NCBI GenBank assembly: GCA_009993005.1
Contig: JAACUH010000059.1
Location: 1-64,000, forward strand
Origin: Rhodobacterales bacterium
GTDB lineage: Bacteria; Pseudomonadota; Alphaproteobacteria; Rhodobacterales; Rhodobacteraceae
Direction: 5' to 3'
Length of the DNA: 64,000 nucleotides
Positions 1 through 64,000 of the stretch are shown piece by piece. Under the pieces are notes generated by a model. It was not told the origin of the DNA and ran no database searches. It was given only the letters and a program-made list of their open reading frames with translations. Made by a program: the position numbers and the translations under genes. How positions within the stretch are numbered: position 1 is the first letter of the stretch; each line of letters begins with the position of its first letter.

Positions 1-91
1 AAGGCCTTGACGCTGACGCGACGCGGGTCTAGCCGATAGCGTCCCCCCTCGGGGGCCAAGTCGCCGCACCCTTGTCAAAACGGAAACCAAC

Positions 92-718
92 ATGCGCTAT
101 CTTCCCGGCATCCTTGCCATGGCCGCCATCGTCGTGGCCTCCAATATCCTCGTGCAATTCCTGATCCTCGACGGGCTTCTGACCTGGGGGGCGTTCACCT
201 ATCCGCTGGCGTTCCTCGTGACCGATGTGGTCAACCGCCTCCACGGCCCGCAGGCGGCGCGGCGGGTGGTGCTGGCGGGGTTCATCGTCGGTGTGGTCTG
301 TTCGCTGATCGGCACGCAGGTGATGACCGAATTCGGCCCTGCGGTCGCGCTGCGGGTGGCGGTCGGGTCTGGCACGGCGTTTCTGGTGGCGCAGATGCTT
401 GACGTGGCGGTGTTTGACCGGTTGCGCGGCGGGGACTGGTGGCGCGCGCCGCTGGCCTCGACACTGATCGGGTCGGCGGTGGATACGGCGCTGTTCTTCA
501 CCATCGCCTTTTCCGGCGCTTTCGCCGTTTTCGGCCCGCAGGCCAATGCGGCCGTCATCTGGGCGCAAGACCCCGCGCCCTTTCTGCTGGTCGGGCCGAT
601 GGCGCCGCTCTGGGTGACGCTGGCGGTGGCAGACTGGGGCGTCAAACTGGCGCTGGCGCTGATCGCGCTGATCCCGTTCCGCCTCATTGTCAGGCAAATG
701 CAGCGCCACCCGGCATAA
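92..718 (+). CDS. Queuosine precursor transporter, YhhQ/VUT family
   Basis: Inner-membrane protein of 208 residues, the usual size for the YhhQ/VUT (COG1738) family, which imports queuosine precursors such as preQ0/preQ1 or queuine for tRNA modification. About six hydrophobic segments are visible, with the family-typical 'PLAFLVTDVVNRLHG' stretch near residues 38-52 and a 'GSAVDTALFF' helix near residues 127-136. The ATG start is the first in frame and follows a purine-rich stretch. Function is inferred from family membership. A GC-rich hairpin lies at 43-56 upstream, but no riboswitch could be recognised. Confidence 0.85.
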   Translation: MRYLPGILAMAAIVVASNILVQFLILDGLLTWGAFTYPLAFLVTDVVNRLHGPQAARRVVLAGFIVGVVCSLIGTQVMTEFGPAVALRVAVGSGTAFLVAQMLDVAVFDRLRGGDWWRAPLASTLIGSAVDTALFFTIAFSGAFAVFGPQANAAVIWAQDPAPFLLVGPMAPLWVTLAVADWGVKLALALIALIPFRLIVRQMQRHPA

Positions 719-741
719 TCGCGCGGATAGTGAAAATTGTT

Positions 742-747
742 TTGACA
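742..747 (+). promoter_or_regulatory. Candidate -35 element of the small RNA transcript
   Basis: A perfect TTGACA lies in a locally AT-rich stretch (about 725-760) downstream of the transporter gene and about 35-40 bases before the small RNA. It sits inside an imperfect dyad (TTTGACAAA). No convincing -10 hexamer is seen at the expected distance (765-770 reads ACCTTT), so the promoter call is tentative. Confidence 0.4.
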
Positions 748-787
748 AACACAAAATCTGTGCCACCTTTGGGTCAACAGCAACCCA

Positions 788-862
788 ATGAAAGGAGGTG
801 ATCCAGTGTCGAGAAAGAGATTGGAGAAGTGCGTCGGGACAGCTTGGGGAGGGCGCAACTGA
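788..862 (+). CDS. Candidate 24-residue leader peptide in the small RNA
   Basis: An open frame starts at ATG 788 and ends at TGA 860-862, encoding a basic peptide (MKGGDPVSRKRLEK, then a Cys-Val-Gly-Thr-Ala-Trp-rich end). A more likely start is the in-frame GTG at 806, which lies 7 bases after a perfect GGAGG at 794-798 and would give 18 residues. The extremely strong ribosome-binding site argues that ribosomes bind here. The peptide itself resembles nothing I recognise. It may be a regulatory leader rather than a functional product. Confidence 0.3.
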   Translation: MKGGDPVSRKRLEKCVGTAWGGRN

Positions 863-930
863 GGCAAACCTCGGTTGGGTAATTCCCTGGTGGACCACGG
901 TCTAACCGACCCCACCTCCTGAACTTTCGA

Positions 931-964
931 AGGGTCGTCTCTGGCATCAGGGACGGCCCTTTTT
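931..964 (+). terminator. Rho-independent terminator of the small RNA
   Basis: A 13-bp stem (931-943 with 948-960, two G-T wobbles) with a GCAT loop is followed by a run of T (960-964). It is oriented to end plus-strand transcription just before the convergent membrane-protein gene. Confidence 0.8.
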
Positions 965-972
965 GATCGCCC

Positions 973-2865
973 CTACGGCCGATCGTCGAGGACAGCCATG
1001 ATCTCGGCCTCGGTCTGGGCAATTGCGGCGAGGATGTCGGCCTCAAAGGCATCGCGCGAGATCTCTTCTTCAAGCCGCAGCATCGCGTAATCCACGCCGA
1101 TCCAGACCGCGACCCCGCCGGCGATCCCGCCGATGACCCCACCGGCCACAGTGCCAAGCCCCGGCACCACGCTGCCGCCTGCCGCGCCGGTGCCGCCACC
1201 GATCAGAACACCGCCGCCGATACTCAACCCCTTGCTGCCGGCCATCTTGACCAGCGCGGCCGCCGCCGCCTTGAACGCCGAGCCCAGCGACACCTTGGCG
1301 ATCACCTTGCCCACAAGAACGCCCGCCATCCCCGCGCCGATCACGCCAGAGAGGCCCGCGGACGTCAGACGCGCCTCGAGGCGGATCGCATCCTCATGCA
1401 GCGCGATGGTCAGAAACTCCGCTGGCCGGGTGTTGACTGCGTCCAGCGTGAACATATCGCTGGGCAGGTTCGTGCAGCCGGCGAGCAAGGACCTGCGGTT
1501 CTGCTGGTAGATATCGGCAAGGATCGCGCCCGCCTCGAGCGCCTGGATCGCGGTGCGCAGCTCTGCCAGCGGATCATCCGTGCCGAGACGGTCCTGCAAC
1601 TGATCGTTGAGGTAGGTCCCGCCGTTTCCGATGAGGATGTTCAGCGTGCGCAGATATTCTGCCCCCAGACTGTAATACCAGTCGAGGAACACGGGCACAT
1701 TGGCACGCATCCTGTCAAACCCGACCTCCACAGCCGCGGCCACATCCGCCTTTTGCCGGGCAATCACCGCGGCCAGATCGGCATCGAGCGCCGCGACCTG
1801 TACAATCGTGCCCCGCGGGCAGACAAGCTCGCCGATCTGGTCAACCTCGACGGAACGGCGCAGATCAGACGGGAGCAGAAGGTCCGCGATCATCGCGGGC
1901 GGCGTGCTGTCAGGCGACACTGTCGCCAGTTGCGGCGAGGCGCCCGCACCGGCCTGTGCAAGCTCCGGCCCCTCTGTCTGGACCGACACGGCGGGCAGGG
2001 CCGCCTGCTCGAAACGGACCAGCGTCTGCAGGCCGGTCAACAGCGCGATGACGCAGATCGCGCTGAACAGAGCCGCCTGGCGCGGCTCGACGCGCGCAGG
2101 GTCATCCGCATCGGTTGGCCGCAGGATACGCCGCATCTCGCGCAGCGGGATCAGACAGGCGGCAAAGACAAGGGCGACACCGGCGAAATAGCCAAAACTG
2201 GACACAAGACGCCAGATGATGACCGCAAAGTGCAACCCCACCGCCTCGGCCTGCGCCTCGGCCCAGGCCTTGGCACCCGACCAGAGCGCGAGCGTGTCGG
2301 TCCATTGCTCGATCAGGAGGCTTGAGCCCGTGTAGCGGGGCTGCGACATCATCATGTCGCGCAGGTCGCCCGCCGGTGGCTGCGCCGACAGGGCGGCAAG
2401 GCAGAGCGTGAGGATGAACGCCGTCACGCTGGTCACAATGTAGATCGTCGGCCGCAGCCGGGCATAGGGTCGCAGGTCGGCGGCAACCACACGGTTGACG
2501 CCTATCGACACGACCAGGACCAGCACCGCCGCCGCCCCGATCCAGAGCAGGGCGCGCGACCCATCGGCGATCAGCGCCGCCATGACGCCAGCGCCTGCGA
2601 GCAGCGCCGCGGGCACGGCTGCAACCAGGCGAAACAGATGTCCCGAGAGAAACCCGCCCCACCAGACCGGCCGCAGCAGGACCGCCCGCGCATGGGCACT
2701 GCGCAGCGCCGACACATAGGCAATCGCCACCCAGACCGGCACCGCGACGATCAGGATCGTCAGGCCGCCCTGCAACAGCACCCAGTGCCCGGCGCTCTGC
2801 GCCATCCAGGCCAGCAGGGCGACGATCACCATGGCACTGATGCCGAAGCGCACGAAGGACGACAT
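973..2865 (-). CDS. Hypothetical multi-pass membrane protein with glycine-rich C-terminal segment
   Basis: A 630-residue protein I do not recognise. The N-terminal 270 residues carry about seven hydrophobic helices. A soluble region of about 200 residues follows, containing two cysteines (in 'GELVCPRG' and 'LAGCTNLP'). Near the C-terminus a glycine-rich hydrophobic stretch (GxxxG-like spacing over about 45 residues, resembling a glycine zipper) precedes an acidic, probably coiled tail. The start chosen is the ATG at 2863-2865, which directly precedes the first membrane segment; the open frame continues upstream into arfB territory without coding character. It is divergent from arfB and convergent with the small RNA. 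The layout suggests a membrane-embedded or pore-like protein, but that is only an impression from composition. Confidence 0.55.
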   Translation of the reverse strand: MSSFVRFGISAMVIVALLAWMAQSAGHWVLLQGGLTILIVAVPVWVAIAYVSALRSAHARAVLLRPVWWGGFLSGHLFRLVAAVPAALLAGAGVMAALIADGSRALLWIGAAAVLVLVVSIGVNRVVAADLRPYARLRPTIYIVTSVTAFILTLCLAALSAQPPAGDLRDMMMSQPRYTGSSLLIEQWTDTLALWSGAKAWAEAQAEAVGLHFAVIIWRLVSSFGYFAGVALVFAACLIPLREMRRILRPTDADDPARVEPRQAALFSAICVIALLTGLQTLVRFEQAALPAVSVQTEGPELAQAGAGASPQLATVSPDSTPPAMIADLLLPSDLRRSVEVDQIGELVCPRGTIVQVAALDADLAAVIARQKADVAAAVEVGFDRMRANVPVFLDWYYSLGAEYLRTLNILIGNGGTYLNDQLQDRLGTDDPLAELRTAIQALEAGAILADIYQQNRRSLLAGCTNLPSDMFTLDAVNTRPAEFLTIALHEDAIRLEARLTSAGLSGVIGAGMAGVLVGKVIAKVSLGSAFKAAAAALVKMAGSKGLSIGGGVLIGGGTGAAGGSVVPGLGTVAGGVIGGIAGGVAVWIGVDYAMLRLEEEISRDAFEADILAAIAQTEAEIMAVLDDRP

Positions 2866-2943
2866 GGAAACTCCGGCAAAAGCGCTGTCAGGCTTGCATA
2901 CTCTGTCTGGCATGATCAACCATCGTGGGCAAGGAGGCGGGCC

Positions 2944-3366
2944 ATGCTGCGGATCAACGACACCATCACCATCGCGGATTGGGAGCTGTCCGAGCAGTTC
3001 ATCCGCGCCTCCGGCCCCGGCGGCCAGAACGTGAACAAGGTGAGCACGGCGGTCGAGTTGCGGTTCGAGGCCGAACGCTCGCCCGCGCTGCCCGATCCGG
3101 TCAAGCGGCGGCTCAGGCGGCTCGCCGGATGGCGCTGGACCGGCGAGGGGGCGATCGTGATCCAGGTGCAGGACACCCGCAGTCAGGCCCGCAACCGCGA
3201 AATCGCGCGCGAAAGGCTGGCGGAGCTGATCCGCGAGGCCTGCGTCGTGCCGAAACGGCGCGTGGCGACAAAACCGACCTATGGGTCGGTCAAGCGGCGG
3301 CTCGAGGGCAAAAAGGTGCGGGCGGCGGTCAAGGCCGGGCGCGGCAAGGTCGAGGGCGAGGACTAG
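2944..3366 (+). CDS. arfB: Alternative ribosome-rescue factor ArfB (peptidyl-tRNA hydrolase)
   Basis: A 140-residue protein, the same length as E. coli ArfB/YaeJ. It releases stalled peptides from ribosomes lacking a stop codon in the A site. The catalytic GGQ motif is present as '[13 protein letters not shown]' around residues 23-35, the region shared with class I release factors. The C-terminal 30 residues are strongly basic ([19 protein letters not shown]), as needed for insertion into the empty mRNA channel. A strong ribosome-binding site (AAGGAGG, about 2930-2936) precedes ATG 2944. Its stop codon overlaps that of trhO on the other strand within the tetranucleotide CTAG (3363-3366). Confidence 0.92.
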
Positions 3367-4268
3367 AGGCTGCCCAGATGCCGCGCGCCCCGCGCCCGGG
3401 CGAGCGCGATCTGCCGCTGGCGTTCGCGGAACCGGTCCTTGTCGGCGGGCGTCGTTTCGGCGGCGCAATGGTGGCAGGCGACGCCCTCTTCATACGCGGG
3501 CCGGGCGCGGTCGTCGGGGTGCAGCGGACGCCGGCAGGCATGGCAAAGCACATGCGGCCCCTCGGCCAGCCCGTGGCCCACCGACACGCGCCCGTCGAAC
3601 ACAAAGCACTCGCCCGCCCAGAGGCTCTGCTCTGCCGGAACCTCTTCGAGGTATTTCAGGATGCCGCCTTGCAGGTGATAGACGTCAGCCACGCCCTGCC
3701 CCAGCAGGTAATTGGTCGATTTCTCGCAGCGGATGCCGCCGGTGCAGAACATCGCGATGCGCTTGCCCAGGAACCTGTCCTTGTTCGCGTCCCACCAGGC
3801 GGGAAACGCGCTGAACGTCTCCGTTCCGGGATCGACCGCGCCGCGGAAGGTGCCGATGGCGACCTCGTAGCTGTTGCGCGTGTCGATCACGGCGACATCG
3901 GGCGCGGCGATCAGCGCGTTCCAGTCGGCGGGGGCGACGTAATGGCCCACGGCGGCGCGCGGGTCCACATCGGGCTGGCCCATGGTGACGATCTCGCGCT
4001 TGATCCGCACCTTCATCCGGGTGAAGGGCTGCGCGCTGGCGCGGCTTTCCTTCCACACCAGCCCGTCACAACCGGGCCAGGCCCGGATATGGGCGAGCAC
4101 GGCGTCGATCCCGCCGCGACTGCCGGCGATGGTGCCGTTGACCCCCTCGGGCGCGAGCAGCAGCGTGCCGCTGATCCCCTGCGTGCGGCACAGGTCGAGC
4201 AACGGGCCGCGCAGCGCCGCGGGATCGGGAAAGCGGGTGAAATGGTAGAGGGCGGCGACGGTGAACAT
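3363..4268 (-). CDS. trhO: tRNA uridine(34) hydroxylase TrhO (rhodanese-domain protein)
   Basis: A 301-residue homologue of TrhO/YceA, which hydroxylates U34 of certain tRNAs as the first step toward 5-carboxymethoxy- or methoxyuridine. The N-terminal domain begins [13 protein letters not shown]. The central rhodanese domain has the catalytic cysteine in '[16 protein letters not shown]'. The C-terminal part has paired cysteines ([12 protein letters not shown]) typical of the family. The start at ATG 4266-4268 matches family N-termini. The gene is tail-to-tail with arfB, with a four-base overlap, and divergent from pncA. Confidence 0.92.
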
Positions 4269-4350
4269 GGCGCCACGCGATACGCCTTGTGGCGCGGCGG
4301 AGCAAGCGCGCCCTTGTCCCGCGGACAGGAGCGGGGCACCGGGCTGCGGA

Positions 4351-4385
4351 GCCTCCGGCGGGAGTATTTGGGGCACAAAGAAGCC
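4351..4385 (+). repeat. Dispersed 35-bp intergenic repeat, copy 1
   Basis: The element begins GCCTCCGGCGGGAGTATTT and ends GCACAAAGAAGCC. It lies between the divergent trhO and pncA genes. A second copy on the opposite strand at 44174-44208 matches at 33 of 35 positions, differing only at two bases in the middle. I associate this motif with intergenic regions of many Rhodobacterales genomes. Its role is unknown. Confidence 0.75.
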
Positions 4386-4454
4386 GGGCGCGGCCCTGTT
4401 GACCCGATGTCCCGCATTGCCTAGGCAGAGGTCGGACCTGAGAGGAGAGACGCG

Positions 4455-5060
4455 ATGCAGGACGCGCCCCATGCGCTGCTGGTGATCGATGTGCAGAATG
4501 ACTTTTGCCCCGGTGGTGCGCTGGCCGTGGCAGAGGGCGACGTCATCGTGCCGGGGATCAACGCGCTGATGGCCGATTTCGCCGTCGTGGTCCTGACGCA
4601 GGACTGGCACCCTGCGACGCATTCGTCCTTTGCGAGCCGGCATCCGGGCGCGGCGCCCTTTTCCGAGACCCGGATGCCTTACGGGCCGCAAACGCTCTGG
4701 CCCGACCATTGTATCCAGAACAGCACCGGGGCGGATTTCCACCCTGGCCTGACCGCGGGGCGCGCCGACATGATCCTGCGCAAGGGGGTCAACCCGGCCA
4801 TCGACAGCTATTCGGCCTTTTTCGAGAACGACCGGCAGACGGCGACCGGGCTTGACGGCTATCTGCGCAGCCGCGGGATCACCGCGGTCACGCTGGTCGG
4901 ACTGGCCACGGATTATTGCGTCGCCTATTCGGCGCTCGATGCCGCGCGGCTGGGGTTCGCTGTGACGGTGCGGGGCGATCTGTGTCGCGCCATCGATCTG
5001 AACGGGTCGCTCTCTGCCGCGCTGGTGCAGATGCAGGAGGCGGGCGTGACGCTGGCCTGA
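4455..5060 (+). CDS. pncA: Nicotinamidase (pyrazinamidase) PncA
   Basis: A 201-residue isochorismatase-fold amidohydrolase that deaminates nicotinamide to nicotinate in NAD salvage. The catalytic triad is visible as Asp12 (VIDVQNDF), Lys110 (LRKG) and Cys155 (ATDYCVAY). The metal-site residues lie in '[16 protein letters not shown]' (Asp50, His52). The ribosome-binding site GAGAGGAGAGA precedes the ATG. The next enzyme of the pathway, PncB, is encoded on the same strand at 37114, so the two salvage genes are 32 kb apart rather than in an operon. Confidence 0.93.
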
Positions 5061-5084
5061 CGGCGGCAAGGGCCGGGTGCGGGA

Positions 5085-6086
5085 TCAGCCTTTGGGTTGA
5101 CCGACCTGCCGGCCGGCGTCGGGCGGGCGGGGCAGAGCGGCATGAGCTGCGGCGAGCGGGCGCAGCCGTTGCAGGATGTGCGGCGGCGCGGTGCAGGCGC
5201 GACCGGCAGCCATGTCCACATGCAGCAACATCTGTTCGATGGTGGCAAGGGTGCGGTCAGCGCAGGTGATCGTGACAAACACGTGCAGCCGTTTCTCATC
5301 GGCGGCGAGGATCTGGAGGGCACCGGTCAGGCAGTCACCGAGCCGCGCCTCGCCCTTGTGCCGGATGTGGGTTTCGGCGGTGTAGTAGCTGAACCCCTTG
5401 GCCACATGGCCAAGGTCGGCACCGATCAGCCGCAGAAAGGTGTCGGTGGTTTCGGAACAGGCAAAGAGATAGCGGCTTTCGGTCATGTGGCCGTTGTAGT
5501 CGATCCAGGCGGGCAGCACCTCCATCCGCGCGAGGGTGAGCGGGGCGGTGTCCGAAGGCTGGGACAGAGCCTTTGCCTCGCCGAAGCAGACCGGCACCAT
5601 CCCGATGCCCAGCAAGATGGCCATCGCCGCCCGGACCAGCGAAGGGTCCGAAGCGGGGGTAGGCAGCAGCGTGACCACGGGCAGGAGATGGACCGGGCGC
5701 ATCGGGCGGGCCACGAGGATCCTGGCGGGGTGCGCCGCACCCTGCTGCAGAGCGAGAGGGTCGAAGCCGCCGGATGAGCAGACCAGCGTGTCAGGTGCGG
5801 CCTTCTGGATCTGCGCGAGGACCTGGTGCTTGAGGTCCAGATGTTCGGGCACCGATTCCTGGATATAGTCGGCCCCCTGCACCGCCTCCGCGACCGTGGC
5901 GGCCAGATGCAGCACGGGCGGGGTGGCGCGGACCCCGGCAAGCCCCCTGTCGAGGTGGCGGGCCGCGCCCGGGTCGGGATCGAACACCGCCACGTCCCAG
6001 CCGGCGCGCAGGAAGCGGTCGGCCCAGCCGCTGCCGATAACGCCACAGCCTATGATCGCGGCCTTGCGTTTCGTGATCGCTGCCAT
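5085..6086 (-). CDS. Degenerate carnitine 3-dehydrogenase fused to a hotdog thioesterase
   Basis: A 333-residue fusion. Residues 1-180 are a 3-hydroxyacyl-CoA-dehydrogenase-type Rossmann domain (nucleotide-binding 'IIGCGVIGSGWA', residues 11-22). Residues from about 185 are a 4HBT-like thioesterase (IDYNGHMTESRY). Complete carnitine dehydrogenase-thioesterase fusions carry a C-terminal dehydrogenase domain of more than 100 residues between these parts; here it is missing in frame. The family's 'GHPFNP' catalytic motif reads 'ARPMRP' (residues 126-131), so the catalytic His and the following Asn are both Arg. The dehydrogenase half is therefore probably inactive, while the thioesterase half looks intact and may act on betainyl-CoA or another acyl-CoA. 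It lies downstream of the molybdenum-hydroxylase genes on the same strand. Confidence 0.7.
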   Translation of the reverse strand: MAAITKRKAAIIGCGVIGSGWADRFLRAGWDVAVFDPDPGAARHLDRGLAGVRATPPVLHLAATVAEAVQGADYIQESVPEHLDLKHQVLAQIQKAAPDTLVCSSGGFDPLALQQGAAHPARILVARPMRPVHLLPVVTLLPTPASDPSLVRAAMAILLGIGMVPVCFGEAKALSQPSDTAPLTLARMEVLPAWIDYNGHMTESRYLFACSETTDTFLRLIGADLGHVAKGFSYYTAETHIRHKGEARLGDCLTGALQILAADEKRLHVFVTITCADRTLATIEQMLLHVDMAAGRACTAPPHILQRLRPLAAAHAALPRPPDAGRQVGQPKG

Positions 6087-6112
6087 CCTGCCCCCCCCTC
6101 TGGCCCGTGCCG

Positions 6113-6358
6113 TCAGCCGCCCGTCATATAGGGCATCAGCACGACCTCGCTTTCGGGGTTGATCGCGGTGAACCAGGCCTCGCGGTAGATCAGCCCGTCC
6201 ACCGCCAGCGACACGCCGCGCGTGATCTGCGGCGCGAGGCCGGGGTAGTCCTGCGACAGCCGGTCGAGCAGCTCCTTGAAGGTCCGCGCCTCGACCTCGA
6301 CCCGCCCCTTGCCATCGGTGAACCGCCGCAGCGAACCCCAGATGACCACGGCGACCAT
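6113..6358 (-). CDS. MoaD/ThiS-like ubiquitin-fold sulfur carrier protein
   Basis: An 81-residue beta-grasp-like protein that ends in ...MPYMTGG. The terminal Gly-Gly is the adenylation/thiocarboxylation site of MoaD and ThiS. Length and the '(V/F)..P.(V/M)TGG' ending fit MoaD better than ThiS. The gene starts 3 bases after the stop of the molybdenum-binding subunit and is clearly the last member of that operon. No MoaE or MoeB/ThiF partner is encoded nearby. It could supply sulfur for molybdopterin or serve a more dedicated role with this hydroxylase. Identification rests on length, ending and context, so moderate confidence. Confidence 0.65.
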   Translation of the reverse strand: MVAVVIWGSLRRFTDGKGRVEVEARTFKELLDRLSQDYPGLAPQITRGVSLAVDGLIYREAWFTAINPESEVVLMPYMTGG

Positions 6359-6361
6359 CCG

Positions 6362-8602
6362 CTAGCTGCCCGAAAGCGCGGCGAGGATGCGCGGCGGCGA
6401 CATCGGCAGGCGATTGAGCCGCAGCCCGATGGCGCGCGACACGGCATTCGACAGCGCGGCGAGCGGCGGCACGATCGGCGTCTCGCCCACGCCGCGCACG
6501 CCGTAGGGGTGGCCGGGGTTGGGGATTTCGAGGATCACCGTGTCGATATTGGGCAGGTCAGACGCCACCGGAATGCGGTAGTCGAGGAAACCGGGGTTCT
6601 GCAACCTCCCGTCCTCGCCATAGATGTATTCCTCGTTGAGCGCCCAGCCGATGCCCTGCACCGCGCCACCCTGCATCTGCCCCTCGACATAGGAGGGGTG
6701 CACGGCCTTGCCCGCATCCTGAAACACGGTGTAGCGCAGCACCTTGGTCGCGCCGGTCTCGCGGTCCACCTCGACATCGACCAGATGCACGCCAAAGCTC
6801 ACGCCCGCGCCATCGGCGTTGAATTCGTGGTGCCCGGCGATCGGCCCGCCGGTCTGGAACGACACCGCCGCAATCTCGGCCAGGCTCATCGGGGGGAACT
6901 TGCCCGCGTTGGGGCCGCAGGGCTGCGCCGCGCCATCCACCCATTCCACCGCATCGGGGTCGATGCCCCAGATCGCGGCGGCACGGGCGCACATCTTGGC
7001 CACCGCATCCTGTGCGGCCTTGATCGTGGCGAGCCCCACGGCAAAGGTCACGCGGCTGCCGTCGGTCACGTCATTGTGGCCCAGTGACGCGGTATCCGCG
7101 ACGATGGTGCGGATCTTCTCATAGGGCAGGCCCAGCTCTTCGGCGGCCATCTGGCTGATCGCGGCGCGCGAGCCGCCGATGTCGGGGTTGCCCTCGGTCA
7201 CGCCGACGGTGCCGTCGGTATTGATGTTGAGCGACACGCAGGTATTGCCGCCAAAGTTGAACCAGAACCCCGCCGACAGCCCCCGCCCCTGACCGGGGCC
7301 GAGCGGCGCGTGGTAATGCGGATGCGCCTTGGCCGCCTCGAGCGTGGCGACCAGCCCGATGTCGTCAAAGGTCGGCCCGTAGGACGACAGCGTGCCCTTG
7401 CGCGCGGCGTTCTTCAGCCGCACGTCGAGCGGGTCGAGCGCGAGCGTCTGGCACAGTTCGTCCACCACGCTTTCCACCGCATAGATCGCCATCGGCGCGC
7501 CGGGGGCGCGATAGGCGGCCTCCTTGGGCCGGTTGGTCAGCGCGTTCCAGCCCAGCGTGCGCACGGCGGGCATGTCATAGGCGGCAAAGGCCGATTGCGC
7601 CCCCATATCGACGGTGCCGCAGGGAAAGGCCCCGCCGGAATAGCGCAGCACCGCCTCGCCTGCCGTGATGCGGCCGTCGCGGGTCATGCCGATGCGCACG
7701 TCGATGGAGGATGATACGGTCGGCCCGGTGGCGCGGAACACCTCGTCGCGCGACATCACGATCTTGACCGGCCGCCCGGCCTTGCGCGACAGCGCCAGCG
7801 CGACGGGCTCGATAAAGACCGTCGTCTTGCCGCCAAAGCCGCCACCGATCTCGGAGGCGGTGACGCGCAGCTGGCTCGCCTCCATCCCCATCAGCGCGGC
7901 GCAAACGGTGCGCACATTGTACTGGCCTTGTGTGCAGCACCACAGGTCGGCCTTGTCCTCGCCGGTAAAGGTGGCGAGGCAGGCGTGCGGCTCGATATAG
8001 CCCTGATGCGTCGCGGCGGTGGTAAAGCTGCGCTCGACGATCACATCGGCGGCGGCAAAGCCCGCGTCCACATCGCCATGGCCGAACTCGCAATGATGGG
8101 TGACATTGGGCGACATGCCCGCCGGCACGCTTTCATTCGCGCGGCCGGCCTGCACCACGGGCGCGTCAGGGCGCATCGCGGCGTCCACATCGGTGACATG
8201 GGGCAGCGCCTCATAGGTCACATCGATCAGTTTCAGCGCCGCGCGGGCGATGGCGGGGGTGGTGGCGGCAACGGCGGCGACGGCGTGCCCGTCATAAAGC
8301 ACCACATCGCGCGCCATGCAGTTGACGAGGATATCGTCGAGGCCCGCATCGTCCTGCGCCATGAAATCGGCGGCGGTGACGATCGCCTTGACCCCCGGCA
8401 GCGCGGCGGCGGCGGCGGTGTCGATCGCCACGATCCGCGCATGGGCATGCGGGCTGCGCAGGATCTGCGCGCTCAGCATCCCCGGCGCGGTGACATCGGC
8501 GCCATACATCGCGCGGCCTGTGACCTTGTCGATGCCATCGGGGCGCGGCGGGCGGGTGCCGACGACCTTGAACACACGGGTGTCGTTGTTATCCCTGGGC
8601 AT
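6362..8602 (-). CDS. Molybdenum hydroxylase, large (molybdopterin-binding) subunit
   Basis: A 746-residue subunit of the xanthine dehydrogenase/aldehyde oxidase family that binds the Mo cofactor and hydroxylates a carbon next to N or a carbonyl, with water as oxygen donor. Visible motifs include 'GGGFGGKT' near residue 260, 'YRAPGAPMAIYAVES' in the substrate/cofactor region, and the C-terminal 'GVRGVGETP', whose Glu is the general base of the family. The AYRCSFR active-site loop of CO dehydrogenase is absent, so CO is not the substrate. The start overlaps the end of the 2Fe-2S subunit gene by 14 bases. Substrate is unknown; neighbouring sugar-acid genes make an aldehyde or lactone conceivable, but this is a guess. 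Confidence 0.85.
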   Translation of the reverse strand: MPRDNNDTRVFKVVGTRPPRPDGIDKVTGRAMYGADVTAPGMLSAQILRSPHAHARIVAIDTAAAAALPGVKAIVTAADFMAQDDAGLDDILVNCMARDVVLYDGHAVAAVAATTPAIARAALKLIDVTYEALPHVTDVDAAMRPDAPVVQAGRANESVPAGMSPNVTHHCEFGHGDVDAGFAAADVIVERSFTTAATHQGYIEPHACLATFTGEDKADLWCCTQGQYNVRTVCAALMGMEASQLRVTASEIGGGFGGKTTVFIEPVALALSRKAGRPVKIVMSRDEVFRATGPTVSSSIDVRIGMTRDGRITAGEAVLRYSGGAFPCGTVDMGAQSAFAAYDMPAVRTLGWNALTNRPKEAAYRAPGAPMAIYAVESVVDELCQTLALDPLDVRLKNAARKGTLSSYGPTFDDIGLVATLEAAKAHPHYHAPLGPGQGRGLSAGFWFNFGGNTCVSLNINTDGTVGVTEGNPDIGGSRAAISQMAAEELGLPYEKIRTIVADTASLGHNDVTDGSRVTFAVGLATIKAAQDAVAKMCARAAAIWGIDPDAVEWVDGAAQPCGPNAGKFPPMSLAEIAAVSFQTGGPIAGHHEFNADGAGVSFGVHLVDVEVDRETGATKVLRYTVFQDAGKAVHPSYVEGQMQGGAVQGIGWALNEEYIYGEDGRLQNPGFLDYRIPVASDLPNIDTVILEIPNPGHPYGVRGVGETPIVPPLAALSNAVSRAIGLRLNRLPMSPPRILAALSGS

Positions 8603-9080
8603 CGGCGGTCTCCCTCATCGTCCTGGCGGCGGCCTGCACCGCGTGGATGATCTTGTCATAGCCCGTGCAGCGGCACAGGTTTCCGGCGAGCCAGTAGCGC
8701 AGCTCGGTGTCCGTCGGGTCGGGGTTGCGGTCGAGCAGCGCCTTGGCGGCGACAAGGATCCCCGGCGTGCAGATGCCGCATTGCAGCGCCGCATGGTCGA
8801 TAAAGCTCTGTTGCAGCGGATGCAGACGGTCGCCCTGCGCCAGCCCCTCGACCGTGCCGATCTGCGCGCCCTCGGCCTCGGCCCCCAGCACGAGGCAGGA
8901 GCACACCAGCCGCCCGTCGAGCGTCACGCTGCAGGCGCCGCAATCGCCGGTGCCGCAGCCCTCCTTGACCCCGGTGAGGCCAAGGCGGTTGCGCAGCACG
9001 TCGAGCAGGCTTTCGTCCGGGCCGCAGAGAAACTCTGTCGCGTCGCCGTTGATGGTGGTCGAGACCTGGATGGTTTTCAT
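8589..9080 (-). CDS. Molybdenum hydroxylase, [2Fe-2S] subunit
   Basis: A 163-residue small subunit carrying two [2Fe-2S] clusters that pass electrons from the Mo site to FAD. The plant-type ferredoxin cluster is seen as 'EGCGTGDCGACSV' plus a following cysteine (residues 41-62). The all-alpha domain has 'CGICTPG' and 'CRCTGY'. Length is normal for CoxS/XdhC-type subunits. ATG 9078-9080 overlaps the stop of the FAD subunit gene as ATGA, showing translational coupling in a three-gene operon ordered FAD, 2Fe-2S, Mo. Confidence 0.92.
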   Translation of the reverse strand: MKTIQVSTTINGDATEFLCGPDESLLDVLRNRLGLTGVKEGCGTGDCGACSVTLDGRLVCSCLVLGAEAEGAQIGTVEGLAQGDRLHPLQQSFIDHAALQCGICTPGILVAAKALLDRNPDPTDTELRYWLAGNLCRCTGYDKIIHAVQAAARTMRETADAQG

Positions 9081-9949
9081 GCGGCGTCTCCGGCGGAATG
9101 GGCCCGGTCGCGGGCGATGCTTGCGGCGCGGCGGGCAAGCACGCCCGCCACCTGGGTGCGAAATGCCACGGTGCCGCGCTTGTCGTCGATGGGCCGGCAA
9201 GCGGCCGAGCAGGCGGCGGCGAGGGCAGCGAGCGCGGCATCGTCGAGCCGGGTGCCGATGATCGCCTGCGCCGCCTCGTCCACCAGCAGAACGGTCGGCG
9301 CGACCGCCCCCAGGGCCACCCGCGCGGCGGTCACGGCGCCATCTGCGCCCAGCGTCAGGCTCACGGCGGCAGAGACCACGGCGATGTCCATCTCGCTGCG
9401 CGGCGTAAATCGCAGATAGGCGTCACCCGACCGCGCCGGGCGTGCAGGCAGAAAGATCGAGGTCACGATGTCGCCCTTGGCCAGCGTCGTGCGCCCCGGC
9501 CCGGCGGGGATGTCGATCACCGGGCAGTCGCGCGCGCCGTCCACGCCCATGATCCGCACCACCGCATCGGCGGCAACAAGCCCCGGCACGGCATCTGCGG
9601 CGGGCGAGCCATTGCACAGGTTGCCCGCCATCGTGGCGCGCCCCTGCACCTGCGTCGATCCGATCAGCTCGACCCCCTCGACCACGCCGGGCCAGAGCGC
9701 GCGCAGGCCCGCATGTTCGCCCATCACCGCGCCGGGCACCGCCGCGCCGATGCGATAGCCGCCCGCCTCGGGCGTGATCGCGCGCAGACCTGTCAGGTGT
9801 TTGACATCGACCACGAGGGCGGGCGCCGCCAGCCCCGCGCGCATCTGCACCATCACATCGGTGCCCCCGGTGAGGATCCGCGTCACCCCCGGTTCCGCGG
9901 CGAGCATCCTTGCGGCATCCTCAATGGTTTCGGGTCTTGCAAAACGCAT
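9077..9949 (-). CDS. Molybdenum hydroxylase, FAD-binding (medium) subunit
   Basis: A 290-residue CoxM-like subunit that carries FAD and transfers electrons onward. The FAD-binding motifs appear as 'ILTGGTDVMVQM' (about residues 25-36) and 'GSTQVQGRATMAGNLCNGSPAAD' around residue 100, broken here by no frameshift. It is the first gene of the hydroxylase operon. ATG 9947-9949 follows a good ribosome-binding site (CAGGAAAGG on the minus strand). A ribokinase remnant lies directly upstream. Confidence 0.9.
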   Translation of the reverse strand: MRFARPETIEDAARMLAAEPGVTRILTGGTDVMVQMRAGLAAPALVVDVKHLTGLRAITPEAGGYRIGAAVPGAVMGEHAGLRALWPGVVEGVELIGSTQVQGRATMAGNLCNGSPAADAVPGLVAADAVVRIMGVDGARDCPVIDIPAGPGRTTLAKGDIVTSIFLPARPARSGDAYLRFTPRSEMDIAVVSAAVSLTLGADGAVTAARVALGAVAPTVLLVDEAAQAIIGTRLDDAALAALAAACSAACRPIDDKRGTVAFRTQVAGVLARRAASIARDRAHSAGDAA

Positions 9950-10099
9950 GGCGTCGCCTTTCCTGAGGAAATGCCGCGTCGCGCGGCCGTGTTATCGCCG
10001 CACAAGGTGGGCTTTTCCGCCGCCGCGATCAAGGCGAATATGCATCTTTCGGGCGGCTTGCGCCCGACCCGCCAGCGCATCATCAGGCAGCGCATCATC

Positions 10100-10275
10100 C
10101 GGCAGGGCACGTGCGCCGCCACGATGGCCGCCGCCTGAATGCCACCCTTGCCGACAAACACCGGACGCCATGCGCTTGCGGTGACGGCTTTGCCGGCCGT
10201 GGGGCGGTGCGGGGCCGCAACCACGATGTCCTCCTGCAGGCTGCCGACGACCACAGCACAGGGCGCAAGGGACAT
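10100..10275 (-). pseudogene. N-terminal remnant of a PfkB-family (ribokinase-like) sugar kinase
   Basis: From ATG 10273-10275, preceded by AGGAGGGG, about 55 codons look like the start of ribokinase: 'CAVVVGSLQEDIVVAAPHRP' corresponds to the family's VVGSxNxD opening and 'VFVGKGGIQAAAIVAAH' to its GGKGANQA motif, with Gly-Ile in place of Ala-Asn. Homology then stops at a direct duplication of about 15 bp (10075-10104) and the frame continues without kinase character. The ATP-binding C-terminal part is absent. It is therefore a truncated relic, left between otnI and the hydroxylase operon on the same strand. Confidence 0.6.
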
Positions 10276-10313
10276 GTCCCCTCCTGACAAGCGGCCCGCA
10301 CCGGTCGCAGACC

Positions 10314-11105
10314 TCAAGCGCGGGACGGCTTCAACCGGTCAGGCGCAACGCCAGCAGCGCCGTCCCGGCGCCGCAGTCGCTGCAACCAGTCGAAATCGGC
10401 GCGCTGCGGGCGGTATTCGCAGCCGATGGCGCCGCCGTATCCCTGCGCATCGAGCGTCGCGAGCACCTGCCCGAGGTCGAGCGTGCCGCCATCAGGCTCG
10501 GCCCGGTCGGGGAGGCTCGCGATCTGGACATGGCCGATCGCGCCCGCGTGCCGGCGCAACCGCGCGAGGCAGTCGCCATGCTCCATCTCGATGTGGAAAC
10601 AGTCGAACAGGATCCGCAGGCGGGGATGCGCGATCTCGTCCACAATCGCCTGCGCCTGATCCAGATCATGCAGGAAATAGCCGGGCATCGCCGCGCGGCA
10701 GATCGGCTCGATCAGGATCACCCGGTCGGTGGCGTCGAGCGCATGGCGCAGGTTGCGCCGATAGACCGCCGCCGCATCGGGCGCATCGGTCTTGCCCGCG
10801 AGGATGTGGATCGCGGGCGCATCGACCGTCGCGGCGGCCCGCTGCGCGGCGTCCAGGTCGCGCCGGAACCGGGCCTCGGCCCCGGCAATGGCGGCGCAAC
10901 CGGCCGTCTCGCCCATGCGGATGTTGAGCCCGCAGACCGGCAGCCCGGTGTCCTCCAGCGCCCGCGCCAGCGCCACGCAGTCTGTCGTCTGGACCTCGTC
11001 ATGGAACTCGACCGCATCGAACCCGGCCGCCTGCGCCGCGCGCACGCGGTCGGCCAGCGGCAGGGTCTTGAACAGGAACCCCAGATTGGCGGAAAACCAG
11101 GTCAT
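10314..11105 (-). CDS. otnI: 2-oxo-tetronate isomerase OtnI (hydroxypyruvate isomerase family)
   Basis: A 263-residue TIM-barrel protein of the xylose-isomerase-like/hydroxypyruvate isomerase family. In tetronate catabolism OtnI converts 2-oxo-tetronate to 3-oxo-tetronate. It opens 'MTWFSANLGFLFKTLPLADR', and metal-site glutamates are visible as 'ILIEPI' and 'CEYRP', with 'FDCFHIEMEHGD' between. Its start overlaps the otnC stop by four bases (ATGA). The presence of otnC, otnK and ltnD immediately upstream makes OtnI more likely than a glyoxylate-pathway Hyi. Confidence 0.85.
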   Translation of the reverse strand: MTWFSANLGFLFKTLPLADRVRAAQAAGFDAVEFHDEVQTTDCVALARALEDTGLPVCGLNIRMGETAGCAAIAGAEARFRRDLDAAQRAAATVDAPAIHILAGKTDAPDAAAVYRRNLRHALDATDRVILIEPICRAAMPGYFLHDLDQAQAIVDEIAHPRLRILFDCFHIEMEHGDCLARLRRHAGAIGHVQIASLPDRAEPDGGTLDLGQVLATLDAQGYGGAIGCEYRPQRADFDWLQRLRRRDGAAGVAPDRLKPSRA

Positions 11106-11749
11106 GTGTCCCAGACCACGTCAAACGTCTCGATCACCGCGCGTTGCTGGGCCTCACTCAGCATCCGGGGCGACATCCCCCGCGTGAGAAGAGCGAGCCG
11201 CGCGCTGTCCTCAAGCTCTTCGATGGCGTTCACGGCCGCCTCGATATCCTGTCCCGCGACGACCGGGCCATGATTGGCGAGCACGACAGCCGTCCGCCGC
11301 CCGGCAAGGCCACGCACCGCCTCGCCCATTGCCGGATCGCCGGGCAGGAACACCGGCAAGAGCTTGACCTTGCCCAGTTTCATGATCCCGTAGGCGGTCA
11401 GCGGCGGCAGCAGGTTGTCAGGGTCGGCCTCGGGCAGCATCGACAGCGCCGTGGCATGGGCCGAATGCAGGTGAACGACCGCACCCGTCTGCGCGCGGGT
11501 GTCGTAGAAGGCCGCGTGCAGCAAAAGCTCCTTGGTCGGCGCGCGGCCCCCGACATGCCGGCCCCCGTCGATCAGCGACAGGTCGGCCGGGTCGAGCCGG
11601 CCCATCGACACGCCGGTGGGCGAGACCAGCAGACGCCCGTCCGACAGGCGCGCCGACAGATTGCCCGAGGCCCCCGCCGTCAGCCCACGGTCAAACAGCG
11701 ACCGCGCCAGACTGCAGATCAGCTCGCGCAGGGTGCTTTCTTCGGTCAT
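11102..11749 (-). CDS. otnC: 3-oxo-tetronate 4-phosphate decarboxylase OtnC (class II aldolase fold)
   Basis: A 215-residue class II aldolase/adducin-family protein. OtnC decarboxylates 3-oxo-tetronate 4-phosphate to dihydroxyacetone phosphate. The fold's 'GNLSAR', 'SPTGVSMG', metal-binding 'VVHLHSAHATALS' (two histidines) and later 'LANHGPVVAG' histidine are all present. A 93-base gap containing a direct repeat of GCGGCCAATGG separates it from otnK upstream. Fuculose- or ribulose-phosphate aldolase would be alternative assignments, but the neighbourhood favours OtnC. Confidence 0.87.
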   Translation of the reverse strand: MTEESTLRELICSLARSLFDRGLTAGASGNLSARLSDGRLLVSPTGVSMGRLDPADLSLIDGGRHVGGRAPTKELLLHAAFYDTRAQTGAVVHLHSAHATALSMLPEADPDNLLPPLTAYGIMKLGKVKLLPVFLPGDPAMGEAVRGLAGRRTAVVLANHGPVVAGQDIEAAVNAIEELEDSARLALLTRGMSPRMLSEAQQRAVIETFDVVWDT

Positions 11750-11842
11750 CTGGAGCCCTTTCCGGCGATGCGGCCAATGGTAATGCGGCCAATGGCCACG
11801 ACATTTGCCCGGCCTTTGCGTCTTTGCAACGGGGTCAGCGCC

Positions 11843-13096
11843 TCAGGGCTGCCCCGCCAGCACGCGGGCGGCGTGGTCAAAGAAGGTGTCGCGCCCGAAA
11901 TTGCCGGATTTCAAGGCCAGGACCACCGCCCGCCCCTCGATGCGCACCGCCGGCACGCCGGGGTCGATCTGCGGCCCGATCTGGAGCGCCTGCGCCCCCA
12001 GCGCCTGCACCACCGCGCCCGAAGTCTCGCCCCCCGCGCAGATGATCCGGTCAAAGCCCTGTTCGACCGCAAGCACCGCGAGCCTGCCAAAGAACGCCTC
12101 GAGCGCCTGCGCGCTGGGGGCGACCCCGTGGCGCGCCTGCACGCGGGCGACCTCGGCCGGGTCGTCAGAGCTGTGAACAAGCGGGACGCCGCCCGCGTCG
12201 GCCAGCGCGGCGAGCGCCCAGTCGCAGACCGCCTCGGGCGTCTCTTCGCCCGACATGATGCGGTCAGGGTCGATCCGGCGGACCGGCGCGCCCGATTGTG
12301 CATGCGCGGCAATCTGCGTCCGCGTGGCCCGCGAACAGGACCCGGCGAGGGCAATCGCCGGGCCGCCCGCGCCGGTCCAGCCGTCCTGCGCGCCGGCAAT
12401 ACCCAGCACGGCCGGCAGGCCAAGGGCCAGACCAGAGCCACCGGTCCACAGCACCAGCCCCGCCGCGGCCTGCGCCAGCAGGTCGAGGTCACCGTCCGCA
12501 AGCGCGTCGGCCACGACCAGCGGCCGGCCCGCCGCCGCCTCGGCCGCCATCACCGCGCGGCCTTCGCCGCGCCGCAGCCGTTCCACCGGCAGATGCCCGA
12601 CCCCGTGCACGGTCTGGCGCGCCAGCCAGCGGCGGATATCGGGGTCGGTCATCGGCGTCAGCGGATGCGCCTCCATCCCGCTTTCGCTCAGCAGCCTGTC
12701 CCCGACAAAGAGGTGCCCCTGATAGACAGTGCGCCCAGTGGCGGGAAATGCGGGGCAGACCGGGATCGGCCCCGTGACCCCCAGCGCCGCGGCGAGCGCG
12801 TCGATCACCGGGCCGATATTGCCCTGCGGCGTGGAATCGAAGGTCGAGCAATATTTGAAATAGAACATCCGCGCGCCCTGCGCCCGCAGCCAGTCGAGCG
12901 CGGCAAGCGCGCCCGCTACCGCCTCCTCCACCGGGACGGAGCGCGTCTTGAGCGCGACGATCCCCGCCTGAACGCCCGCGGCAGCCGGGCGCACCGGCAC
13001 GCCGCAATATTGCACCGTCCGCATGCCGCCGCGCGCCAGCATCAGCCCCAGATCGGAGGATCCGGTAAAGTCGTCTCCGATTGCCCCGAGGATCAT
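11843..13096 (-). CDS. otnK: 3-oxo-tetronate kinase OtnK (DUF1537 family)
   Basis: A 417-residue four-carbon acid sugar kinase that phosphorylates 3-oxo-tetronate at O4. The N-terminal substrate domain shows the family signature 'GAIGDDFTGSSDLGLMLARGG' in its first 25 residues (written here in part). The C-terminal nucleotide domain has 'ICAGGETSGAVVQALG' near residues 340-355. Length is typical. It overlaps ltnD by four bases (ATGA), so the two are co-translated. Confidence 0.88.
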   Translation of the reverse strand: MILGAIGDDFTGSSDLGLMLARGGMRTVQYCGVPVRPAAAGVQAGIVALKTRSVPVEEAVAGALAALDWLRAQGARMFYFKYCSTFDSTPQGNIGPVIDALAAALGVTGPIPVCPAFPATGRTVYQGHLFVGDRLLSESGMEAHPLTPMTDPDIRRWLARQTVHGVGHLPVERLRRGEGRAVMAAEAAAGRPLVVADALADGDLDLLAQAAAGLVLWTGGSGLALGLPAVLGIAGAQDGWTGAGGPAIALAGSCSRATRTQIAAHAQSGAPVRRIDPDRIMSGEETPEAVCDWALAALADAGGVPLVHSSDDPAEVARVQARHGVAPSAQALEAFFGRLAVLAVEQGFDRIICAGGETSGAVVQALGAQALQIGPQIDPGVPAVRIEGRAVVLALKSGNFGRDTFFDHAARVLAGQP

Positions 13097-13983
13097 GCGA
13101 CACCCGGCAGGGCGAGGCCCGCCGCGCGGGCATAGACCTTGGCCACCGCAGCGTCATCCTCGCGCCCGAAGCCGGCCTCGGCGGCCGCGCGGAACCGGGC
13201 CAGCGCAGCGCGGGCGAGCACGGGGTCAAGCCCGACCTCGGTGGCGATATCGACGACGATGGCCAGATCCTTGAGCCAGATCTCGACCGCCGACAGCGGC
13301 GTATAATCGCCCTGTGCGATATGCGGCCCGCGGTTTTCGAACATCCAGGATGTGCCCGCGCAATCGGCGATGACCTCGATCACCTGCGCGGGGTCCATGC
13401 CCAGCGCGATGGCCTGTGTCAGCGCCTCGGCAGCGGCGGCGATATGGATGCCGGCAAGGTGCTGGTTGACGATCTTCATCCGGCTGGCCATGCCCGGCTC
13501 CGGCCCCAGCCGGAACACCTGCGCCGCCATCGCGTCGAGCATCACACTCGCCCGCGCAAAGGCCGCCTCGCTGCCCGAGGCCATGATGGTGAGCGCGCCG
13601 GCCCGCGCCTTGGCCGCGCCGCCCGACACCGGCGCGTCGAGCGCGAGATGCCCCATCCCGACCAGCCGCTCTGCGATGGCGGTGGCGCGGGCGGGCGGCA
13701 TCGTGGCGCAGAGCAGGAACACCGTCCCCGGCCGGGCCGCAGCGGCGGCACCGCTGTCAAACAGCGCAGCCTCGGTCTGATCGGCGTTCAGCACATAGAC
13801 CGCCACCGCATCGCATTGCGCGGCCAACGCGCCCGGCGTCGCCGCTGCCTGCCCGCCCTCCGCCGCAAAGGCGCGCATCGCGGCCTCGGCGATGTCGTGG
13901 CCCTGCGTCACCAGCCCCGCCGCGACACAGGCGCGCGCCGCACCGCCGCCCATCGACCCCAGCCCGATGATCCCCACCTTCAT
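13093..13983 (-). CDS. ltnD: Tetronate (L-threonate type) dehydrogenase LtnD
   Basis: A 296-residue 3-hydroxyisobutyrate-dehydrogenase-family enzyme. The Rossmann signature 'VGIIGLGSMGGGAARAC' is at residues 3-19, the substrate-binding 'LDAPVSGGAAKARAGALT' near residues 115-132, and the catalytic lysine in 'RMKIVNQHLAG' near residue 170. In known pathways LtnD oxidises L-threonate, and its relative DenD oxidises D-erythronate, to 2-oxo-tetronate. Sequence alone does not separate the two. It is the first enzyme gene downstream of the TRAP transporter. Confidence 0.83.
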   Translation of the reverse strand: MKVGIIGLGSMGGGAARACVAAGLVTQGHDIAEAAMRAFAAEGGQAAATPGALAAQCDAVAVYVLNADQTEAALFDSGAAAAARPGTVFLLCATMPPARATAIAERLVGMGHLALDAPVSGGAAKARAGALTIMASGSEAAFARASVMLDAMAAQVFRLGPEPGMASRMKIVNQHLAGIHIAAAAEALTQAIALGMDPAQVIEVIADCAGTSWMFENRGPHIAQGDYTPLSAVEIWLKDLAIVVDIATEVGLDPVLARAALARFRAAAEAGFGREDDAAVAKVYARAAGLALPGVA

Positions 13984-14074
13984 GCCCGGTCTCCCCCGCG
14001 GTCTGCCCCGTCCTCGGGGGCACCCTAGCCCGCGAGATGGCCGGGCGCGAGGGCGATCATCGGCCCCCCGCGGG

Positions 14075-16294
14075 TCAGTCGGACCCGCGGATCACCGCCT
14101 GCGGATCGACCATCCGCTTCTGGATCAGCCAGACCAGCACCGCAGCACCCAGCCCGACCGCATCGGTCAGCCAGCCCTGCGCGATCATTGACAGCGCCGC
14201 GACCAGAAGCACGATCCGCAAGGGCCAGGCCAGCAGGCCAAAGAACCAGCCTTGCACAGAGGACGACAACATGTAGATGCCCAGCAGCGCCGACACCACC
14301 ACATGCGCGACCTCGAACCAGCTCCCCTGCATCAAGAGCGCAGGCGACGAAAAGAACATGAACGGCACCACAAAGGCGGCAAGCCCGATGCGGAAGCTCT
14401 CGACACTGGTTTTCATCGGGTCCGACTGGGCAATCGCCGCCCCGGCATAGGCGGCCAGCGCCACCGGCGGGGTGATCGCCGACATCACCGCATAGTAGAA
14501 GATGAAGAAATGCGCCGTCAGCGGCGGGATGCCCATCTGCACCAGCCCCGGCCCGATCACGCTCGCCGCCACCGCATAGGCCGCCGTCGTCGGCATCCCC
14601 ATGCCCAGGATGATCGACACGATCATCGCAAAGAACAGCGCGATGGCCTGATTCTGGTCCGCCAGCCCCAGCAGCAGCGAGGAAAACCGCGTGCCGACGC
14701 CGGTGAGGGCGATCACGCCCACGATGATCCCTGCCGCCGCACAGACCGCAACGAGTTGCAGCGTCATCTTGGCCGCGATCTCGAACGCATAGAGGATCTG
14801 GCGCAGGCCCATCCGGTAGGGCGTGAGCCAGGACACCACCGCCGCCGCCGCCATGCCATAGGTGCCGGCACGGATCACCGAATAGCCGGCAAAGAGCGCG
14901 CCGATCAGGATGAAGATCGGCAGGAACAGGAATGCCTGCCGCGCGAGCTTGCGGAACTTGGGTAGGGCCGACCGGGGCAGACCCTGCATCCCGAACTTCT
15001 GCGCCATCAGATCGACGTTGAAATAGACCGAGGCGAAGTAGAGCAGCGCGGGGATGATCGCCGCCGTCACGATCTCGGCATAGGCGATGCCCGTGATCTC
15101 GGACATGATGAAGGCGCCGGCCCCCATGATCGGCGGCAGGATCTGCCCGCCCGAGGAGGCGGCCGCCTCGACGCTGGCCGCGGTCTGGGGTTTGTAGCCG
15201 ACCTTTTTCATCAGCGGGATGGTCAGCGACCCGGTGGACACCACATTGCCCGCCGACGTGCCGTTGATCATCCCCATCAGGCCCGAAGAGAACACCGCCA
15301 CCTTGGCCGGCCCGCCCCGCGCGCCCCCCGCGACGGCAAAGGCAAAGTTGACAAAGTATTCACCCACCCGGCTCGCCTGTAGAAAGGCGGCAAAGGTCAC
15401 GAACAGGATGATATAGGTCGATGAGATCGCCGTCGTCGGGCCAAGGATGCCCTGATCGGTGTAGATATAGCTGAAGAACCGGGTCATCGTGTAGCCGCGA
15501 TGCTCCAGGATGCCGGGCAGCCAGGGCCCGACAAAGGCATAAAGCACAAAGACCGCCACGATCACGACCAGCGCCAGCCCCGCGAGCCGTCGCGCCATTT
15601 CGAGGATCATCATGGTCCCGGCCAGCGCGGCATACATGTCCGTCGCCTTGGCCAGCGAGGTGCCGGCCCGCAGCCGCAGGAAAGGCGCGTGAAAGATCAG
15701 ATACATCGTCACCGTGATCGCGGCGAGCGCGAGAAACAGGTCGGCCACGTCGAAATGCCCGCGCCGGCGGTCCGGCCAGACCCAGCCCAGCGCGATCAGC
15801 CAGCCCGTTCCCGCGACCAGCGGCAGGCCAAAGCTCAGCACCCCGGCATTCGCGGCGGCGGCCTGATCGACCCCCTTCCCGGTGAGCCAGAAGCCCAGCA
15901 CCTGCACAAAAGCCAGCGCGACGGCCAGCGCGCCGGGCAAGAGCGCCATCAGCCGCCGGGGGTCGGCCGCGCCGGGGCGGGCGTCGGAAAACAGCGTCGA
16001 GGAAAACAACAAGAACCCGAGCGCGAGCCCGCCGCCCACATGCACCAGCCGGTAACGCCAGGGTTCGGTCAGGTCGATCGACGGCAGCCCGAAAAGGTCG
16101 GCAAAGCGGTCATGCAGGCCGTTCATCACGCCGACATGAAACACAGTATAGGCGATGCAGAGGATCGCCGCAAAGAGGCCCAGCCGCCCGAGCGGCATCC
16201 GCTGGTTGGCGCCAAAGATCTCGGCATCGACCCCGTCCGCGATCCCGTCCGGCGCGGCATCCGCCGCAGTCGCCTGTGCTGTCTGTGTGGTCAT
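14075..16294 (-). CDS. TRAP transporter, fused small and large permease (TAXI type)
   Basis: A 739-residue integral membrane protein fusing the 4-TM DctQ-like and the DctM-like permease domains, as is usual when the binding protein is of the TAXI class. Many hydrophobic helices are visible. The DctM-like part includes 'GLMGMINGTSAGNVVSTG' and 'GMGMPTTAAYAVAAS', characteristic helical-hairpin segments. It imports organic acids using an ion gradient. Gene order (binding protein, permease, ltnD, otnK, otnC, otnI) suggests a tetronate substrate; this is inferred from position only. Confidence 0.88.
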   Translation of the reverse strand: MTTQTAQATAADAAPDGIADGVDAEIFGANQRMPLGRLGLFAAILCIAYTVFHVGVMNGLHDRFADLFGLPSIDLTEPWRYRLVHVGGGLALGFLLFSSTLFSDARPGAADPRRLMALLPGALAVALAFVQVLGFWLTGKGVDQAAAANAGVLSFGLPLVAGTGWLIALGWVWPDRRRGHFDVADLFLALAAITVTMYLIFHAPFLRLRAGTSLAKATDMYAALAGTMMILEMARRLAGLALVVIVAVFVLYAFVGPWLPGILEHRGYTMTRFFSYIYTDQGILGPTTAISSTYIILFVTFAAFLQASRVGEYFVNFAFAVAGGARGGPAKVAVFSSGLMGMINGTSAGNVVSTGSLTIPLMKKVGYKPQTAASVEAAASSGGQILPPIMGAGAFIMSEITGIAYAEIVTAAIIPALLYFASVYFNVDLMAQKFGMQGLPRSALPKFRKLARQAFLFLPIFILIGALFAGYSVIRAGTYGMAAAAVVSWLTPYRMGLRQILYAFEIAAKMTLQLVAVCAAAGIIVGVIALTGVGTRFSSLLLGLADQNQAIALFFAMIVSIILGMGMPTTAAYAVAASVIGPGLVQMGIPPLTAHFFIFYYAVMSAITPPVALAAYAGAAIAQSDPMKTSVESFRIGLAAFVVPFMFFSSPALLMQGSWFEVAHVVVSALLGIYMLSSSVQGWFFGLLAWPLRIVLLVAALSMIAQGWLTDAVGLGAAVLVWLIQKRMVDPQAVIRGSD

Positions 16295-16329
16295 CGCTCT
16301 GGTCCCCTCTGCCCCAGGAATAGGCCCGG

Positions 16330-16373
16330 CCCGGCAACGCCGGGACAGGCAGGGGCGGCCGCAACAGGCCGCC
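16330..16373 (-). other. Twin hairpins between binding-protein and permease genes
   Basis: Two adjacent perfect inverted repeats, CCCGGC-aac-GCCGGG (16330-16344) and GGCGGCC-gcaaca-GGCCGCC (16354-16373), lie in the 104-base gap after the binding-protein gene. No T-run follows. Such elements often stabilise the upstream message or reduce read-through, giving more binding protein than permease. Confidence 0.5.
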
Positions 16374-16398
16374 GCGCCCCTTGTCCGACAGGATGCGC

Positions 16399-17373
16399 CT
16401 AGCGCAGGTTCTCGGGAATGGTCACACCGGCCTCTTCGAAATACCGCAGGGCCCCGGGGTGGAACGGCATGAAGGTGTTCTTGTCCCAGTTCTCGAGCAG
16501 CGTCTCGCTCGCGGCGGCATGGATCTGGACCATCCGCTCGGGGTTTTCCATCGCCAGCTTGGTGATCTCATAGGCCAGGCTCTCGGGCATGTCCTGATGC
16601 GCGATGGCAAAGTTCCACAGCGAGACGGTGTTCTGGTCATAGTCATGGCCGGCATAGGTGCCCGCAGGGATCGTCAGCGGCGACATCGCCGGGAACGCCT
16701 CGCGGATCACCGCCATTTCGGCATCGTTGAAGCCGAACATGACCACATCCTGGCTCGCCGCCAGCTCTGCAAAGGCCGAGATCGGAATGCCGGCGGCAAA
16801 GGCAAAGGCATCGATCACGCCGTCCTGCAACTGGCCCGCGGCATCGGCGGCACCGGCGTTCGAGATGGTCGCCTGAACGCCCAGCGCTTCGATGAACTGC
16901 GGCCAGTAGGTGCCGGGTGTGCCGCCCGCCGGGCCGACCGAGACCCGCTTGCCCGCCAGATCAGACACCGAGGTGATGCCCGAGGACCGCAGCGCCACGA
17001 CCTGGAACGGTGTCTGGTACATCGGGAACAGCGCGCGGATCGACTTGTGCTCGAGCCCCGGAGCAAGCTCCGAGCGGCCCTCCCAGGCATCATAGGCCGG
17101 GCCCATGGTGACGAGGCCCATCAGGTGGTCGCCGGTTTCGACCAGCGTCACGTTCTGCACCGGGCCGCCCGTGACTTCACCGCTCGCGGTGATGCCCAAT
17201 TGTTCGGCGATGAAACCGGCAAAGCCGTTGCCATAGACGAAATAGGTGCCACCCTGGCTGGCGGTGCCGATGGTCAGGCTGTTGGGCCAGTCAGAGCGGT
17301 CCTGCGCCTGCGCCGGCGCGCCGAGCGCAATGGTAGCGGCCGCCGCGATGGCGGCGATAAAGCGAAATGTCAT
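16399..17373 (-). CDS. TAXI-family TRAP transporter solute-binding protein
   Basis: A 324-residue periplasmic receptor. A Sec signal peptide is clear (hydrophobic core in residues 5-18, cleavage after AQA near residue 23). Mature-sequence motifs 'LTIGTASQGGTYFVYGNGFA' near residue 35 and 'GKRVSVGPAGGTPGTYWPQF' near residue 145 are typical of the TAXI class. The start ATG 17371-17373 follows a strong GGGAGGAG. It feeds the fused permease encoded downstream. Confidence 0.9.
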   Translation of the reverse strand: MTFRFIAAIAAAATIALGAPAQAQDRSDWPNSLTIGTASQGGTYFVYGNGFAGFIAEQLGITASGEVTGGPVQNVTLVETGDHLMGLVTMGPAYDAWEGRSELAPGLEHKSIRALFPMYQTPFQVVALRSSGITSVSDLAGKRVSVGPAGGTPGTYWPQFIEALGVQATISNAGAADAAGQLQDGVIDAFAFAAGIPISAFAELAASQDVVMFGFNDAEMAVIREAFPAMSPLTIPAGTYAGHDYDQNTVSLWNFAIAHQDMPESLAYEITKLAMENPERMVQIHAAASETLLENWDKNTFMPFHPGALRYFEEAGVTIPENLR

Positions 17374-17571
17374 GTGGACTCCTCCCAGAGTGCGTCATGT
17401 ATGGCCGCCATCCCCCGAGGGACATGGCGCTGACCCTACCAAACCGGGATCGCCGCGCCGATCAATGCACCGCGACAGTCCCGGCCGCCGAATCTGCGCG
17501 CCAGCCCGCCCGGATGGGTAGAAAAGGGGACATCGGGCACCGCGCATGTTCCCTGATCGGTGCGCCCGCGG

Positions 17572-18986
<1,415 letters not shown>

Positions 18987-18990
<4 letters not shown>

Positions 18991-20861
18991 TCGGCCGCCA
19001 CCTCCTGGCCGATGGCGGCGCAAAGCGTGACCTCAAAGGCCGCGCCGCCCAGATCGCCCTGCACCAGCGCCAGCGTGCCATCGAAATCCTTCACGATATT
19101 GTAGCTGATCGACAGCCCGAGGCCGAGCCCGTTGCCCACGCCCTTGGTCGAAAAGAACGGGTCAAAGATCCGCGCCGCGATGGCCTGCGGCACGCCCGGG
19201 CCCGCATCCTCGACCCGCAACACGACATGCGCCCCCTGCGCCTGCGCGCTCAGCCGGATGCGGCGGTCGGGCTGGCCCGCGACGGCATCCGCGGCATTGG
19301 TCAGCAGGTTCACCAGCACCTGTTGCAGCCGCACCGGCCCCGCCCGCACCAGCGGCAGGTCGGGCGCGAGCGCGACGCTCAGGTCCACCCCGATCTGGCG
19401 CAGCCGGGGGCCGGCGATTTCCTGCGCGGCCTCGACGGTATCGGCCACATCGACCGCGACCAGCCGTTGCCCCGGTCGCCGGCCAAAGGTGTGCAGCCGC
19501 CGCGCGATCGCCCCGATGCGGTCGGCCATCGCGAGAATCCGCTCGAGCGCGGTCTGCGCCTCGGCCGGCCGGTCACGGGCCAGCAGGGTGACGGCATTCT
19601 CGGCATAGTTGCGCAATGCACCCAGCGGCTGGTTCACCTCATGGCCCAGCGCCGCCGACATCTGGCCGAGCGCCGCAAGCTTGGCCGCCTGCACCAGATC
19701 ATCCTGGGCGCGGCGCAGCGACGCCTCGGCCTGCCGCCGCTCGGTCACCTCGGCCTCCAGAGCCTCGTTCACCGCGGCCAGTTCGCGCGTGCGCTCCTGC
19801 ACCCGGGTCTCGAGCTGTGCCTGCGCCGCCGCCTGTAGCACCAGCCGGTCGCGCAGGCGGGCGCGGCGTTGCAACACCACCGCCGCCGCCATCGCCACCA
19901 GCGCCAGCGCAAGCACCGTGCCGACCGTGAGCGTCAGCGCCTGCGCGCGCGCCGGCGCGGTATCCTGCAGCACGGTAAGGGTCCAGCCCGCGTCGGGCAT
20001 CGTCGCCGAAACGGCCAGATATTCGCGCCGCTCGCCGCCGGCCTGCCCACGATCCGCCATCTGCCACAGCGTATGCCCGTCCGGCCCCGCACCGGCGGTC
20101 AGCGGCAGGTCAAAGAGGCGCGCATCGGCATAGCGCCGCGTCGCCGCCAGAAGCGCGGCGCCCGCGTCATCGAGCGGCCGCGTGCGGCCGAACCGCCAAT
20201 CGGGGTTGGATGACAGGAACACCACGCCCTGCGGGTCGGTGACGACCACCTGATACTCCGCCCCGGTCCATGTCGCCTCGACAGCATCGACATCGACCTT
20301 GACGGCAACCACGCCCAGCACGCGCCCGCCATCGCGGATCGGTGCGCCGAAATAGTAGCCACGCTTGAGCGATGTTGTCCCCAGCGCGTAAAAGCTGCCT
20401 GCGCCGGTCTGGACCGCATCGCTGAAATAGGGGCGAAATGCAAAGTTGCCGCCGACAAAACTGGTCGGCAGGTCGTGGTTGCTGGCCGCGCGGGTCAGCC
20501 CCTGCGCATCCATCACATAGATGTCCGAGGCCCCCAGAACGCCGGTCACATCCTTGAGAAACCGGTTGGCCTGCGCGATCAGGGCGGGGTCGTCGGGTGC
20601 CTCGGCCAGCGCGCGGATCTGCGGCTGATCGGCCAGCAGCGGCGGCAGCCTTTCGAAGCGTTCGAGATAGCCGTCAAGCGCGGTGGTGGCCAATTGCACG
20701 GTGCCGCCGGCCCGCCCGGCGGTTTCGCCCAGATAGGCCCGCGTCGCCTGCCCATGGACGAGCGCCGCAATCGTGACCAGCACGGCCAGCCCAAGGCCGA
20801 CCGACGCGAGGCGCCCGGCGAGACGGTAAGACGCTTTGGGGTTGCGGTGGGCCAAGGTCAT
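18987..20861 (-). CDS. Sensor histidine kinase, DctB-like, with periplasmic Cache-type sensor
   Basis: A 624-residue membrane kinase. One membrane segment at about residues 20-37 and a second at about 308-330 enclose a periplasmic domain of some 270 residues with the double-Cache pattern of DctB (for example 'GVLGASDIYVMDAQGLTRAASN'). A coiled linker follows, then the HisKA box with His407 (ALGHEVNQPLGALRNYAENA), and a HATPase domain near the C-terminus (GPGVPQAIAARIFDPFFSTK; GLGLSISYNIV). It is translationally coupled to the response-regulator gene. It presumably senses the acid imported by the TAXI-TRAP system; this is inference from position. Confidence 0.88.
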
Positions 20862-21063
20862 GGCACGACGCTAGCACCGCAGGGTGGCGCGCGGCAATCG
20901 CGGGCCCGACGTTGCACATCTACTCATCCGCCATTTCGCCGGTGGCAAGGCGGGCGGTGGTGTCTTGGCGCAGGTGACGGCAGAGGTCACGCGGCCGCCC
21001 GCGATCTCAAGGGGTGGCGCGACCGCGCCGGTGATGGCCTCGTGCCGCGCGCCGACATGGCAC

Positions 21064-21100
21064 GGTTCGGCGATCCGGTTCGGCGATCCGGTTCGGCGAT
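21064..21100 (+). repeat. 13-bp tandem repeat, about 2.8 copies, intergenic
   Basis: GGTTCGGCGATCC is repeated twice exactly and then for 11 bases. It lies in the 266-base gap between the end of the LacI-type regulator gene and the start of the sensor kinase gene (both minus strand). Nothing else recognisable was seen in the gap. Confidence 0.85.
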
Positions 21101-21127
21101 GATGACAGGGGCGAGGATCAGCCCGGC

Positions 21128-22210
21128 CTATTCCTCGGGCAGGTTCTCGCGAAAGATCGCCTGCAGGCGCGGCGGCAGCGGGGCATGGGTGCCTCCCCTG
21201 ACCGACGCGACAAGCGTGGCAAGCGCCTCGCGCGCTTCGGCCTTGGCGTTCTGGTCGATGACCGCGTCGAGCGTCCCGTCAAGCAGCAGCGCCTTGTTGC
21301 CCTCGGTGGCATCATGGGCAATCAGCACCACCCGCCCGTCCATGCCCCGCGACTTGACCGCGCGCGCGATGCCGCTGGTGGCGCCGCCGACATTGTAGAT
21401 CGCGGTGAGGTCGGGGTGTTTGTCGAGCAGCGCGATGGCCTCGCGATAGGCGGTATCGCGGTCATCGAGCACCTCGCGCAATTCCACGATCTGGAGGCCT
21501 GGAAACTCCTCGTGCAGGATCTGGCGAAAGCCCATCTCGCGTTCCTGATGCCCGCGATAGGACAGTGACCCGGCAAAGAGCGCGACCTTGCCCGCGGTCT
21601 GCGCGCCCAGAAACCGCCCCATGAGATAGCCGGCAAGCCGCCCCGCCTGCCGGTTGTCGGTGCCGATATAGGCGACGCGCGGCACGTTCTGGATGTCGGA
21701 TGCCAGCGTGACGATGCGTGTTCCGCGCAGCGCCAGCGCGCGGATCGCCTCGCGCACGACAGGATGGTCGAGCGCCACGATCCCCACCCCGTCAATGCGG
21801 TCGTCCATCGCGACAAGCCGCCGCGCGAGAAGCTGCGGATCGAACCCCTCGATCGTCTCGACCCGGCATTCGACGGCAAAGAGCAGCCGCGCCTGCTGTT
21901 CGATCTCGGTCTGCAGCATCCGGATGAATGCATTGGTCCCGGCCGGCAAGAGAAACGCCAGCCGGACAAAGCGCCGCTCGGGCCCATCGGAGGGGGCGGG
22001 CGTGTCAGAGAAATAGCCCAGCCTTTCGGCCACGCCCATGACGTGATCGCGGGTCAGGCTGCGCACGCCGCCACGGTTGTTGACCACCCGGTCCACAGTG
22101 GCTGACGAAACGCCGGCCTCTCTCGCTATGTCTGACAGGGTCGCGCGCAACAGGGTTTTCGCAGTCCAGCCGGGGCCGGCGGCGCTGCCCCCGGCGATGA
22201 CGTCAATCAA
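21128..22210 (-). CDS. LacI-family transcriptional regulator
   Basis: A protein of up to 360 residues. A LacI-type HTH is at residues 24-48 (TLSDIAREAGVSSATVDRVV), with the hinge and a periplasmic-binding-protein-like effector domain behind it (for example 'RVAYIGTDNRQAGRLAGYLMG'). No ATG lies before the HTH, so a TTG start is needed. TTG 22208-22210 is used here; another TTG sits about 20 codons further in. The effector domain resembles regulators of ribose/inositol-type sugar operons. It is divergent from the Gfo/Idh-MocD operon and probably controls it. Confidence 0.82.
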   Translation of the reverse strand: MIDVIAGGSAAGPGWTAKTLLRATLSDIAREAGVSSATVDRVVNNRGGVRSLTRDHVMGVAERLGYFSDTPAPSDGPERRFVRLAFLLPAGTNAFIRMLQTEIEQQARLLFAVECRVETIEGFDPQLLARRLVAMDDRIDGVGIVALDHPVVREAIRALALRGTRIVTLASDIQNVPRVAYIGTDNRQAGRLAGYLMGRFLGAQTAGKVALFAGSLSYRGHQEREMGFRQILHEEFPGLQIVELREVLDDRDTAYREAIALLDKHPDLTAIYNVGGATSGIARAVKSRGMDGRVVLIAHDATEGNKALLLDGTLDAVIDQNAKAEAREALATLVASVRGGTHAPLPPRLQAIFRENLPEE

Positions 22211-22234
22211 TCATCTTGATGTGTTTCCCTGCAA

Positions 22235-22246
22235 GCGAATTCTCGC
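22235..22246. promoter_or_regulatory. Candidate operator for the LacI-type regulator
   Basis: GCGA-ATTC-TCGC, an interrupted inverted repeat (GCGA/TCGC arms), lies 25 bases upstream of the regulator's TTG start in a stretch (22211-22450) clearly richer in A and T than the surroundings. Position and symmetry fit a LacI-type operator, but no second copy was found. Confidence 0.3.
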
Positions 22247-22473
22247 AAATACGGCTGCCCCATCACAGATCCATCATTCTGATGTAGAAATATCCCGACT
22301 TCGCGCCATGTTTTGTCGGGCCCTGGCAGGCAATCTCGGGAATGCTGACCGGATCCGCACCACGCTCGAATATCAATATGATGCCTTACATCACAAAATG
22401 ATTGACCACATGATGCGAATCGAAGGACAACTTGTCATAGGCTCTGAGGAGAGGGCCGGTGGGAGGGTTTCAC

Positions 22474-22761
22474 ATGATCGGTCGTCGCATGGCGCAGCGC
22501 GGGTTGCTGTCAACCGGCGTCAGTCCCGGTCTCCATGGCGGGGCTCTGCCGGGCGCGCCGCGTCGCATCGGGCAGGCCCGGGCGCAGCACCTCGCCTCCG
22601 GCATGATCGGCGGGCCGACCGGATTTCCCGGCGCCGCGCGCGCGCCCAAGGCGGCGGGCAACGTGCCCGCGCGGATCATGCGGCGCACCGGCGTGGACAG
22701 GATCATCGCGGCGGCGCAGGCCAACACGACCGCCTGGCCCAGGATTGTCGATCCGGTCTGA
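22474..22761 (+). pseudogene. Probable remnant of a sugar ABC transporter binding protein (C-terminal part)
   Basis: A 95-codon frame from ATG 22474 ends at TGA 22759-22761, inside a perfect terminator-like inverted repeat. The last 35 codons (GNVPARIMRRTGVDRIIAAA, then QANTTAWPRIVDPV) read like the C-terminus of a ribose/inositol-type periplasmic binding protein. The first 60 do not resemble any protein, and there is no signal peptide. A divergent LacI regulator and downstream sugar enzymes fit the idea that a binding-protein gene once stood here and was mostly deleted. The assignment is by eye and tentative. Confidence 0.3.
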
Positions 22762-22809
22762 CCTCCCTGGCAGACCGGATCTACGGGGGAGGGGCCGCAA
22801 GGCCCCTCC
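22750..22809 (+). terminator. Two successive terminator-like hairpins
   Basis: First, GATCCGGTCTG (22750-22760) and CAGACCGGATC (22771-22781) form a perfect 11-bp stem with a 10-base loop that straddles the stop codon of the preceding frame. Second, a GC-rich stem at 22788-22796 and 22801-22809 closes a GCAA tetraloop. No T-run follows either. Both look like a preserved end-of-gene structure. Confidence 0.5.
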
Positions 22810-23079
22810 TGTCTGACCACCCCCGCCCGAAAAGTGACCGATGACCCGATCCCTGCCCTTTGAGCCGTTCCGCCACGCCGCCATCGGGCCGGCGCGGGCG
22901 ATCACGCTGCCGCCGGTCCTGTGGATGGCGTCCAAGGCGTTCAGGCCGGTGGCGGAATGGCAGGCGACGGGCGCCGCTGATGTTGCTGATCCTGCTCGCG
23001 GGGCTGGTGGGTGTGCCGGCCCGGCTGCATGTCTTTGGCCGCGGCGGCGCCAGGCTCATTGGATGAGAGGGAGGAGAGA
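22810..23079 (+). other. Non-coding or decayed stretch before the dehydrogenase gene
   Basis: No frame here has convincing protein character. Within it a short hydrophobic frame from ATG 22980 ([20 protein letters not shown]) could be the tail of a vanished membrane permease. Taken with the fragment at 22474, the whole of 22470-23079 looks like the scar of a deleted sugar ABC transporter. GAGGGAGGAGAG at 23066-23078 is the ribosome-binding site of the next gene. Confidence 0.3.
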
Positions 23080-24171
23080 ATGATCGATCTGATGGGGTTC
23101 GCCCCTGACCCCGAGGTCCGCAGCAAAAACCTGCGGATCGGCGCCATCGGCGCGGGCATGATCATGGCGGAATGCCACCTTGCCGCCTACCGGCAGGCCG
23201 GCTTCCCCGTCGCCGCCATCGCCAGCCGGACGAAGGCGCGCGCGCAGGCTGTGGCCGACCGCTATGGCATCGCCGTCGTGCATGACACGCCCGAGGCGCT
23301 GATCGCGGACCCCGCGATCGAGATCCTCGACATCGCCTACCCGCCCGACCAGCAGCCCGCGCTGATCCGCGCCGCGCTGGCACAGCCACATATCAGGGGG
23401 ATCCTCGCGCAGAAACCGCTCGCCCTGACGCTGGCCGAGGCTATCGCCCTGCGCGATGAGGCGGCGGCGGCGGGCAAGGTGCTGAGCGTGAACCAGAACA
23501 TGCGCTATGACCAGTCGATGCGCGTGCTCAAACAGATCCTCGACCGCGGCGATCTGGGCGAGATCGTGTTCGCGCAGATCGACATGCACGCGATCCCGCA
23601 TTGGCAGGGGTTCCTTGCGGCCTATGACCGCCTGACACTCGCCAACATGAGCGTGCATCACCTCGACGTGCTGCGGTTTCTCTTTGGCGAGGTGGCCGAG
23701 ATCACGACGACCACCCGCACCGACCCGCGCACGACCTTTGCGCATCGTGACGGCATCACGGTCAGCACGCTGCGCTTTGCCTCCGGCGTGCTGGCGCTGT
23801 CACTCGAGGATGTGTGGTCCGGCCCGCGCGCCGCGGACTACAAGGACGACCAGCACATCGGCTGGCGGGTCGAAGGGACCGAGGGCACCGCCCGCGGCAC
23901 CATCGGCTGGCCCACCGGCGTGGCCTCGACCCTGTCCTATGCCAGCCGCAAGACCACCGGCGGCGACTGGGTGACGCCGACATGGGACACGATGTGGTTT
24001 CCCGACGCCTTTGTCGGCGTGATGGAGCAGTTGCAGCACGCCATCGCAACCGGCACGCCGCCCGCGCTGTCGGTGGCCGACAATGTGAAGACTGTCGCGC
24101 TGATCGAGGCGGGATACCTGTCGATGGCCGAACAGCGCACCGTCAGACTATCCGAAATATCAACAGAATGA
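23080..24171 (+). CDS. Gfo/Idh/MocA-family NAD(P)-dependent dehydrogenase
   Basis: A 363-residue sugar or cyclitol dehydrogenase. The N-terminal Rossmann signature is '[18 protein letters not shown]' near residues 22-39. The catalytic-loop lysine is in 'AQKPLALT', in the position of the EKP motif. The active-site histidine is in '[15 protein letters not shown]'. The ATG follows a strong GAGGAGAG; an upstream in-frame start is possible but lacks support. It is the first intact gene of a plus-strand operon with a DUF4432 protein, MocD- and MocE-like proteins and a PanB homologue. MocA of rhizopine catabolism belongs to the same family. Confidence 0.88.
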
Positions 24172-24591
24172 GCGCGCAGGCCGCCATCTTCCGGTCCGGC
24201 GTCTTGACCGGCTGTTTCCCCCACGGGCGCGTCATTGGCGCGCAGCGCGTCCGCAGCCACGGCCTGACCACCCGGAGCGAAGGGATGCGCGACCCGGAGA
24301 ACAGGCGGCAAGAACGGTTCGACGCGCGGGCAGGCCTTGCCTGTCGCGGGCTCGGGGCCATGGCGCGATGCGCGGGGGATCAGGGGGGCGCGCCATGATC
24401 TCTACCTGCACCGGCTGGGGCAAGGGCACGCCGACATCGTGGAACATCGGGAGAGGGACGGGTCAAAGACCTGTCTTGAGGACGCGATCCGCGCGCATGG
24501 CTTGTAAAGCCGGGCCCGCTGGCCGACAAAATGAGCCAAAGCCCACAGGGTCCGCACCCCGCGCGCGGCCCCGACCAGCCAAGGATCCGAG
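24172..24591 (+). other. 420-base gap with a possible gene remnant
   Basis: No intact gene is visible. A frame ending at the TAA near 24508 gives a plausible C-terminal protein tail (RHDLYLHRLGQGHADIVEHR, then an acidic 'CLEDAIRAHGL' end) with no start and no recognised family. An inverted repeat CATGGCGCG/CGCGCCATG encloses about 25 bases near 24359-24401. The stretch may be another deletion scar in the sugar operon. Confidence 0.3.
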
Positions 24592-25800
24592 ATGACCACG
24601 CTCTATGACCAGACCCTGACCCGCGCGCAGATCATGGCGCGCACCGGCAGCCTTGCCGCCTTTGGCGGGGTGCGGCTGATGACCTTGTCCGACGGGCTCG
24701 AGCGCGGGGTGCGGATGCTCGAGTTCCGCACCGGGTCAGGGCTGCGCTTTACCGTGCTGCTCGACCGGGGGATGGACATCGCCGAGGTCGAACACAAGGG
24801 CCGCGCGATCGGCTGGCAGTCGCCCACGGGCTTTCGCCACCCCGCCTTTTACGAACCCGAAGGCGAGGATGGGCTGGGCTTTACCCGGTCCTTCAGCGGC
24901 TTTCTGGCGACCTGCGGGCTCGACCATATCCTCGGGCCCGAGGACGTCCCCGCGCTCAACTACAACTACCCCCGCCGCGCCACCGCCCGCCACGGGCTGC
25001 ACGGGCGCATCGCCAATATTCCCGCCCGCCTCACCGGCTACGGCGAGCGGTGGGAGGGCGACCGCTGCATCCTGTGGGCCGAGGGCACCGTGGTGCAGGC
25101 CGCGCTCTTTGGCGAGGTGCTGCACCTGCACCGCCGGATCGAGGCCGATCTGGGCGGCGACACCATCCGCCTCAGCGACCGGGTGGTCAACGCGGGCTTT
25201 CAGCCGACACCGCATATGTTCTTCTACCATGTCAACATCGGCCATCCGGTGATCGACGAGGGCGCGCGCTATGTGGCGCCCCTGCGCGATGTGATCTGGG
25301 CGAGCCATGCGGAGCGCTACCGTGCGCAGGGCGTGGGCTACCGCAGCCTGCCCGCGCCGCAGATGGGTTTTGCCGAACAGGTGTGGGAGCATGACATGGC
25401 CGCCGACGCCGCCGGCCATGTGCCCGTCGCCGTCATCAACGACCGCATCGCGCTGGGGATCGAGATGACGACGCGCAAGGATCAGCTTCCCTGCGCCTAC
25501 CAATGGCAGAACTTTCAGGCCGGGCATTACGTGATGGGGATCGAACCCTCGACCCATCATGTGCTGGGCAACAATGCCGCCCGCGCACGCGGCGAGATGA
25601 TCTGGCTCGGCGCCGGCGAGGGGCGCGATTACGTGGCGGCCTTTCGGGTGCTCGACGGGGCGGATGCCATCGCCGCCGCGCAAGACCGCATCCGCGCGGT
25701 GCAGGACCAGCCCGACACCGACTTTCCCGCGCCGAGCGGCACATTCCCCCCGCTCACCGGGCGCGCACAACCCCCAGCACAAGAGGTCAAGGACGCATGA
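24592..25800 (+). CDS. DUF4432 family protein (aldose 1-epimerase-like fold)
   Basis: A 402-residue protein of the DUF4432 family, structurally related to galactose mutarotase. Typical sequence features are 'LLDRGMDIAEVEHKGRAIGW' near residues 56-75, 'GLDHILGP' and 'RHGLHGRIANIPA' near residues 135-147 with conserved histidines, and 'HMFFYHVNIGHPV' in the second half. Members sit beside Gfo/Idh dehydrogenases in sugar and uronate operons and are presumed to interconvert anomers or lactone forms. The stop overlaps the next gene's start as ATGA. Confidence 0.85.
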   Translation: MTTLYDQTLTRAQIMARTGSLAAFGGVRLMTLSDGLERGVRMLEFRTGSGLRFTVLLDRGMDIAEVEHKGRAIGWQSPTGFRHPAFYEPEGEDGLGFTRSFSGFLATCGLDHILGPEDVPALNYNYPRRATARHGLHGRIANIPARLTGYGERWEGDRCILWAEGTVVQAALFGEVLHLHRRIEADLGGDTIRLSDRVVNAGFQPTPHMFFYHVNIGHPVIDEGARYVAPLRDVIWASHAERYRAQGVGYRSLPAPQMGFAEQVWEHDMAADAAGHVPVAVINDRIALGIEMTTRKDQLPCAYQWQNFQAGHYVMGIEPSTHHVLGNNAARARGEMIWLGAGEGRDYVAAFRVLDGADAIAAAQDRIRAVQDQPDTDFPAPSGTFPPLTGRAQPPAQEVKDA

Positions 25801-26873
25801 CAGCGACCACCGATCCCCATATCCGCGACTATTCCCTCACCGGGACCGACACCGCGCGGGCCAAGGCCACGGGCCTGGCCAACGCCGAATGGTATCACAC
25901 CGACGTGCCGCGCAAGGTGATGAAGGACCTGATGCAGCGGCGCGACGGCCCGGCGATCCGCGATACCGCGATCTGGTTCGCGGTTCTGGGCCTGTCGGCC
26001 TGGGGCGGGATCGCGTTCTGGGGGACATGGGGCGCGGTGCCGTTCTGGCTGATCTATGGCGTCATGTATGGCTCTGCCTGCGACAGTCGCTGGCACGAAT
26101 GCGGCCATGGCACGGCCTTTCGCACCGGCTGGATGAATGACGTGGTCTATCAGATCGCGTCGTTCATGGTGGTGCGCAACCCGGTCACCTGGCGGTGGAG
26201 CCACGCGCGCCACCATACCGACACGATCATCGTGGGCCGCGACCCGGAAATCGCCTGCATGCGGCCGCCCAATGTCTTTCGCCTGCTGATGGCCTATGCC
26301 GGGGTGATCGACATGGCCGAGAGCATCCGCGGCATCGCCCGGCAGGCGGGCGGCACGCTGACCGACGGGGAAAAGGACTATATCCCCGAAAGCGAGCGGC
26401 CCAAGGCGATCCTTGTGGCGCGGGTGCATATGGCGATCTATGCGGCGACGCTGGCGCTGGCGCTGGCGACATGGTCCTGGATCCCGCTGATGCTGATCGG
26501 CGGCCCGCGCATCTATGGCGCCTGGCACATGCTGATGACCGGGCTGATCCAGCATTGCGGGCTGGCCGAGAATGTGACCGACCACCGGCTCAATTCGCGC
26601 ACCGTCTACATGAACCCGGTCAGCCGCTGGATCTACTGGAACATGAACTACCACGTGGAACACCACATGTTCCCGATGGTGCCCTATCACGCGCTGCCGC
26701 GCCTGCATGAGGTACTCAAACACGATCTGCCGGCCGCGAACCCGTCGATCTGGGACGCCTACCGCGAGGCGATCCCCGCCGTGCTGCGCCAGGCGCGCGA
26801 GCCCGACTATTACATCCGCAAACCCCTGCCGGCCACGGCGCAACCCTACAAGATGGATACAGTGAATGTCTGA
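25797..26873 (+). CDS. MocD-like membrane oxygenase (fatty-acid-desaturase fold)
   Basis: A 358-residue protein with the three histidine clusters of the membrane di-iron desaturase/hydroxylase superfamily: HECGH (100-104), HARHH (136-140) and HVEHH (286-290), plus several hydrophobic helices. In rhizobial rhizopine catabolism, MocD of this family works with the Rieske ferredoxin MocE and a reductase to remove an O-methyl group. Here a Rieske ferredoxin gene follows with an 8-base overlap, and a MocA-family dehydrogenase lies upstream. I infer a hydroxylase or O-demethylase acting on a methylated sugar or cyclitol, rather than a lipid desaturase. The start was set at ATG 25797 because it overlaps the previous stop and matches the family N-terminus. 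Confidence 0.8.
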   Translation: MTATTDPHIRDYSLTGTDTARAKATGLANAEWYHTDVPRKVMKDLMQRRDGPAIRDTAIWFAVLGLSAWGGIAFWGTWGAVPFWLIYGVMYGSACDSRWHECGHGTAFRTGWMNDVVYQIASFMVVRNPVTWRWSHARHHTDTIIVGRDPEIACMRPPNVFRLLMAYAGVIDMAESIRGIARQAGGTLTDGEKDYIPESERPKAILVARVHMAIYAATLALALATWSWIPLMLIGGPRIYGAWHMLMTGLIQHCGLAENVTDHRLNSRTVYMNPVSRWIYWNMNYHVEHHMFPMVPYHALPRLHEVLKHDLPAANPSIWDAYREAIPAVLRQAREPDYYIRKPLPATAQPYKMDTVNV

Positions 26874-27183
26874 CCCCGTTTGGACCGATGTCTGCGACCT
26901 GGACGAAATCGACGAAGAAGATGTGATGCGCTTTGACCATGACGGGCGCACCTTTGCGATCTACCGCGCGCCGGATGGCACGCCCTTTGCCACCGACGGG
27001 CTCTGCTCGCACGAACATGTGCATCTGGCAGGCGGGCTGGTGATGGATGACACCATCGAATGCCCCAAGCACAACGGCCGGTTCAACTATCGCACCGGGG
27101 CCGCGCTGCGTGCGCCGGTCTGCGTCAACCTTGCCACCTATCCGGCCCGCATCGCGGACGGGCGTATCGAAATCCTGATCTGA
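26866..27183 (+). CDS. MocE-like Rieske [2Fe-2S] ferredoxin
   Basis: A 105-residue soluble Rieske protein. The cluster ligands are Cys47 and His49 (GLCSHEHVHLAGG) and Cys66 and His69 (ECPKHNGRF). It has no membrane anchor or signal peptide, so it is a bacterial-type electron-transfer ferredoxin for an oxygenase. It overlaps the MocD-like gene by 8 bases, a strong hint that it reduces that enzyme. No reductase (MocF) gene lies in the window, so reducing power must come from elsewhere. Confidence 0.9.
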   Translation: MSDPVWTDVCDLDEIDEEDVMRFDHDGRTFAIYRAPDGTPFATDGLCSHEHVHLAGGLVMDDTIECPKHNGRFNYRTGAALRAPVCVNLATYPARIADGRIEILI

Positions 27184-27193
27184 CGAGGCCCCC

Positions 27194-27994
27194 ATGACCC
27201 GCACCCGCCCCCTGACCATTGCCGAGTTGCGCGCCCGCAAGGGGCGGGGCCAGCTCACCATGCTGCGCGTCCTCACGCTCGACGAGGCGGCGGCGGCCGA
27301 GGCGGCGGGGATCGACATCGTCTCTGCCCCCTTCGATCTGGTGAGCCACCCGCGCTACCGCACCGTCGCCCCCGGTCTGTTCAGCATGACCGGCGTGGAC
27401 CACCGCGAGGCCGGCACGCGCGAGGATTACCTGCGTTTCGCCGGGCGCGCGCTGCTGGCGGGGGCGGACGCGCTCTATTGCTCGGCCGGGCTCGACACCG
27501 TGCGCTATCTGGCGGGCGAACATATCCCGGTGGTGGGTCATGTCGGCCTTGTCCCCAGCCGCGCCACCTGGACCGGCGGTTTTCGCGCGGTGGGCAAGAC
27601 GGCGGACAGCGCCCTGGCGCTTTACCGCGAATGCCTGGCCTATGAGGAGGCCGGGGCCTTTGCTGTCGAGATCGAGGTCGTGCCACCCGAGGTCGCCAGC
27701 GCCATCAGCGCGCGGATGAAATCGCTGCTCTTGTGGTCGATGGGCGCGGGCGCGGGCTGCGATGCGCAGTATCTCTTTGCGATGGACATTCTGGGCGATC
27801 ACACCGACCACATGCCGCGCCATTCCAAAGTCTATCGCAACTTTGCCGCCGAATATGCGCGCCTCCAGCAGGAACGCATCGCGGCCTTTTCCGAATTCAA
27901 GGCCGATGTTGACGCTGGCGCCTTTCCCGAACCGCGCCATCTGGTGCAGATGGACGCGGCCGAGCTTGCCGCCTTTCACGCGGCGCTGGACTGA
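27194..27994 (+). CDS. PanB-family (ketopantoate hydroxymethyltransferase-like) protein, atypical
   Basis: A 266-residue TIM-barrel protein with the PanB layout: 'PVVGHVGLVPSRATWTGGF' near residues 112-130, 'EEAGAFAVEIEVVP' near residues 151-164 (the Glu161 position corresponds to the catalytic Glu of E. coli PanB), and a C-terminal PanB-like 'FSEFKADVDAGAFPEPRHL'. Aligned by eye, the metal ligands fail: the Asp84 position is Gly67 (an Asp follows two residues later) and the Glu114 position is Ser97. Its place in a catabolic operon after a probable demethylase also argues against pantothenate synthesis. It may handle a one-carbon unit or cleave a branched acid in reverse; both are speculation. 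Its 3' end overlaps the convergent uxuB-like gene by 19 bases. Confidence 0.75.
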   Translation: MTRTRPLTIAELRARKGRGQLTMLRVLTLDEAAAAEAAGIDIVSAPFDLVSHPRYRTVAPGLFSMTGVDHREAGTREDYLRFAGRALLAGADALYCSAGLDTVRYLAGEHIPVVGHVGLVPSRATWTGGFRAVGKTADSALALYRECLAYEEAGAFAVEIEVVPPEVASAISARMKSLLLWSMGAGAGCDAQYLFAMDILGDHTDHMPRHSKVYRNFAAEYARLQQERIAAFSEFKADVDAGAFPEPRHLVQMDAAELAAFHAALD

Positions 27995-29418
27995 CCCGCG
28001 AGCCGCGCCACCGCCGCCCGTGCGCCCTGTGCCCAGAGCAGCTCTGCCGCCTGTGTGACCGGCGCCCGCAGGCGCGGGGCGAGCGCGGTGGGAAAGACCT
28101 CTGTCACGCCGAGCAGCGCCGCAACCTTGCCGGCAGGCGTCGCGGCGCTGTCTGACACCGCGCGCAGGCGGGCGGCGAGCGGGTCCTTGACCTCGATGGG
28201 GCGGCCGGCCTCGTCGATCCCGCCGACATAGCGCATCCAGCCCGCCACCACGAGGCAGAGCCCCGGCGCGGGCCGGCCCGCATCGAGCGCGGCGGTGAGC
28301 GTGCCAAGAAGGCGCTGCGGCAGTTTCTGGCTGCCATCCATCGCGATCTGCCAGGTCCGGTGACGGATCGCGGGGTTGGCATAGCGGGTGGCGAGCGCCG
28401 CGGCATAATCGGTCAGCCGCACAGCCGGCGGGGCGGTGACGGCGGGCATGATCTCGGCCCAGAGGCGTTGGACAAAAGCCGCATAGGCGGGGTCGGCCAC
28501 GGTGTCGGCTATCGTCTCATGCCCGCCCAGATAGCCCAGATAGGCCAGCGCGGAATGCGTGCCGTTGAGCATCCGCAGCTTCATATGCTCAAAGGCGGTC
28601 ACGTCGCCCACCAACTGCGCGCCAACAGCGCCCAGATCGGGCCGCGCGCCTGCGACGAAATCATCCTCGATCACCCATTGGCGAAACGGCTCGTGCAGCA
28701 CCGGCGCGGCATCCTGATGGCCGGTAAGCCGCTCGACCATGGCGATGTCGGCGGAGGTCGTGGCCGGGGTAATGCGGTCCACCATCGTCGCCGGAAAGCG
28801 GCAGTTGGCCACGATCCAGTCGGCCAGGGCAGGGTCGATGCGGCGGGCAAGATCGGTGACGATCGCGCGCACCAGGCGACCGTTCTCGGGCAGGTTGTCG
28901 CAGGTGAGCACGGTAAAGGGCGCAAGCCCCGCGCGATGACGCAGCGCCAGCGCACGCACGATGAACCCCGGCGCCGAGACCGGCAGCGGATGCATGAGGT
29001 CATGCGCGATGTCGGGGTGATCGGGGTTGAGCAGCCCCGTGGCCGGGTTGTGGCAATAGCCCTTTTCGGTGACGGTCAGCGACACGATGCGCACGGCAGG
29101 GTCGGCCATCGCCGCCAGCACCGCCTGCGGATCTTCGGGCGCGACCAGCACGCCGGTCAGCGCCTCGATCATCCGCGCATCAGACCCGTCGGGCCCCAGC
29201 GTGACCGCCGTATAGGCCCAGCCCTGCGGCGCGAGCGCGTCGCGGGTGCGCGCGCTTTGCAGCGACACGCCGAGGATCCCCCAGTCGCCGCCCGACGCCG
29301 CCATCGCCTCGGCCACGAAGGGGCAGACAAAGGCGCGGGCAAAGGCGCCCAGCCCCAGATGCACGATGCCTGTGGCGGGGCGTGGCGCGTTGCTGCGGGT
29401 CAGGCGGGGGGCGGTCAT
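27976..29418 (-). CDS. Mannitol-dehydrogenase-family oxidoreductase, probable fructuronate reductase
   Basis: A 480-residue polyol dehydrogenase of the long-chain mannitol dehydrogenase family. N-terminal nucleotide-binding 'HLGLGAFARAF' is near residues 20-30. The catalytic-region lysine lies in 'EHMKLRMLNGTHSALAYLG', with the family's conserved Lys-x5-Asn-x2-His pattern. UxuB-type enzymes reduce D-fructuronate to D-mannonate. The uxaC gene lies 16 bases upstream on the same strand, which supports that assignment over mannitol or arabinitol dehydrogenase. Confidence 0.82.
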   Translation of the reverse strand: MTAPRLTRSNAPRPATGIVHLGLGAFARAFVCPFVAEAMAASGGDWGILGVSLQSARTRDALAPQGWAYTAVTLGPDGSDARMIEALTGVLVAPEDPQAVLAAMADPAVRIVSLTVTEKGYCHNPATGLLNPDHPDIAHDLMHPLPVSAPGFIVRALALRHRAGLAPFTVLTCDNLPENGRLVRAIVTDLARRIDPALADWIVANCRFPATMVDRITPATTSADIAMVERLTGHQDAAPVLHEPFRQWVIEDDFVAGARPDLGAVGAQLVGDVTAFEHMKLRMLNGTHSALAYLGYLGGHETIADTVADPAYAAFVQRLWAEIMPAVTAPPAVRLTDYAAALATRYANPAIRHRTWQIAMDGSQKLPQRLLGTLTAALDAGRPAPGLCLVVAGWMRYVGGIDEAGRPIEVKDPLAARLRAVSDSAATPAGKVAALLGVTEVFPTALAPRLRAPVTQAAELLWAQGARAAVARLAGQSSAA

Positions 29419-29434
29419 GGGCGTGGTCCTTTGC

Positions 29435-30841
29435 TCAGAGCTTGTAGGCGGCCTTGGCCAGCCGGTAGGTGAGGTCATGCGCGACCTCGGGCGCCTCGTC
29501 AGCGTGAAGCCGCCCCGTCGCCACCAGCCCGGCAAGAAAGGCGCAATCGACACGCCGCGCGACATCGTGGCGCGCGGGGATCGAACAGAACGCCCGCGTG
29601 TCGTCGTTGAACCCCACGGTGTTGTAGAACCCTGCCGTTTCGGTCGTCATCTCGCGAAACCGCATCATCCCCTCATAGCTGTCGTGAAACCACCAGGGCG
29701 GGCCGAGCCGCAGCGCCGGATAGACCCCGGCCAGCGGCGCAAGTTCGCGCGCATAGCTTGTCTCGTCGAGGGTAAAGACGATGATCGTGAGGTCCGCCCG
29801 CCCGCCGACCGCGTTCAGGAGCGGGCGCAGGGCGGTGACATAGTCAGTGCGGGTCGGGATGTCATAGCCCTTGTCCCGGCCAAAGCGCGCCGTGACGGCG
29901 GCGCTGTGGTTGCGCATCGACCCGGGGTGGATCTGCAACACCAACCCGTCATCGAGGCTCATCCGCGCCATTTCGGTCAGCATCTGGCCGCGAAAGGCAT
30001 CGGCCTCGGCCGGGGTGCAGGTGCCCTTGAGTGACTTCGAGAACAACGCCGCCGCATCGGCCTGCGCCATGTCCTCGGTCCGGGCGGTAGCGTGCCCATG
30101 GTCCGACGAGGTCGCGCCAAAGCTCTTGAAGAACGCGCGGCGGGTGCGATGCGCGGCGAGGTAGCCCGCCCAGGTCATCGTATCCTCGCCCGTCAGCGCG
30201 GCCAGTTGCGCGACGTTGTCGGCAAAACCGGCAAACTCCGGGTCCACCACGGCATCGGGGCGATAGGCGGTGATGACACGGCCGCCCCAGCCGCTGTCAC
30301 GGATCATGCGGTGCCAGCGCAGGTCGTCGAGCGCGCTTTCGGTGGTGGCGATCGCCTCGATATTGAACCGCTCGAACAGCGCGCGGGGGCGAAAGGCGTC
30401 TTGCCGCAGGCAATCGTCGATCCGGTCATAGACCGCATCCGCCGTCGCGGCCGAGAGCCTGTCGGTGACGCCGAACACCTCTTGCAGCGCGTGATCGACC
30501 CAAATCCGCGAGGGCGTGGCGCGAAACAGATGATAGTTCGCCGCGAAAAGCCGCCAGACCGCGCGCGGGTCGGTCTCGACCTCACCGCCATCGGCACGCG
30601 GCACGCCCAGCGCCTCTAGCGGGATGCCCTGCGACTGCAACATGCGGAACACATAGTGGTCGGGCGTCACGAAAAGCTGCGCGGGATCGGCAAAGGGCGC
30701 GTTCTCGGCAAACCAGCGCGGGTCGGTATGGCCATGCGGGCTCAGGATCGGCAGGTCGCGCACGCCGGCGTAAAGGTCACGCGCGATGGCCCGCACGCGC
30801 GGGTCAGCGGGAAAGAGCCTGTCGTCATCAAGCAGCTTCAT
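29435..30841 (-). CDS. uxaC: Glucuronate (uronate) isomerase UxaC
   Basis: A 468-residue enzyme, near the usual 470, that isomerises D-glucuronate to fructuronate or galacturonate to tagaturonate. Signature segments are 'ILSPHGHTDPRWFAEN' with two metal-site histidines near the N-terminus, and 'GFNDDTRAFCSIPARHD' near the C-terminus. ATG 30839-30841 gives the family-typical N-terminus (MKLLDDDRLFPADP). Directly upstream of this start is a 13-bp tandem repeat that fills the position where promoter and leader would be expected. Confidence 0.93.
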   Translation of the reverse strand: MKLLDDDRLFPADPRVRAIARDLYAGVRDLPILSPHGHTDPRWFAENAPFADPAQLFVTPDHYVFRMLQSQGIPLEALGVPRADGGEVETDPRAVWRLFAANYHLFRATPSRIWVDHALQEVFGVTDRLSAATADAVYDRIDDCLRQDAFRPRALFERFNIEAIATTESALDDLRWHRMIRDSGWGGRVITAYRPDAVVDPEFAGFADNVAQLAALTGEDTMTWAGYLAAHRTRRAFFKSFGATSSDHGHATARTEDMAQADAAALFSKSLKGTCTPAEADAFRGQMLTEMARMSLDDGLVLQIHPGSMRNHSAAVTARFGRDKGYDIPTRTDYVTALRPLLNAVGGRADLTIIVFTLDETSYARELAPLAGVYPALRLGPPWWFHDSYEGMMRFREMTTETAGFYNTVGFNDDTRAFCSIPARHDVARRVDCAFLAGLVATGRLHADEAPEVAHDLTYRLAKAAYKL

Positions 30842-30850
30842 TCTGTGCCT

Positions 30851-30915
30851 CGCCTCTGTGCCACGTCTCTGTGCCACGTCTCTGTGCCACGTCTCTGTGC
30901 CACGTCTCTGTTCAT
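30851..30915 (-). repeat. Five-copy 13-bp tandem repeat in the uxaC leader
   Basis: On the plus strand the unit CGTCTCTGTGCCA occurs five times in a row; the three inner copies are exact, and the outer two (30851-30863 and 30903-30915) carry substitutions. It ends only 9 bases from the uxaC start codon. On the coding strand each unit contains TGGCACAGAG. A change in copy number would move any upstream promoter relative to the gene in 13-base steps. Confidence 0.9.
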
Positions 30916-30965
30916 CGTCCTTGGCCCCACCCAGCAGACTGCCTCGAGCAGCCCGACGCAAGGGG

Positions 30966-31628
30966 TCAACCCATCCCCAGACTGCGGTTGAGCGCATTGG
31001 TCAGGTGGCGCCCGATCGCGGCTTCTGCGGCGTCGGCGTCGCGGCGTTTGCAGGCGGTCAGCACCTCCACATGCTCGGCAATCGACACGCAGGCCGCCAA
31101 AGGATAGACCTTTGCGCTCACCCGGTTGATGCGGGTCATCAGGCGCAGCCGCCGATAGGAAGCATCGACAAGCTCGTTGCCGAGGCTCGCGACAAGCGCC
31201 GGATGAAACACCTCTTCGACCTCGGTCAGACGGTCGAACACGTTCTGATCCGGCGGCAGCGTCGCGAATTCCGCCGACAGCGCCGCGTGGCGGGCGATGA
31301 GGTCGTCCAGCGTCGCAGGGTCCACCCCGATGGCAAAGCTGCGCGCGGCGGGCCGTTCGATCATCAGGCGGAACTGGATCGTGGCGCGCAACAGGTCGGT
31401 CGTGGGCTTGATCAGCTCGATCCCCGCACGGGGGTGGACCTTGACCAGCCCGTCGGCCTCGAGAACCTTGAGCGCGTCACGCACCGGGCCGACCGGAACA
31501 CCGGCAAGCGCGACCAGCCAGCCCTGGCTGACCCGCGCCCCCATCGGCACCCGCGCGTCAAAGAGCGCCTGCAGGATGCGCTCATAGGCGATTTCGGAGA
31601 GGAGCGGCGGCGCGACATGGGGCTTCAT
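30966..31628 (-). CDS. GntR-family (FadR subfamily) transcriptional regulator
   Basis: A 220-residue regulator. The N-terminal winged HTH (residues about 12-75) includes 'VSQGWLVALAGVPVGPVRDALKVLEADGLV' in essence, and an all-helical FCD effector domain follows with histidines that usually bind metal or acid ligands. It is divergent from the dehydratase-ABC operon and downstream in orientation toward uxaC. It is therefore well placed to control the hexuronate genes on both sides, like UxuR/ExuR regulators. Confidence 0.87.
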   Translation of the reverse strand: MKPHVAPPLLSEIAYERILQALFDARVPMGARVSQGWLVALAGVPVGPVRDALKVLEADGLVKVHPRAGIELIKPTTDLLRATIQFRLMIERPAARSFAIGVDPATLDDLIARHAALSAEFATLPPDQNVFDRLTEVEEVFHPALVASLGNELVDASYRRLRLMTRINRVSAKVYPLAACVSIAEHVEVLTACKRRDADAAEAAIGRHLTNALNRSLGMG

Positions 31629-31702
31629 GATCGCGAAGGCTAGCGATCAGTCAGCGGCGCTGCAATAGCGCTTGCACTTATTTGATAGTTCTGTAAGTCT
31701 TA

Positions 31703-31714
31703 CTGATATATCAG
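31703..31714. promoter_or_regulatory. Palindromic candidate operator for the GntR regulator
   Basis: CTGATATATCAG is a perfect 12-bp palindrome in the AT-rich divergent gap between the regulator gene and the dehydratase gene, 25 bases before the dehydratase start. Size and symmetry fit a FadR-type GntR operator. Confidence 0.5.
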
Positions 31715-31738
31715 ATACCGAATCTGAATTGGAAAACC

Positions 31739-32908
31739 ATGACGAACGGAATCATCAAGAGCTTTCGTCTCACCCGGTTCGAGTTCCGGCGCGACCGCGT
31801 GATCGGCGACAGCCAGGTCGGGTTCGATGCCTTCCATGGCTTTGCGCTCGAGCTTGTGGATGCCGCCGGGCATACAGGCCTCGGCTTTGGCCATGCGCTG
31901 TGGGATGCGATGCCGCCGCTGGCCGCGCTCGAGGCACGGTTTCTGGCCGATGTCTGGCCGCGCCTCGACGGGGCTGCGCCGCAGGCGCTGATCCACCGGG
32001 TCGGACGGCCGCGCGGCGGCAACCAGCGCGACGCCGATGCGGGCTTTGGCGAGGCCTTGCAGATCGCGCTGTGGGATCTTGCCGCGCAGCAGGCGGGGCT
32101 GACGCTCGCCGCCTGTCTGGGCGCAGAGCGCACATCGGTGCGCGCCTATGCGAGCGGGCTCGATTTCCACCTCTCCGACGCGGCCTTTGCGGCGTTCTTT
32201 TCCCGCGCTGCCGATTGCGGCTTTGACACCTTCAAGATCAAGGTCGGCCATGCCGATCCGGAATGGGACCTTGCCCGCCTCGACCTGCTCCGCCGCACCG
32301 TGGGGGCCAGGGCCGGCGTGATGATCGACGCCAACGAGGCATGGTCGCCCAAGGAGGCGTCGATGCGGCTCGAGATGTTCCGCCGCGCGGGGCATGATTT
32401 CATCTGGGTCGAGGACCCGATCCTGCGGTCCGACGTTGACGGGCTCAGGGCGCTGTCGGCCGCCGTGCCGTGGACGCAGATCAATTCCGGCGAATATCTC
32501 GATGTCGCGGGGCGCACGGCGCTGCTGATGGCGCGGGGCTGCGACATCATCAACCTGCACGGGCGGGTGACCGAGGTCATGCGCATCGGCTGGCTCGCGG
32601 CCGAGCTTGGCCTGCCGGTGGCGCTTGGCAATACCACGCTCGAAACCGGGGTGCATGCGGCTTGTGCGCTGCCCGGGGCGGAGTGGCTCGAATATTCGTT
32701 CCAGAACTACGACCACCTGGTCGAGACCCCGATCCCGATCCGCGACGGCCACGCCCATGTCCCCGATATGCCGGGCCTTGGCCTGCGCCTGTCGGACGCC
32801 GCGCGCAGCATCTGGGCCGCGCCAGAGCCGCTCGCGCCTGCCGCGCGGCTGACCGGGCCGGGTTGCCGGTTCTTCACCGAACAGACCCCGCGCGCCGCGA
32901 CGGCATGA
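31739..32908 (+). CDS. Enolase-superfamily (mandelate racemase-like) sugar-acid dehydratase
   Basis: A 389-residue protein. The second lysine motif is 'FKIKVG' (Lys166, Lys168). Metal ligands are Asp197 (MIDANEAW), Glu225 (WVEDP) and Glu252 (NSGEYLD). The His-Asp dyad of many family members is not evident: the Asp position reads 'INLHG' and the His position 'ALGNT'. The substrate is uncertain. The neighbouring uxaC and uxuB-like genes would make D-mannonate, and no uxuA is present in the window, so mannonate dehydration is one possible role. Dehydration of an aldonate or uronate-derived lactone or acid is another. First gene of a plus-strand operon with an ABC transporter. Confidence 0.8.
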   Translation: MTNGIIKSFRLTRFEFRRDRVIGDSQVGFDAFHGFALELVDAAGHTGLGFGHALWDAMPPLAALEARFLADVWPRLDGAAPQALIHRVGRPRGGNQRDADAGFGEALQIALWDLAAQQAGLTLAACLGAERTSVRAYASGLDFHLSDAAFAAFFSRAADCGFDTFKIKVGHADPEWDLARLDLLRRTVGARAGVMIDANEAWSPKEASMRLEMFRRAGHDFIWVEDPILRSDVDGLRALSAAVPWTQINSGEYLDVAGRTALLMARGCDIINLHGRVTEVMRIGWLAAELGLPVALGNTTLETGVHAACALPGAEWLEYSFQNYDHLVETPIPIRDGHAHVPDMPGLGLRLSDAARSIWAAPEPLAPAARLTGPGCRFFTEQTPRAATA

Positions 32909-32941
32909 CGGGGAATACCTTTGTCGATGGGAGGAAACATC

Positions 32942-34177
32942 ATGACATTCAAGGCTCTACTGATCGCGACCACGGCCTGCCTTGGCGGGCAGGCGATGGC
33001 GCAAACGCTGACCATATGGGACTGGAAATCGGGCGACCCCGTCGCGGCGAGCTACTTTGACGCCGTGCGCGAGGCCTTTGCCGCGGCGCATCCGGGTGTC
33101 ACGCTCAACTTTGTCAACCAGCCGATCGACCAGTATTACACGCTTCTGGGCACCGCGCTGGCCTCGGGTCAGGGGCCGGATGTGTTCCTGCTCAACGGCG
33201 GCGCGCAGGCCCGCGCGCGGATGGATGCGCTTACCGATCTCACGCCGCAAGCGGAGGGTCTGGTTGGCCTGACCGAGTTCCAGGATGCCGATGGCGCCGT
33301 GCGCGCGCTGCCGATCTCGATCCAGGGTTTTGTCGTCTATTACAACAAGGACCGCTATTCCGAGGCCGGGCTCGACCCCGAAGCGCCGCCGCAGACCTGG
33401 GCCGAGCTTGCGAGCGCCTGCGAGGCGATCAATGCGGCGGGTGCCGTCCCCTGCTTTGCGCTGGGCAACAAGGAAGGCTATGGCGCCGAATTCTTCTTGT
33501 CCTCGGTCGGCGCCTCGATGCTGAGCGAGCAGGCGCAGCAGCAGTTCGCCACCGGCGATCTGACCTGGTCCAGCCCCGAGATTGCCGCGATCCTGCAGGC
33601 CTGGGTCGATACGCAGGGCATGGGCTGGTATCAGCCGGGGGCCAATTCGACCGCCAAGTTCATGGATGAATACGAGATGTTCATGCGCGGCGACGCGGCC
33701 AATACCATCGGCCTGCTGTCGGACGTGGCGCATTGGAAGCAGTTCGAGGACTTCCTTGGCGCCGAGAGCATCGGCGCCTTCCGCCACCCCGCGCCCGAGA
33801 TGATCGCGGACCATGCGATGATCCCCGTCGCGGGCGGGATCGGCTATGGCGTGAACGCGGCGGGCGGCAATGTCGATCTGGCCACCGCGCTGGTCGAAAC
33901 GCTGGCCAGCGCCGGCCCGATCCAGGTCTTTGTCAACGATGCGGGCGTGGTGCCGGCGAATACGGCCGTCGATACCTCGGGCCTCGCCAGCCCGACGGCA
34001 GGCACGATCCTGGGTTGGCTTGACAGCTCTGGCGTCACGATGGCCCATGCCAATGTCACCGCCGAAGAGCTGGCCGAATGGCATCGCCAGTCGCAACTGC
34101 TGCTCAACGGCGAGACGACGGTCGAAGCCGCCGCCGCGCGGATGGATGACGTGCAAAAGGCCGCCCACGGCGGTTGA
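32942..34177 (+). CDS. Sugar ABC transporter substrate-binding protein (family 1)
   Basis: A 411-residue extracellular solute-binding protein. The signal peptide is clear (hydrophobic residues 4-16, cleavage after QAMA near residue 20), followed by 'QTLTIWDWKSGDP', the usual opening of the MalE/UgpB class. The binding-fold pattern 'DVFLLNGGAQARARMDALTDLTP' lies near residue 82. A GGGAGG ribosome-binding site precedes ATG 32942; a start seven codons earlier would lie in front of this site and is rejected. The ligand is probably a hexuronate, an oligouronide or the dehydratase substrate. Confidence 0.9.
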   Translation: MTFKALLIATTACLGGQAMAQTLTIWDWKSGDPVAASYFDAVREAFAAAHPGVTLNFVNQPIDQYYTLLGTALASGQGPDVFLLNGGAQARARMDALTDLTPQAEGLVGLTEFQDADGAVRALPISIQGFVVYYNKDRYSEAGLDPEAPPQTWAELASACEAINAAGAVPCFALGNKEGYGAEFFLSSVGASMLSEQAQQQFATGDLTWSSPEIAAILQAWVDTQGMGWYQPGANSTAKFMDEYEMFMRGDAANTIGLLSDVAHWKQFEDFLGAESIGAFRHPAPEMIADHAMIPVAGGIGYGVNAAGGNVDLATALVETLASAGPIQVFVNDAGVVPANTAVDTSGLASPTAGTILGWLDSSGVTMAHANVTAEELAEWHRQSQLLLNGETTVEAAAARMDDVQKAAHGG

Positions 34178-34186
34178 CCCGGCTAT

Positions 34187-34216
34187 GCCCGCAGCCCCCT
34201 GACCCGGGCTGCGGGC
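34187..34216 (+). other. Perfect 11-bp hairpin between binding-protein and permease genes
   Basis: GCCCGCAGCCC (34187-34197) and GGGCTGCGGGC (34206-34216) form a perfect stem with an 8-base loop, 10 bases after the binding-protein stop. No T-run follows. It probably protects the upstream message or partly stops transcription, giving excess binding protein. Confidence 0.6.
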
Positions 34217-34234
34217 CTGATGTGAAAGACGCCG

Positions 34235-35140
34235 ATGACCACGACCGCCCAGCCCCAACGCCGCCGCAGGCGCACCGGTTCGCGTGCCGAACGGCGCTTT
34301 GCGCTGCTGTTCCTGCTGCCGGCCGTGGCGCTGGTGCTGACCTTTCGCATCGTGCCGCTGCTCTGGGGGTTCGGGCTGTCACTGACCGATGCGACGGGGC
34401 TGCAACAGGGACAGTTCATCGGGCTGGGCAACTATGCCGAAATGGCGGGCGACCCCAACTTCCGCGCCGCGATGCGCAACACCGTCATCCTGCTTCTGAC
34501 GCTGCCGGTCTGGGTGCTGCTGCCGATGATCCTTGCCTCGCTCATCCATCTGGGTGTGCCGGGCGGGCGGCTCTACCGGTCGGTCTATTTCTTTCCCGCA
34601 GTTCTATCGAGCGTCATCGTCGGGTCGATCTTCAATGTCGTGCTGCGTTATGACGGGGCGCTCAATGCGCTTCTGGGCTTTGCCGGGCTGCCCGCCATCG
34701 ACTGGCTGGGCAGCGGGTCCACCGCGCTGCTGTCGCTGCTCACCGTGCAGCTTTGGGCGACCTTCGGGATGAGCCTGCTGATCTTCCTCGCCGGCCTCTC
34801 GACCCTGTCGTCGGAAATGATCGAGGCCGCGCGGCTCGACGGGGCGCGGCTCTGGCAGGTCTGGGGGTATGTGATCCTGCCCGCGATGCGCCCGATCATC
34901 GAGTTTGTCGCGGTCGTGACGACCATCGGCGTGCTCACCAACATGTTCGGCCTGATCTATGTGCTCACCGCCGGCGGTCCCGGCACGGCCACGACGCTGC
35001 CCGAGTTCCTGATCTGGCTGGAACAGGGCCAGATGGGCCGGCCGGGCTATGCCGCGGCGCTGTCGATGGTGCTGTTCGCCCTGATGGCGGGGATCGCCTG
35101 GATCCAGATCCGCATCATGTCGCGCAACGCCGGGCTCTGA
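34235..35140 (+). CDS. Sugar ABC transporter permease, MalF-like
   Basis: A 301-residue inner-membrane protein with six hydrophobic helices. The cytoplasmic EAA loop that contacts the ATPase is 'EMIEAARLDGARLWQVWGYVILP' in essence, around residues 190-212. It forms a heterodimer with the MalG-like permease encoded next. Confidence 0.92.
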   Translation: MTTTAQPQRRRRRTGSRAERRFALLFLLPAVALVLTFRIVPLLWGFGLSLTDATGLQQGQFIGLGNYAEMAGDPNFRAAMRNTVILLLTLPVWVLLPMILASLIHLGVPGGRLYRSVYFFPAVLSSVIVGSIFNVVLRYDGALNALLGFAGLPAIDWLGSGSTALLSLLTVQLWATFGMSLLIFLAGLSTLSSEMIEAARLDGARLWQVWGYVILPAMRPIIEFVAVVTTIGVLTNMFGLIYVLTAGGPGTATTLPEFLIWLEQGQMGRPGYAAALSMVLFALMAGIAWIQIRIMSRNAGL

Positions 35141-35153
35141 GGGGGACACAGGC

Positions 35154-35987
35154 ATGGCAAACCCGAGAGGACGCGAACGCCGCATCCTGCGCCTGCTGTC
35201 GGTGCCGATGGCGCTTCTGGCGCTGTCCTGCGTCTATCCGGTCTATTTCGCCGTCAACAACGCGCTCAAGACCAACCGCAACTACATCATGGACCGGTTC
35301 GGCCTCGTGACGGACCTGACCTTTGACAATTTCGTGCAGGCCTGGACGCGGTCGAACCTCGACACCTATTTCGTCAATTCGGTGCTGGTGACGGGGGGCG
35401 CGGTGCTGCTGCTCTTGCTGGTCTCCTCGCTCGCGGGCTTTGCGCTGGCGCTGCTCAGGTTTCCGGCCCGCCGGCTGGTATTCGTGGTGATCCTCGCCTC
35501 GCTGATGATCCCGGTGCAGGTGGTGCTGGTGCCGTTCTATCAGACGATCATCGGTCTGGGCCTGCTCAACACCCGGATCGGGCTGATCCTGTCCTACACC
35601 GCGTTCTTCCTGCCGTTTTCCGTCTATCTGATGACCGCCTTCTACGCTGGCCTGCCGCGCGAGCTGATGGAGGCCGCGCGGATCGACGGGGCGCGCCTGT
35701 TGCAGGTCTGGTGGTTCGTGATGCTGCCGATGGGGCGGCCCGCCCTCATTACGCTGGGTATTCTCAACACGCTCTACTGCTGGAACGATGTGCTGATCTC
35801 GCTGCTGGTCCTGCAGGACAAGCGGACGATGATGGTCGGCATCGCGGCGTTGCGGGGCGAATATACCACCAATGTGCCGCTGCTCGCGGCGGGGATCGTG
35901 CTGGCCGCCGCGCCGATCGTGGTCCTCTACCTCGTGTTCCAGCGTCAGATCGTGGCGGGCATCGCCACCGGCGCAGTAAAGGGATGA
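35154..35987 (+). CDS. Sugar ABC transporter permease, MalG-like
   Basis: A 277-residue membrane protein with six predicted helices and the EAA loop 'ELMEAARIDGARLLQVWWF' around residues 168-186. It lies 13 bases after the MalF-like gene and 3 bases before the ATPase gene, in a compact operon. Confidence 0.92.
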   Translation: MANPRGRERRILRLLSVPMALLALSCVYPVYFAVNNALKTNRNYIMDRFGLVTDLTFDNFVQAWTRSNLDTYFVNSVLVTGGAVLLLLLVSSLAGFALALLRFPARRLVFVVILASLMIPVQVVLVPFYQTIIGLGLLNTRIGLILSYTAFFLPFSVYLMTAFYAGLPRELMEAARIDGARLLQVWWFVMLPMGRPALITLGILNTLYCWNDVLISLLVLQDKRTMMVGIAALRGEYTTNVPLLAAGIVLAAAPIVVLYLVFQRQIVAGIATGAVKG

Positions 35988-35990
35988 CCC

Positions 35991-37046
35991 ATGGCTGACC
36001 TGATCCTCAACGATGTGCGCAAATCCTTTGGCAGCACCGATGTCATCCGCGGCGTCGATCTGACCATCGAGCCGGGCGAATTCGTCGTCTTTGTCGGCCC
36101 GTCCGGCTGCGGCAAATCCACCCTGCTGCGGATGATCGCGGGGCTCGAAGAGGTCACATCGGGCACCGTCACCATCGCCGGCACGGATGTGACCGAGGCC
36201 GAACCCTATGACCGGGGCATTGCGATGGTGTTCCAGTCCTACGCGCTCTACCCGCATATGACCGTGGCCGAGAACATGGGCTTTGCGCTGCGCCTCGCCC
36301 GTGTGCCGGTGCCGGAACGCCGCCGCGCGGTGGAAGAGGCCGCGCGCATCCTGCAGATCGAGCCGCTGCTCGACCGCAAGCCCGCGCAACTGTCTGGCGG
36401 GCAGCGCCAGCGCGTCGCCATCGGGCGGGCCATCGTGCGCAAGCCCAGGGTCTTTCTCTTTGACGAGCCGCTGTCGAACCTCGACGCCGAATTGCGCGTG
36501 CAGACGCGGATCGAGATCGCGCGCCTGCATGCGGCGCTGGGGGCGACGATGATCTACGTCACCCATGACCAGACCGAGGCGATGACGCTGGCAGACCGCA
36601 TCGTCGTGCTGCGCGGCGGTGTGGTGGAGCAGGTGGGACGGCCCACCGACCTGTATGACGACCCCGACAATGCCTTTGTCGCAGGCTTTATCGGCAGCCC
36701 GCGGATGAACCTGCTGCCCGCCCGCGCCACCGGCCCGCAGAGCCTGCGGCTCGGCACGCTCGACCTGACGCTGCCGCAACTGGAGAGCCGGCTGACCGCC
36801 GGGCAGGCGCTCACGCTGGGCGTGCGGCCCGAACACCTGCAGGACGCCGGGCAGCGGATCGAAATGACGGTCGATGTGGTCGAACAGCTTGGCAGCACCG
36901 CCTTTGTGCATGGCGCGCTCGGCCCCGACCTGCCGCTGGTCGTCGAGGCGCGCGGCAGTCGCCCGGCGATGGGTGACCGGATCACCATCGCGCTCGACCC
37001 TGCGCGGCTCTACCTCTTTGACAATGACGGGCAGCGCCTGCGCTGA
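35991..37046 (+). CDS. Sugar ABC transporter ATP-binding protein, MalK/UgpC type
   Basis: A 351-residue ATPase. Walker A is 'GPSGCGKST' near residue 37, the ABC signature '[17 protein letters not shown]' near residue 133, and Walker B '[12 protein letters not shown]', followed by the switch His in '[10 protein letters not shown]'. The C-terminal 110 residues form the TOBE regulatory domain typical of MalK/UgpC proteins. It completes the ABC importer of the locus. Confidence 0.94.
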
Positions 37047-37113
37047 GCCCGATCAGGGTCTTGCGAGCAGGGCGCGCAGTTGCTCTAAGGTTGCGCAATC
37101 AAGGAGCGCCCGC

Positions 37114-41849
<4,736 letters not shown>

Positions 41850-41869
41850 TCACAATATACGTTCCCTAG

Positions 41870-41893
41870 GGGGGAATGTCACGGCTTTCCCCC
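41870..41893 (-). terminator. Weak terminator-like hairpin between lysE-type gene and gyrB
   Basis: GGGGGAA (41870-41876) and TTCCCCC (41887-41893) form a 7-bp stem with a 10-base loop in the gap after the exporter gene. No T-run follows on the minus strand. It may separate the dnaN-recF transcription unit from gyrB. Confidence 0.35.
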
Positions 41894-41903
41894 ATATTTT
41901 GCG

Positions 41904-42524
41904 TCAGATCAGCGGGATCACCAGCCCCACGCCGATCAGCAGCACCCCCGCCGTCAGGTTGACCCGACGCAAGGCGTCAGGCGAGGTCAGAAGCCCCCGC
42001 ACCCGCCCGATGAACAGCGCGAGCGTCAGGTTCCCCGCCATCGGAATGGCGGCCGACACGGCCAGGATCGCGGCGATGTCGGGCCAGGAGAGCGCGGTGA
42101 CGTCAAAAAACCCCGGCAGCATCCCGCTGTAGAACAGGATCGCCTTGGGATTGGCGAGGATGACCGCCACCCCTGCCATGAACCCCGCCCACATCCCCGG
42201 CCGGGTCAGCCGGCTGTCGGGGTTGATGGGCCGACCCGCGTGCCGGATGATGAGCACGCCCATCAGGATGAACGTCGCGCAGGCCACCCAGCGCATCAGG
42301 TCGAGAAACCCGGAAAACACCGACAGCACCCAGCCCATCCCGAGGATGGCCAGCAGCGGCCACAACAGATCTCCCAGGGCGACGCCGATGGCCAGCGGCC
42401 AGGCCGCGCGAAACCCGCCCACCAGCGCCCGCGCGGTCAGCGCCACCCAGACCGGGCCAGGGGTCAGGAACAGCAGGAAAATGCCCAGCGCATAGAGGCC
42501 CAGGGCGGCAAATGTGATGGTCAT
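41904..42524 (-). CDS. LysE/RhtB-family amino-acid exporter
   Basis: A 206-residue membrane protein with about six hydrophobic helices. The N-terminal 'LLFLTPGPVWVALTARALVGG' corresponds to the family's conserved 'PGP' motif near residues 22-24, and the central 'ANPKAILFYSGMLPGF' is the usual second signature. It exports amino acids or similar small molecules. It sits 2 bases after the GNAT gene and may be co-transcribed with recF. Confidence 0.88.
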   Translation of the reverse strand: MTITFAALGLYALGIFLLFLTPGPVWVALTARALVGGFRAAWPLAIGVALGDLLWPLLAILGMGWVLSVFSGFLDLMRWVACATFILMGVLIIRHAGRPINPDSRLTRPGMWAGFMAGVAVILANPKAILFYSGMLPGFFDVTALSWPDIAAILAVSAAIPMAGNLTLALFIGRVRGLLTSPDALRRVNLTAGVLLIGVGLVIPLI

Positions 42525-42526
42525 GG

Positions 42527-43051
42527 TCAGAACAGATGCCCCAGCAGATCGACCGGCGTCACATCATCCCAGGCGCGCCCGTCAAGCGGCAGGACCATCA
42601 GGTCATGCGCCTCGGTCTCATGCACTTCGCCCGTCACCGCGCCCAGCAGATCGACATGGCGCAGCCGGTTGGCCACCCGCACAAACCCTGCCGCGGCATA
42701 TAGCTGCGCCGTGCCAAAGAGAGCCATCGCCGCGACCGGCCCGGCGCGCCCTTCGTCGATGGCCGCCGCCACCAGCCGGCCGGCGATCCCCTCACCCCGC
42801 CGCGCGGGGTCGGTCGCCACATCGGCGAGACCGAGGATCGGGATCAGCCGCGCCCCCTGCCGGATCTGGCGAAAGGTCAGCCCGACATGGCCGATGATGC
42901 CATCGTCACGCGCCACCAGCCGCACATGATGGCGCTGCATGAAACATGACCGCCCGCCAAAGTCGGTGCCAAAAGACGCCCCCAGCAGCGCGGCAATCGC
43001 CGCCTCGTCCGCGCCCCCGAGCCGCAATTCCTCGATCCGCTCAATCCGCAT
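42527..43051 (-). CDS. GNAT-family N-acetyltransferase
   Basis: A 174-residue GCN5-type acetyltransferase. Acetyl-CoA-binding motif A is 'LADVATDPARRGEGIAGRLV' near residues 84-103, with the R/Q-x-x-G-x-G/A loop. The ATG at 43049-43051 overlaps the recF 3' end by 11 bases. Substrate unknown. Confidence 0.82.
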   Translation of the reverse strand: MRIERIEELRLGGADEAAIAALLGASFGTDFGGRSCFMQRHHVRLVARDDGIIGHVGLTFRQIRQGARLIPILGLADVATDPARRGEGIAGRLVAAAIDEGRAGPVAAMALFGTAQLYAAAGFVRVANRLRHVDLLGAVTGEVHETEAHDLMVLPLDGRAWDDVTPVDLLGHLF

Positions 43052-44159
43052 TCCACGCCTCCACCTCACGCGCGGCAGACACACCCGCCGCCTCGCTCAC
43101 GTCTACAAATTGCGCCCGCCCGGCAAGCCCCGCAAAGAGCTCGGCCCCCGTCCCGGTCATGAAGGCCTGCGCCCCCAGTGCACAGATCTCGTCATAAAGC
43201 GCCGCGCGCCGCCCGGTATCCAGATGCGCCGCCACCTCGTCGAGCAACAGGATCGGCGGCGCGCCCGTCTCCTCGGCCAGCGCCCGCGCATTGGCAAGGA
43301 TCAGCGAAATGAGCAGCGCCTTCTGCTCCCCGGTCGAGGCATCGCGCGCAGCGACCCCCTTGGCCGCCCAGACCGCCACAAGATCGCTGCGATGCGGCCC
43401 GCAGAGCGTTCGCCCCGCCGCAAGGTCACGCGCGCGGCCCTCGGACAGCGCCCCGCGCAGCGCCTCTTCGGTAACGGGCGCGTCGGCTTCAGGCTCCAGC
43501 AGCGCCAGCGCCGCCGCAGGAAAAGCCGTCTGCGCCCCCTCCTGCGCCGCCATCAGCCGGGCAATGGCCGCCACGCGCCCCGCATGCACCAGCGCCCCCG
43601 CCCGCGCCATCTGCGCCTCGATCGCACCATACCAATGCGCATCGCGCACCATGTCTTTCAGCAGCCGGTTGCGCTCGCGCATCGCCTTGTCATAGTCGAG
43701 CACCGCCTCGGCATGGCCGGGGTCGAAACTCATCGTCGCGCGGTCCAGAAATCGCCGTCGCCCGTCCGCGCCCTCTATCCAGAGCCGGTCCATCGCCGGC
43801 ACCAGCCAGAGCACCCGCGCGATCCGCCCCAGCGCGATCTGCGTCGCAGCCTTGCCGTCGATGCGGACCTGCCGCGCGCCGCCGGGCTCGGCCCAGGTGT
43901 CAACCTCATGCGCCTGCCCGAACGACGCAAGCGCCGCCGCCACCTTCCAGCCCAGCGCCTCGGGCCGGCGGATCATGTCGTCGCTCGCCGCACGGCGCAG
44001 CCCACGCCCCGGAGACAGCAGCGACACCGCCTCGATCAGATTGGTCTTGCCCGCGCCATTCGCGCCGAAAATCGCCACCGGCCGGCCATCAAAGGCCAGC
44101 GTGGCCCGCCGGTGCGACCGGAAATGCGACAGCGACAATGCCGTAACGGCCAGCCTCAC
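43041..44159 (-). CDS. recF: DNA replication and repair protein RecF
   Basis: A 372-residue SMC-like ATPase that loads RecA at gaps. Walker A is 'IFGANGAGKTNLIEAVSLLS' near residues 29-48, the signature region 'STGEQKALLISLILANA' near residue 275, and Walker B 'ILLLDEVAAHLD'. No ATG precedes Walker A closely; GTG at 44157-44159 gives the usual N-terminus (VRLAVTALSLSHFRSHR), so GTG is taken. It is third in the dnaA-dnaN-recF order, with one copy of the 35-bp repeat in front. Confidence 0.93.
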   Translation of the reverse strand: MRLAVTALSLSHFRSHRRATLAFDGRPVAIFGANGAGKTNLIEAVSLLSPGRGLRRAASDDMIRRPEALGWKVAAALASFGQAHEVDTWAEPGGARQVRIDGKAATQIALGRIARVLWLVPAMDRLWIEGADGRRRFLDRATMSFDPGHAEAVLDYDKAMRERNRLLKDMVRDAHWYGAIEAQMARAGALVHAGRVAAIARLMAAQEGAQTAFPAAALALLEPEADAPVTEEALRGALSEGRARDLAAGRTLCGPHRSDLVAVWAAKGVAARDASTGEQKALLISLILANARALAEETGAPPILLLDEVAAHLDTGRRAALYDEICALGAQAFMTGTGAELFAGLAGRAQFVDVSEAAGVSAAREVEAWNAD

Positions 44160-44173
44160 CGCGCCCCCCGCCC

Positions 44174-44208
44174 GGCTTCTTTGTGCCAAAAATACTCCCG
44201 CCGGAGGC
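44174..44208 (-). repeat. Dispersed 35-bp intergenic repeat, copy 2
   Basis: Read on the minus strand it begins GCCTCCGGCGGGAGTATTT and ends GCACAAAGAAGCC, matching 33 of 35 bases of the copy at 4351-4385. It lies 12 bases after the dnaN stop and just before recF, inside a unit usually thought of as an operon. Confidence 0.75.
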
Positions 44209-44220
44209 GTCCGACAGGCG

Positions 44221-45339
44221 TCACACGCGCATCGGCATGACGACATAGACCGCCGACATGTCATTGCCCTCGCGCATCAGCGTCGGATCGCCGGACGAAT
44301 TGAACAGAAATACCGCATTCTCGCGGTCCACCTGGCTCGCGATTTCCAGCAGATATTTCGCGTTGAACCCGATCTCGAGCCGCTCATCGGCATAGGCGAC
44401 GGCAAGCTCCTCCTCGGCGGCGCCATGGTCGGGCGCGTTGACCGAGAGGATCAGCCGGTCCTCTTCAAGCGACAGCTTCACCGCGCGCGAGCGTTCCGAC
44501 GACACCGTCTGCACCCGGTCCACCGCGCGGGCAAAATCGGCCGCATCGACCTCGAGCCGCCGGGTGTTGCCCTGCGGAATGACGCGGGTGTAGTCGGGAA
44601 ATGTCCCGTCGATGACCTTTGACGTCAGCGTCACGCCCGGCGTGGCAAAGCGGATCTTGGTCTCGGACACCGACACCGCGATCATCGCCTCGTCATCGTC
44701 CAGAAGCTTGCGCATCTCGCCCACGGTCTTGCGCGGCACGATGACACCGACCATGCCCGCCGCGCCTTCGGGCAAGGGCGCGTCGATCCGCGCCAGCCTG
44801 TGCCCGTCGGTCGCCACACAGCGCAGCACCTTGGCGCCCTCGCTCTCGGCCACATGCATGTAGACACCGTTGAGGTAATAGCGTGTCTCTTCGGTCGAGA
44901 TCGCGAATTTCGACTTGTCGAACAGCCGGCGCAATACCGGCGCCGCCACGGCAAAATTGGCGGCATAATCCGACGTGGCCATCACCGGAAAATCCTCGCG
45001 CGGCAGGGTCGCCAGCGAAAACTGCGACCGCCCGGCGGTGATCAGCAACCGGCCCGTCTGCGGGTCGTCGGCCAACGTGACCAGCGCGCCATCAGGCAGT
45101 TTGCGCACGATCTCGTTGAGCGTCATGGCCGACACGGTCGTGGCGCCTGCGCGTTCGACCATCGCAGGGGCGCGGTCCACCACCTCGATATCCAGATCGG
45201 TCGCGCGGAACTGCACGGTGTTGCCTTCGGCCTCGATCAGCACATTGGCGAGGATCGGGATCGTGTTGCGCCGCTCCACCACGGATTGCGCCTGGGCCAC
45301 GGCCTTGAGCAGCGCGCCGCGTTCGATACTGAGTTTCAT
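44221..45339 (-). CDS. dnaN: DNA polymerase III beta subunit (sliding clamp)
   Basis: A 372-residue clamp protein. The N-terminus 'MKLSIERGALLKAVAQAQSV', 'RNTIPILANVLIEAEG', and the C-terminal 'YVVMPMRV' are characteristic. All three clamp domains are present by length. It lies 133 bases downstream of dnaA on the same strand. Confidence 0.96.
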   Translation of the reverse strand: MKLSIERGALLKAVAQAQSVVERRNTIPILANVLIEAEGNTVQFRATDLDIEVVDRAPAMVERAGATTVSAMTLNEIVRKLPDGALVTLADDPQTGRLLITAGRSQFSLATLPREDFPVMATSDYAANFAVAAPVLRRLFDKSKFAISTEETRYYLNGVYMHVAESEGAKVLRCVATDGHRLARIDAPLPEGAAGMVGVIVPRKTVGEMRKLLDDDEAMIAVSVSETKIRFATPGVTLTSKVIDGTFPDYTRVIPQGNTRRLEVDAADFARAVDRVQTVSSERSRAVKLSLEEDRLILSVNAPDHGAAEEELAVAYADERLEIGFNAKYLLEIASQVDRENAVFLFNSSGDPTLMREGNDMSAVYVVMPMRV

Positions 45340-45472
45340 TCTGTCTTGCTCCGATCTGGCCGGATCACGATGGCCGGGACGGAAACGCTACCCGTTTTCC
45401 CGCCCCGCTCAAGTGACTTGTGCATATCTCCCGGCGACTGTTGCTGCGCCGTTGCGGTTCGGTCAAGCGCTC

Positions 45473-46816
45473 TCAGGCTTCGAGCGCGCGGCGCAGCAAT
45501 TCCAGATCGTCGGAAATCTGGCTGTCGGTGGCGCGCAGCTCTTCGATCCGGCGCACGCCGTGCATGACGGTGGTGTGGTCGCGCCCGCCAAAGCGACGCC
45601 CGATCTCGGGCAGGGACCGATTCGTCATCGACTTGGCCAGATACATGGCGATCTGCCTGGGCCGCGCCAGCGTGCGCACCCGCTTGGGCCCGATCAGGTC
45701 GGACAGGCGGATGTTGTAATGGTCGCTGACCTTGCGCTGGATCTCCTCGACCGTGATCTTGCGGTCGCTGGCGCGCAGGATGTCGGCCAGGCAGTCCTGC
45801 GTGAGCTCGAGCGTGATCTCGCGGCCGACCAGGCTCGCAAAGGCGAAAAGCCGGGTCAGCGCCCCTTCGAGCACGCGCACATTGGTCGAAAGCCGGTGCG
45901 CGAGAAACTCCAGCACGCCATCGCGCAGCGACAGGCCGGGGTATTGGCCACGATACATCTCGACCTTGGCCTGCAACACGCCCAGCCGCAGTTCGTAGTC
46001 GGTCGGATGCAGGTCAACGACAAGGCCGCATTGCAGCCGCGACTTGATCCGCTCCTCAAGATCCTTGATCTCGCCCGGCGCGCGGTCCGCCGAAATGATG
46101 ATCTGCTTGTGCTGGTCCACCAGCGCGTTGAACGTATGGAAAAACTCGTCCTGGGTGCTGTCCTTGCCGGCGATGAACTGCACGTCATCGACCATCAGCA
46201 CATCGACGGCCCGGAACATCTGCTTGAAATCCATCATCTTGCGGTCGCGCAGCGCAGTGATGAAGCGATACATGAACTGTTCTGCCGACAGGTAGAGCAC
46301 ATTGAGATGCGGCTGGCGCGCGCGCAACTCATGCGCGATCGCGTGCATCAGGTGGGTCTTGCCCAGCCCGACGCCGCCATAAAGAAAGAGCGGGTTGAAA
46401 GACACCGGCCCGCCTTCGGCGACGCGCCGCGCCGCGGCATGGGCCAGTTCGTTGGGCTTGCCCACAACAAAGCTGTCAAAGGTAAAGCGCGGGTCGATAT
46501 GCGCCGCCGGGTCTGGAAAACCGCTGTCATGCGGCTCGGACGGTCGCGCGACGGGGGCCATGGCGCGCTGGGCGTTGGCGGCGATGGCAAAGCTCAGCCG
46601 CTGCACCGACGCGCCAAGGCGGTTGAGGTGATACATGATCTGGTCGCCGTAATGCTGCGCGACATAATTGCCGATAAAATTGGTTGGCACGAAAAAGGTG
46701 GCGACCCCGCCCGAGATGGAGCCGAACTCGATCGGTTCGATCCAGTTCGTGTAATTGTTCGCCCCGACCACGCCCTTCAGAATGTCCCTGACCTGGCCCC
46801 ACATGTCTTGCGTCAT
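45473..46816 (-). CDS. dnaA: Chromosomal replication initiator DnaA
   Basis: A 447-residue AAA+ initiator. Domain I spans residues 1-85. The AAA+ domain has Walker A 'LYGGVGLGKTHLMHAIAHE' near residues 143-161 and Walker B 'VLMVDDVQFIAGK'. Domain IV contains the DNA-binding signature 'GGRDHTTVMHGVRRIEEL'. A single weak DnaA-box-like sequence (TGTGCATAT, 45419-45427) lies in the dnaA-dnaN gap. No box cluster is seen on either side. Confidence 0.96.
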   Translation of the reverse strand: MTQDMWGQVRDILKGVVGANNYTNWIEPIEFGSISGGVATFFVPTNFIGNYVAQHYGDQIMYHLNRLGASVQRLSFAIAANAQRAMAPVARPSEPHDSGFPDPAAHIDPRFTFDSFVVGKPNELAHAAARRVAEGGPVSFNPLFLYGGVGLGKTHLMHAIAHELRARQPHLNVLYLSAEQFMYRFITALRDRKMMDFKQMFRAVDVLMVDDVQFIAGKDSTQDEFFHTFNALVDQHKQIIISADRAPGEIKDLEERIKSRLQCGLVVDLHPTDYELRLGVLQAKVEMYRGQYPGLSLRDGVLEFLAHRLSTNVRVLEGALTRLFAFASLVGREITLELTQDCLADILRASDRKITVEEIQRKVSDHYNIRLSDLIGPKRVRTLARPRQIAMYLAKSMTNRSLPEIGRRFGGRDHTTVMHGVRRIEELRATDSQISDDLELLRRALEA

Positions 46817-47438
46817 TTATTCGTCCAAACCTGACTTGCCTTGCTGTCCCCACGGCGCCCGTTGCACGCCGCGCGGCCCGGTCCCGGGTGCGCCTTACAC
46901 CGCGCCCACGCCGCCCGATGACAAGAACCCGAACGACAAGGCACAACCGCTATGGCCGGTCCTTCCTTGTCGCATCGCCACTTGTCATCACGGGGGAGAC
47001 GCCGCCGCATCCGGTCACGAGGACCGGACGACAACAGACCAAGAGAGCGCTGGTCAGCGGTGCCCAAACCGCTGGTCCGTCTCTCCCACACAGAGCCTGC
47101 ATCCATGCCGCCACGTGACGCGAGACCTTGCAAAAGGTCCGCTGGGCGGGGTCGGCTGCCAGACTTCTCCATGTTCCCCCAGGAACGATGTGAATCGCAT
47201 GGCCAAGCTAGCAAGGCGTTCGGGGCGCCGACAACGCAACAACGCCCTTGACGGGGGCTTTGCGACAAACGAATCCCGGCCGCCCGGCGGGGATCGTTGA
47301 ATCTGCGCAAAAACCCGCGCGCCCTGTGGCGCGGGCGCCAAGTCACAGGGTTTTGCGACAGAACGGTGACAGGACATCTTGACAGGCCCGGCGCCCGAGT
47401 CGCGGGCAGTGCAACGGCCCGGCCATGCCCCGGACAGC
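46817..47438. other. dnaA upstream region without genes
   Basis: More than 600 bases between dnaA and the rpsT terminator hold no convincing gene. Visible are hairpins CCGGTC-acgag-GACCGG (47011-47027), CAGCGGT-gcccaa-ACCGCTG (about 47055-47075) and GACCTT-gcaa-AAGGTC (about 47124-47139). I looked for TTATNCACA boxes and AT-rich unwinding tracts and found neither, so this is a long dnaA leader/promoter region rather than an obvious oriC. Confidence 0.4.
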
Positions 47439-47467
47439 AAAAAGGCGCGCCTTGTGGCACGCCCTTT
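47439..47467 (-). terminator. Rho-independent terminator of rpsT
   Basis: On the minus strand AAAGGGCGTGCC-acaa-GGCGCGCCTTTTT forms a stable hairpin with one bulge and ends in a T-run. It lies 30 bases after the rpsT stop. Confidence 0.8.
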
Positions 47468-47497
47468 CCGCAACGTCACAAAACAGGTGGCGCGGGC

Positions 47498-47761
47498 TCA
47501 GCCCAGCGCTTTGACCCGCGAGGCCAGACGCGACATCTTGCGCGCGGCGGTGTTCTTGTGGACGATTCCCTTGGTCACGCCACGCATCAGTTCGGGCTGG
47601 GCGCTGCGCAGCGCGATCGCGGCGGCATCCTTGTCACCCGAGGCGATCGCCTCTTCGACCTTGCGCAGGAACGTGCGGATGCGCGAACGGCGCATCTTGT
47701 TGATGGCAAAACGGCGCTCGTTCTGGCGGGCGCGCTTTTCGGATTGGGGGCTGTTGGCCAT
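47498..47761 (-). CDS. rpsT: 30S ribosomal protein S20
   Basis: An 87-residue basic protein with the S20 opening '[17 protein letters not shown]', the '[15 protein letters not shown]' helix and the '[19 protein letters not shown]' segment that binds 16S rRNA. Single-gene unit with its own terminator. Confidence 0.97.
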
Positions 47762-47911
47762 GTATTCGGAACCTTTGTCGGGTCAATTGAAAAACGGATA
47801 GCGCATTCGGCCCGACCGGGTTCTGAACCGGCTGATTCTGGCCTAGGCGGGCCTCACGCGCATGTAAGCGGCGTCTATAGGCCAGCGCTGGCCGTTTGAA
47901 AAGCGCAAATG

Positions 47912-48688
47912 CTACCGGTCGCGGAACTGCGCCTCGCGCTTTTCGGAAAAGGCGCGCATGCCTTCCTTCTGGTCGGCGGTGGCAAAGAGCGACTGGAACA
48001 GCCGGCGTTCATAGCGCACGCCCTCGGCCAGCGTCGTCTCATAGCTGCGGTTGACGGCATCCTTGGCGGCCATCACGGCGATCTGCGACTTCATCGCGAT
48101 CTTGGCCGCGGCCCCGCGCGCCTCTTCGATCAGCTTTTTCGCGGGCACGACGCGGCTCACCAGCCCACAGCGCTCTGCCTCGGCGGCGTCCATGAAACGG
48201 CCGGTCAGATGCATATCCATCGCCTTGGACTTGCCGACAAAACGTGTCAGGCGCTGCGTGCCGCCCATCCCCGCGATCACGCCGAGGTTGATCTCGGGCT
48301 GGCCAAATTTGGCGGTATCGGCGGCGATGATGAAATCGCACATCATGGCAAGCTCGCAGCCGCCGCCCAGCGCATAGCCCGCCACGGCCGCGATAACCGG
48401 CTTGCGGATATGCTCGATCCGGTCGCCTTCGCGCGCGAAGCGATTGCTCAGATACATGTCCACAAAGGACATGTCGGCCATTTCGGTGATATCCGCCCCG
48501 GCGGCAAAGGCCTTGTCCGACCCGGTGATGACGATGCAGCGCACCTTGTCGCTGGCATCCGCCGCCTCGAGCGCATCGGCAAGCTCGCCCAGCAGCGCCG
48601 CATTGAGCGCGTTGAGCGCGTCGGGCCGGTTCAGGGTGATCTGTGCGATGTCGTCCTCGATCTCGAAGATGATCGTGTCATAGGCCAT
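47912..48688 (-). CDS. Enoyl-CoA hydratase
   Basis: A 258-residue crotonase-family enzyme for fatty-acid or butanoyl-CoA metabolism. Oxyanion-hole segments are '[13 protein letters not shown]' near residue 62 and '[19 protein letters not shown]' near residue 105. Both catalytic glutamates are present, in 'GGGCELAM' and '[17 protein letters not shown]'. ATG 48686-48688 gives the standard N-terminus ([12 protein letters not shown]). A perfect 14-bp palindrome (GGCCAGCGCTGGCC, 47880-47893) lies just after the stop. Confidence 0.92.
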
Positions 48689-48751
48689 GCTGTCATATCC
48701 CCGTGTTCGGCTCAGGCGCCCGCCTTTACCAAAGGCCATCGGGGTTTCAAG

Positions 48752-49603
48752 TCAACTCTGGCAGCGCGGGCAAAAGAACGAACTCCGCCCCGCCTGCACG
48801 ACACGCTGCACCGTGCCCTCGCAACCGGGCGCGACGCAGGGCGCGCCTTCGCGGTCATAGACGCGAAAGGTATGCTGGAAATAACCAAGCTCGCCATCGG
48901 CTTGCCGGTAATCGCGCAGCGACGACCCGCCGGCGTCGATGGCCTCGTCCAGCACCTGCCGGATGATCGGCACCAGCCCCGCCACCCGCTGCGCGGCAAC
49001 CCGCCCGGCGGCGCGGGTGGGGCGGATGCGGGCGCGATGCAGCACCTCGCAGACATAGATATTGCCAAGCCCGGCAACGATTCGCTGGTCGAGCAGCGCG
49101 GATTTGATCGCCATGCCCCGCCCCTTGAGCCGCGCGACAAGGTAATCCTCGTTGAACGCATTGCCCAAAGGCTCTGGCCCGATGTCGCGCAGGAGCCAAT
49201 GCGCATCGACCGCCCCGGTCGCGCACAGGTCCATCGCGCCGAACCGCCGCGCATCATTGAAGGTCACACGCGCGCCACCCTCCATGTCGAGGATCACATG
49301 GTCATGTTTCGCGGGCGCCGGGTGGTCATGGTGGAAGGCGCCGAGCATCGCCCCCGACACGAGCATCCGCCCGGACATGCCCAGATGGATGATCAGCGTC
49401 TCGCCGCGCGACAGGTCCGCGAGGATGTATTTTGACCGTCGCCGCAGCGCGACCACCCGCGCCCCGGCCAACCGCGCCGCCATGTTGTCAGGCAAGGGCC
49501 AGCGCAGATCGGGCCGGTTGACCGTGGCGCGGGCGATCATCGCGCCCTCCATCACCGGGGCCAGCCCGCGACGAACCGTCTCTACCTCTGGCAATTCGGG
49601 CAT
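48752..49603 (-). CDS. mutM: Formamidopyrimidine-DNA glycosylase
   Basis: A 283-residue bifunctional glycosylase/lyase that removes 8-oxoguanine. It begins with the catalytic '[13 protein letters not shown]' (Pro after Met removal, Glu). 'LGMSGRM' and '[10 protein letters not shown]' follow. The C-terminal zinc finger is intact with four cysteines ('CVAPGC' and 'FFCPRC'). It is upstream of the enoyl-CoA hydratase gene on the same strand and divergent from ubiE. Confidence 0.96.
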
Positions 49604-49688
49604 GGCGCACTTCCTTAGGAGCGGGGGGCGGTGTAAGCCGTCCCTGTCGCTAGCTAGCAGGGCCGGAGCCCGAGGACCACAGGACGCA

Positions 49689-50441
49689 ATGACCCAAGAT
49701 CCCGACAGACCGACGCATTTCGGCAATGAGACCGTGCGCGAAAGCGAAAAGGCCGGGCGCGTGCGCGGTGTTTTCACGTCGGTGGCCAGCAAATACGACA
49801 TCATGAACGACGTCATGTCGGCCGGCGTGCACCGCATCTGGAAGGATGCGATGATGGACTGGCTCGCGCCGCGGCCCGGGCAGCGGCTGCTCGATGTGGC
49901 GGGCGGGACCGGTGACATCGCCTTTCGGTTTCTCAAACGCGCGGGGACCGGCCATGCGACCGTGCTCGACCTGACCGAGGGCATGCTGGTCGCCGGCCGC
50001 AAGCGGGCCGAGGCCGACCGCATGGCCGACAGCCTCGACTGGGTTGTGGGCGACGCGATGGCGCTGCCCTTTGCCGACAACAGCTTTGACGTCTACACGA
50101 TCTCGTTCGGCATCCGCAACGTGACCCGCCCGCAGGATGCGCTGGCCGAGGCGTTTCGCGTGCTGCGCCCCGGTGGGCGGCTGATGGTGCTGGAATTCAG
50201 CCATTTGCCCAACGCCGCGCTGCAAAAGGCCTATGACCTCTATTCCTTCAACGTGATCCCGCGGATGGGCCAGATGATCGCGGGCGACCGCGCGAGCTAT
50301 CAGTATCTGGTCGAATCGATCCGCCGCTTTCCCGATCAGGAGACGTTTCTGGGCATGGTGCGCGACGCCGGCTTCGGCAATGCGAAATACCGCAACCTGT
50401 CGATGGGCATCGCCGCATTGCATTCGGGGTGGAAGCTCTAG
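49689..50441 (+). CDS. ubiE: Demethylmenaquinone/2-methoxy-6-polyprenyl-benzoquinol methyltransferase UbiE
   Basis: A 250-residue SAM-dependent C-methyltransferase of ubiquinone synthesis. Motif I '[16 protein letters not shown]', the UbiE signature '[11 protein letters not shown]' and '[11 protein letters not shown]' are present. The start [16 protein letters not shown] is the family-typical N-terminus. Its stop codon directly abuts the ubiB start. Confidence 0.95.
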
Positions 50442-51971
50442 GTGCGCGGACCGCACAACATCTGGCGGCTGATCCGCACCGGTGCCACGCTGGAACGCGC
50501 GGGCGCGATGAATGTGGTGCTCGACGCGTTCGAGGCGGGCCGGCTGTTGCGGTTCACCGTCCGCGCGCTGGCGCTGCCCTTTACCTGGCTGGGCTATCGC
50601 GGCGACCCCTCGCTCCCGCCCGCGACCCGCGCGCTGACGGCGCTGGGCCCGGCCTATATCAAGTTCGGCCAGATCCTTTCGACCCGCCCCGATGTGGTGG
50701 GCGACGAACTGGCCGTGCAACTGCGTGTTTTGCAGGACCGCCTGCCCGCCTTTCCGACTGACGTCGCCAAGGCCGAAGTGGCCAAGGAGCTCGGCCTGCC
50801 GATCACGGCGATGTTCAGCGCCTTTTCCGACCCCGTCGCCGCCGCCTCGCTCGCGCAGGTGCACAAGGCGGTCCTCGCCGACACCGGCGAGGCGGTCGCG
50901 GTCAAGGTGCTGCGGCCGGGGATCGAGCGCGCCTTTCGCAAGGATATCGACGCCTTCTATTTCGCCGCGCGGATGATCGAGCTGCTCTCGCCCGCCTCGC
51001 GCCGGCTGCGGCCGATGGATGTGATCGCGCATTTCGAAGGCGTGGTGCTGGGCGAGCTTGACCTGCGGCTGGAAAGCTCGGCCGCGGCCGAGTTTGCCGC
51101 CAATACGGCGCAGGACGTGGGCTTTCGCGTGCCCGCGATCAAATGGGCGCTGTCGGCGCGGCGTGTGATGACGCTGGGCTGGGCCGAGGGGATCGGGGCC
51201 GCCGATGTCGCCGCCATCGACGCGGCCGGGTTCGACCGGCGGCTCCTTGGCGCGCGGGTGCTGCAACTTTTCCTGAGCCATGCGCTGCGCGACGGGTTCT
51301 TTCATGGCGACATGCATCAGGGCAACCTCAAGATCGGCGAGAACGGCGAGATCATCGCCTATGATTTCGGGATCATGGGGCGGATCGACGAATATACCCG
51401 CCGCGTCTATGCCGAGATCCTGTTCGGCTTTATCCGAAAGGATTTCCGCCGCGTGGCCGAGGTGCATTTCGAGGCGGGCTATGTCCCCGCCGACCGGGAT
51501 GTGGACGAGTTTGCCCGCGCGCTGCGCGCTGTGGCCGAGCCGATCTTCGGGATGGATGCGAGCCGCATCTCTATGGCGCGGCTTCTGGCCTATCTCTTTG
51601 AAGTGACAGAGCGTTTCGGGATGGAGACGCGAACAGAGCTGATCTTGCTGCAACGCACCATGGTGGTGGTCGAAGGCGTGGCGCGCACGCTGGACCCGCA
51701 TATCAACATCTGGGATGTGGCCCGCCCGATCGTCGAGGATTACATCAAGCAGAGCATCGGCCCCAAGGCGCTGCTGCGCGATCTTGGCCAGACGCTGCGC
51801 GTGCTGGCGCGGTTCGGGCCGCGCCTGCCCAAGCTTGCCGAGGATGCGCTGATCCGCACCACGAACCCACCGCCCCCGCCCCCGCGCAAGTCGGTCTGGC
51901 CGGTGCTGGGCTGGGTCGCTCTGGGCGCGGGGCTGGGCGGGGTCGCCGTCTGGGCCGCAACACTTCTCTAG
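50442..51971 (+). CDS. ubiB: Ubiquinone biosynthesis kinase-like protein UbiB
   Basis: A 509-residue atypical kinase/ATPase needed for ubiquinone synthesis. The KxGQ motif is in 'AYIKFGQILSTRPD' near residue 70, and the alanine-rich nucleotide loop in 'AAASLAQVHKAV'. 'FFHGDMHQGNLKI' and 'AYDFGIMGRI' are the catalytic-loop and metal-binding parts. One or two hydrophobic helices at the C-terminus anchor it to the membrane. It uses a GTG start with no spacer after ubiE, so translation is coupled. Confidence 0.94.
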   Translation: MRGPHNIWRLIRTGATLERAGAMNVVLDAFEAGRLLRFTVRALALPFTWLGYRGDPSLPPATRALTALGPAYIKFGQILSTRPDVVGDELAVQLRVLQDRLPAFPTDVAKAEVAKELGLPITAMFSAFSDPVAAASLAQVHKAVLADTGEAVAVKVLRPGIERAFRKDIDAFYFAARMIELLSPASRRLRPMDVIAHFEGVVLGELDLRLESSAAAEFAANTAQDVGFRVPAIKWALSARRVMTLGWAEGIGAADVAAIDAAGFDRRLLGARVLQLFLSHALRDGFFHGDMHQGNLKIGENGEIIAYDFGIMGRIDEYTRRVYAEILFGFIRKDFRRVAEVHFEAGYVPADRDVDEFARALRAVAEPIFGMDASRISMARLLAYLFEVTERFGMETRTELILLQRTMVVVEGVARTLDPHINIWDVARPIVEDYIKQSIGPKALLRDLGQTLRVLARFGPRLPKLAEDALIRTTNPPPPPPRKSVWPVLGWVALGAGLGGVAVWAATLL

Positions 51972-51974
51972 TCG

Positions 51975-52640
51975 TTACCGCAGTGTCGGGTCGCGCAGCG
52001 CGGTCACCAGCGAGGCGGGAACCGCCACACCGCCCGACAGCATCAGGATCGTCTGCCCCCCTTCGGAGCGGACTTCGGTCACGGTCGAATAGACATCGGC
52101 CTGTTCGGCCAGCAACACCTCGCCATTGGCCGAACTGATGATCTCGAACGAATAGAGCCCACTGGGAAAGGGCAACCCACCCTCGCCCACGCCCGACCAT
52201 TCCACCGGCGCCGCGCCGGTCGGAATTGTCATGCGCTGCACCTCGGTCCCGGAGGAATTGCGCACGACCATCTCGACCGTGTCAGCCAGCAGCGCGGGAT
52301 TGGGTGCGACCGTGATCGGCGCGCCGGTGAAATGCGCGGCAACCGGCGCACGCGCCTCGCGCCCGACCCATGCGGCCATCTGCGCCATGCCCGAGGTCCC
52401 CATCTGCGCCGCCATGGCCTTGAGCAGGTCGTTGGTCTGCACCTGCTGTTCGACGCCCGAGAAGGTCGCAAGCTGCACCGCGTAGTCGGACGAATCGACC
52501 GGGTTCAGAGGATCCTGATTCTGCATCTGGACGGTCAGCATCCTCAGGAATGTATCGAAATCCGACGCGATCTTGCGCGTCGAGGTCCCGGCGGCGGCGG
52601 ATGGCGTGGTTGCGGAAGCGGTTGTCGGGGCGATGTCCAT
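51975..52640 (-). CDS. flgD: Flagellar hook assembly (capping) protein FlgD
   Basis: A 221-residue hook scaffold. The conserved N-terminal part reads 'FDTFLRMLTVQMQNQDPLNP', followed by 'DYAVQLATFSGVEQQVQTN'. The C-terminal part has the FlgD Ig-like and Tudor-like regions ('VEWSGVGEGGLPFPSGLYSF'). It follows fliK with a 9-base gap and is convergent with ubiB. Confidence 0.93.
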   Translation of the reverse strand: MDIAPTTASATTPSAAAGTSTRKIASDFDTFLRMLTVQMQNQDPLNPVDSSDYAVQLATFSGVEQQVQTNDLLKAMAAQMGTSGMAQMAAWVGREARAPVAAHFTGAPITVAPNPALLADTVEMVVRNSSGTEVQRMTIPTGAAPVEWSGVGEGGLPFPSGLYSFEIISSANGEVLLAEQADVYSTVTEVRSEGGQTILMLSGGVAVPASLVTALRDPTLR

Positions 52641-52649
52641 CGGTTTTCC

Positions 52650-54068
52650 TTAAAGTCTGAGGTCGAGACGGCCCGCCGCATTGGCGGGCTGACGCGCGGC
52701 GACCAATGTGGCAGTCGGGTCAGGCTGCATGGGGGCGGGTCGATCGGCATGGCCGTCCGCGGGCCGGGGCGGCGGCGGGAGCCCCTGTTGCGCGGCGCCG
52801 TCCCCTTGCGAGCCGGCAAAGGAAAAGCTGACATCGCGGTAGCCCAATTGTCTGAATTCCTGCGCCAGAAGGTCGATATGCCGGCGAATCAGGTCGGTGG
52901 TCTCGGGCCGCTCTGCGGCAATCATGACCTGGATCGACTGACCATCGACGCGCAGCGCCAGGCGCAGCCGTCCCAGTTCTTCGGGATCGAGGCGGATTTC
53001 GGCGCCCCGCGGCTCTGCCCGGACCGCCATATCGGCGACCTGCGACGCCACATGCCGTGCCAGCATGTCATGCGCCGGCGCGCCTGTGGCCGGCGCGATG
53101 CTGCCTGTGGACTGACCGGCCCCGTGAGCCGTGAGAAAGGGGCCGGCCAGACGGTCCGTGCCATCCTCGGCCAAGACAGCGGCCCCGGTGCTGCGATGGG
53201 CGGGCAGCGCCTGGCCTTGTGGCCCGCCCTGTCCCGCCCGCTGACCTGATGCCTGCCCTTCGCGCGCCGCGGTGATGCCGGCGATGCCATCCGTCGCCAA
53301 AGCTGCGGTATGCCCCTCGCCGGGCGGGCCGGACGGCTTGCTGTTGCCGTCCGTCGCCGGGACGACTTGCGGAGCAGACCGCGCCATGAGCTGTGCCATC
53401 GCCAGGCCTGGCGGCCTGACAAGAGCGGTCTGCCGGTCGGTGGCCTGCGTCGGCACGCCCGGCAGCGGCTCATGGGCGGGGTCTGCAGGGGTTTCAGGCT
53501 CCGCCCCTGACCCGGCGGCGGGTGGCGTGACAGGCATAGCCGGGTCAGACATCGCGCCGCCAGGCGGCAGAGCCGGGCGGGGCAAAGCGGAGGCCTCAGC
53601 CAGAGCGCCGGAACCGCTGACCCTGGTGTCGGCCCGCGTGACGGGATCAGTCGCCAGGCCGGCGGACGGCGCGACTGGCAAAGCGGATGCAGCAAGGATC
53701 GACGCGGCGACCGGCAGTTCACCCTGCAAAATGACGGGCAACGGGGGGTGTTGCGCAGAATGGGCCAGCGCCATCTGCGGGGTCGTCACAAGCGGCTGTC
53801 GTTGCGCGGACATGGCCATCGCGGGGGCCTCGCCCGCCGTTTCCGCAGGTGCGGCACCGCTGGCCGCAACCGGGATGATCGCTGCATGCGCCAGCAAGGC
53901 GGCCGGATCGGCCGTGCCCGCGACCTCTCCATCCAGATGCTCGAAAATCGACGAGAAGTCATCTTCTCCCCCACGACCGGCGACACCGGTGGCGGTCTGC
54001 GGGGACAACACCCCTTGCCGCGCCATTGGCACGGCGAGGGTCGCGAGCAGCAGATTGGTGGGTGACAT
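52650..54068 (-). CDS. fliK: Flagellar hook-length control protein FliK
   Basis: A 472-residue protein, low in complexity (Ala, Pro, Gly, Thr) for its first 330 residues, as usual for the ruler part. The conserved C-terminal switch domain reads 'RGAEIRLDPEELGRLRLALR' and 'LLAQEFRQLGYRDVSFSF'. ATG 54066-54068 follows a good GGAGAA site; a GTG 12 codons earlier is less likely. Its N-terminal half is poorly conserved among relatives, so identity rests on the C-terminus and the flgD neighbour. Confidence 0.87.
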   Translation of the reverse strand: MSPTNLLLATLAVPMARQGVLSPQTATGVAGRGGEDDFSSIFEHLDGEVAGTADPAALLAHAAIIPVAASGAAPAETAGEAPAMAMSAQRQPLVTTPQMALAHSAQHPPLPVILQGELPVAASILAASALPVAPSAGLATDPVTRADTRVSGSGALAEASALPRPALPPGGAMSDPAMPVTPPAAGSGAEPETPADPAHEPLPGVPTQATDRQTALVRPPGLAMAQLMARSAPQVVPATDGNSKPSGPPGEGHTAALATDGIAGITAAREGQASGQRAGQGGPQGQALPAHRSTGAAVLAEDGTDRLAGPFLTAHGAGQSTGSIAPATGAPAHDMLARHVASQVADMAVRAEPRGAEIRLDPEELGRLRLALRVDGQSIQVMIAAERPETTDLIRRHIDLLAQEFRQLGYRDVSFSFAGSQGDGAAQQGLPPPPRPADGHADRPAPMQPDPTATLVAARQPANAAGRLDLRL

Positions 54069-54181
54069 CAGTTCTCCGATGCAGGCCTGTAACTTCTCCT
54101 CCACTGTGACCGATGAAACTTACCAGATATTTACCGGTTCGGGTCCAAGCTGTGTGAAATCCATCAATTTGGAGATTATTC

Positions 54182-54478
54182 ATGGATCCTGTCCGCCCCT
54201 TGCCCCCTCCCCTCGCTGCGCCCGGCACGCAGACCGCCACCGCTGACCGTGACGCGCAGTTGCGCGCCGCCGCAGAAAAACTCGAGGCCGGTTTTCTCGC
54301 TGAAATGCTCAAGGCCGCAGGCGTGGGTGCGCCGCGCGATGCCTTTGGCGGTGGCGCCGGTGAAGAGCAGTTCGCATCCTTCCTGCGCGATGCGCAGGCG
54401 CGCGAAATGGTCCGTGCCGGCGGAATCGGGCTGGCGCAGTCCCTCTTCGAGGCCATGAAGGCGCGGTCGAATGGCTGA
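54182..54478 (+). CDS. Flagellar rod-binding protein (FlgJ N-terminal domain type)
   Basis: A 98-residue protein matching only the rod-capping half of FlgJ ('LEAGFLAEMLKAAGVGAPRD', then 'FASFLRDAQAREMVRAGGIG LAQSLFEAM' in two parts). It lacks the peptidoglycan-hydrolase domain, as is common in alphaproteobacteria. First gene of the plus-strand flagellar group; it overlaps the next gene by 8 bases. Confidence 0.85.
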   Translation: MDPVRPLPPPLAAPGTQTATADRDAQLRAAAEKLEAGFLAEMLKAAGVGAPRDAFGGGAGEEQFASFLRDAQAREMVRAGGIGLAQSLFEAMKARSNG

Positions 54479-54812
54479 AAACACCACATCCGCGCTCCTT
54501 GACCTGCTCGAGACCGAACGCGCGGCCATCCTTGCAGGGCAGTTTGACAGTCTGGCGCCCCTTGCCCCCCGCAAGGAGGCCCTGTTCGCGGCGCTTGCCC
54601 AGGCTCCGGCCGACCCGGCAACGCTCGACAGACTTGGTCGCAGCCTCACCCACAACCAGTCATTGCTCGAAGCGGCAATCCTGGGCGTCAGGGACGCGGC
54701 CGCCCGGCTGGACCACGTGAACACCCTGCGGCAGGGCTTTGCCACCTATGACAGCGCCGGCCAGAAATCCACGGTCGCAACCGCGCGGCCGGCGTTCGAG
54801 CGCAAGGCCTGA
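54471..54812 (+). CDS. FlgN-like flagellar export chaperone
   Basis: A 113-residue, largely helical protein. Its helical pattern 'LLDLLETERAAILAGQFDSL' followed by 'APRKEALFAAL' fits the FlgN family, which escorts hook-associated proteins FlgK and FlgL to the export gate. The position after the rod-binding gene and before flagellin supports this. Sequence conservation in the family is low, so moderate confidence. Confidence 0.7.
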   Translation: MAENTTSALLDLLETERAAILAGQFDSLAPLAPRKEALFAALAQAPADPATLDRLGRSLTHNQSLLEAAILGVRDAAARLDHVNTLRQGFATYDSAGQKSTVATARPAFERKA

Positions 54813-55040
54813 GCGGCGCCAGACCACCTCGTTTGACTAAAAGTGACAGCATCGGAGCGGGCGGAATTAGGGATGCGTTAAGAGGTCTGGAGCCAGTGTC
54901 GCCCTGCATCCTTCGGGGTGGCGCACAGCCGGGGAAACGTCCGGCAAGGGCAACGATCAGAATGACGTGTCACGTCGCCGGAACCGGCGATTGTCTGAAA
55001 CCGCGGCGCAAAAGCGCCCACACTTTAAGGGACCAACACA

Positions 55041-56243
55041 ATGTCCAGCATTCTGACCAACAACGGCGCGATGGTCGCGCTGCAGACCCTCAAGAGCATC
55101 AACTCGAACCTCGGCAAGGTTCAGTCCGAGATCTCGACCGGCAAGTCGGTGGCCTCGGCCAAGGACAACTCGGCCGTCTGGGCCATCTCGAAAGTGATGG
55201 AAAGCGACGTCAGCAGCTTCAAGGCGGTGACGAACAGCCTCGCTTCGGGCCAGGCGATGATCGGCGTGGCGCGAGCCGCCACGGAGACGATCACCGGCCT
55301 GCTCACCCAGATCAAGGACAAGGTCATCGCGGCGCAGGACGCGACCGCCGATACGACCAAGCTGCAGAACGAGACCAACGAGCTTGTCAGCCTGGTGAAA
55401 TCCACGATCAGCGGCGCGCAGTTCAATGGCGTCAACCTGATCAACACCGGCACTGGCACCTCTGTTGTGGGCTCGATCGACCGCTCTGGCGGCACCGTCA
55501 CGGCCAACACCATCGCCATCAGCGCGCAGAACCTGAGCACCGATCCGGCTGCGGCCGCGACGGGCCAGATCGCTGCGGGCACGGCCGGTGGCAACCTCGT
55601 CGTCGGCGGCGGCAACAACGACGGCGCTGTTGCAATCACATCGGCCGGCGGCCAGGAAGCCTTTGCGTTGTCCGCTGTCGCGACAGGCGAAACGCTGACC
55701 GTCACGCTGGGAGATCGCAACTTCAGCTACACCGTGACCGATGCAGATGTGGCCGCCGGCAACGATGGCAACGAGATCGCGCTGTCGAACCTGCGGAACC
55801 AGATCAATGCCGCCGGCATCTCGGGCGTCACCGCGCTCTATGATCCGGTCAATGCCGCAGGCGAACTGACCATCGACAATCAGGGCTCGACCGACGTCAA
55901 CATGACCGTGCGCGTGCGTGCGGACGGTGCCGGTGCGCTTGCCGGGCTCGACGGGTTCTCAGTGACCGGCGGGACCGCCCTGGCCGATGTCGAGACGATG
56001 GTGGGCTCGGCCATCGACGCTGCGGCCGCCTTCGGTGCTTCCGAAGCGCGCCTGCAGACCCAGTCGAACTTTGTCAGCAAGCTGTCGGATGCGCTGAAAA
56101 CCGGTATCGGCGCCCTCGTCGATGCCGACATGGAAGAAGCCTCTGCACGCCTTCAGGCGCTGCAGGTGCAGCAACAGCTGGGCATCCAGTCGCTGTCGAT
56201 CGCCAACCAGGCGCCGCAGTCGATCCTGTCGCTGTTCCGCTAA
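55041..56243 (+). CDS. fliC: Flagellin
   Basis: A 400-residue filament subunit. The conserved N-terminal D0/D1 part starts 'MSSILTNNGAMVALQTLKSI' and includes 'STGKSVASAKDNSAVWAIS'. The C-terminal D1/D0 part ends 'LQVQQQLGIQSLSIANQAPQ' and 'SILSLFR'. The central region is variable, rich in Gly, Ala and Thr. A 228-base upstream gap holds its promoter and long leader, where FlbT is expected to act. I could not identify a clear sigma-28 or sigma-54 promoter there. Confidence 0.95.
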   Translation: MSSILTNNGAMVALQTLKSINSNLGKVQSEISTGKSVASAKDNSAVWAISKVMESDVSSFKAVTNSLASGQAMIGVARAATETITGLLTQIKDKVIAAQDATADTTKLQNETNELVSLVKSTISGAQFNGVNLINTGTGTSVVGSIDRSGGTVTANTIAISAQNLSTDPAAAATGQIAAGTAGGNLVVGGGNNDGAVAITSAGGQEAFALSAVATGETLTVTLGDRNFSYTVTDADVAAGNDGNEIALSNLRNQINAAGISGVTALYDPVNAAGELTIDNQGSTDVNMTVRVRADGAGALAGLDGFSVTGGTALADVETMVGSAIDAAAAFGASEARLQTQSNFVSKLSDALKTGIGALVDADMEEASARLQALQVQQQLGIQSLSIANQAPQSILSLFR

Positions 56244-56250
56244 GGCAACC

Positions 56251-56277
56251 GTCAGGGGGGGCAAAGCCCCCCCTGAC
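56251..56277 (+). terminator. Perfect 12-bp hairpin after flagellin
   Basis: GTCAGGGGGGGC (56251-56262) and GCCCCCCCTGAC (56266-56277) form a perfect stem with an AAA loop, 7 bases after the flagellin stop. There is no T-run. It probably stabilises the flagellin message and limits read-through into flaF and flbT. Confidence 0.7.
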
Positions 56278-56348
56278 CCTGCCCGATCAAAGGGAACCGC
56301 CCGCGGCAAAGCCGCGTCACAGCCAACCCTGTCCCGAAAGGACGCTCC

Positions 56349-56735
56349 GTGAACACTACCGCACAAGCAAGGGCCGCCTATGGCGCGGCGCCTTTGACCC
56401 TGCGCACCGGCCGCTCTGCAGAATACCAGGTCTTTGCCGACGTGACGGCCCGGCTGCGCGCCGCAGCCACCGCCGCACAGGCTGACTTTCCCCGGCTTGC
56501 CGCCGCCGTCCATGACAATCGCCGCCTCTGGACGCACCTTGCCGCCGATGTGGCCGATGGCGACAATGCCCTGCCGCAGGCCCTGCGCGCGCAGATCTTC
56601 TACCTCGCCGAATTCACCGATCACCAGAGCCAGCGCATCCTGAGGGGCGAGGCGGGGGCGGGGGCGCTGATCGACATCAACCTTGCCATCATGCGGGGCC
56701 TGACAGACGGCCAGCGCGCACATGGGGTGGCATGA
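56349..56735 (+). CDS. flaF: Flagellin synthesis regulator FlaF
   Basis: A 128-residue protein with the FlaF pattern 'ARAAYGAAPLTLRTGRSAEY' and 'LRAQIFYLAEFTDHQSQRIL'. In alphaproteobacteria FlaF promotes flagellin translation or export and opposes FlbT. It uses a GTG start after GAAAGGA. It overlaps flbT by four bases. Confidence 0.9.
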   Translation: MNTTAQARAAYGAAPLTLRTGRSAEYQVFADVTARLRAAATAAQADFPRLAAAVHDNRRLWTHLAADVADGDNALPQALRAQIFYLAEFTDHQSQRILRGEAGAGALIDINLAIMRGLTDGQRAHGVA

Positions 56736-57145
56736 TGAGCGGTCTTGTTCTCAAGCTCGGTCCCAAAGAGCGCGTCCTCGTCAACGGCGCGGTGATCGAA
56801 AACGGCGACCGCAGGTCGCGCCTGTCGATCCTGACGCCCAACGCCAATATCCTGCGCCTGCGCGATGCCATCCGCCCGGATGAGGTCAACACCCCCGTGC
56901 GGCGCGTCTGCTACATCGCGCAACTCGTCCTGTCGGGCGACGCGGTGGAGGAGGAGGCGCGACATCAACTCCTGCGCGGGATCGAACAGCTCAGCCAGGT
57001 CCTTTGTGACCCGGACAGCCGCCTGCAACTGACCGATGCGACCGACGCGGTCATCGGCGGCGACTTCTATCGCGCCCTGAAGCGCCTGCGCGGCCTCCTG
57101 CCGCGGGAGGAGCGGCTGCTGGCTGCCGCTGCGCGGCTGTCATGA
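56732..57145 (+). CDS. flbT: Flagellin translational repressor FlbT
   Basis: A 137-residue protein beginning with the family pattern 'LVLKLGPKERVLVNGAVIEN' and containing 'DEVNTPVRRVCYIAQLVLSG'. FlbT binds the flagellin mRNA leader and destabilises it when assembly is blocked. Start and stop overlap the neighbours flaF and the DUF1217 gene (ATGA), so the three are co-translated. Confidence 0.92.
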   Translation: MMSGLVLKLGPKERVLVNGAVIENGDRRSRLSILTPNANILRLRDAIRPDEVNTPVRRVCYIAQLVLSGDAVEEEARHQLLRGIEQLSQVLCDPDSRLQLTDATDAVIGGDFYRALKRLRGLLPREERLLAAAARLS

Positions 57146-57933
57146 GCTTCCAGCCGGTGATCCCGATGTCGGGCTATGCCGGCTGGCGTTTCCTGCAACG
57201 CACGCTGGACAGTCAGAAAGAGGCCTTTGTCCAGAGTGCACCGCTCCAGCGGAACACGACCTATTTCCGCGAGAATATCGCCAAGGTCCAGTCGGCCGAA
57301 GACCTGGTCAAGGACCGCCGCCTCCTGGCGGTGGCGCTCGGCGCATTCGGTCTGGACGATGATATCAACAACAAGGCCTTTATCCGCAAGGTTCTGGAGG
57401 ACGGCACCATCAAGGAAAGGGCGCTCTCCAGCCGCCTCGCCGACAAGCGCTATGCCGATTTCGCACGCAGTTTCGGCTTTGGCGATTTCGGGAGCAAGAC
57501 GCAGTTCCCCGGCTTTGCCGACTCGATCCTCGCCCGCTACGAGACCAAACAGTTCGAGGCGGCCGTGGGTGCGCAGGACGACCAGATGCGGCAGGCGCTC
57601 AATCTCTCGGCAGGGCTTGCCGAGGTCGTGCGCGGCAACAGCACCAAGAACGGGCAATGGTACGCGATCATGGGCAATGCGCCGCTCCGCTCGGTCGTGC
57701 AGACAGCGCTGGGCTTTCCGTCCAGCTTTGCGAGGGTCGGGATCGACCAGCAACTCGATGCGTTCAAGGACCGGGCGCGCGCCGTTTTCGGCACGGACAA
57801 TGTAGGCGACCTGACCAGACCCGAAGCGCAGGAAAAGATGATCCGCCTTTTCATGATCCGCTCTGATGCCGCAGCGGCGAGCGCAACTTCGCCGGGGTCG
57901 GTGGCGCTCAGCCTCTTGCAGGCGCGCAGATAG
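57142..57933 (+). CDS. DUF1217 flagellar protein
   Basis: A 263-residue protein of the DUF1217 family found in alphaproteobacterial flagellar clusters. Family-like stretches include 'GYAGWRFLQRTLDSQKEAF', 'AEDLVKDRRLLAVALGAFGL' and 'KRYADFARSFGFGDFG'. Its mechanistic role is not established; mutants of relatives affect motility. Last gene of the flagellar unit, with a terminator-like hairpin at its stop. Confidence 0.82.
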   Translation: MSFQPVIPMSGYAGWRFLQRTLDSQKEAFVQSAPLQRNTTYFRENIAKVQSAEDLVKDRRLLAVALGAFGLDDDINNKAFIRKVLEDGTIKERALSSRLADKRYADFARSFGFGDFGSKTQFPGFADSILARYETKQFEAAVGAQDDQMRQALNLSAGLAEVVRGNSTKNGQWYAIMGNAPLRSVVQTALGFPSSFARVGIDQQLDAFKDRARAVFGTDNVGDLTRPEAQEKMIRLFMIRSDAAAASATSPGSVALSLLQARR

Positions 57934-57957
57934 CCGCGGGGGCCTGACCCCCGCGGC
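57933..57957 (+). terminator. Perfect 10-bp hairpin ending the flagellar unit
   Basis: GCCGCGGGGG (57933-57942) and CCCCCGCGGC (57948-57957) close a CCTGA loop, starting at the last base of the DUF1217 stop. There is no T-run. Confidence 0.6.
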
Positions 57958-58089
57958 GCAGTGCCGGCCGGGCCCGAATGGCCCTTCCTTCCCGAACGCC
58001 AGCGCGCCAGCACGCGATAGCGTGCCCGTCGTAGACGTATCAGGCAAAGTTCGGCTGGTCGGCGCGACACGGACCTGCGACAATGATGG

Positions 58090-58103
58090 TTGATCCAAAT
58101 CAA
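58090..58103. promoter_or_regulatory. FNR-type (FnrL) binding site upstream of ccoG
   Basis: TTGATCCAAATCAA is a perfect match to the FNR consensus TTGAT-N4-ATCAA. It lies 60 bases before the ccoG start. In Rhodobacter relatives the equivalent rdxBHIS operon responds to low oxygen through FnrL. Confidence 0.9.
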
Positions 58104-58162
58104 GGCAGAATGTGGCAACAGGGGTCAGGACAGACCCCAACAATAAATCGCCGGGAAGCACC

Positions 58163-59587
58163 ATGAGCCAGCCTGAAACGCCCCCGCAGCTATATGCCGC
58201 GCGCGAACCTGTTTTTCCGCGTCGCGTCAAAGGCCGGTTCCGCAGCATGAAATGGGTCATCATGGCCGTCACGCTGGGGATCTACTACATCACCCCCTGG
58301 ATCCGTTGGGACCGGGGGCCATCCCTGCCCGACCAGGCCGTCCTGATCGACATGGCGGGCCGGCGCTTCTATTTTTTCTGGATCGAGATCTGGCCGCATG
58401 AGTTCTATTTCGTCGCGGGCCTCCTGATCATGGCCGGGCTTGGCCTGTTCCTGTTCACATCCGCGCTGGGCCGCGTCTGGTGCGGCTATGCCTGTCCGCA
58501 GACCGTCTGGACCGACCTTTTCATCCTCACCGAACGCTGGGTCGAAGGCGACCGGAATGCCCGCGTGCGCCTGTGGAACGCAAAATGGGACGCGCGCAAG
58601 ATCCGGCTGCGCCTGACGAAATGGGTGATCTGGGTGCTGATCGGGCTCGCCACCGGCGGTGCCTGGGTGTTCTATTTCACTGACGCGCCGACGCTTCTGG
58701 GCAATCTTGTCACCGGCAACGCCCACCCCGTCGCCTATACGACCATGGCGATCCTGACGGCCACGACCTTTTTCTTTGGCGGCATCGCACGCGAACAGGT
58801 CTGCATCTATGCCTGCCCCTGGCCCCGCATCCAGGCTGCGATGATCGACGAGGACACGATCACCATCGGATATCGCGAATGGCGCGGTGAGCCGCGCGGC
58901 AAGGCGCGCATCGAAGGCGCCGGCGACTGCATCGACTGCATGGCCTGCGTCAACGTCTGCCCCATGGGCATCGACATTCGCGATGGCCAGCAGTTGGCCT
59001 GCATCACCTGCGGCCTGTGCATCGACGCCTGCGACGATGTGATGACCAAGATCGGCAAGCCGCGCGGGCTGATCGACTATTTCGCACTCAAGGACGAGGC
59101 CCGGGAACGGACCGGCGGCGACCCTATCCCGGTGTGGAAACACGTGCTGCGGCCCCGCACAATGCTCTATACCGCGCTTTGGGGCTTGGTGGGCTTCGGT
59201 CTGGTCTTTGCCCTTTTCATCCGTTCCGACATCGAGATGAACGTCGCACAGGTCCGCAACCCGACCTATATCACGCTATCCGACGGCACGATCCGCAATG
59301 TCTATGACGTGCGCCTGCTCAACAAACAGGGCGGCGACCGGCAATTTCACCTCTCGCTTGCGTCGGACGATATCCTGCGCATCGACATCGAAGGGTCGGA
59401 AGGGCGCGTTGTGGATGTGTCAGCCGACGAGGTCACGCAGGTCCGGGTTTATGTGAGCGCGCGGCCTCAGGACCCGGCCGCGTCACGCGATCGGACCGCC
59501 TTTCGCTTCTGGCTCGAAGACCTGGGCAGCGGCGACCGGGCCTATGTGGACAGCCATTTCAACGGAACTGGAACCGCCAATGATTAA
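58163..59587 (+). CDS. ccoG: Cytochrome oxidase assembly iron-sulfur protein CcoG (RdxA/FixG)
   Basis: A 474-residue membrane protein with about five hydrophobic helices and two [4Fe-4S] motifs: 'CIDCMACVNVCPMGIDI' and 'CITCGLCIDACD' around residues 255-300. The copper-related 'VWCGYACPQTVW' motif is near residue 107. CcoG reduces copper for delivery to the CuB centre of cbb3 oxidase. ATG 58163 gives the family N-terminus (MSQPETPPQLYAAREP). First gene of ccoGHIS under the FNR box. Confidence 0.93.
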   Translation: MSQPETPPQLYAAREPVFPRRVKGRFRSMKWVIMAVTLGIYYITPWIRWDRGPSLPDQAVLIDMAGRRFYFFWIEIWPHEFYFVAGLLIMAGLGLFLFTSALGRVWCGYACPQTVWTDLFILTERWVEGDRNARVRLWNAKWDARKIRLRLTKWVIWVLIGLATGGAWVFYFTDAPTLLGNLVTGNAHPVAYTTMAILTATTFFFGGIAREQVCIYACPWPRIQAAMIDEDTITIGYREWRGEPRGKARIEGAGDCIDCMACVNVCPMGIDIRDGQQLACITCGLCIDACDDVMTKIGKPRGLIDYFALKDEARERTGGDPIPVWKHVLRPRTMLYTALWGLVGFGLVFALFIRSDIEMNVAQVRNPTYITLSDGTIRNVYDVRLLNKQGGDRQFHLSLASDDILRIDIEGSEGRVVDVSADEVTQVRVYVSARPQDPAASRDRTAFRFWLEDLGSGDRAYVDSHFNGTGTAND

Positions 59588-60044
59588 GCTCTTTCAAGGG
59601 CCGATCACGGGCCCAAAGTTCTTTGCGATCTTCGCCAGCTTCTTTGTGGTGATCATCGGGGTGAACATCGTCCTGGCAACGCAGGCGATCCGCACCTTTC
59701 CGGGGCTCGAGGTCGGCAATTCCTATGTCGCGAGCCAGAGCTTTGACACCGACCGGGCAGAGCAACTGGCGCTGGGCTGGCAAATCGGCGCGGTTGTGCA
59801 TCAGGGCGAATTGCAGCTTTCGATCACCGATGCGCAGGGCAACCCTGTCGAGGTGGCGTCGCTCACCGGCACCTTTGGCCGCGCCACGACCATGCGCGAT
59901 GACCAGACGCCCGAATTCGCCTTTGACGGCACGCTCTACCGCGCCCCGGTGACGACGGCGCCGGGCAACTGGAACCTGCGGTTCGTGGCCATTGCAGAGA
60001 ACGGCGCGCGGTTCCAGCAACGCGTCGTCGTGCTGGTGGACTGA
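59580..60044 (+). CDS. ccoH: cbb3 oxidase assembly protein CcoH (FixH)
   Basis: A 154-residue single-pass membrane protein. An N-terminal helix (residues about 12-32, 'FAIFASFFVVIIGVNIVLA') is followed by a periplasmic domain. The 'IRTFPGLEVGNSYVASQSF' stretch is typical of FixH. ATG 59580 overlaps the ccoG 3' end by 8 bases. Confidence 0.9.
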   Translation: MIKLFQGPITGPKFFAIFASFFVVIIGVNIVLATQAIRTFPGLEVGNSYVASQSFDTDRAEQLALGWQIGAVVHQGELQLSITDAQGNPVEVASLTGTFGRATTMRDDQTPEFAFDGTLYRAPVTTAPGNWNLRFVAIAENGARFQQRVVVLVD

Positions 60045-60049
60045 GGGCG

Positions 60050-62242
60050 ATGAGCGCTGTCGAATATCCCGGCGCCGCTGCCTGCCCTGCCTGTGTCGCC
60101 ACCTCGGTGACGATCACGCGGGCCGGCAAACAGGCGGCCCACGCGGCCGAGGTGACGGTGCTGGCCCTGCCCGGCGTGCATTGCGCCGGCTGCATCTCGA
60201 CGGTGGAGCGTGGCCTGATCGCGCGCACCGGCGTGGCCGAGGCGCGGGTCAACCTGTCGCTCAAACGGGTGCGCATCCGCCATGACGCGAGCGTGTCGGT
60301 CGAGGAACTGACCGACCACCTCTCCGCGCTGGGCTACGAGGCGCTGCCGCTCGACATGGTGGCGCTGTCGTCAACCGAGACCGACCGCATCGGGCGCGAA
60401 TTGCTGATGCGGCTTGGCGTCGCGTTCTTTGCGATGATGAACATCATGCTGCTGTCGGTCGCGGTCTGGTCGGGCGCGTCGGATGCCACACGCGACATGT
60501 TCCACCTCATTTCTGCGGCCATCGCATTGCCCACGGTGATCTTTGCCGGGCAGCCGTTTTTCCGCTCGGCCTGGGCGAGCCTGCGCAACCGGCGGCTGGG
60601 CATGGATGTGCCGATCTCGCTTGCCATCATCCTCGCCTCGTCGATCTCTCTCTACGAGACCTTCAACGGTGGCGATCACGCCTATTTCGACGCCGCCGTG
60701 ATGCTGACGTTTTTCCTGCTCGGCGGGCGCTATCTGGATCACCGCACGCGGGCCGTGGCCCGGTCGGCCGCGCAGGAGTTGTCCGCGCTCGAGGTGCCGC
60801 GCGCTGTCCGGCTGACCGCCGCGGGCGAAGAGACCGTCGCCGCCGCGACCCTGCTGGTGGGCGATGTCGTCGTGATCCGGCCGGGAGGGCGTGTGCCGGT
60901 CGATGGCGTGGTGCTCTCGGGCGAGAGCGAGATCGACCGTGCGCTGCTGACGGGCGAGAGCCTGCCGGTCTTTGCCGGGCCCGACGCGCGGCTCAGCGCG
61001 GGCGAGGTCAACCTGACCGGCCCGCTCACCGTGCGGGTGACGGCGGCCGGGCGCGACACGTCGCTCGCGCGGATGGCCGATCTGGTGGCCGTGGCAGAGA
61101 GCGCGCGCAACCGCTACACTACGCTGGCCGACCGCGCGGCGCGTGCCTATTCGCCGCTGGTGCATCTGCTGTCCTTTGGCGCGTTCGGCGTCTGGATGTG
61201 GATCACCGGGGGCGATGTGCGCCATGCGATCAACATCTCGGCCGCCGTTCTCATCATCACCTGCCCCTGTGCGCTGGGCCTTGCCGTGCCTGCCGTGGTG
61301 ACGGCGGCCTCGGGGCGGCTGTTCCGCGCGGGGCTGCTGATCAAGGACGGCACCGCGCTCGAGCGTCTGGCCGAGGTCGATTGCGTGGTCTTTGACAAGA
61401 CCGGCACGCTGACGCTGGGCACGCCAGAGCCGCGCGATCTGGCCCTGCAGGACGCCGCCGATCTGGCTGTTGTGATGGCATTGGCGGCGGGGTCGTCGCA
61501 TCCGCTGGCGGTGGCGCTGGCCCGCGGCGCGCGCGCGCACGGAATCGTCGCAGAGACCGTGACCGATCTGGTCGAGGTGCCCGGCTATGGTGTCGAAGGG
61601 ATCTGGCAAGGCCGGCGCGTCCGCCTTGGCCGCGCGGCCTGGGTCGGCGCCGCACCCGGCCAGGATACCGCCGCCTGGCTGCAGGTCGAAGGGCGCGCGC
61701 CCGTGGCCTTTGTCTTTGACGACGCGCTGCGGCCGGGGGCTGCGGCGCTGATTGCCGCGCTGAACCGGCAGGGCATGCCGATCCATCTGCTGTCGGGCGA
61801 TGTGCCGGGCGCGGTGCGCGGGCTGGCTGACCGGCTGGGCATCACGGACTGGCAGGCCGAAGTTCTGCCGGCAGACAAGGCCGCCTTTGTGCAGGCGCTG
61901 GTCGCCTCGGGGCGCCGCGTGCTGATGGTGGGCGACGGGCTGAACGACACCGCCGCGCTGGCCGCCGCCACGGTGTCGATCTCGCCCGCCTCCGCGCTCG
62001 ACGCGGCGCGGGTGGCCTCGGATATCGTGCTCACCGGTCGCGACATCGCCCCCATCGCAGAGGCGCTGCGCGTGGCGAAAAAGGCCACACGCCGGATCAG
62101 GGAGAATTTTGCGATTTCCTTTGGCTACAACGTGATCGCCGTGCCGCTCGCGCTGGTGGGGCTGGCCACGCCGCTGATGGCCGCGGTCGCGATGTCGCTG
62201 TCGTCGATCACCGTCACGCTCAACGCGCTGCGGCTGAAGTAG
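60050..62242 (+). CDS. ccoI: Copper-exporting P1B-type ATPase CcoI (FixI) for cbb3 oxidase
   Basis: A 730-residue P-type ATPase. The N-terminus has a 'CPAC' pair and a heavy-metal-associated domain with 'HCAGCISTVE' near residues 44-53. The membrane metal site is the CPC motif in 'ITCPCALGLAVP'. The phosphorylation site is 'DKTGTLTLG', and the hinge 'GDGLNDTAAL'. It supplies copper across the membrane for cbb3 oxidase maturation. It lies between ccoH and ccoS. Confidence 0.95.
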   Translation: MSAVEYPGAAACPACVATSVTITRAGKQAAHAAEVTVLALPGVHCAGCISTVERGLIARTGVAEARVNLSLKRVRIRHDASVSVEELTDHLSALGYEALPLDMVALSSTETDRIGRELLMRLGVAFFAMMNIMLLSVAVWSGASDATRDMFHLISAAIALPTVIFAGQPFFRSAWASLRNRRLGMDVPISLAIILASSISLYETFNGGDHAYFDAAVMLTFFLLGGRYLDHRTRAVARSAAQELSALEVPRAVRLTAAGEETVAAATLLVGDVVVIRPGGRVPVDGVVLSGESEIDRALLTGESLPVFAGPDARLSAGEVNLTGPLTVRVTAAGRDTSLARMADLVAVAESARNRYTTLADRAARAYSPLVHLLSFGAFGVWMWITGGDVRHAINISAAVLIITCPCALGLAVPAVVTAASGRLFRAGLLIKDGTALERLAEVDCVVFDKTGTLTLGTPEPRDLALQDAADLAVVMALAAGSSHPLAVALARGARAHGIVAETVTDLVEVPGYGVEGIWQGRRVRLGRAAWVGAAPGQDTAAWLQVEGRAPVAFVFDDALRPGAAALIAALNRQGMPIHLLSGDVPGAVRGLADRLGITDWQAEVLPADKAAFVQALVASGRRVLMVGDGLNDTAALAAATVSISPASALDAARVASDIVLTGRDIAPIAEALRVAKKATRRIRENFAISFGYNVIAVPLALVGLATPLMAAVAMSLSSITVTLNALRLK

Positions 62243-62251
62243 GGCGCGCGC

Positions 62252-62425
62252 ATGAACATCCTCGCGGTCCTGATCCCGATTTCACTGTCGCTGGGCGCGG
62301 TCGGCCTTCTCGCCTTTGTCTGGACCTTGCGCCACCGCCAGTATGAGGACCCGCGCGGCGATGCGGCGCGCATCCTGTCGGATGACTACGACGAGGCTCC
62401 GGCGCCAAAGCGCGGGACAGACTGA
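62252..62425 (+). CDS. ccoS: cbb3 oxidase maturation protein CcoS (FixS)
   Basis: A 57-residue single-helix protein: hydrophobic residues 2-24 (MNILAVLIPISLSLGAVGLL), then the conserved 'RQYEDPRGDAARIL', then an acidic tail. The 'YEDPxGDAxRIL' pattern is diagnostic for CcoS. Completes the ccoGHIS operon, 9 bases after ccoI. Confidence 0.92.
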   Translation: MNILAVLIPISLSLGAVGLLAFVWTLRHRQYEDPRGDAARILSDDYDEAPAPKRGTD

Positions 62426-62438
62426 ACCTAGGGATAAT

Positions 62439-62515
62439 TGGTCGGAGTGAGAGGATTCGAACCTCCGACCCCCTGCTCCCGAAGCAGGTGCGCTACCAAG
62501 CTGCGCTACACTCCG
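62439..62515 (-). tRNA. tRNA-Pro (CGG anticodon)
   Basis: Reading the minus strand from 62515, the acceptor CGGAGTG pairs with CACTCCG, followed by A and an encoded CCA (62441-62439). The anticodon arm CCTGC-TTCGGGA-GCAGG gives anticodon CGG. The T arm has GTTCGAATC. All four arms are visible, and the total is 77 bases with CCA. A C1-G72 pair is as expected for bacterial proline tRNA. Confidence 0.95.
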
Positions 62516-62575
62516 ACCGATGTGCGCGGGGTAGCGCGGTGGCGGGGCTTTTGCAAGGGGCCATATCGGCCCGCG

Positions 62576-63535
62576 TCAATCAAGGTGGCGCACGCTGCGC
62601 GTAACCCGGTCGATCAGGTTGCGCCGCGGGCTGGTGCCGGTGTCGGGCCGGTTCTTGGATTGCAGGACGGGGCGGTTCGACTCCGACTTGCGGCTTTCGC
62701 GCAGCACGATGTAGAGACCCGAGGCGATGATGATCCCAGCGCCCAGCACCGTGCGCCCGTCAGGCGTTTCGTTGAAAAACACCATGCCATAGGCCGTCGC
62801 CCAGAGGATCTGCGAATATTGCATCGGTGCGACGATCACCGCCTCGCCGGCATTGTAGGCCTTGATGATGACGACGCCACCGATCCAGCCCAGCACCGAC
62901 ATGATGCCAACGAAACCCATATGCTCGATCGGCATCGGCTCATAGACAAAGGGCAGCGCGGCCGCCATCAGGATGAAATTCGCGAGCATCGGGTAAAGCA
63001 GCAGCACGACCGGCCGTTCCTCTGGCCCGATCTTGCGCACGATGATCGACGCGACCGACCCGCCCAGCGCCGCGAGCAGCGCGGCCAGATGCCCCAGCGA
63101 CAGGTCGCCGCCGCCCGGCCGCAGGACGACCATCACCCCGATCAGCCCGGCAATGACGGCCAGCCAGCGCCTTATGCGCACCTTTTCACCCAGGATCGGG
63201 ATCGCGAGGATGGTGATGAACAGCGGTGTGGCAAAGACGATGGCATAGACCTGCGTCAGCGGCAGCACCGAAAAGGCGTAGAACGCCGTCAGGCCCGTCA
63301 GCACCGCAGCGGCCGTGCGCAGCGCGATCCACCAGGGGTGCACGGGCCGCAGGGTGCCCGGCTGCGCGTCACGCATGATCATCAGCATGGCGAGCGGAAA
63401 GCTGAACAGCACCGAGAAAAAGATCAGCTGCACCGGCGAATAGGACGCCCCCATCAGTTTGACCACGACGTCATGGGTCGCGTAGATCCCGAAGGCCAGC
63501 AGGGCGAGCAACGCACCTTTTCCGTTGGGGCCCAT
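62576..63535 (-). CDS. DMT-superfamily (EamA) permease
   Basis: A 319-residue membrane protein with ten hydrophobic helices in two EamA repeats (for example 'ALLAFGIYATHDVVVKLMG' and 'GWIGGVVIIKAYNAGEA'). It is a drug/metabolite-type exporter or importer of unknown substrate. ATG 63533-63535 was chosen for its AAGGA site; a TTG start 30 codons upstream is possible. The charged C-terminal tail of about 40 residues is cytoplasmic. Confidence 0.85.
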   Translation of the reverse strand: MGPNGKGALLALLAFGIYATHDVVVKLMGASYSPVQLIFFSVLFSFPLAMLMIMRDAQPGTLRPVHPWWIALRTAAAVLTGLTAFYAFSVLPLTQVYAIVFATPLFITILAIPILGEKVRIRRWLAVIAGLIGVMVVLRPGGGDLSLGHLAALLAALGGSVASIIVRKIGPEERPVVLLLYPMLANFILMAAALPFVYEPMPIEHMGFVGIMSVLGWIGGVVIIKAYNAGEAVIVAPMQYSQILWATAYGMVFFNETPDGRTVLGAGIIIASGLYIVLRESRKSESNRPVLQSKNRPDTGTSPRRNLIDRVTRSVRHLD

Positions 63536-63875
63536 GTGATCACATCCTTTGGCCAGTGTGACGGCGCAGACCTTGTCAGCGATCCGCGCGATAGCGTCAA
63601 CCAAGCCGGGCCGATTGTCGGACAAGGTGGCGCATTTTTCCTTCGGCCGGGTTAAGGTCGCGCCGTGTCTGCGGCTGTTGTGACGCTTTTGGGCGGGATC
63701 GGGCGCTCTCGCGCCTTACCGCCCCATGTGCTGAGGCTCACCGCTGCCGCAGTGTTCCGCCGGGCCGAGGCGAGGCGCTGGGTGCGCCACGGCACCGCCC
63801 ATGCGGGCGGCCTCCTGCATTGCCATCAGGCCGCCCGTGAAACCCATGGCGCGGGCCCGCTGGCGGGCGCGCCGC
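63536..63875. other. 340-base gap between DMT permease and leuB
   Basis: It holds the permease promoter region and, on the minus strand, a 43-codon frame (63716-63847, beginning MGFTGGLMAMQEAARMGGAV) without a ribosome-binding site. I do not recognise this peptide and would not call it a gene on sequence alone. Nothing else recognisable is present. Confidence 0.35.
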
Positions 63876-64000
63876 TCAGACCAGCGATGCGTCCAGCGCC
63901 GCGATGATCGCGTCGCCCATCTGCGTGGTGCCGATCGGCGTGCCGCCCTCTGCCCCCATCAGGTCTGCCGTGCGCAGACCGTCGGCCAGCACCTTTGCCA
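63876..64000 (-). CDS. leuB: 3-isopropylmalate dehydrogenase, C-terminal end (partial)
   Basis: The last 41 codons of a gene running off the window edge. The translation '[19 protein letters not shown]', followed by '[17 protein letters not shown]', matches the C-terminus of LeuB, an enzyme of leucine synthesis. The stop is TGA at 63876-63878. The 5' part lies beyond 64000. Confidence 0.85.

What the first reader, a model, noticed from the sequence alone, without database searches (positions are those of the whole stretch)
23080..27994. Candidate undescribed demethylation pathway: Gfo/Idh, DUF4432, MocD-like oxygenase, MocE-like Rieske protein and a PanB homologue
MocA-, MocD- and MocE-like proteins are known together from rhizopine (methyl-scyllo-inosamine) catabolism in rhizobia. 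Here they occur without the other moc genes, and are coupled by overlaps to a PanB-family protein. Oxidative O-demethylation releases formaldehyde; PanB enzymes use a one-carbon folate. A PanB relative directly after a demethylase could capture or redirect that carbon, or act on the product backbone. The set looks like a pathway for a methylated sugar or cyclitol, perhaps of algal origin.
Basis: partly seen in the sequence, partly recalled or inferred. Interest (0 to 1): 0.75.

Follow-up and report, generated by a model that had tools for sequence, protein, structure and literature searches.

The report
Demethylation operon with unexpected folate-type partner
Five genes left over from a larger sugar- or cyclitol-degrading operon appear to remove a methyl group with oxygen, and a changed copy of a vitamin-B5 enzyme that travels with this demethylase in many bacteria may catch the toxic formaldehyde that is released.

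Summary
The five genes are real and in the stated order. Gfo/Idh, DUF4432, MocD, MocE and PanB' recur together in 36 of 146 distinct PanB' places, the window included. Of 38 places with Gfo, DUF4432 and MocD, 37 also carry a TIM-barrel gene. Only the window lacks it, and the window holds broken remnants of that gene and of ABC-transporter genes. It is an eroded operon.

MocD and MocE resemble the rhizopine O-demethylase MocDEF. In 9 of 9 examined rhizopine (moc) loci, mocDEF is followed directly by panB' and purU; the moc papers whose passages I saw do not mention these two.

PanB' keeps the PanB fold, H136 and E181, but none of 144 sequences keeps D84, K112 or E114. It is not PanB: the genome has a normal panB beside panC.

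PanB' accompanies two oxygenase types, lies beside purU/folD in several lineages, is missing alone from one otherwise collinear operon, and is absent from a moc-like locus without the demethylase. Best explanation: capture of demethylation formaldehyde onto tetrahydrofolate. I found no such enzyme described, and no activity is shown here.

The parts
21128..22210 (-). LacI-family regulator, divergent from the operon
   Evidence: PF00356 and PF13407; LacI genes stand beside many of the related mocD loci; 32% identical to the LacI of the S. meliloti mocDEF-panB' locus L033
22591..22758 (+). remnant: last 56 aa of an ABC solute-binding protein
   Evidence: tblastn with L118 SBP residues 368-423, 39% identity, E 4e-9
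22841..22978 (+). remnant: first 46 aa of an ABC permease
   Evidence: 72% identity to L045 permease, E 2e-16; the best-scoring other match in the genome is 33% identical
23080..24171 (+). Gfo/Idh/MocA-family dehydrogenase
   Evidence: PF01408, PF02894, PF22725; 83% identical to L045; IolG model 91 bits, below its 355 cut-off
24186..24272 (+). remnant: N-terminal 29 aa of the AP_endonuc_2 TIM-barrel gene
   Evidence: 52% identity to L112, E 2e-7; a homologue of at least half length is present in the other 37 of 38 comparable places
24367..24504 (+). remnant: C-terminal ~52 aa of the same TIM-barrel gene
   Evidence: 46% identity to L112 residues 252-303, E 4e-7
24592..25800 (+). DUF4432 protein (aldose-1-epimerase-like)
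   Evidence: PF14486 328 bits; PDB 3ty1 'hypothetical aldose 1-epimerase' E 7e-26
25797..26873 (+). MocD-like membrane di-iron oxygenase
   Evidence: PF00487 130 bits; the eight histidines of HECGH, HARHH and HVEHH are present in 115 of 115 aligned MocD; di-iron role recalled
26866..27183 (+). MocE-like Rieske [2Fe-2S] ferredoxin
   Evidence: TIGR02377 164.1 bits against cut-off 136.15
27194..27994 (+). PanB': PanB-fold protein without the PanB metal-site residues; proposed C1 acceptor step
   Evidence: PF02548; TIGR00222 89.9 bits against cut-off 207.55; model pLDDT 92; closest folds KPHMT, Z 21-24; residue table

Best explanation
The genes are the surviving half of a catabolic operon for an O-methylated cyclitol or sugar. 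MocD (membrane di-iron oxygenase), fed electrons through MocE and a MocF-type reductase encoded elsewhere, hydroxylates the methyl group; the hemiacetal falls apart to the free alcohol and formaldehyde. Gfo/Idh, DUF4432 and, in intact operons, the TIM-barrel enzyme work on the carbon skeleton. PanB' is a PanB-fold paralogue that has lost the metal-ketoacid site and is proposed to join the released formaldehyde (or the hydroxymethyl group itself) to tetrahydrofolate, giving 5,10-methylene-THF. FolD and PurU, encoded next to it in some lineages, would carry this on to formate. Shown: gene content, synteny, loss of the metal-site residues, MocDEF kinship. Inferred: demethylation in the window operon, every catalytic step of PanB', and the substrate.
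For: MocD is 62-66% identical to MocD of six Rhizobiales loci and 80% to L045; all eight box histidines are present in 115 of 115. A genuine rhizopine locus (MocR model NF052281, 751 bits, cut-off 650) carries mocDEF-panB'-purU. The same order was found in 9 of 9 moc loci examined, out of 14 plasmid records with MocR at 80% or more. Among 146 distinct PanB' places, 127 have a MocD- or sterol-desaturase-type oxygenase and 117 a mocE within 6 kb; 9 have purU and 4 folD. On a quick 92-row tree (90 PanB') the five purU-linked rows need 5 changes, and oxygenase type (78 labelled rows) changes at least 6 times. Mesorhizobium purU is only ~50% identical to the L037 purU, to which the moc purU are 79-82% identical, which suggests separate recruitment. 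L199 is collinear with L131 except that panB' is missing, so PanB' is not an obligatory skeleton step. L221 (MocR 47% identical, MocA, iolE) lacks mocDEF and also panB' and purU in the 17.4 kb fetched. Of 144 PanB', 140 have G at D84, 142 Y at K112, 133 S or A at E114, and none keeps the PanB residue; H136 is kept in 144 and E181 in 143; 15 true PanB keep 14-15 at each. The genome has PurU, a full-length MocF homologue at 43% identity and no Fae. Spontaneous formaldehyde-THF condensation is reported as too slow to be an effective assimilation route (PMC7073904, passages seen).
Against: No activity is shown for PanB', and the substrate is unknown. Among family genomes, 24 of 67 mocD places at 60% identity or more have no PanB' within 10 kb, and 15 of those 67 lie in genomes without any PanB' hit. 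Of all 111 PanB' hits at E<=1e-25, only 51 have a MocD within 10 kb (sterol-desaturase type not counted). purU is adjacent in only 9 of 146. The purU and oxygenase change counts rest on a quick tree with 29 of 89 inner branches unsupported, and 200 shuffles of oxygenase type gave a minimum of 6 and a mean of 8.8 changes against 6 observed. Seven actinobacterial PanB' (62-69% identical) show no mocD or mocE, though only L121 and L127 have over 6 kb on both sides. In PMC7073904 deleting E. coli panB and ltaE did not change growth that depends on formaldehyde-THF condensation, so true PanB gave no sign of the proposed activity there. The THF site of PanB is, as far as I recall, not defined well enough to check whether PanB' keeps it.
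Confidence: 0.5

Rival explanations
1. PanB' is an aldolase/lyase or isomerase that acts on the demethylated carbon skeleton (PEP-mutase/isocitrate-lyase-like barrel) and has nothing to do with the C1 unit.
For: The fold also matches PEP mutase/methylisocitrate lyase (Z about 14-15). H136 and E181 are kept, so acid-base chemistry is likely. Actinobacterial PanB' lie without mocD/mocE in the stretches seen, and in L121 the gene overlaps an AMP-binding enzyme by 4 bp.
Against: The residues that bind metal in PanB are lost (roles recalled). panB' alone is missing from an otherwise collinear operon, L199 against L131. It accompanies two oxygenase types and lies next to purU/folD in several lineages.
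Confidence: 0.2
2. PanB' is a true ketopantoate hydroxymethyltransferase, a spare panB.
For: Pfam PF02548 and the closest solved structures; annotated plasmid records name it 3-methyl-2-oxobutanoate hydroxymethyltransferase.
Against: TIGR00222 scores 89.9 against a cut-off of 207.55; D84, K112 and E114 kept in 0 of 144; canonical panB next to panC in the same genome; a long branch separates it from two true PanB on the tree.
Confidence: 0.03
3. PanB' is not a catalyst of the C1 step but a partner or maturation factor of the oxygenase/ferredoxin pair.
For: mocE lies within 6 kb of 117 of 146 PanB' places, including 9 without an oxygenase within 6 kb. In G283, G201 and G097 mocE-panB' stand at one locus and mocD without a mocE match at another.
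Against: The barrel keeps a catalytic-type H/E pair and a set of family-specific, nearly invariant residues. mocD-mocE loci in genomes without a PanB' hit exist. purU/folD linkage would be unexplained.
Confidence: 0.15
4. The window locus is a dead relic: with the transporter and TIM-barrel genes broken, the surviving five genes no longer form a pathway.
For: Remnants of SBP, permease and TIM-barrel genes. The window is the only one of 38 comparable places without the TIM barrel. The best-scoring other matches in the genome are 29% (TIM barrel) and 33% (permease) identical.
Against: All five remaining reading frames are intact and 76-83% identical to L045. A second ABC-type binding-protein gene (32921-34177) nearby is conserved beside panB' in L045 and L112 (68% identity); its family was not scanned.
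Confidence: 0.35

Closest known systems
MocDEF of rhizopine (3-O-methyl-scyllo-inosamine) catabolism, moc locus
   Same: MocD and MocE homologues in the same order, with a PanB'-family gene downstream in both
   Different: The window has a LacI and no MocR among the genes examined, no adjacent MocF, Gfo and DUF4432 in place of MocA/B/C, and no purU/folD next to it
Ketopantoate hydroxymethyltransferase PanB (TIGR00222, PDB 1m3u, 3vav)
   Same: Fold (Z 21-24); H136 and E181
   Different: D84, K112 and E114 replaced, the D45-S46 loop unaligned (in the alignment, 11 of 74 have D there), TIGR00222 cut-off not met, not with panC
THF-dependent formaldehyde oxidation (FolD-PurU) and Fae
   Same: PurU/FolD genes linked to panB' in several lineages; the proposed function resembles that of Fae with folate in place of methanopterin
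   Different: No Fae homologue in this genome; PanB' is a TIM-barrel protein of the PanB family, and its activity is untested
FixV-type LacI / mocDEF loci of rhizobia (PMC3538637, passages seen)
   Same: LacI, pfam01261 TIM-barrel and mocDEF neighbours, read by its authors as an inositol-derivative system
   Different: The held text has no 'panB' or 'hydroxymethyltransferase' (its Figure 2 not seen); the window's LacI is 32% identical to the LacI next to the S. meliloti mocDEF-panB' locus L033

Membership tests
MocDEF oxidative demethylase module | MocD with three histidine boxes | tested here: met
   HECGH 100, HARHH 136, HVEHH 286; the eight histidines in 115 of 115
MocDEF oxidative demethylase module | MocE-family [2Fe-2S] ferredoxin | tested here: met
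   TIGR02377 164.1 bits, cut-off 136.15
MocDEF oxidative demethylase module | MocF ferredoxin reductase encoded next to it | tested here: not met
   no mocF match in the 20.5 kb of window compared; a 43% full-length homologue on contig C84; mocF lies within 6 kb of 25 of 146 PanB' places
MocDEF oxidative demethylase module | release of formaldehyde from an O-methyl substrate | not testable with these tools
   needs enzyme assay
Rhizopine (moc) catabolic locus | MocR, MocA, MocB, MocC present with mocDEF | tested here: not met
   the neighbouring regulators scanned are LacI and GntR/FCD type; Gfo matches IolG only weakly; MocB and MocC not searched for separately
PanB (ketopantoate hydroxymethyltransferase) | NCBIfam TIGR00222 cut-off | tested here: not met
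   89.9 against 207.55 bits
PanB (ketopantoate hydroxymethyltransferase) | metal/ketoacid site D45, D84, K112, E114 (roles recalled) | tested here: not met
   0 of 144 keep D84, K112 or E114; 15 true PanB keep 14-15 of 15 at each; D45 depends on the alignment
PanB (ketopantoate hydroxymethyltransferase) | H136 and E181, PanB fold | tested here: met
   144 and 143 of 144; VIA-align Z 21-24 to six KPHMT entries
PanB (ketopantoate hydroxymethyltransferase) | only or pan-operon copy | tested here: not met
   canonical panB beside panC on contig C161
Lipid desaturase (DesA/DesB) | NCBIfam desaturase equivalog cut-offs | tested here: not met
   DesB 30 bits against cut-off 500
THF-dependent formaldehyde-activating enzyme (proposed) | speeds formaldehyde + THF to methylene-THF | not testable with these tools
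   needs purified protein
Fae (PF08714) | Fae domain anywhere in the genome | tested here: not met
   0 matches in G000; the control search rings in 2 of 14 named genomes

The most novel reading that the evidence does not exclude
PanB' is the first tetrahydrofolate-dependent formaldehyde-activating enzyme: a metal-free PanB paralogue that channels formaldehyde from membrane di-iron O-demethylases onto folate. It would be an overlooked fixed part of rhizopine and related O-methyl cyclitol/sugar catabolism across Alphaproteobacteria.
Probability: 0.38. Interest if true: 0.88.

Novelty: new variant of a known kind. Interest (0 to 1): 0.68.

Why it matters
Spontaneous formaldehyde-THF condensation was estimated to be too slow for an effective assimilation route, and the authors of that study could only suggest that a folate-using variant of Fae might exist (PMC7073904, passages seen). 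A gene family that travels with O-demethylases and in some lineages sits next to purU/folD is a concrete candidate. It would also add two or three genes to the rhizopine locus used in plant-microbe signalling designs (PMC6668481, PMC10107442, passages seen), and give a role to many proteins now labelled as pantothenate enzymes.

Tried and rejected
Substrate. I considered 4-O-methylglucuronate because a fructuronate-reductase-like gene and uxaC lie next to panB'. But in two syntenic relatives (L045, L112) the GntR, MR_MLE and binding-protein genes follow panB' with no match to either uronate gene in the 19-21 kb compared, and the 37 intact relatives carry a pfam01261-type TIM-barrel gene. An O-methyl cyclitol (pinitol, ononitol) is plausible for the rhizobial LacI loci (PMC3538637, PMC8730688, PMC5789663: passages seen) and the genome has IolD (800.7 bits, cut-off 715), but nothing decides it. 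I found nothing that bears on an algal substrate.

Neighbour reading: a first all-against-all gene call was dominated by antisense reading frames in GC-rich DNA and was discarded for a codon-position score. Even that missed some mocD/mocE, so all final counts use six-frame tblastn. The 'no oxygenase' list (18 of 126) is superseded (19 of 146); of those 19, L051 (mocD) and L095 (sterol-desaturase type) have an oxygenase just beyond 6 kb, and seven have under 2 kb of sequence on one side.

Set used for the counts: 12 plasmid loci, 60 regions that I chose around hits in the upper part of the 111-hit list (some hits there skipped), the 80 loci and the window; 154 PanB' places, 146 after removing copies. 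This favours closer relatives. One search, on all 111 hits, is the less selected count and is weaker (51 of 111 with MocD; sterol-desaturase partners not counted).

Rejected: spare panB; lipid desaturase. Literature searches that returned no paper. DUF4432 occurs in two papers whose titles are on other subjects (listing only). The mocD of a mannopine plasmid paper (PMC6341043, passages) belongs to mannopine breakdown, a different use of the name. Bahar 1998 and Rossbach 1994 were not read; their content is taken from papers that cite them. 'Not described' rests on searches in an open-access library only; supplements and figures were not seen.


Full report
WHAT IS THERE. The five genes are at the stated place. 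DUF4432/mocD overlap by 4 bp, mocD/mocE by 8 bp, and panB' starts 10 bp after mocE (read). Gfo is separated from DUF4432 by 420 bp. The genome (G000, 3.4 Mb, 196 contigs) has a second, canonical PanB (342.8 bits against PF02548) next to panC on contig C161.

THE WINDOW COPY IS ERODED. I compared 152 fetched loci and the window. Of 146 distinct PanB' places, 36 (the window included) carry Gfo (65% identity or more), DUF4432, mocD, mocE and panB' on one strand within 9 kb. Of the 38 with Gfo, DUF4432 and mocD, 37 also have a homologue of a xylose-isomerase-like TIM-barrel gene (PF01261 in L157); the window alone has none. In two intact loci scanned with Pfam, ABC transporter genes stand beside the enzymes (SBP, permease and an ATPase in L118; a MalK-type ATPase and ribose-type genes in L157). 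In the window, tblastn finds the end of the binding protein (22591-22758), the start of a permease (22841-22978, 72% identity), and the start and end of the TIM-barrel gene (24186-24272 and 24367-24504). The best-scoring other matches in the genome are 29% (TIM barrel) and 33% (permease) identical. An assembly fault cannot be excluded.

MOCD AND MOCE. MocD has three histidine boxes; their eight histidines are present in 115 of 115 aligned MocD. It is 62-66% identical to MocD of six Rhizobiales loci and 80% to L045. Lipid-desaturase models are far below cut-off. MocE passes TIGR02377. No mocF is adjacent; a 43% homologue lies on C84.

THE RHIZOPINE LOCUS CARRIES PANB'. L040 is a genuine moc locus: its regulator scores 751 bits against the rhizopine-MocR model, cut-off 650. 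I examined 9 of the 14 plasmid records with MocR at 80% identity or more. In 9 of 9, mocD-mocE-mocF-panB'-purU follow each other on one strand, with folD matches in 5, four of them partial. In L216, L219 and L220 panB' matches in two pieces, so the frame may be broken there. L221, with MocR (47% identical), MocA and iolE but no mocDEF, has neither panB' nor purU in the 17.4 kb fetched; L222, a weaker MocR hit (46%), has none of the other moc genes searched. PMC10107442 (passages seen) lists mocDEF, mocR, mocBA and mocC as the catabolic units; 'formyl' and 'hydroxymethyltransferase' do not occur in its held text (Figure S1 not seen). PMC3538637 (passages seen) describes LacI (FixV-like) genes next to mocDEF, without 'panB'.

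PANB' ACCOMPANIES DEMETHYLASES. 127 of 146 places have a MocD- or sterol-desaturase-type oxygenase within 6 kb and 117 have mocE. Oxygenase type changes at least 6 times on the PanB' tree; 200 shuffles gave a minimum of 6 and a mean of 8.8, so type follows the tree only moderately. The tree is a quick one with 29 of 89 inner branches unsupported. The less selected count is weaker: in 295 family genomes 51 of 111 PanB' hits have a MocD within 10 kb (15 of 17 at 60% identity or more), and 43 of 67 MocD at 60% or more have PanB' within 10 kb. G283, G201 and G097 have mocE-panB' at one locus (L065, L077, L066) and a mocD without a mocE match at another (L205, L206, L209). In a phylum-wide sample 18 of 398 genomes have PanB' at E<=1e-60, all of the window's class. 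Seven actinobacterial records carry it too, with no mocD/mocE seen, but only L121 and L127 reach over 6 kb on both sides.

LINK TO FOLATE. purU lies within 6 kb in 9 of 146 places and folD in 4, besides the further moc loci. Mesorhizobium purU is ~50% identical to the L037 purU, while the moc purU are 79-82% identical to it, and L102 has folD-purU in swapped order. This suggests that the link arose more than once; five purU rows need five changes on the tree.

NATURAL DELETION. L199 (genome G183, no PanB' hit) matches L131 at 71-98% identity over regulator, DUF4432, mocD, mocE, SDR, Gfo, TIM barrel and ABC genes, but panB' is missing between mocE and the SDR. PanB' is thus not an obligatory step on the carbon skeleton there. 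Loss with spontaneous or glutathione-dependent formaldehyde removal is the simplest reading.

ACTIVE SITE. The AlphaFold model (pLDDT 92) matches KPHMT best (Z 21-24), then PEP mutase/methylisocitrate lyase (Z about 14-15). Against 15 true PanB of related genomes, PanB' has lost D84 (140 of 144 G), K112 (142 Y) and E114 (133 S or A), and none of 144 keeps any of the three; H136 (144) and E181 (143) stay. D45-S46 falls in an alignment gap; in the alignment, 11 of 74 had D at that column. Nearly invariant residues special to PanB' (141-144 of 144) include R56, D92, Y95, W126, E159, Y193, F195, R209 and H210 (window numbering). The roles of the PanB residues are recalled, not taken from a call.

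MECHANISM. Best reading: MocDE(F) hydroxylates an O-methyl group and formaldehyde is released; PanB' joins it to THF; FolD and PurU oxidise it to formate. Demethylation by MocDEF rests on published genetics that I saw only through citing papers. The PanB' step is inference. Spontaneous condensation is reported as too slow to serve as an effective route in vivo. In that study E. coli PanB was considered as a promiscuous catalyst, but deleting it (with ltaE) did not change growth (PMC7073904, passages), so any such activity would have to be new in PanB'. [quoted passage not shown] coli PanB; PMC8879981 (passages) describes the first H4F step as spontaneous.

NOVELTY. MocDEF is known; PanB' as its partner, its lost metal-site residues and the purU/folD link were not found in the papers searched. 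I file the finding as a new variant of a known kind, with a bolder enzyme claim kept as the novel case.

Noticed in passing
27976-31628: A fructuronate-reductase-like gene, a glucuronate isomerase gene (uxaC, over cut-off) and a GntR regulator run convergently to panB'. In L045 and L112 the GntR, MR_MLE and binding-protein genes follow panB' without the two uronate genes.
   Followed up: partly
L216 and L220, about 12389-13113; L219, about 12097-12841: panB' of the S. meliloti BL225C and KH46 moc loci, and of R. leguminosarum RCAM2802, matches in two pieces, so the frame looks interrupted.
   Followed up: no
L121 6702-10825; also L115, L125, L127, L133, L136, L155: Actinobacterial PanB' (62-69% identical) with no mocD or mocE seen. 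In L121 it overlaps by 4 bp an AMP-binding (acetyl-CoA-synthetase-like) gene and a GFA-family gene lies nearby.
   Followed up: partly
L041 7956-9781: Sinorhizobium alkalisoli plasmid: panB' followed by a gene annotated iolG, no oxygenase within 6 kb.
   Followed up: no
L042 and L043 (Bradyrhizobium plasmids): PanB' with ribokinase-like, sterol-desaturase-family oxygenase, Rieske, TIM-barrel and FAD reductase genes; another oxygenase type with the same partner.
   Followed up: partly
18924-18982: 12-bp tandem repeat, 4.9 perfect copies, at the start of a response-regulator-like reading frame (PQHP repeats).
   Followed up: no
30842-30911: 13-bp tandem repeat, 5.4 copies, within the start region of the uxaC reading frame.
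   Followed up: no
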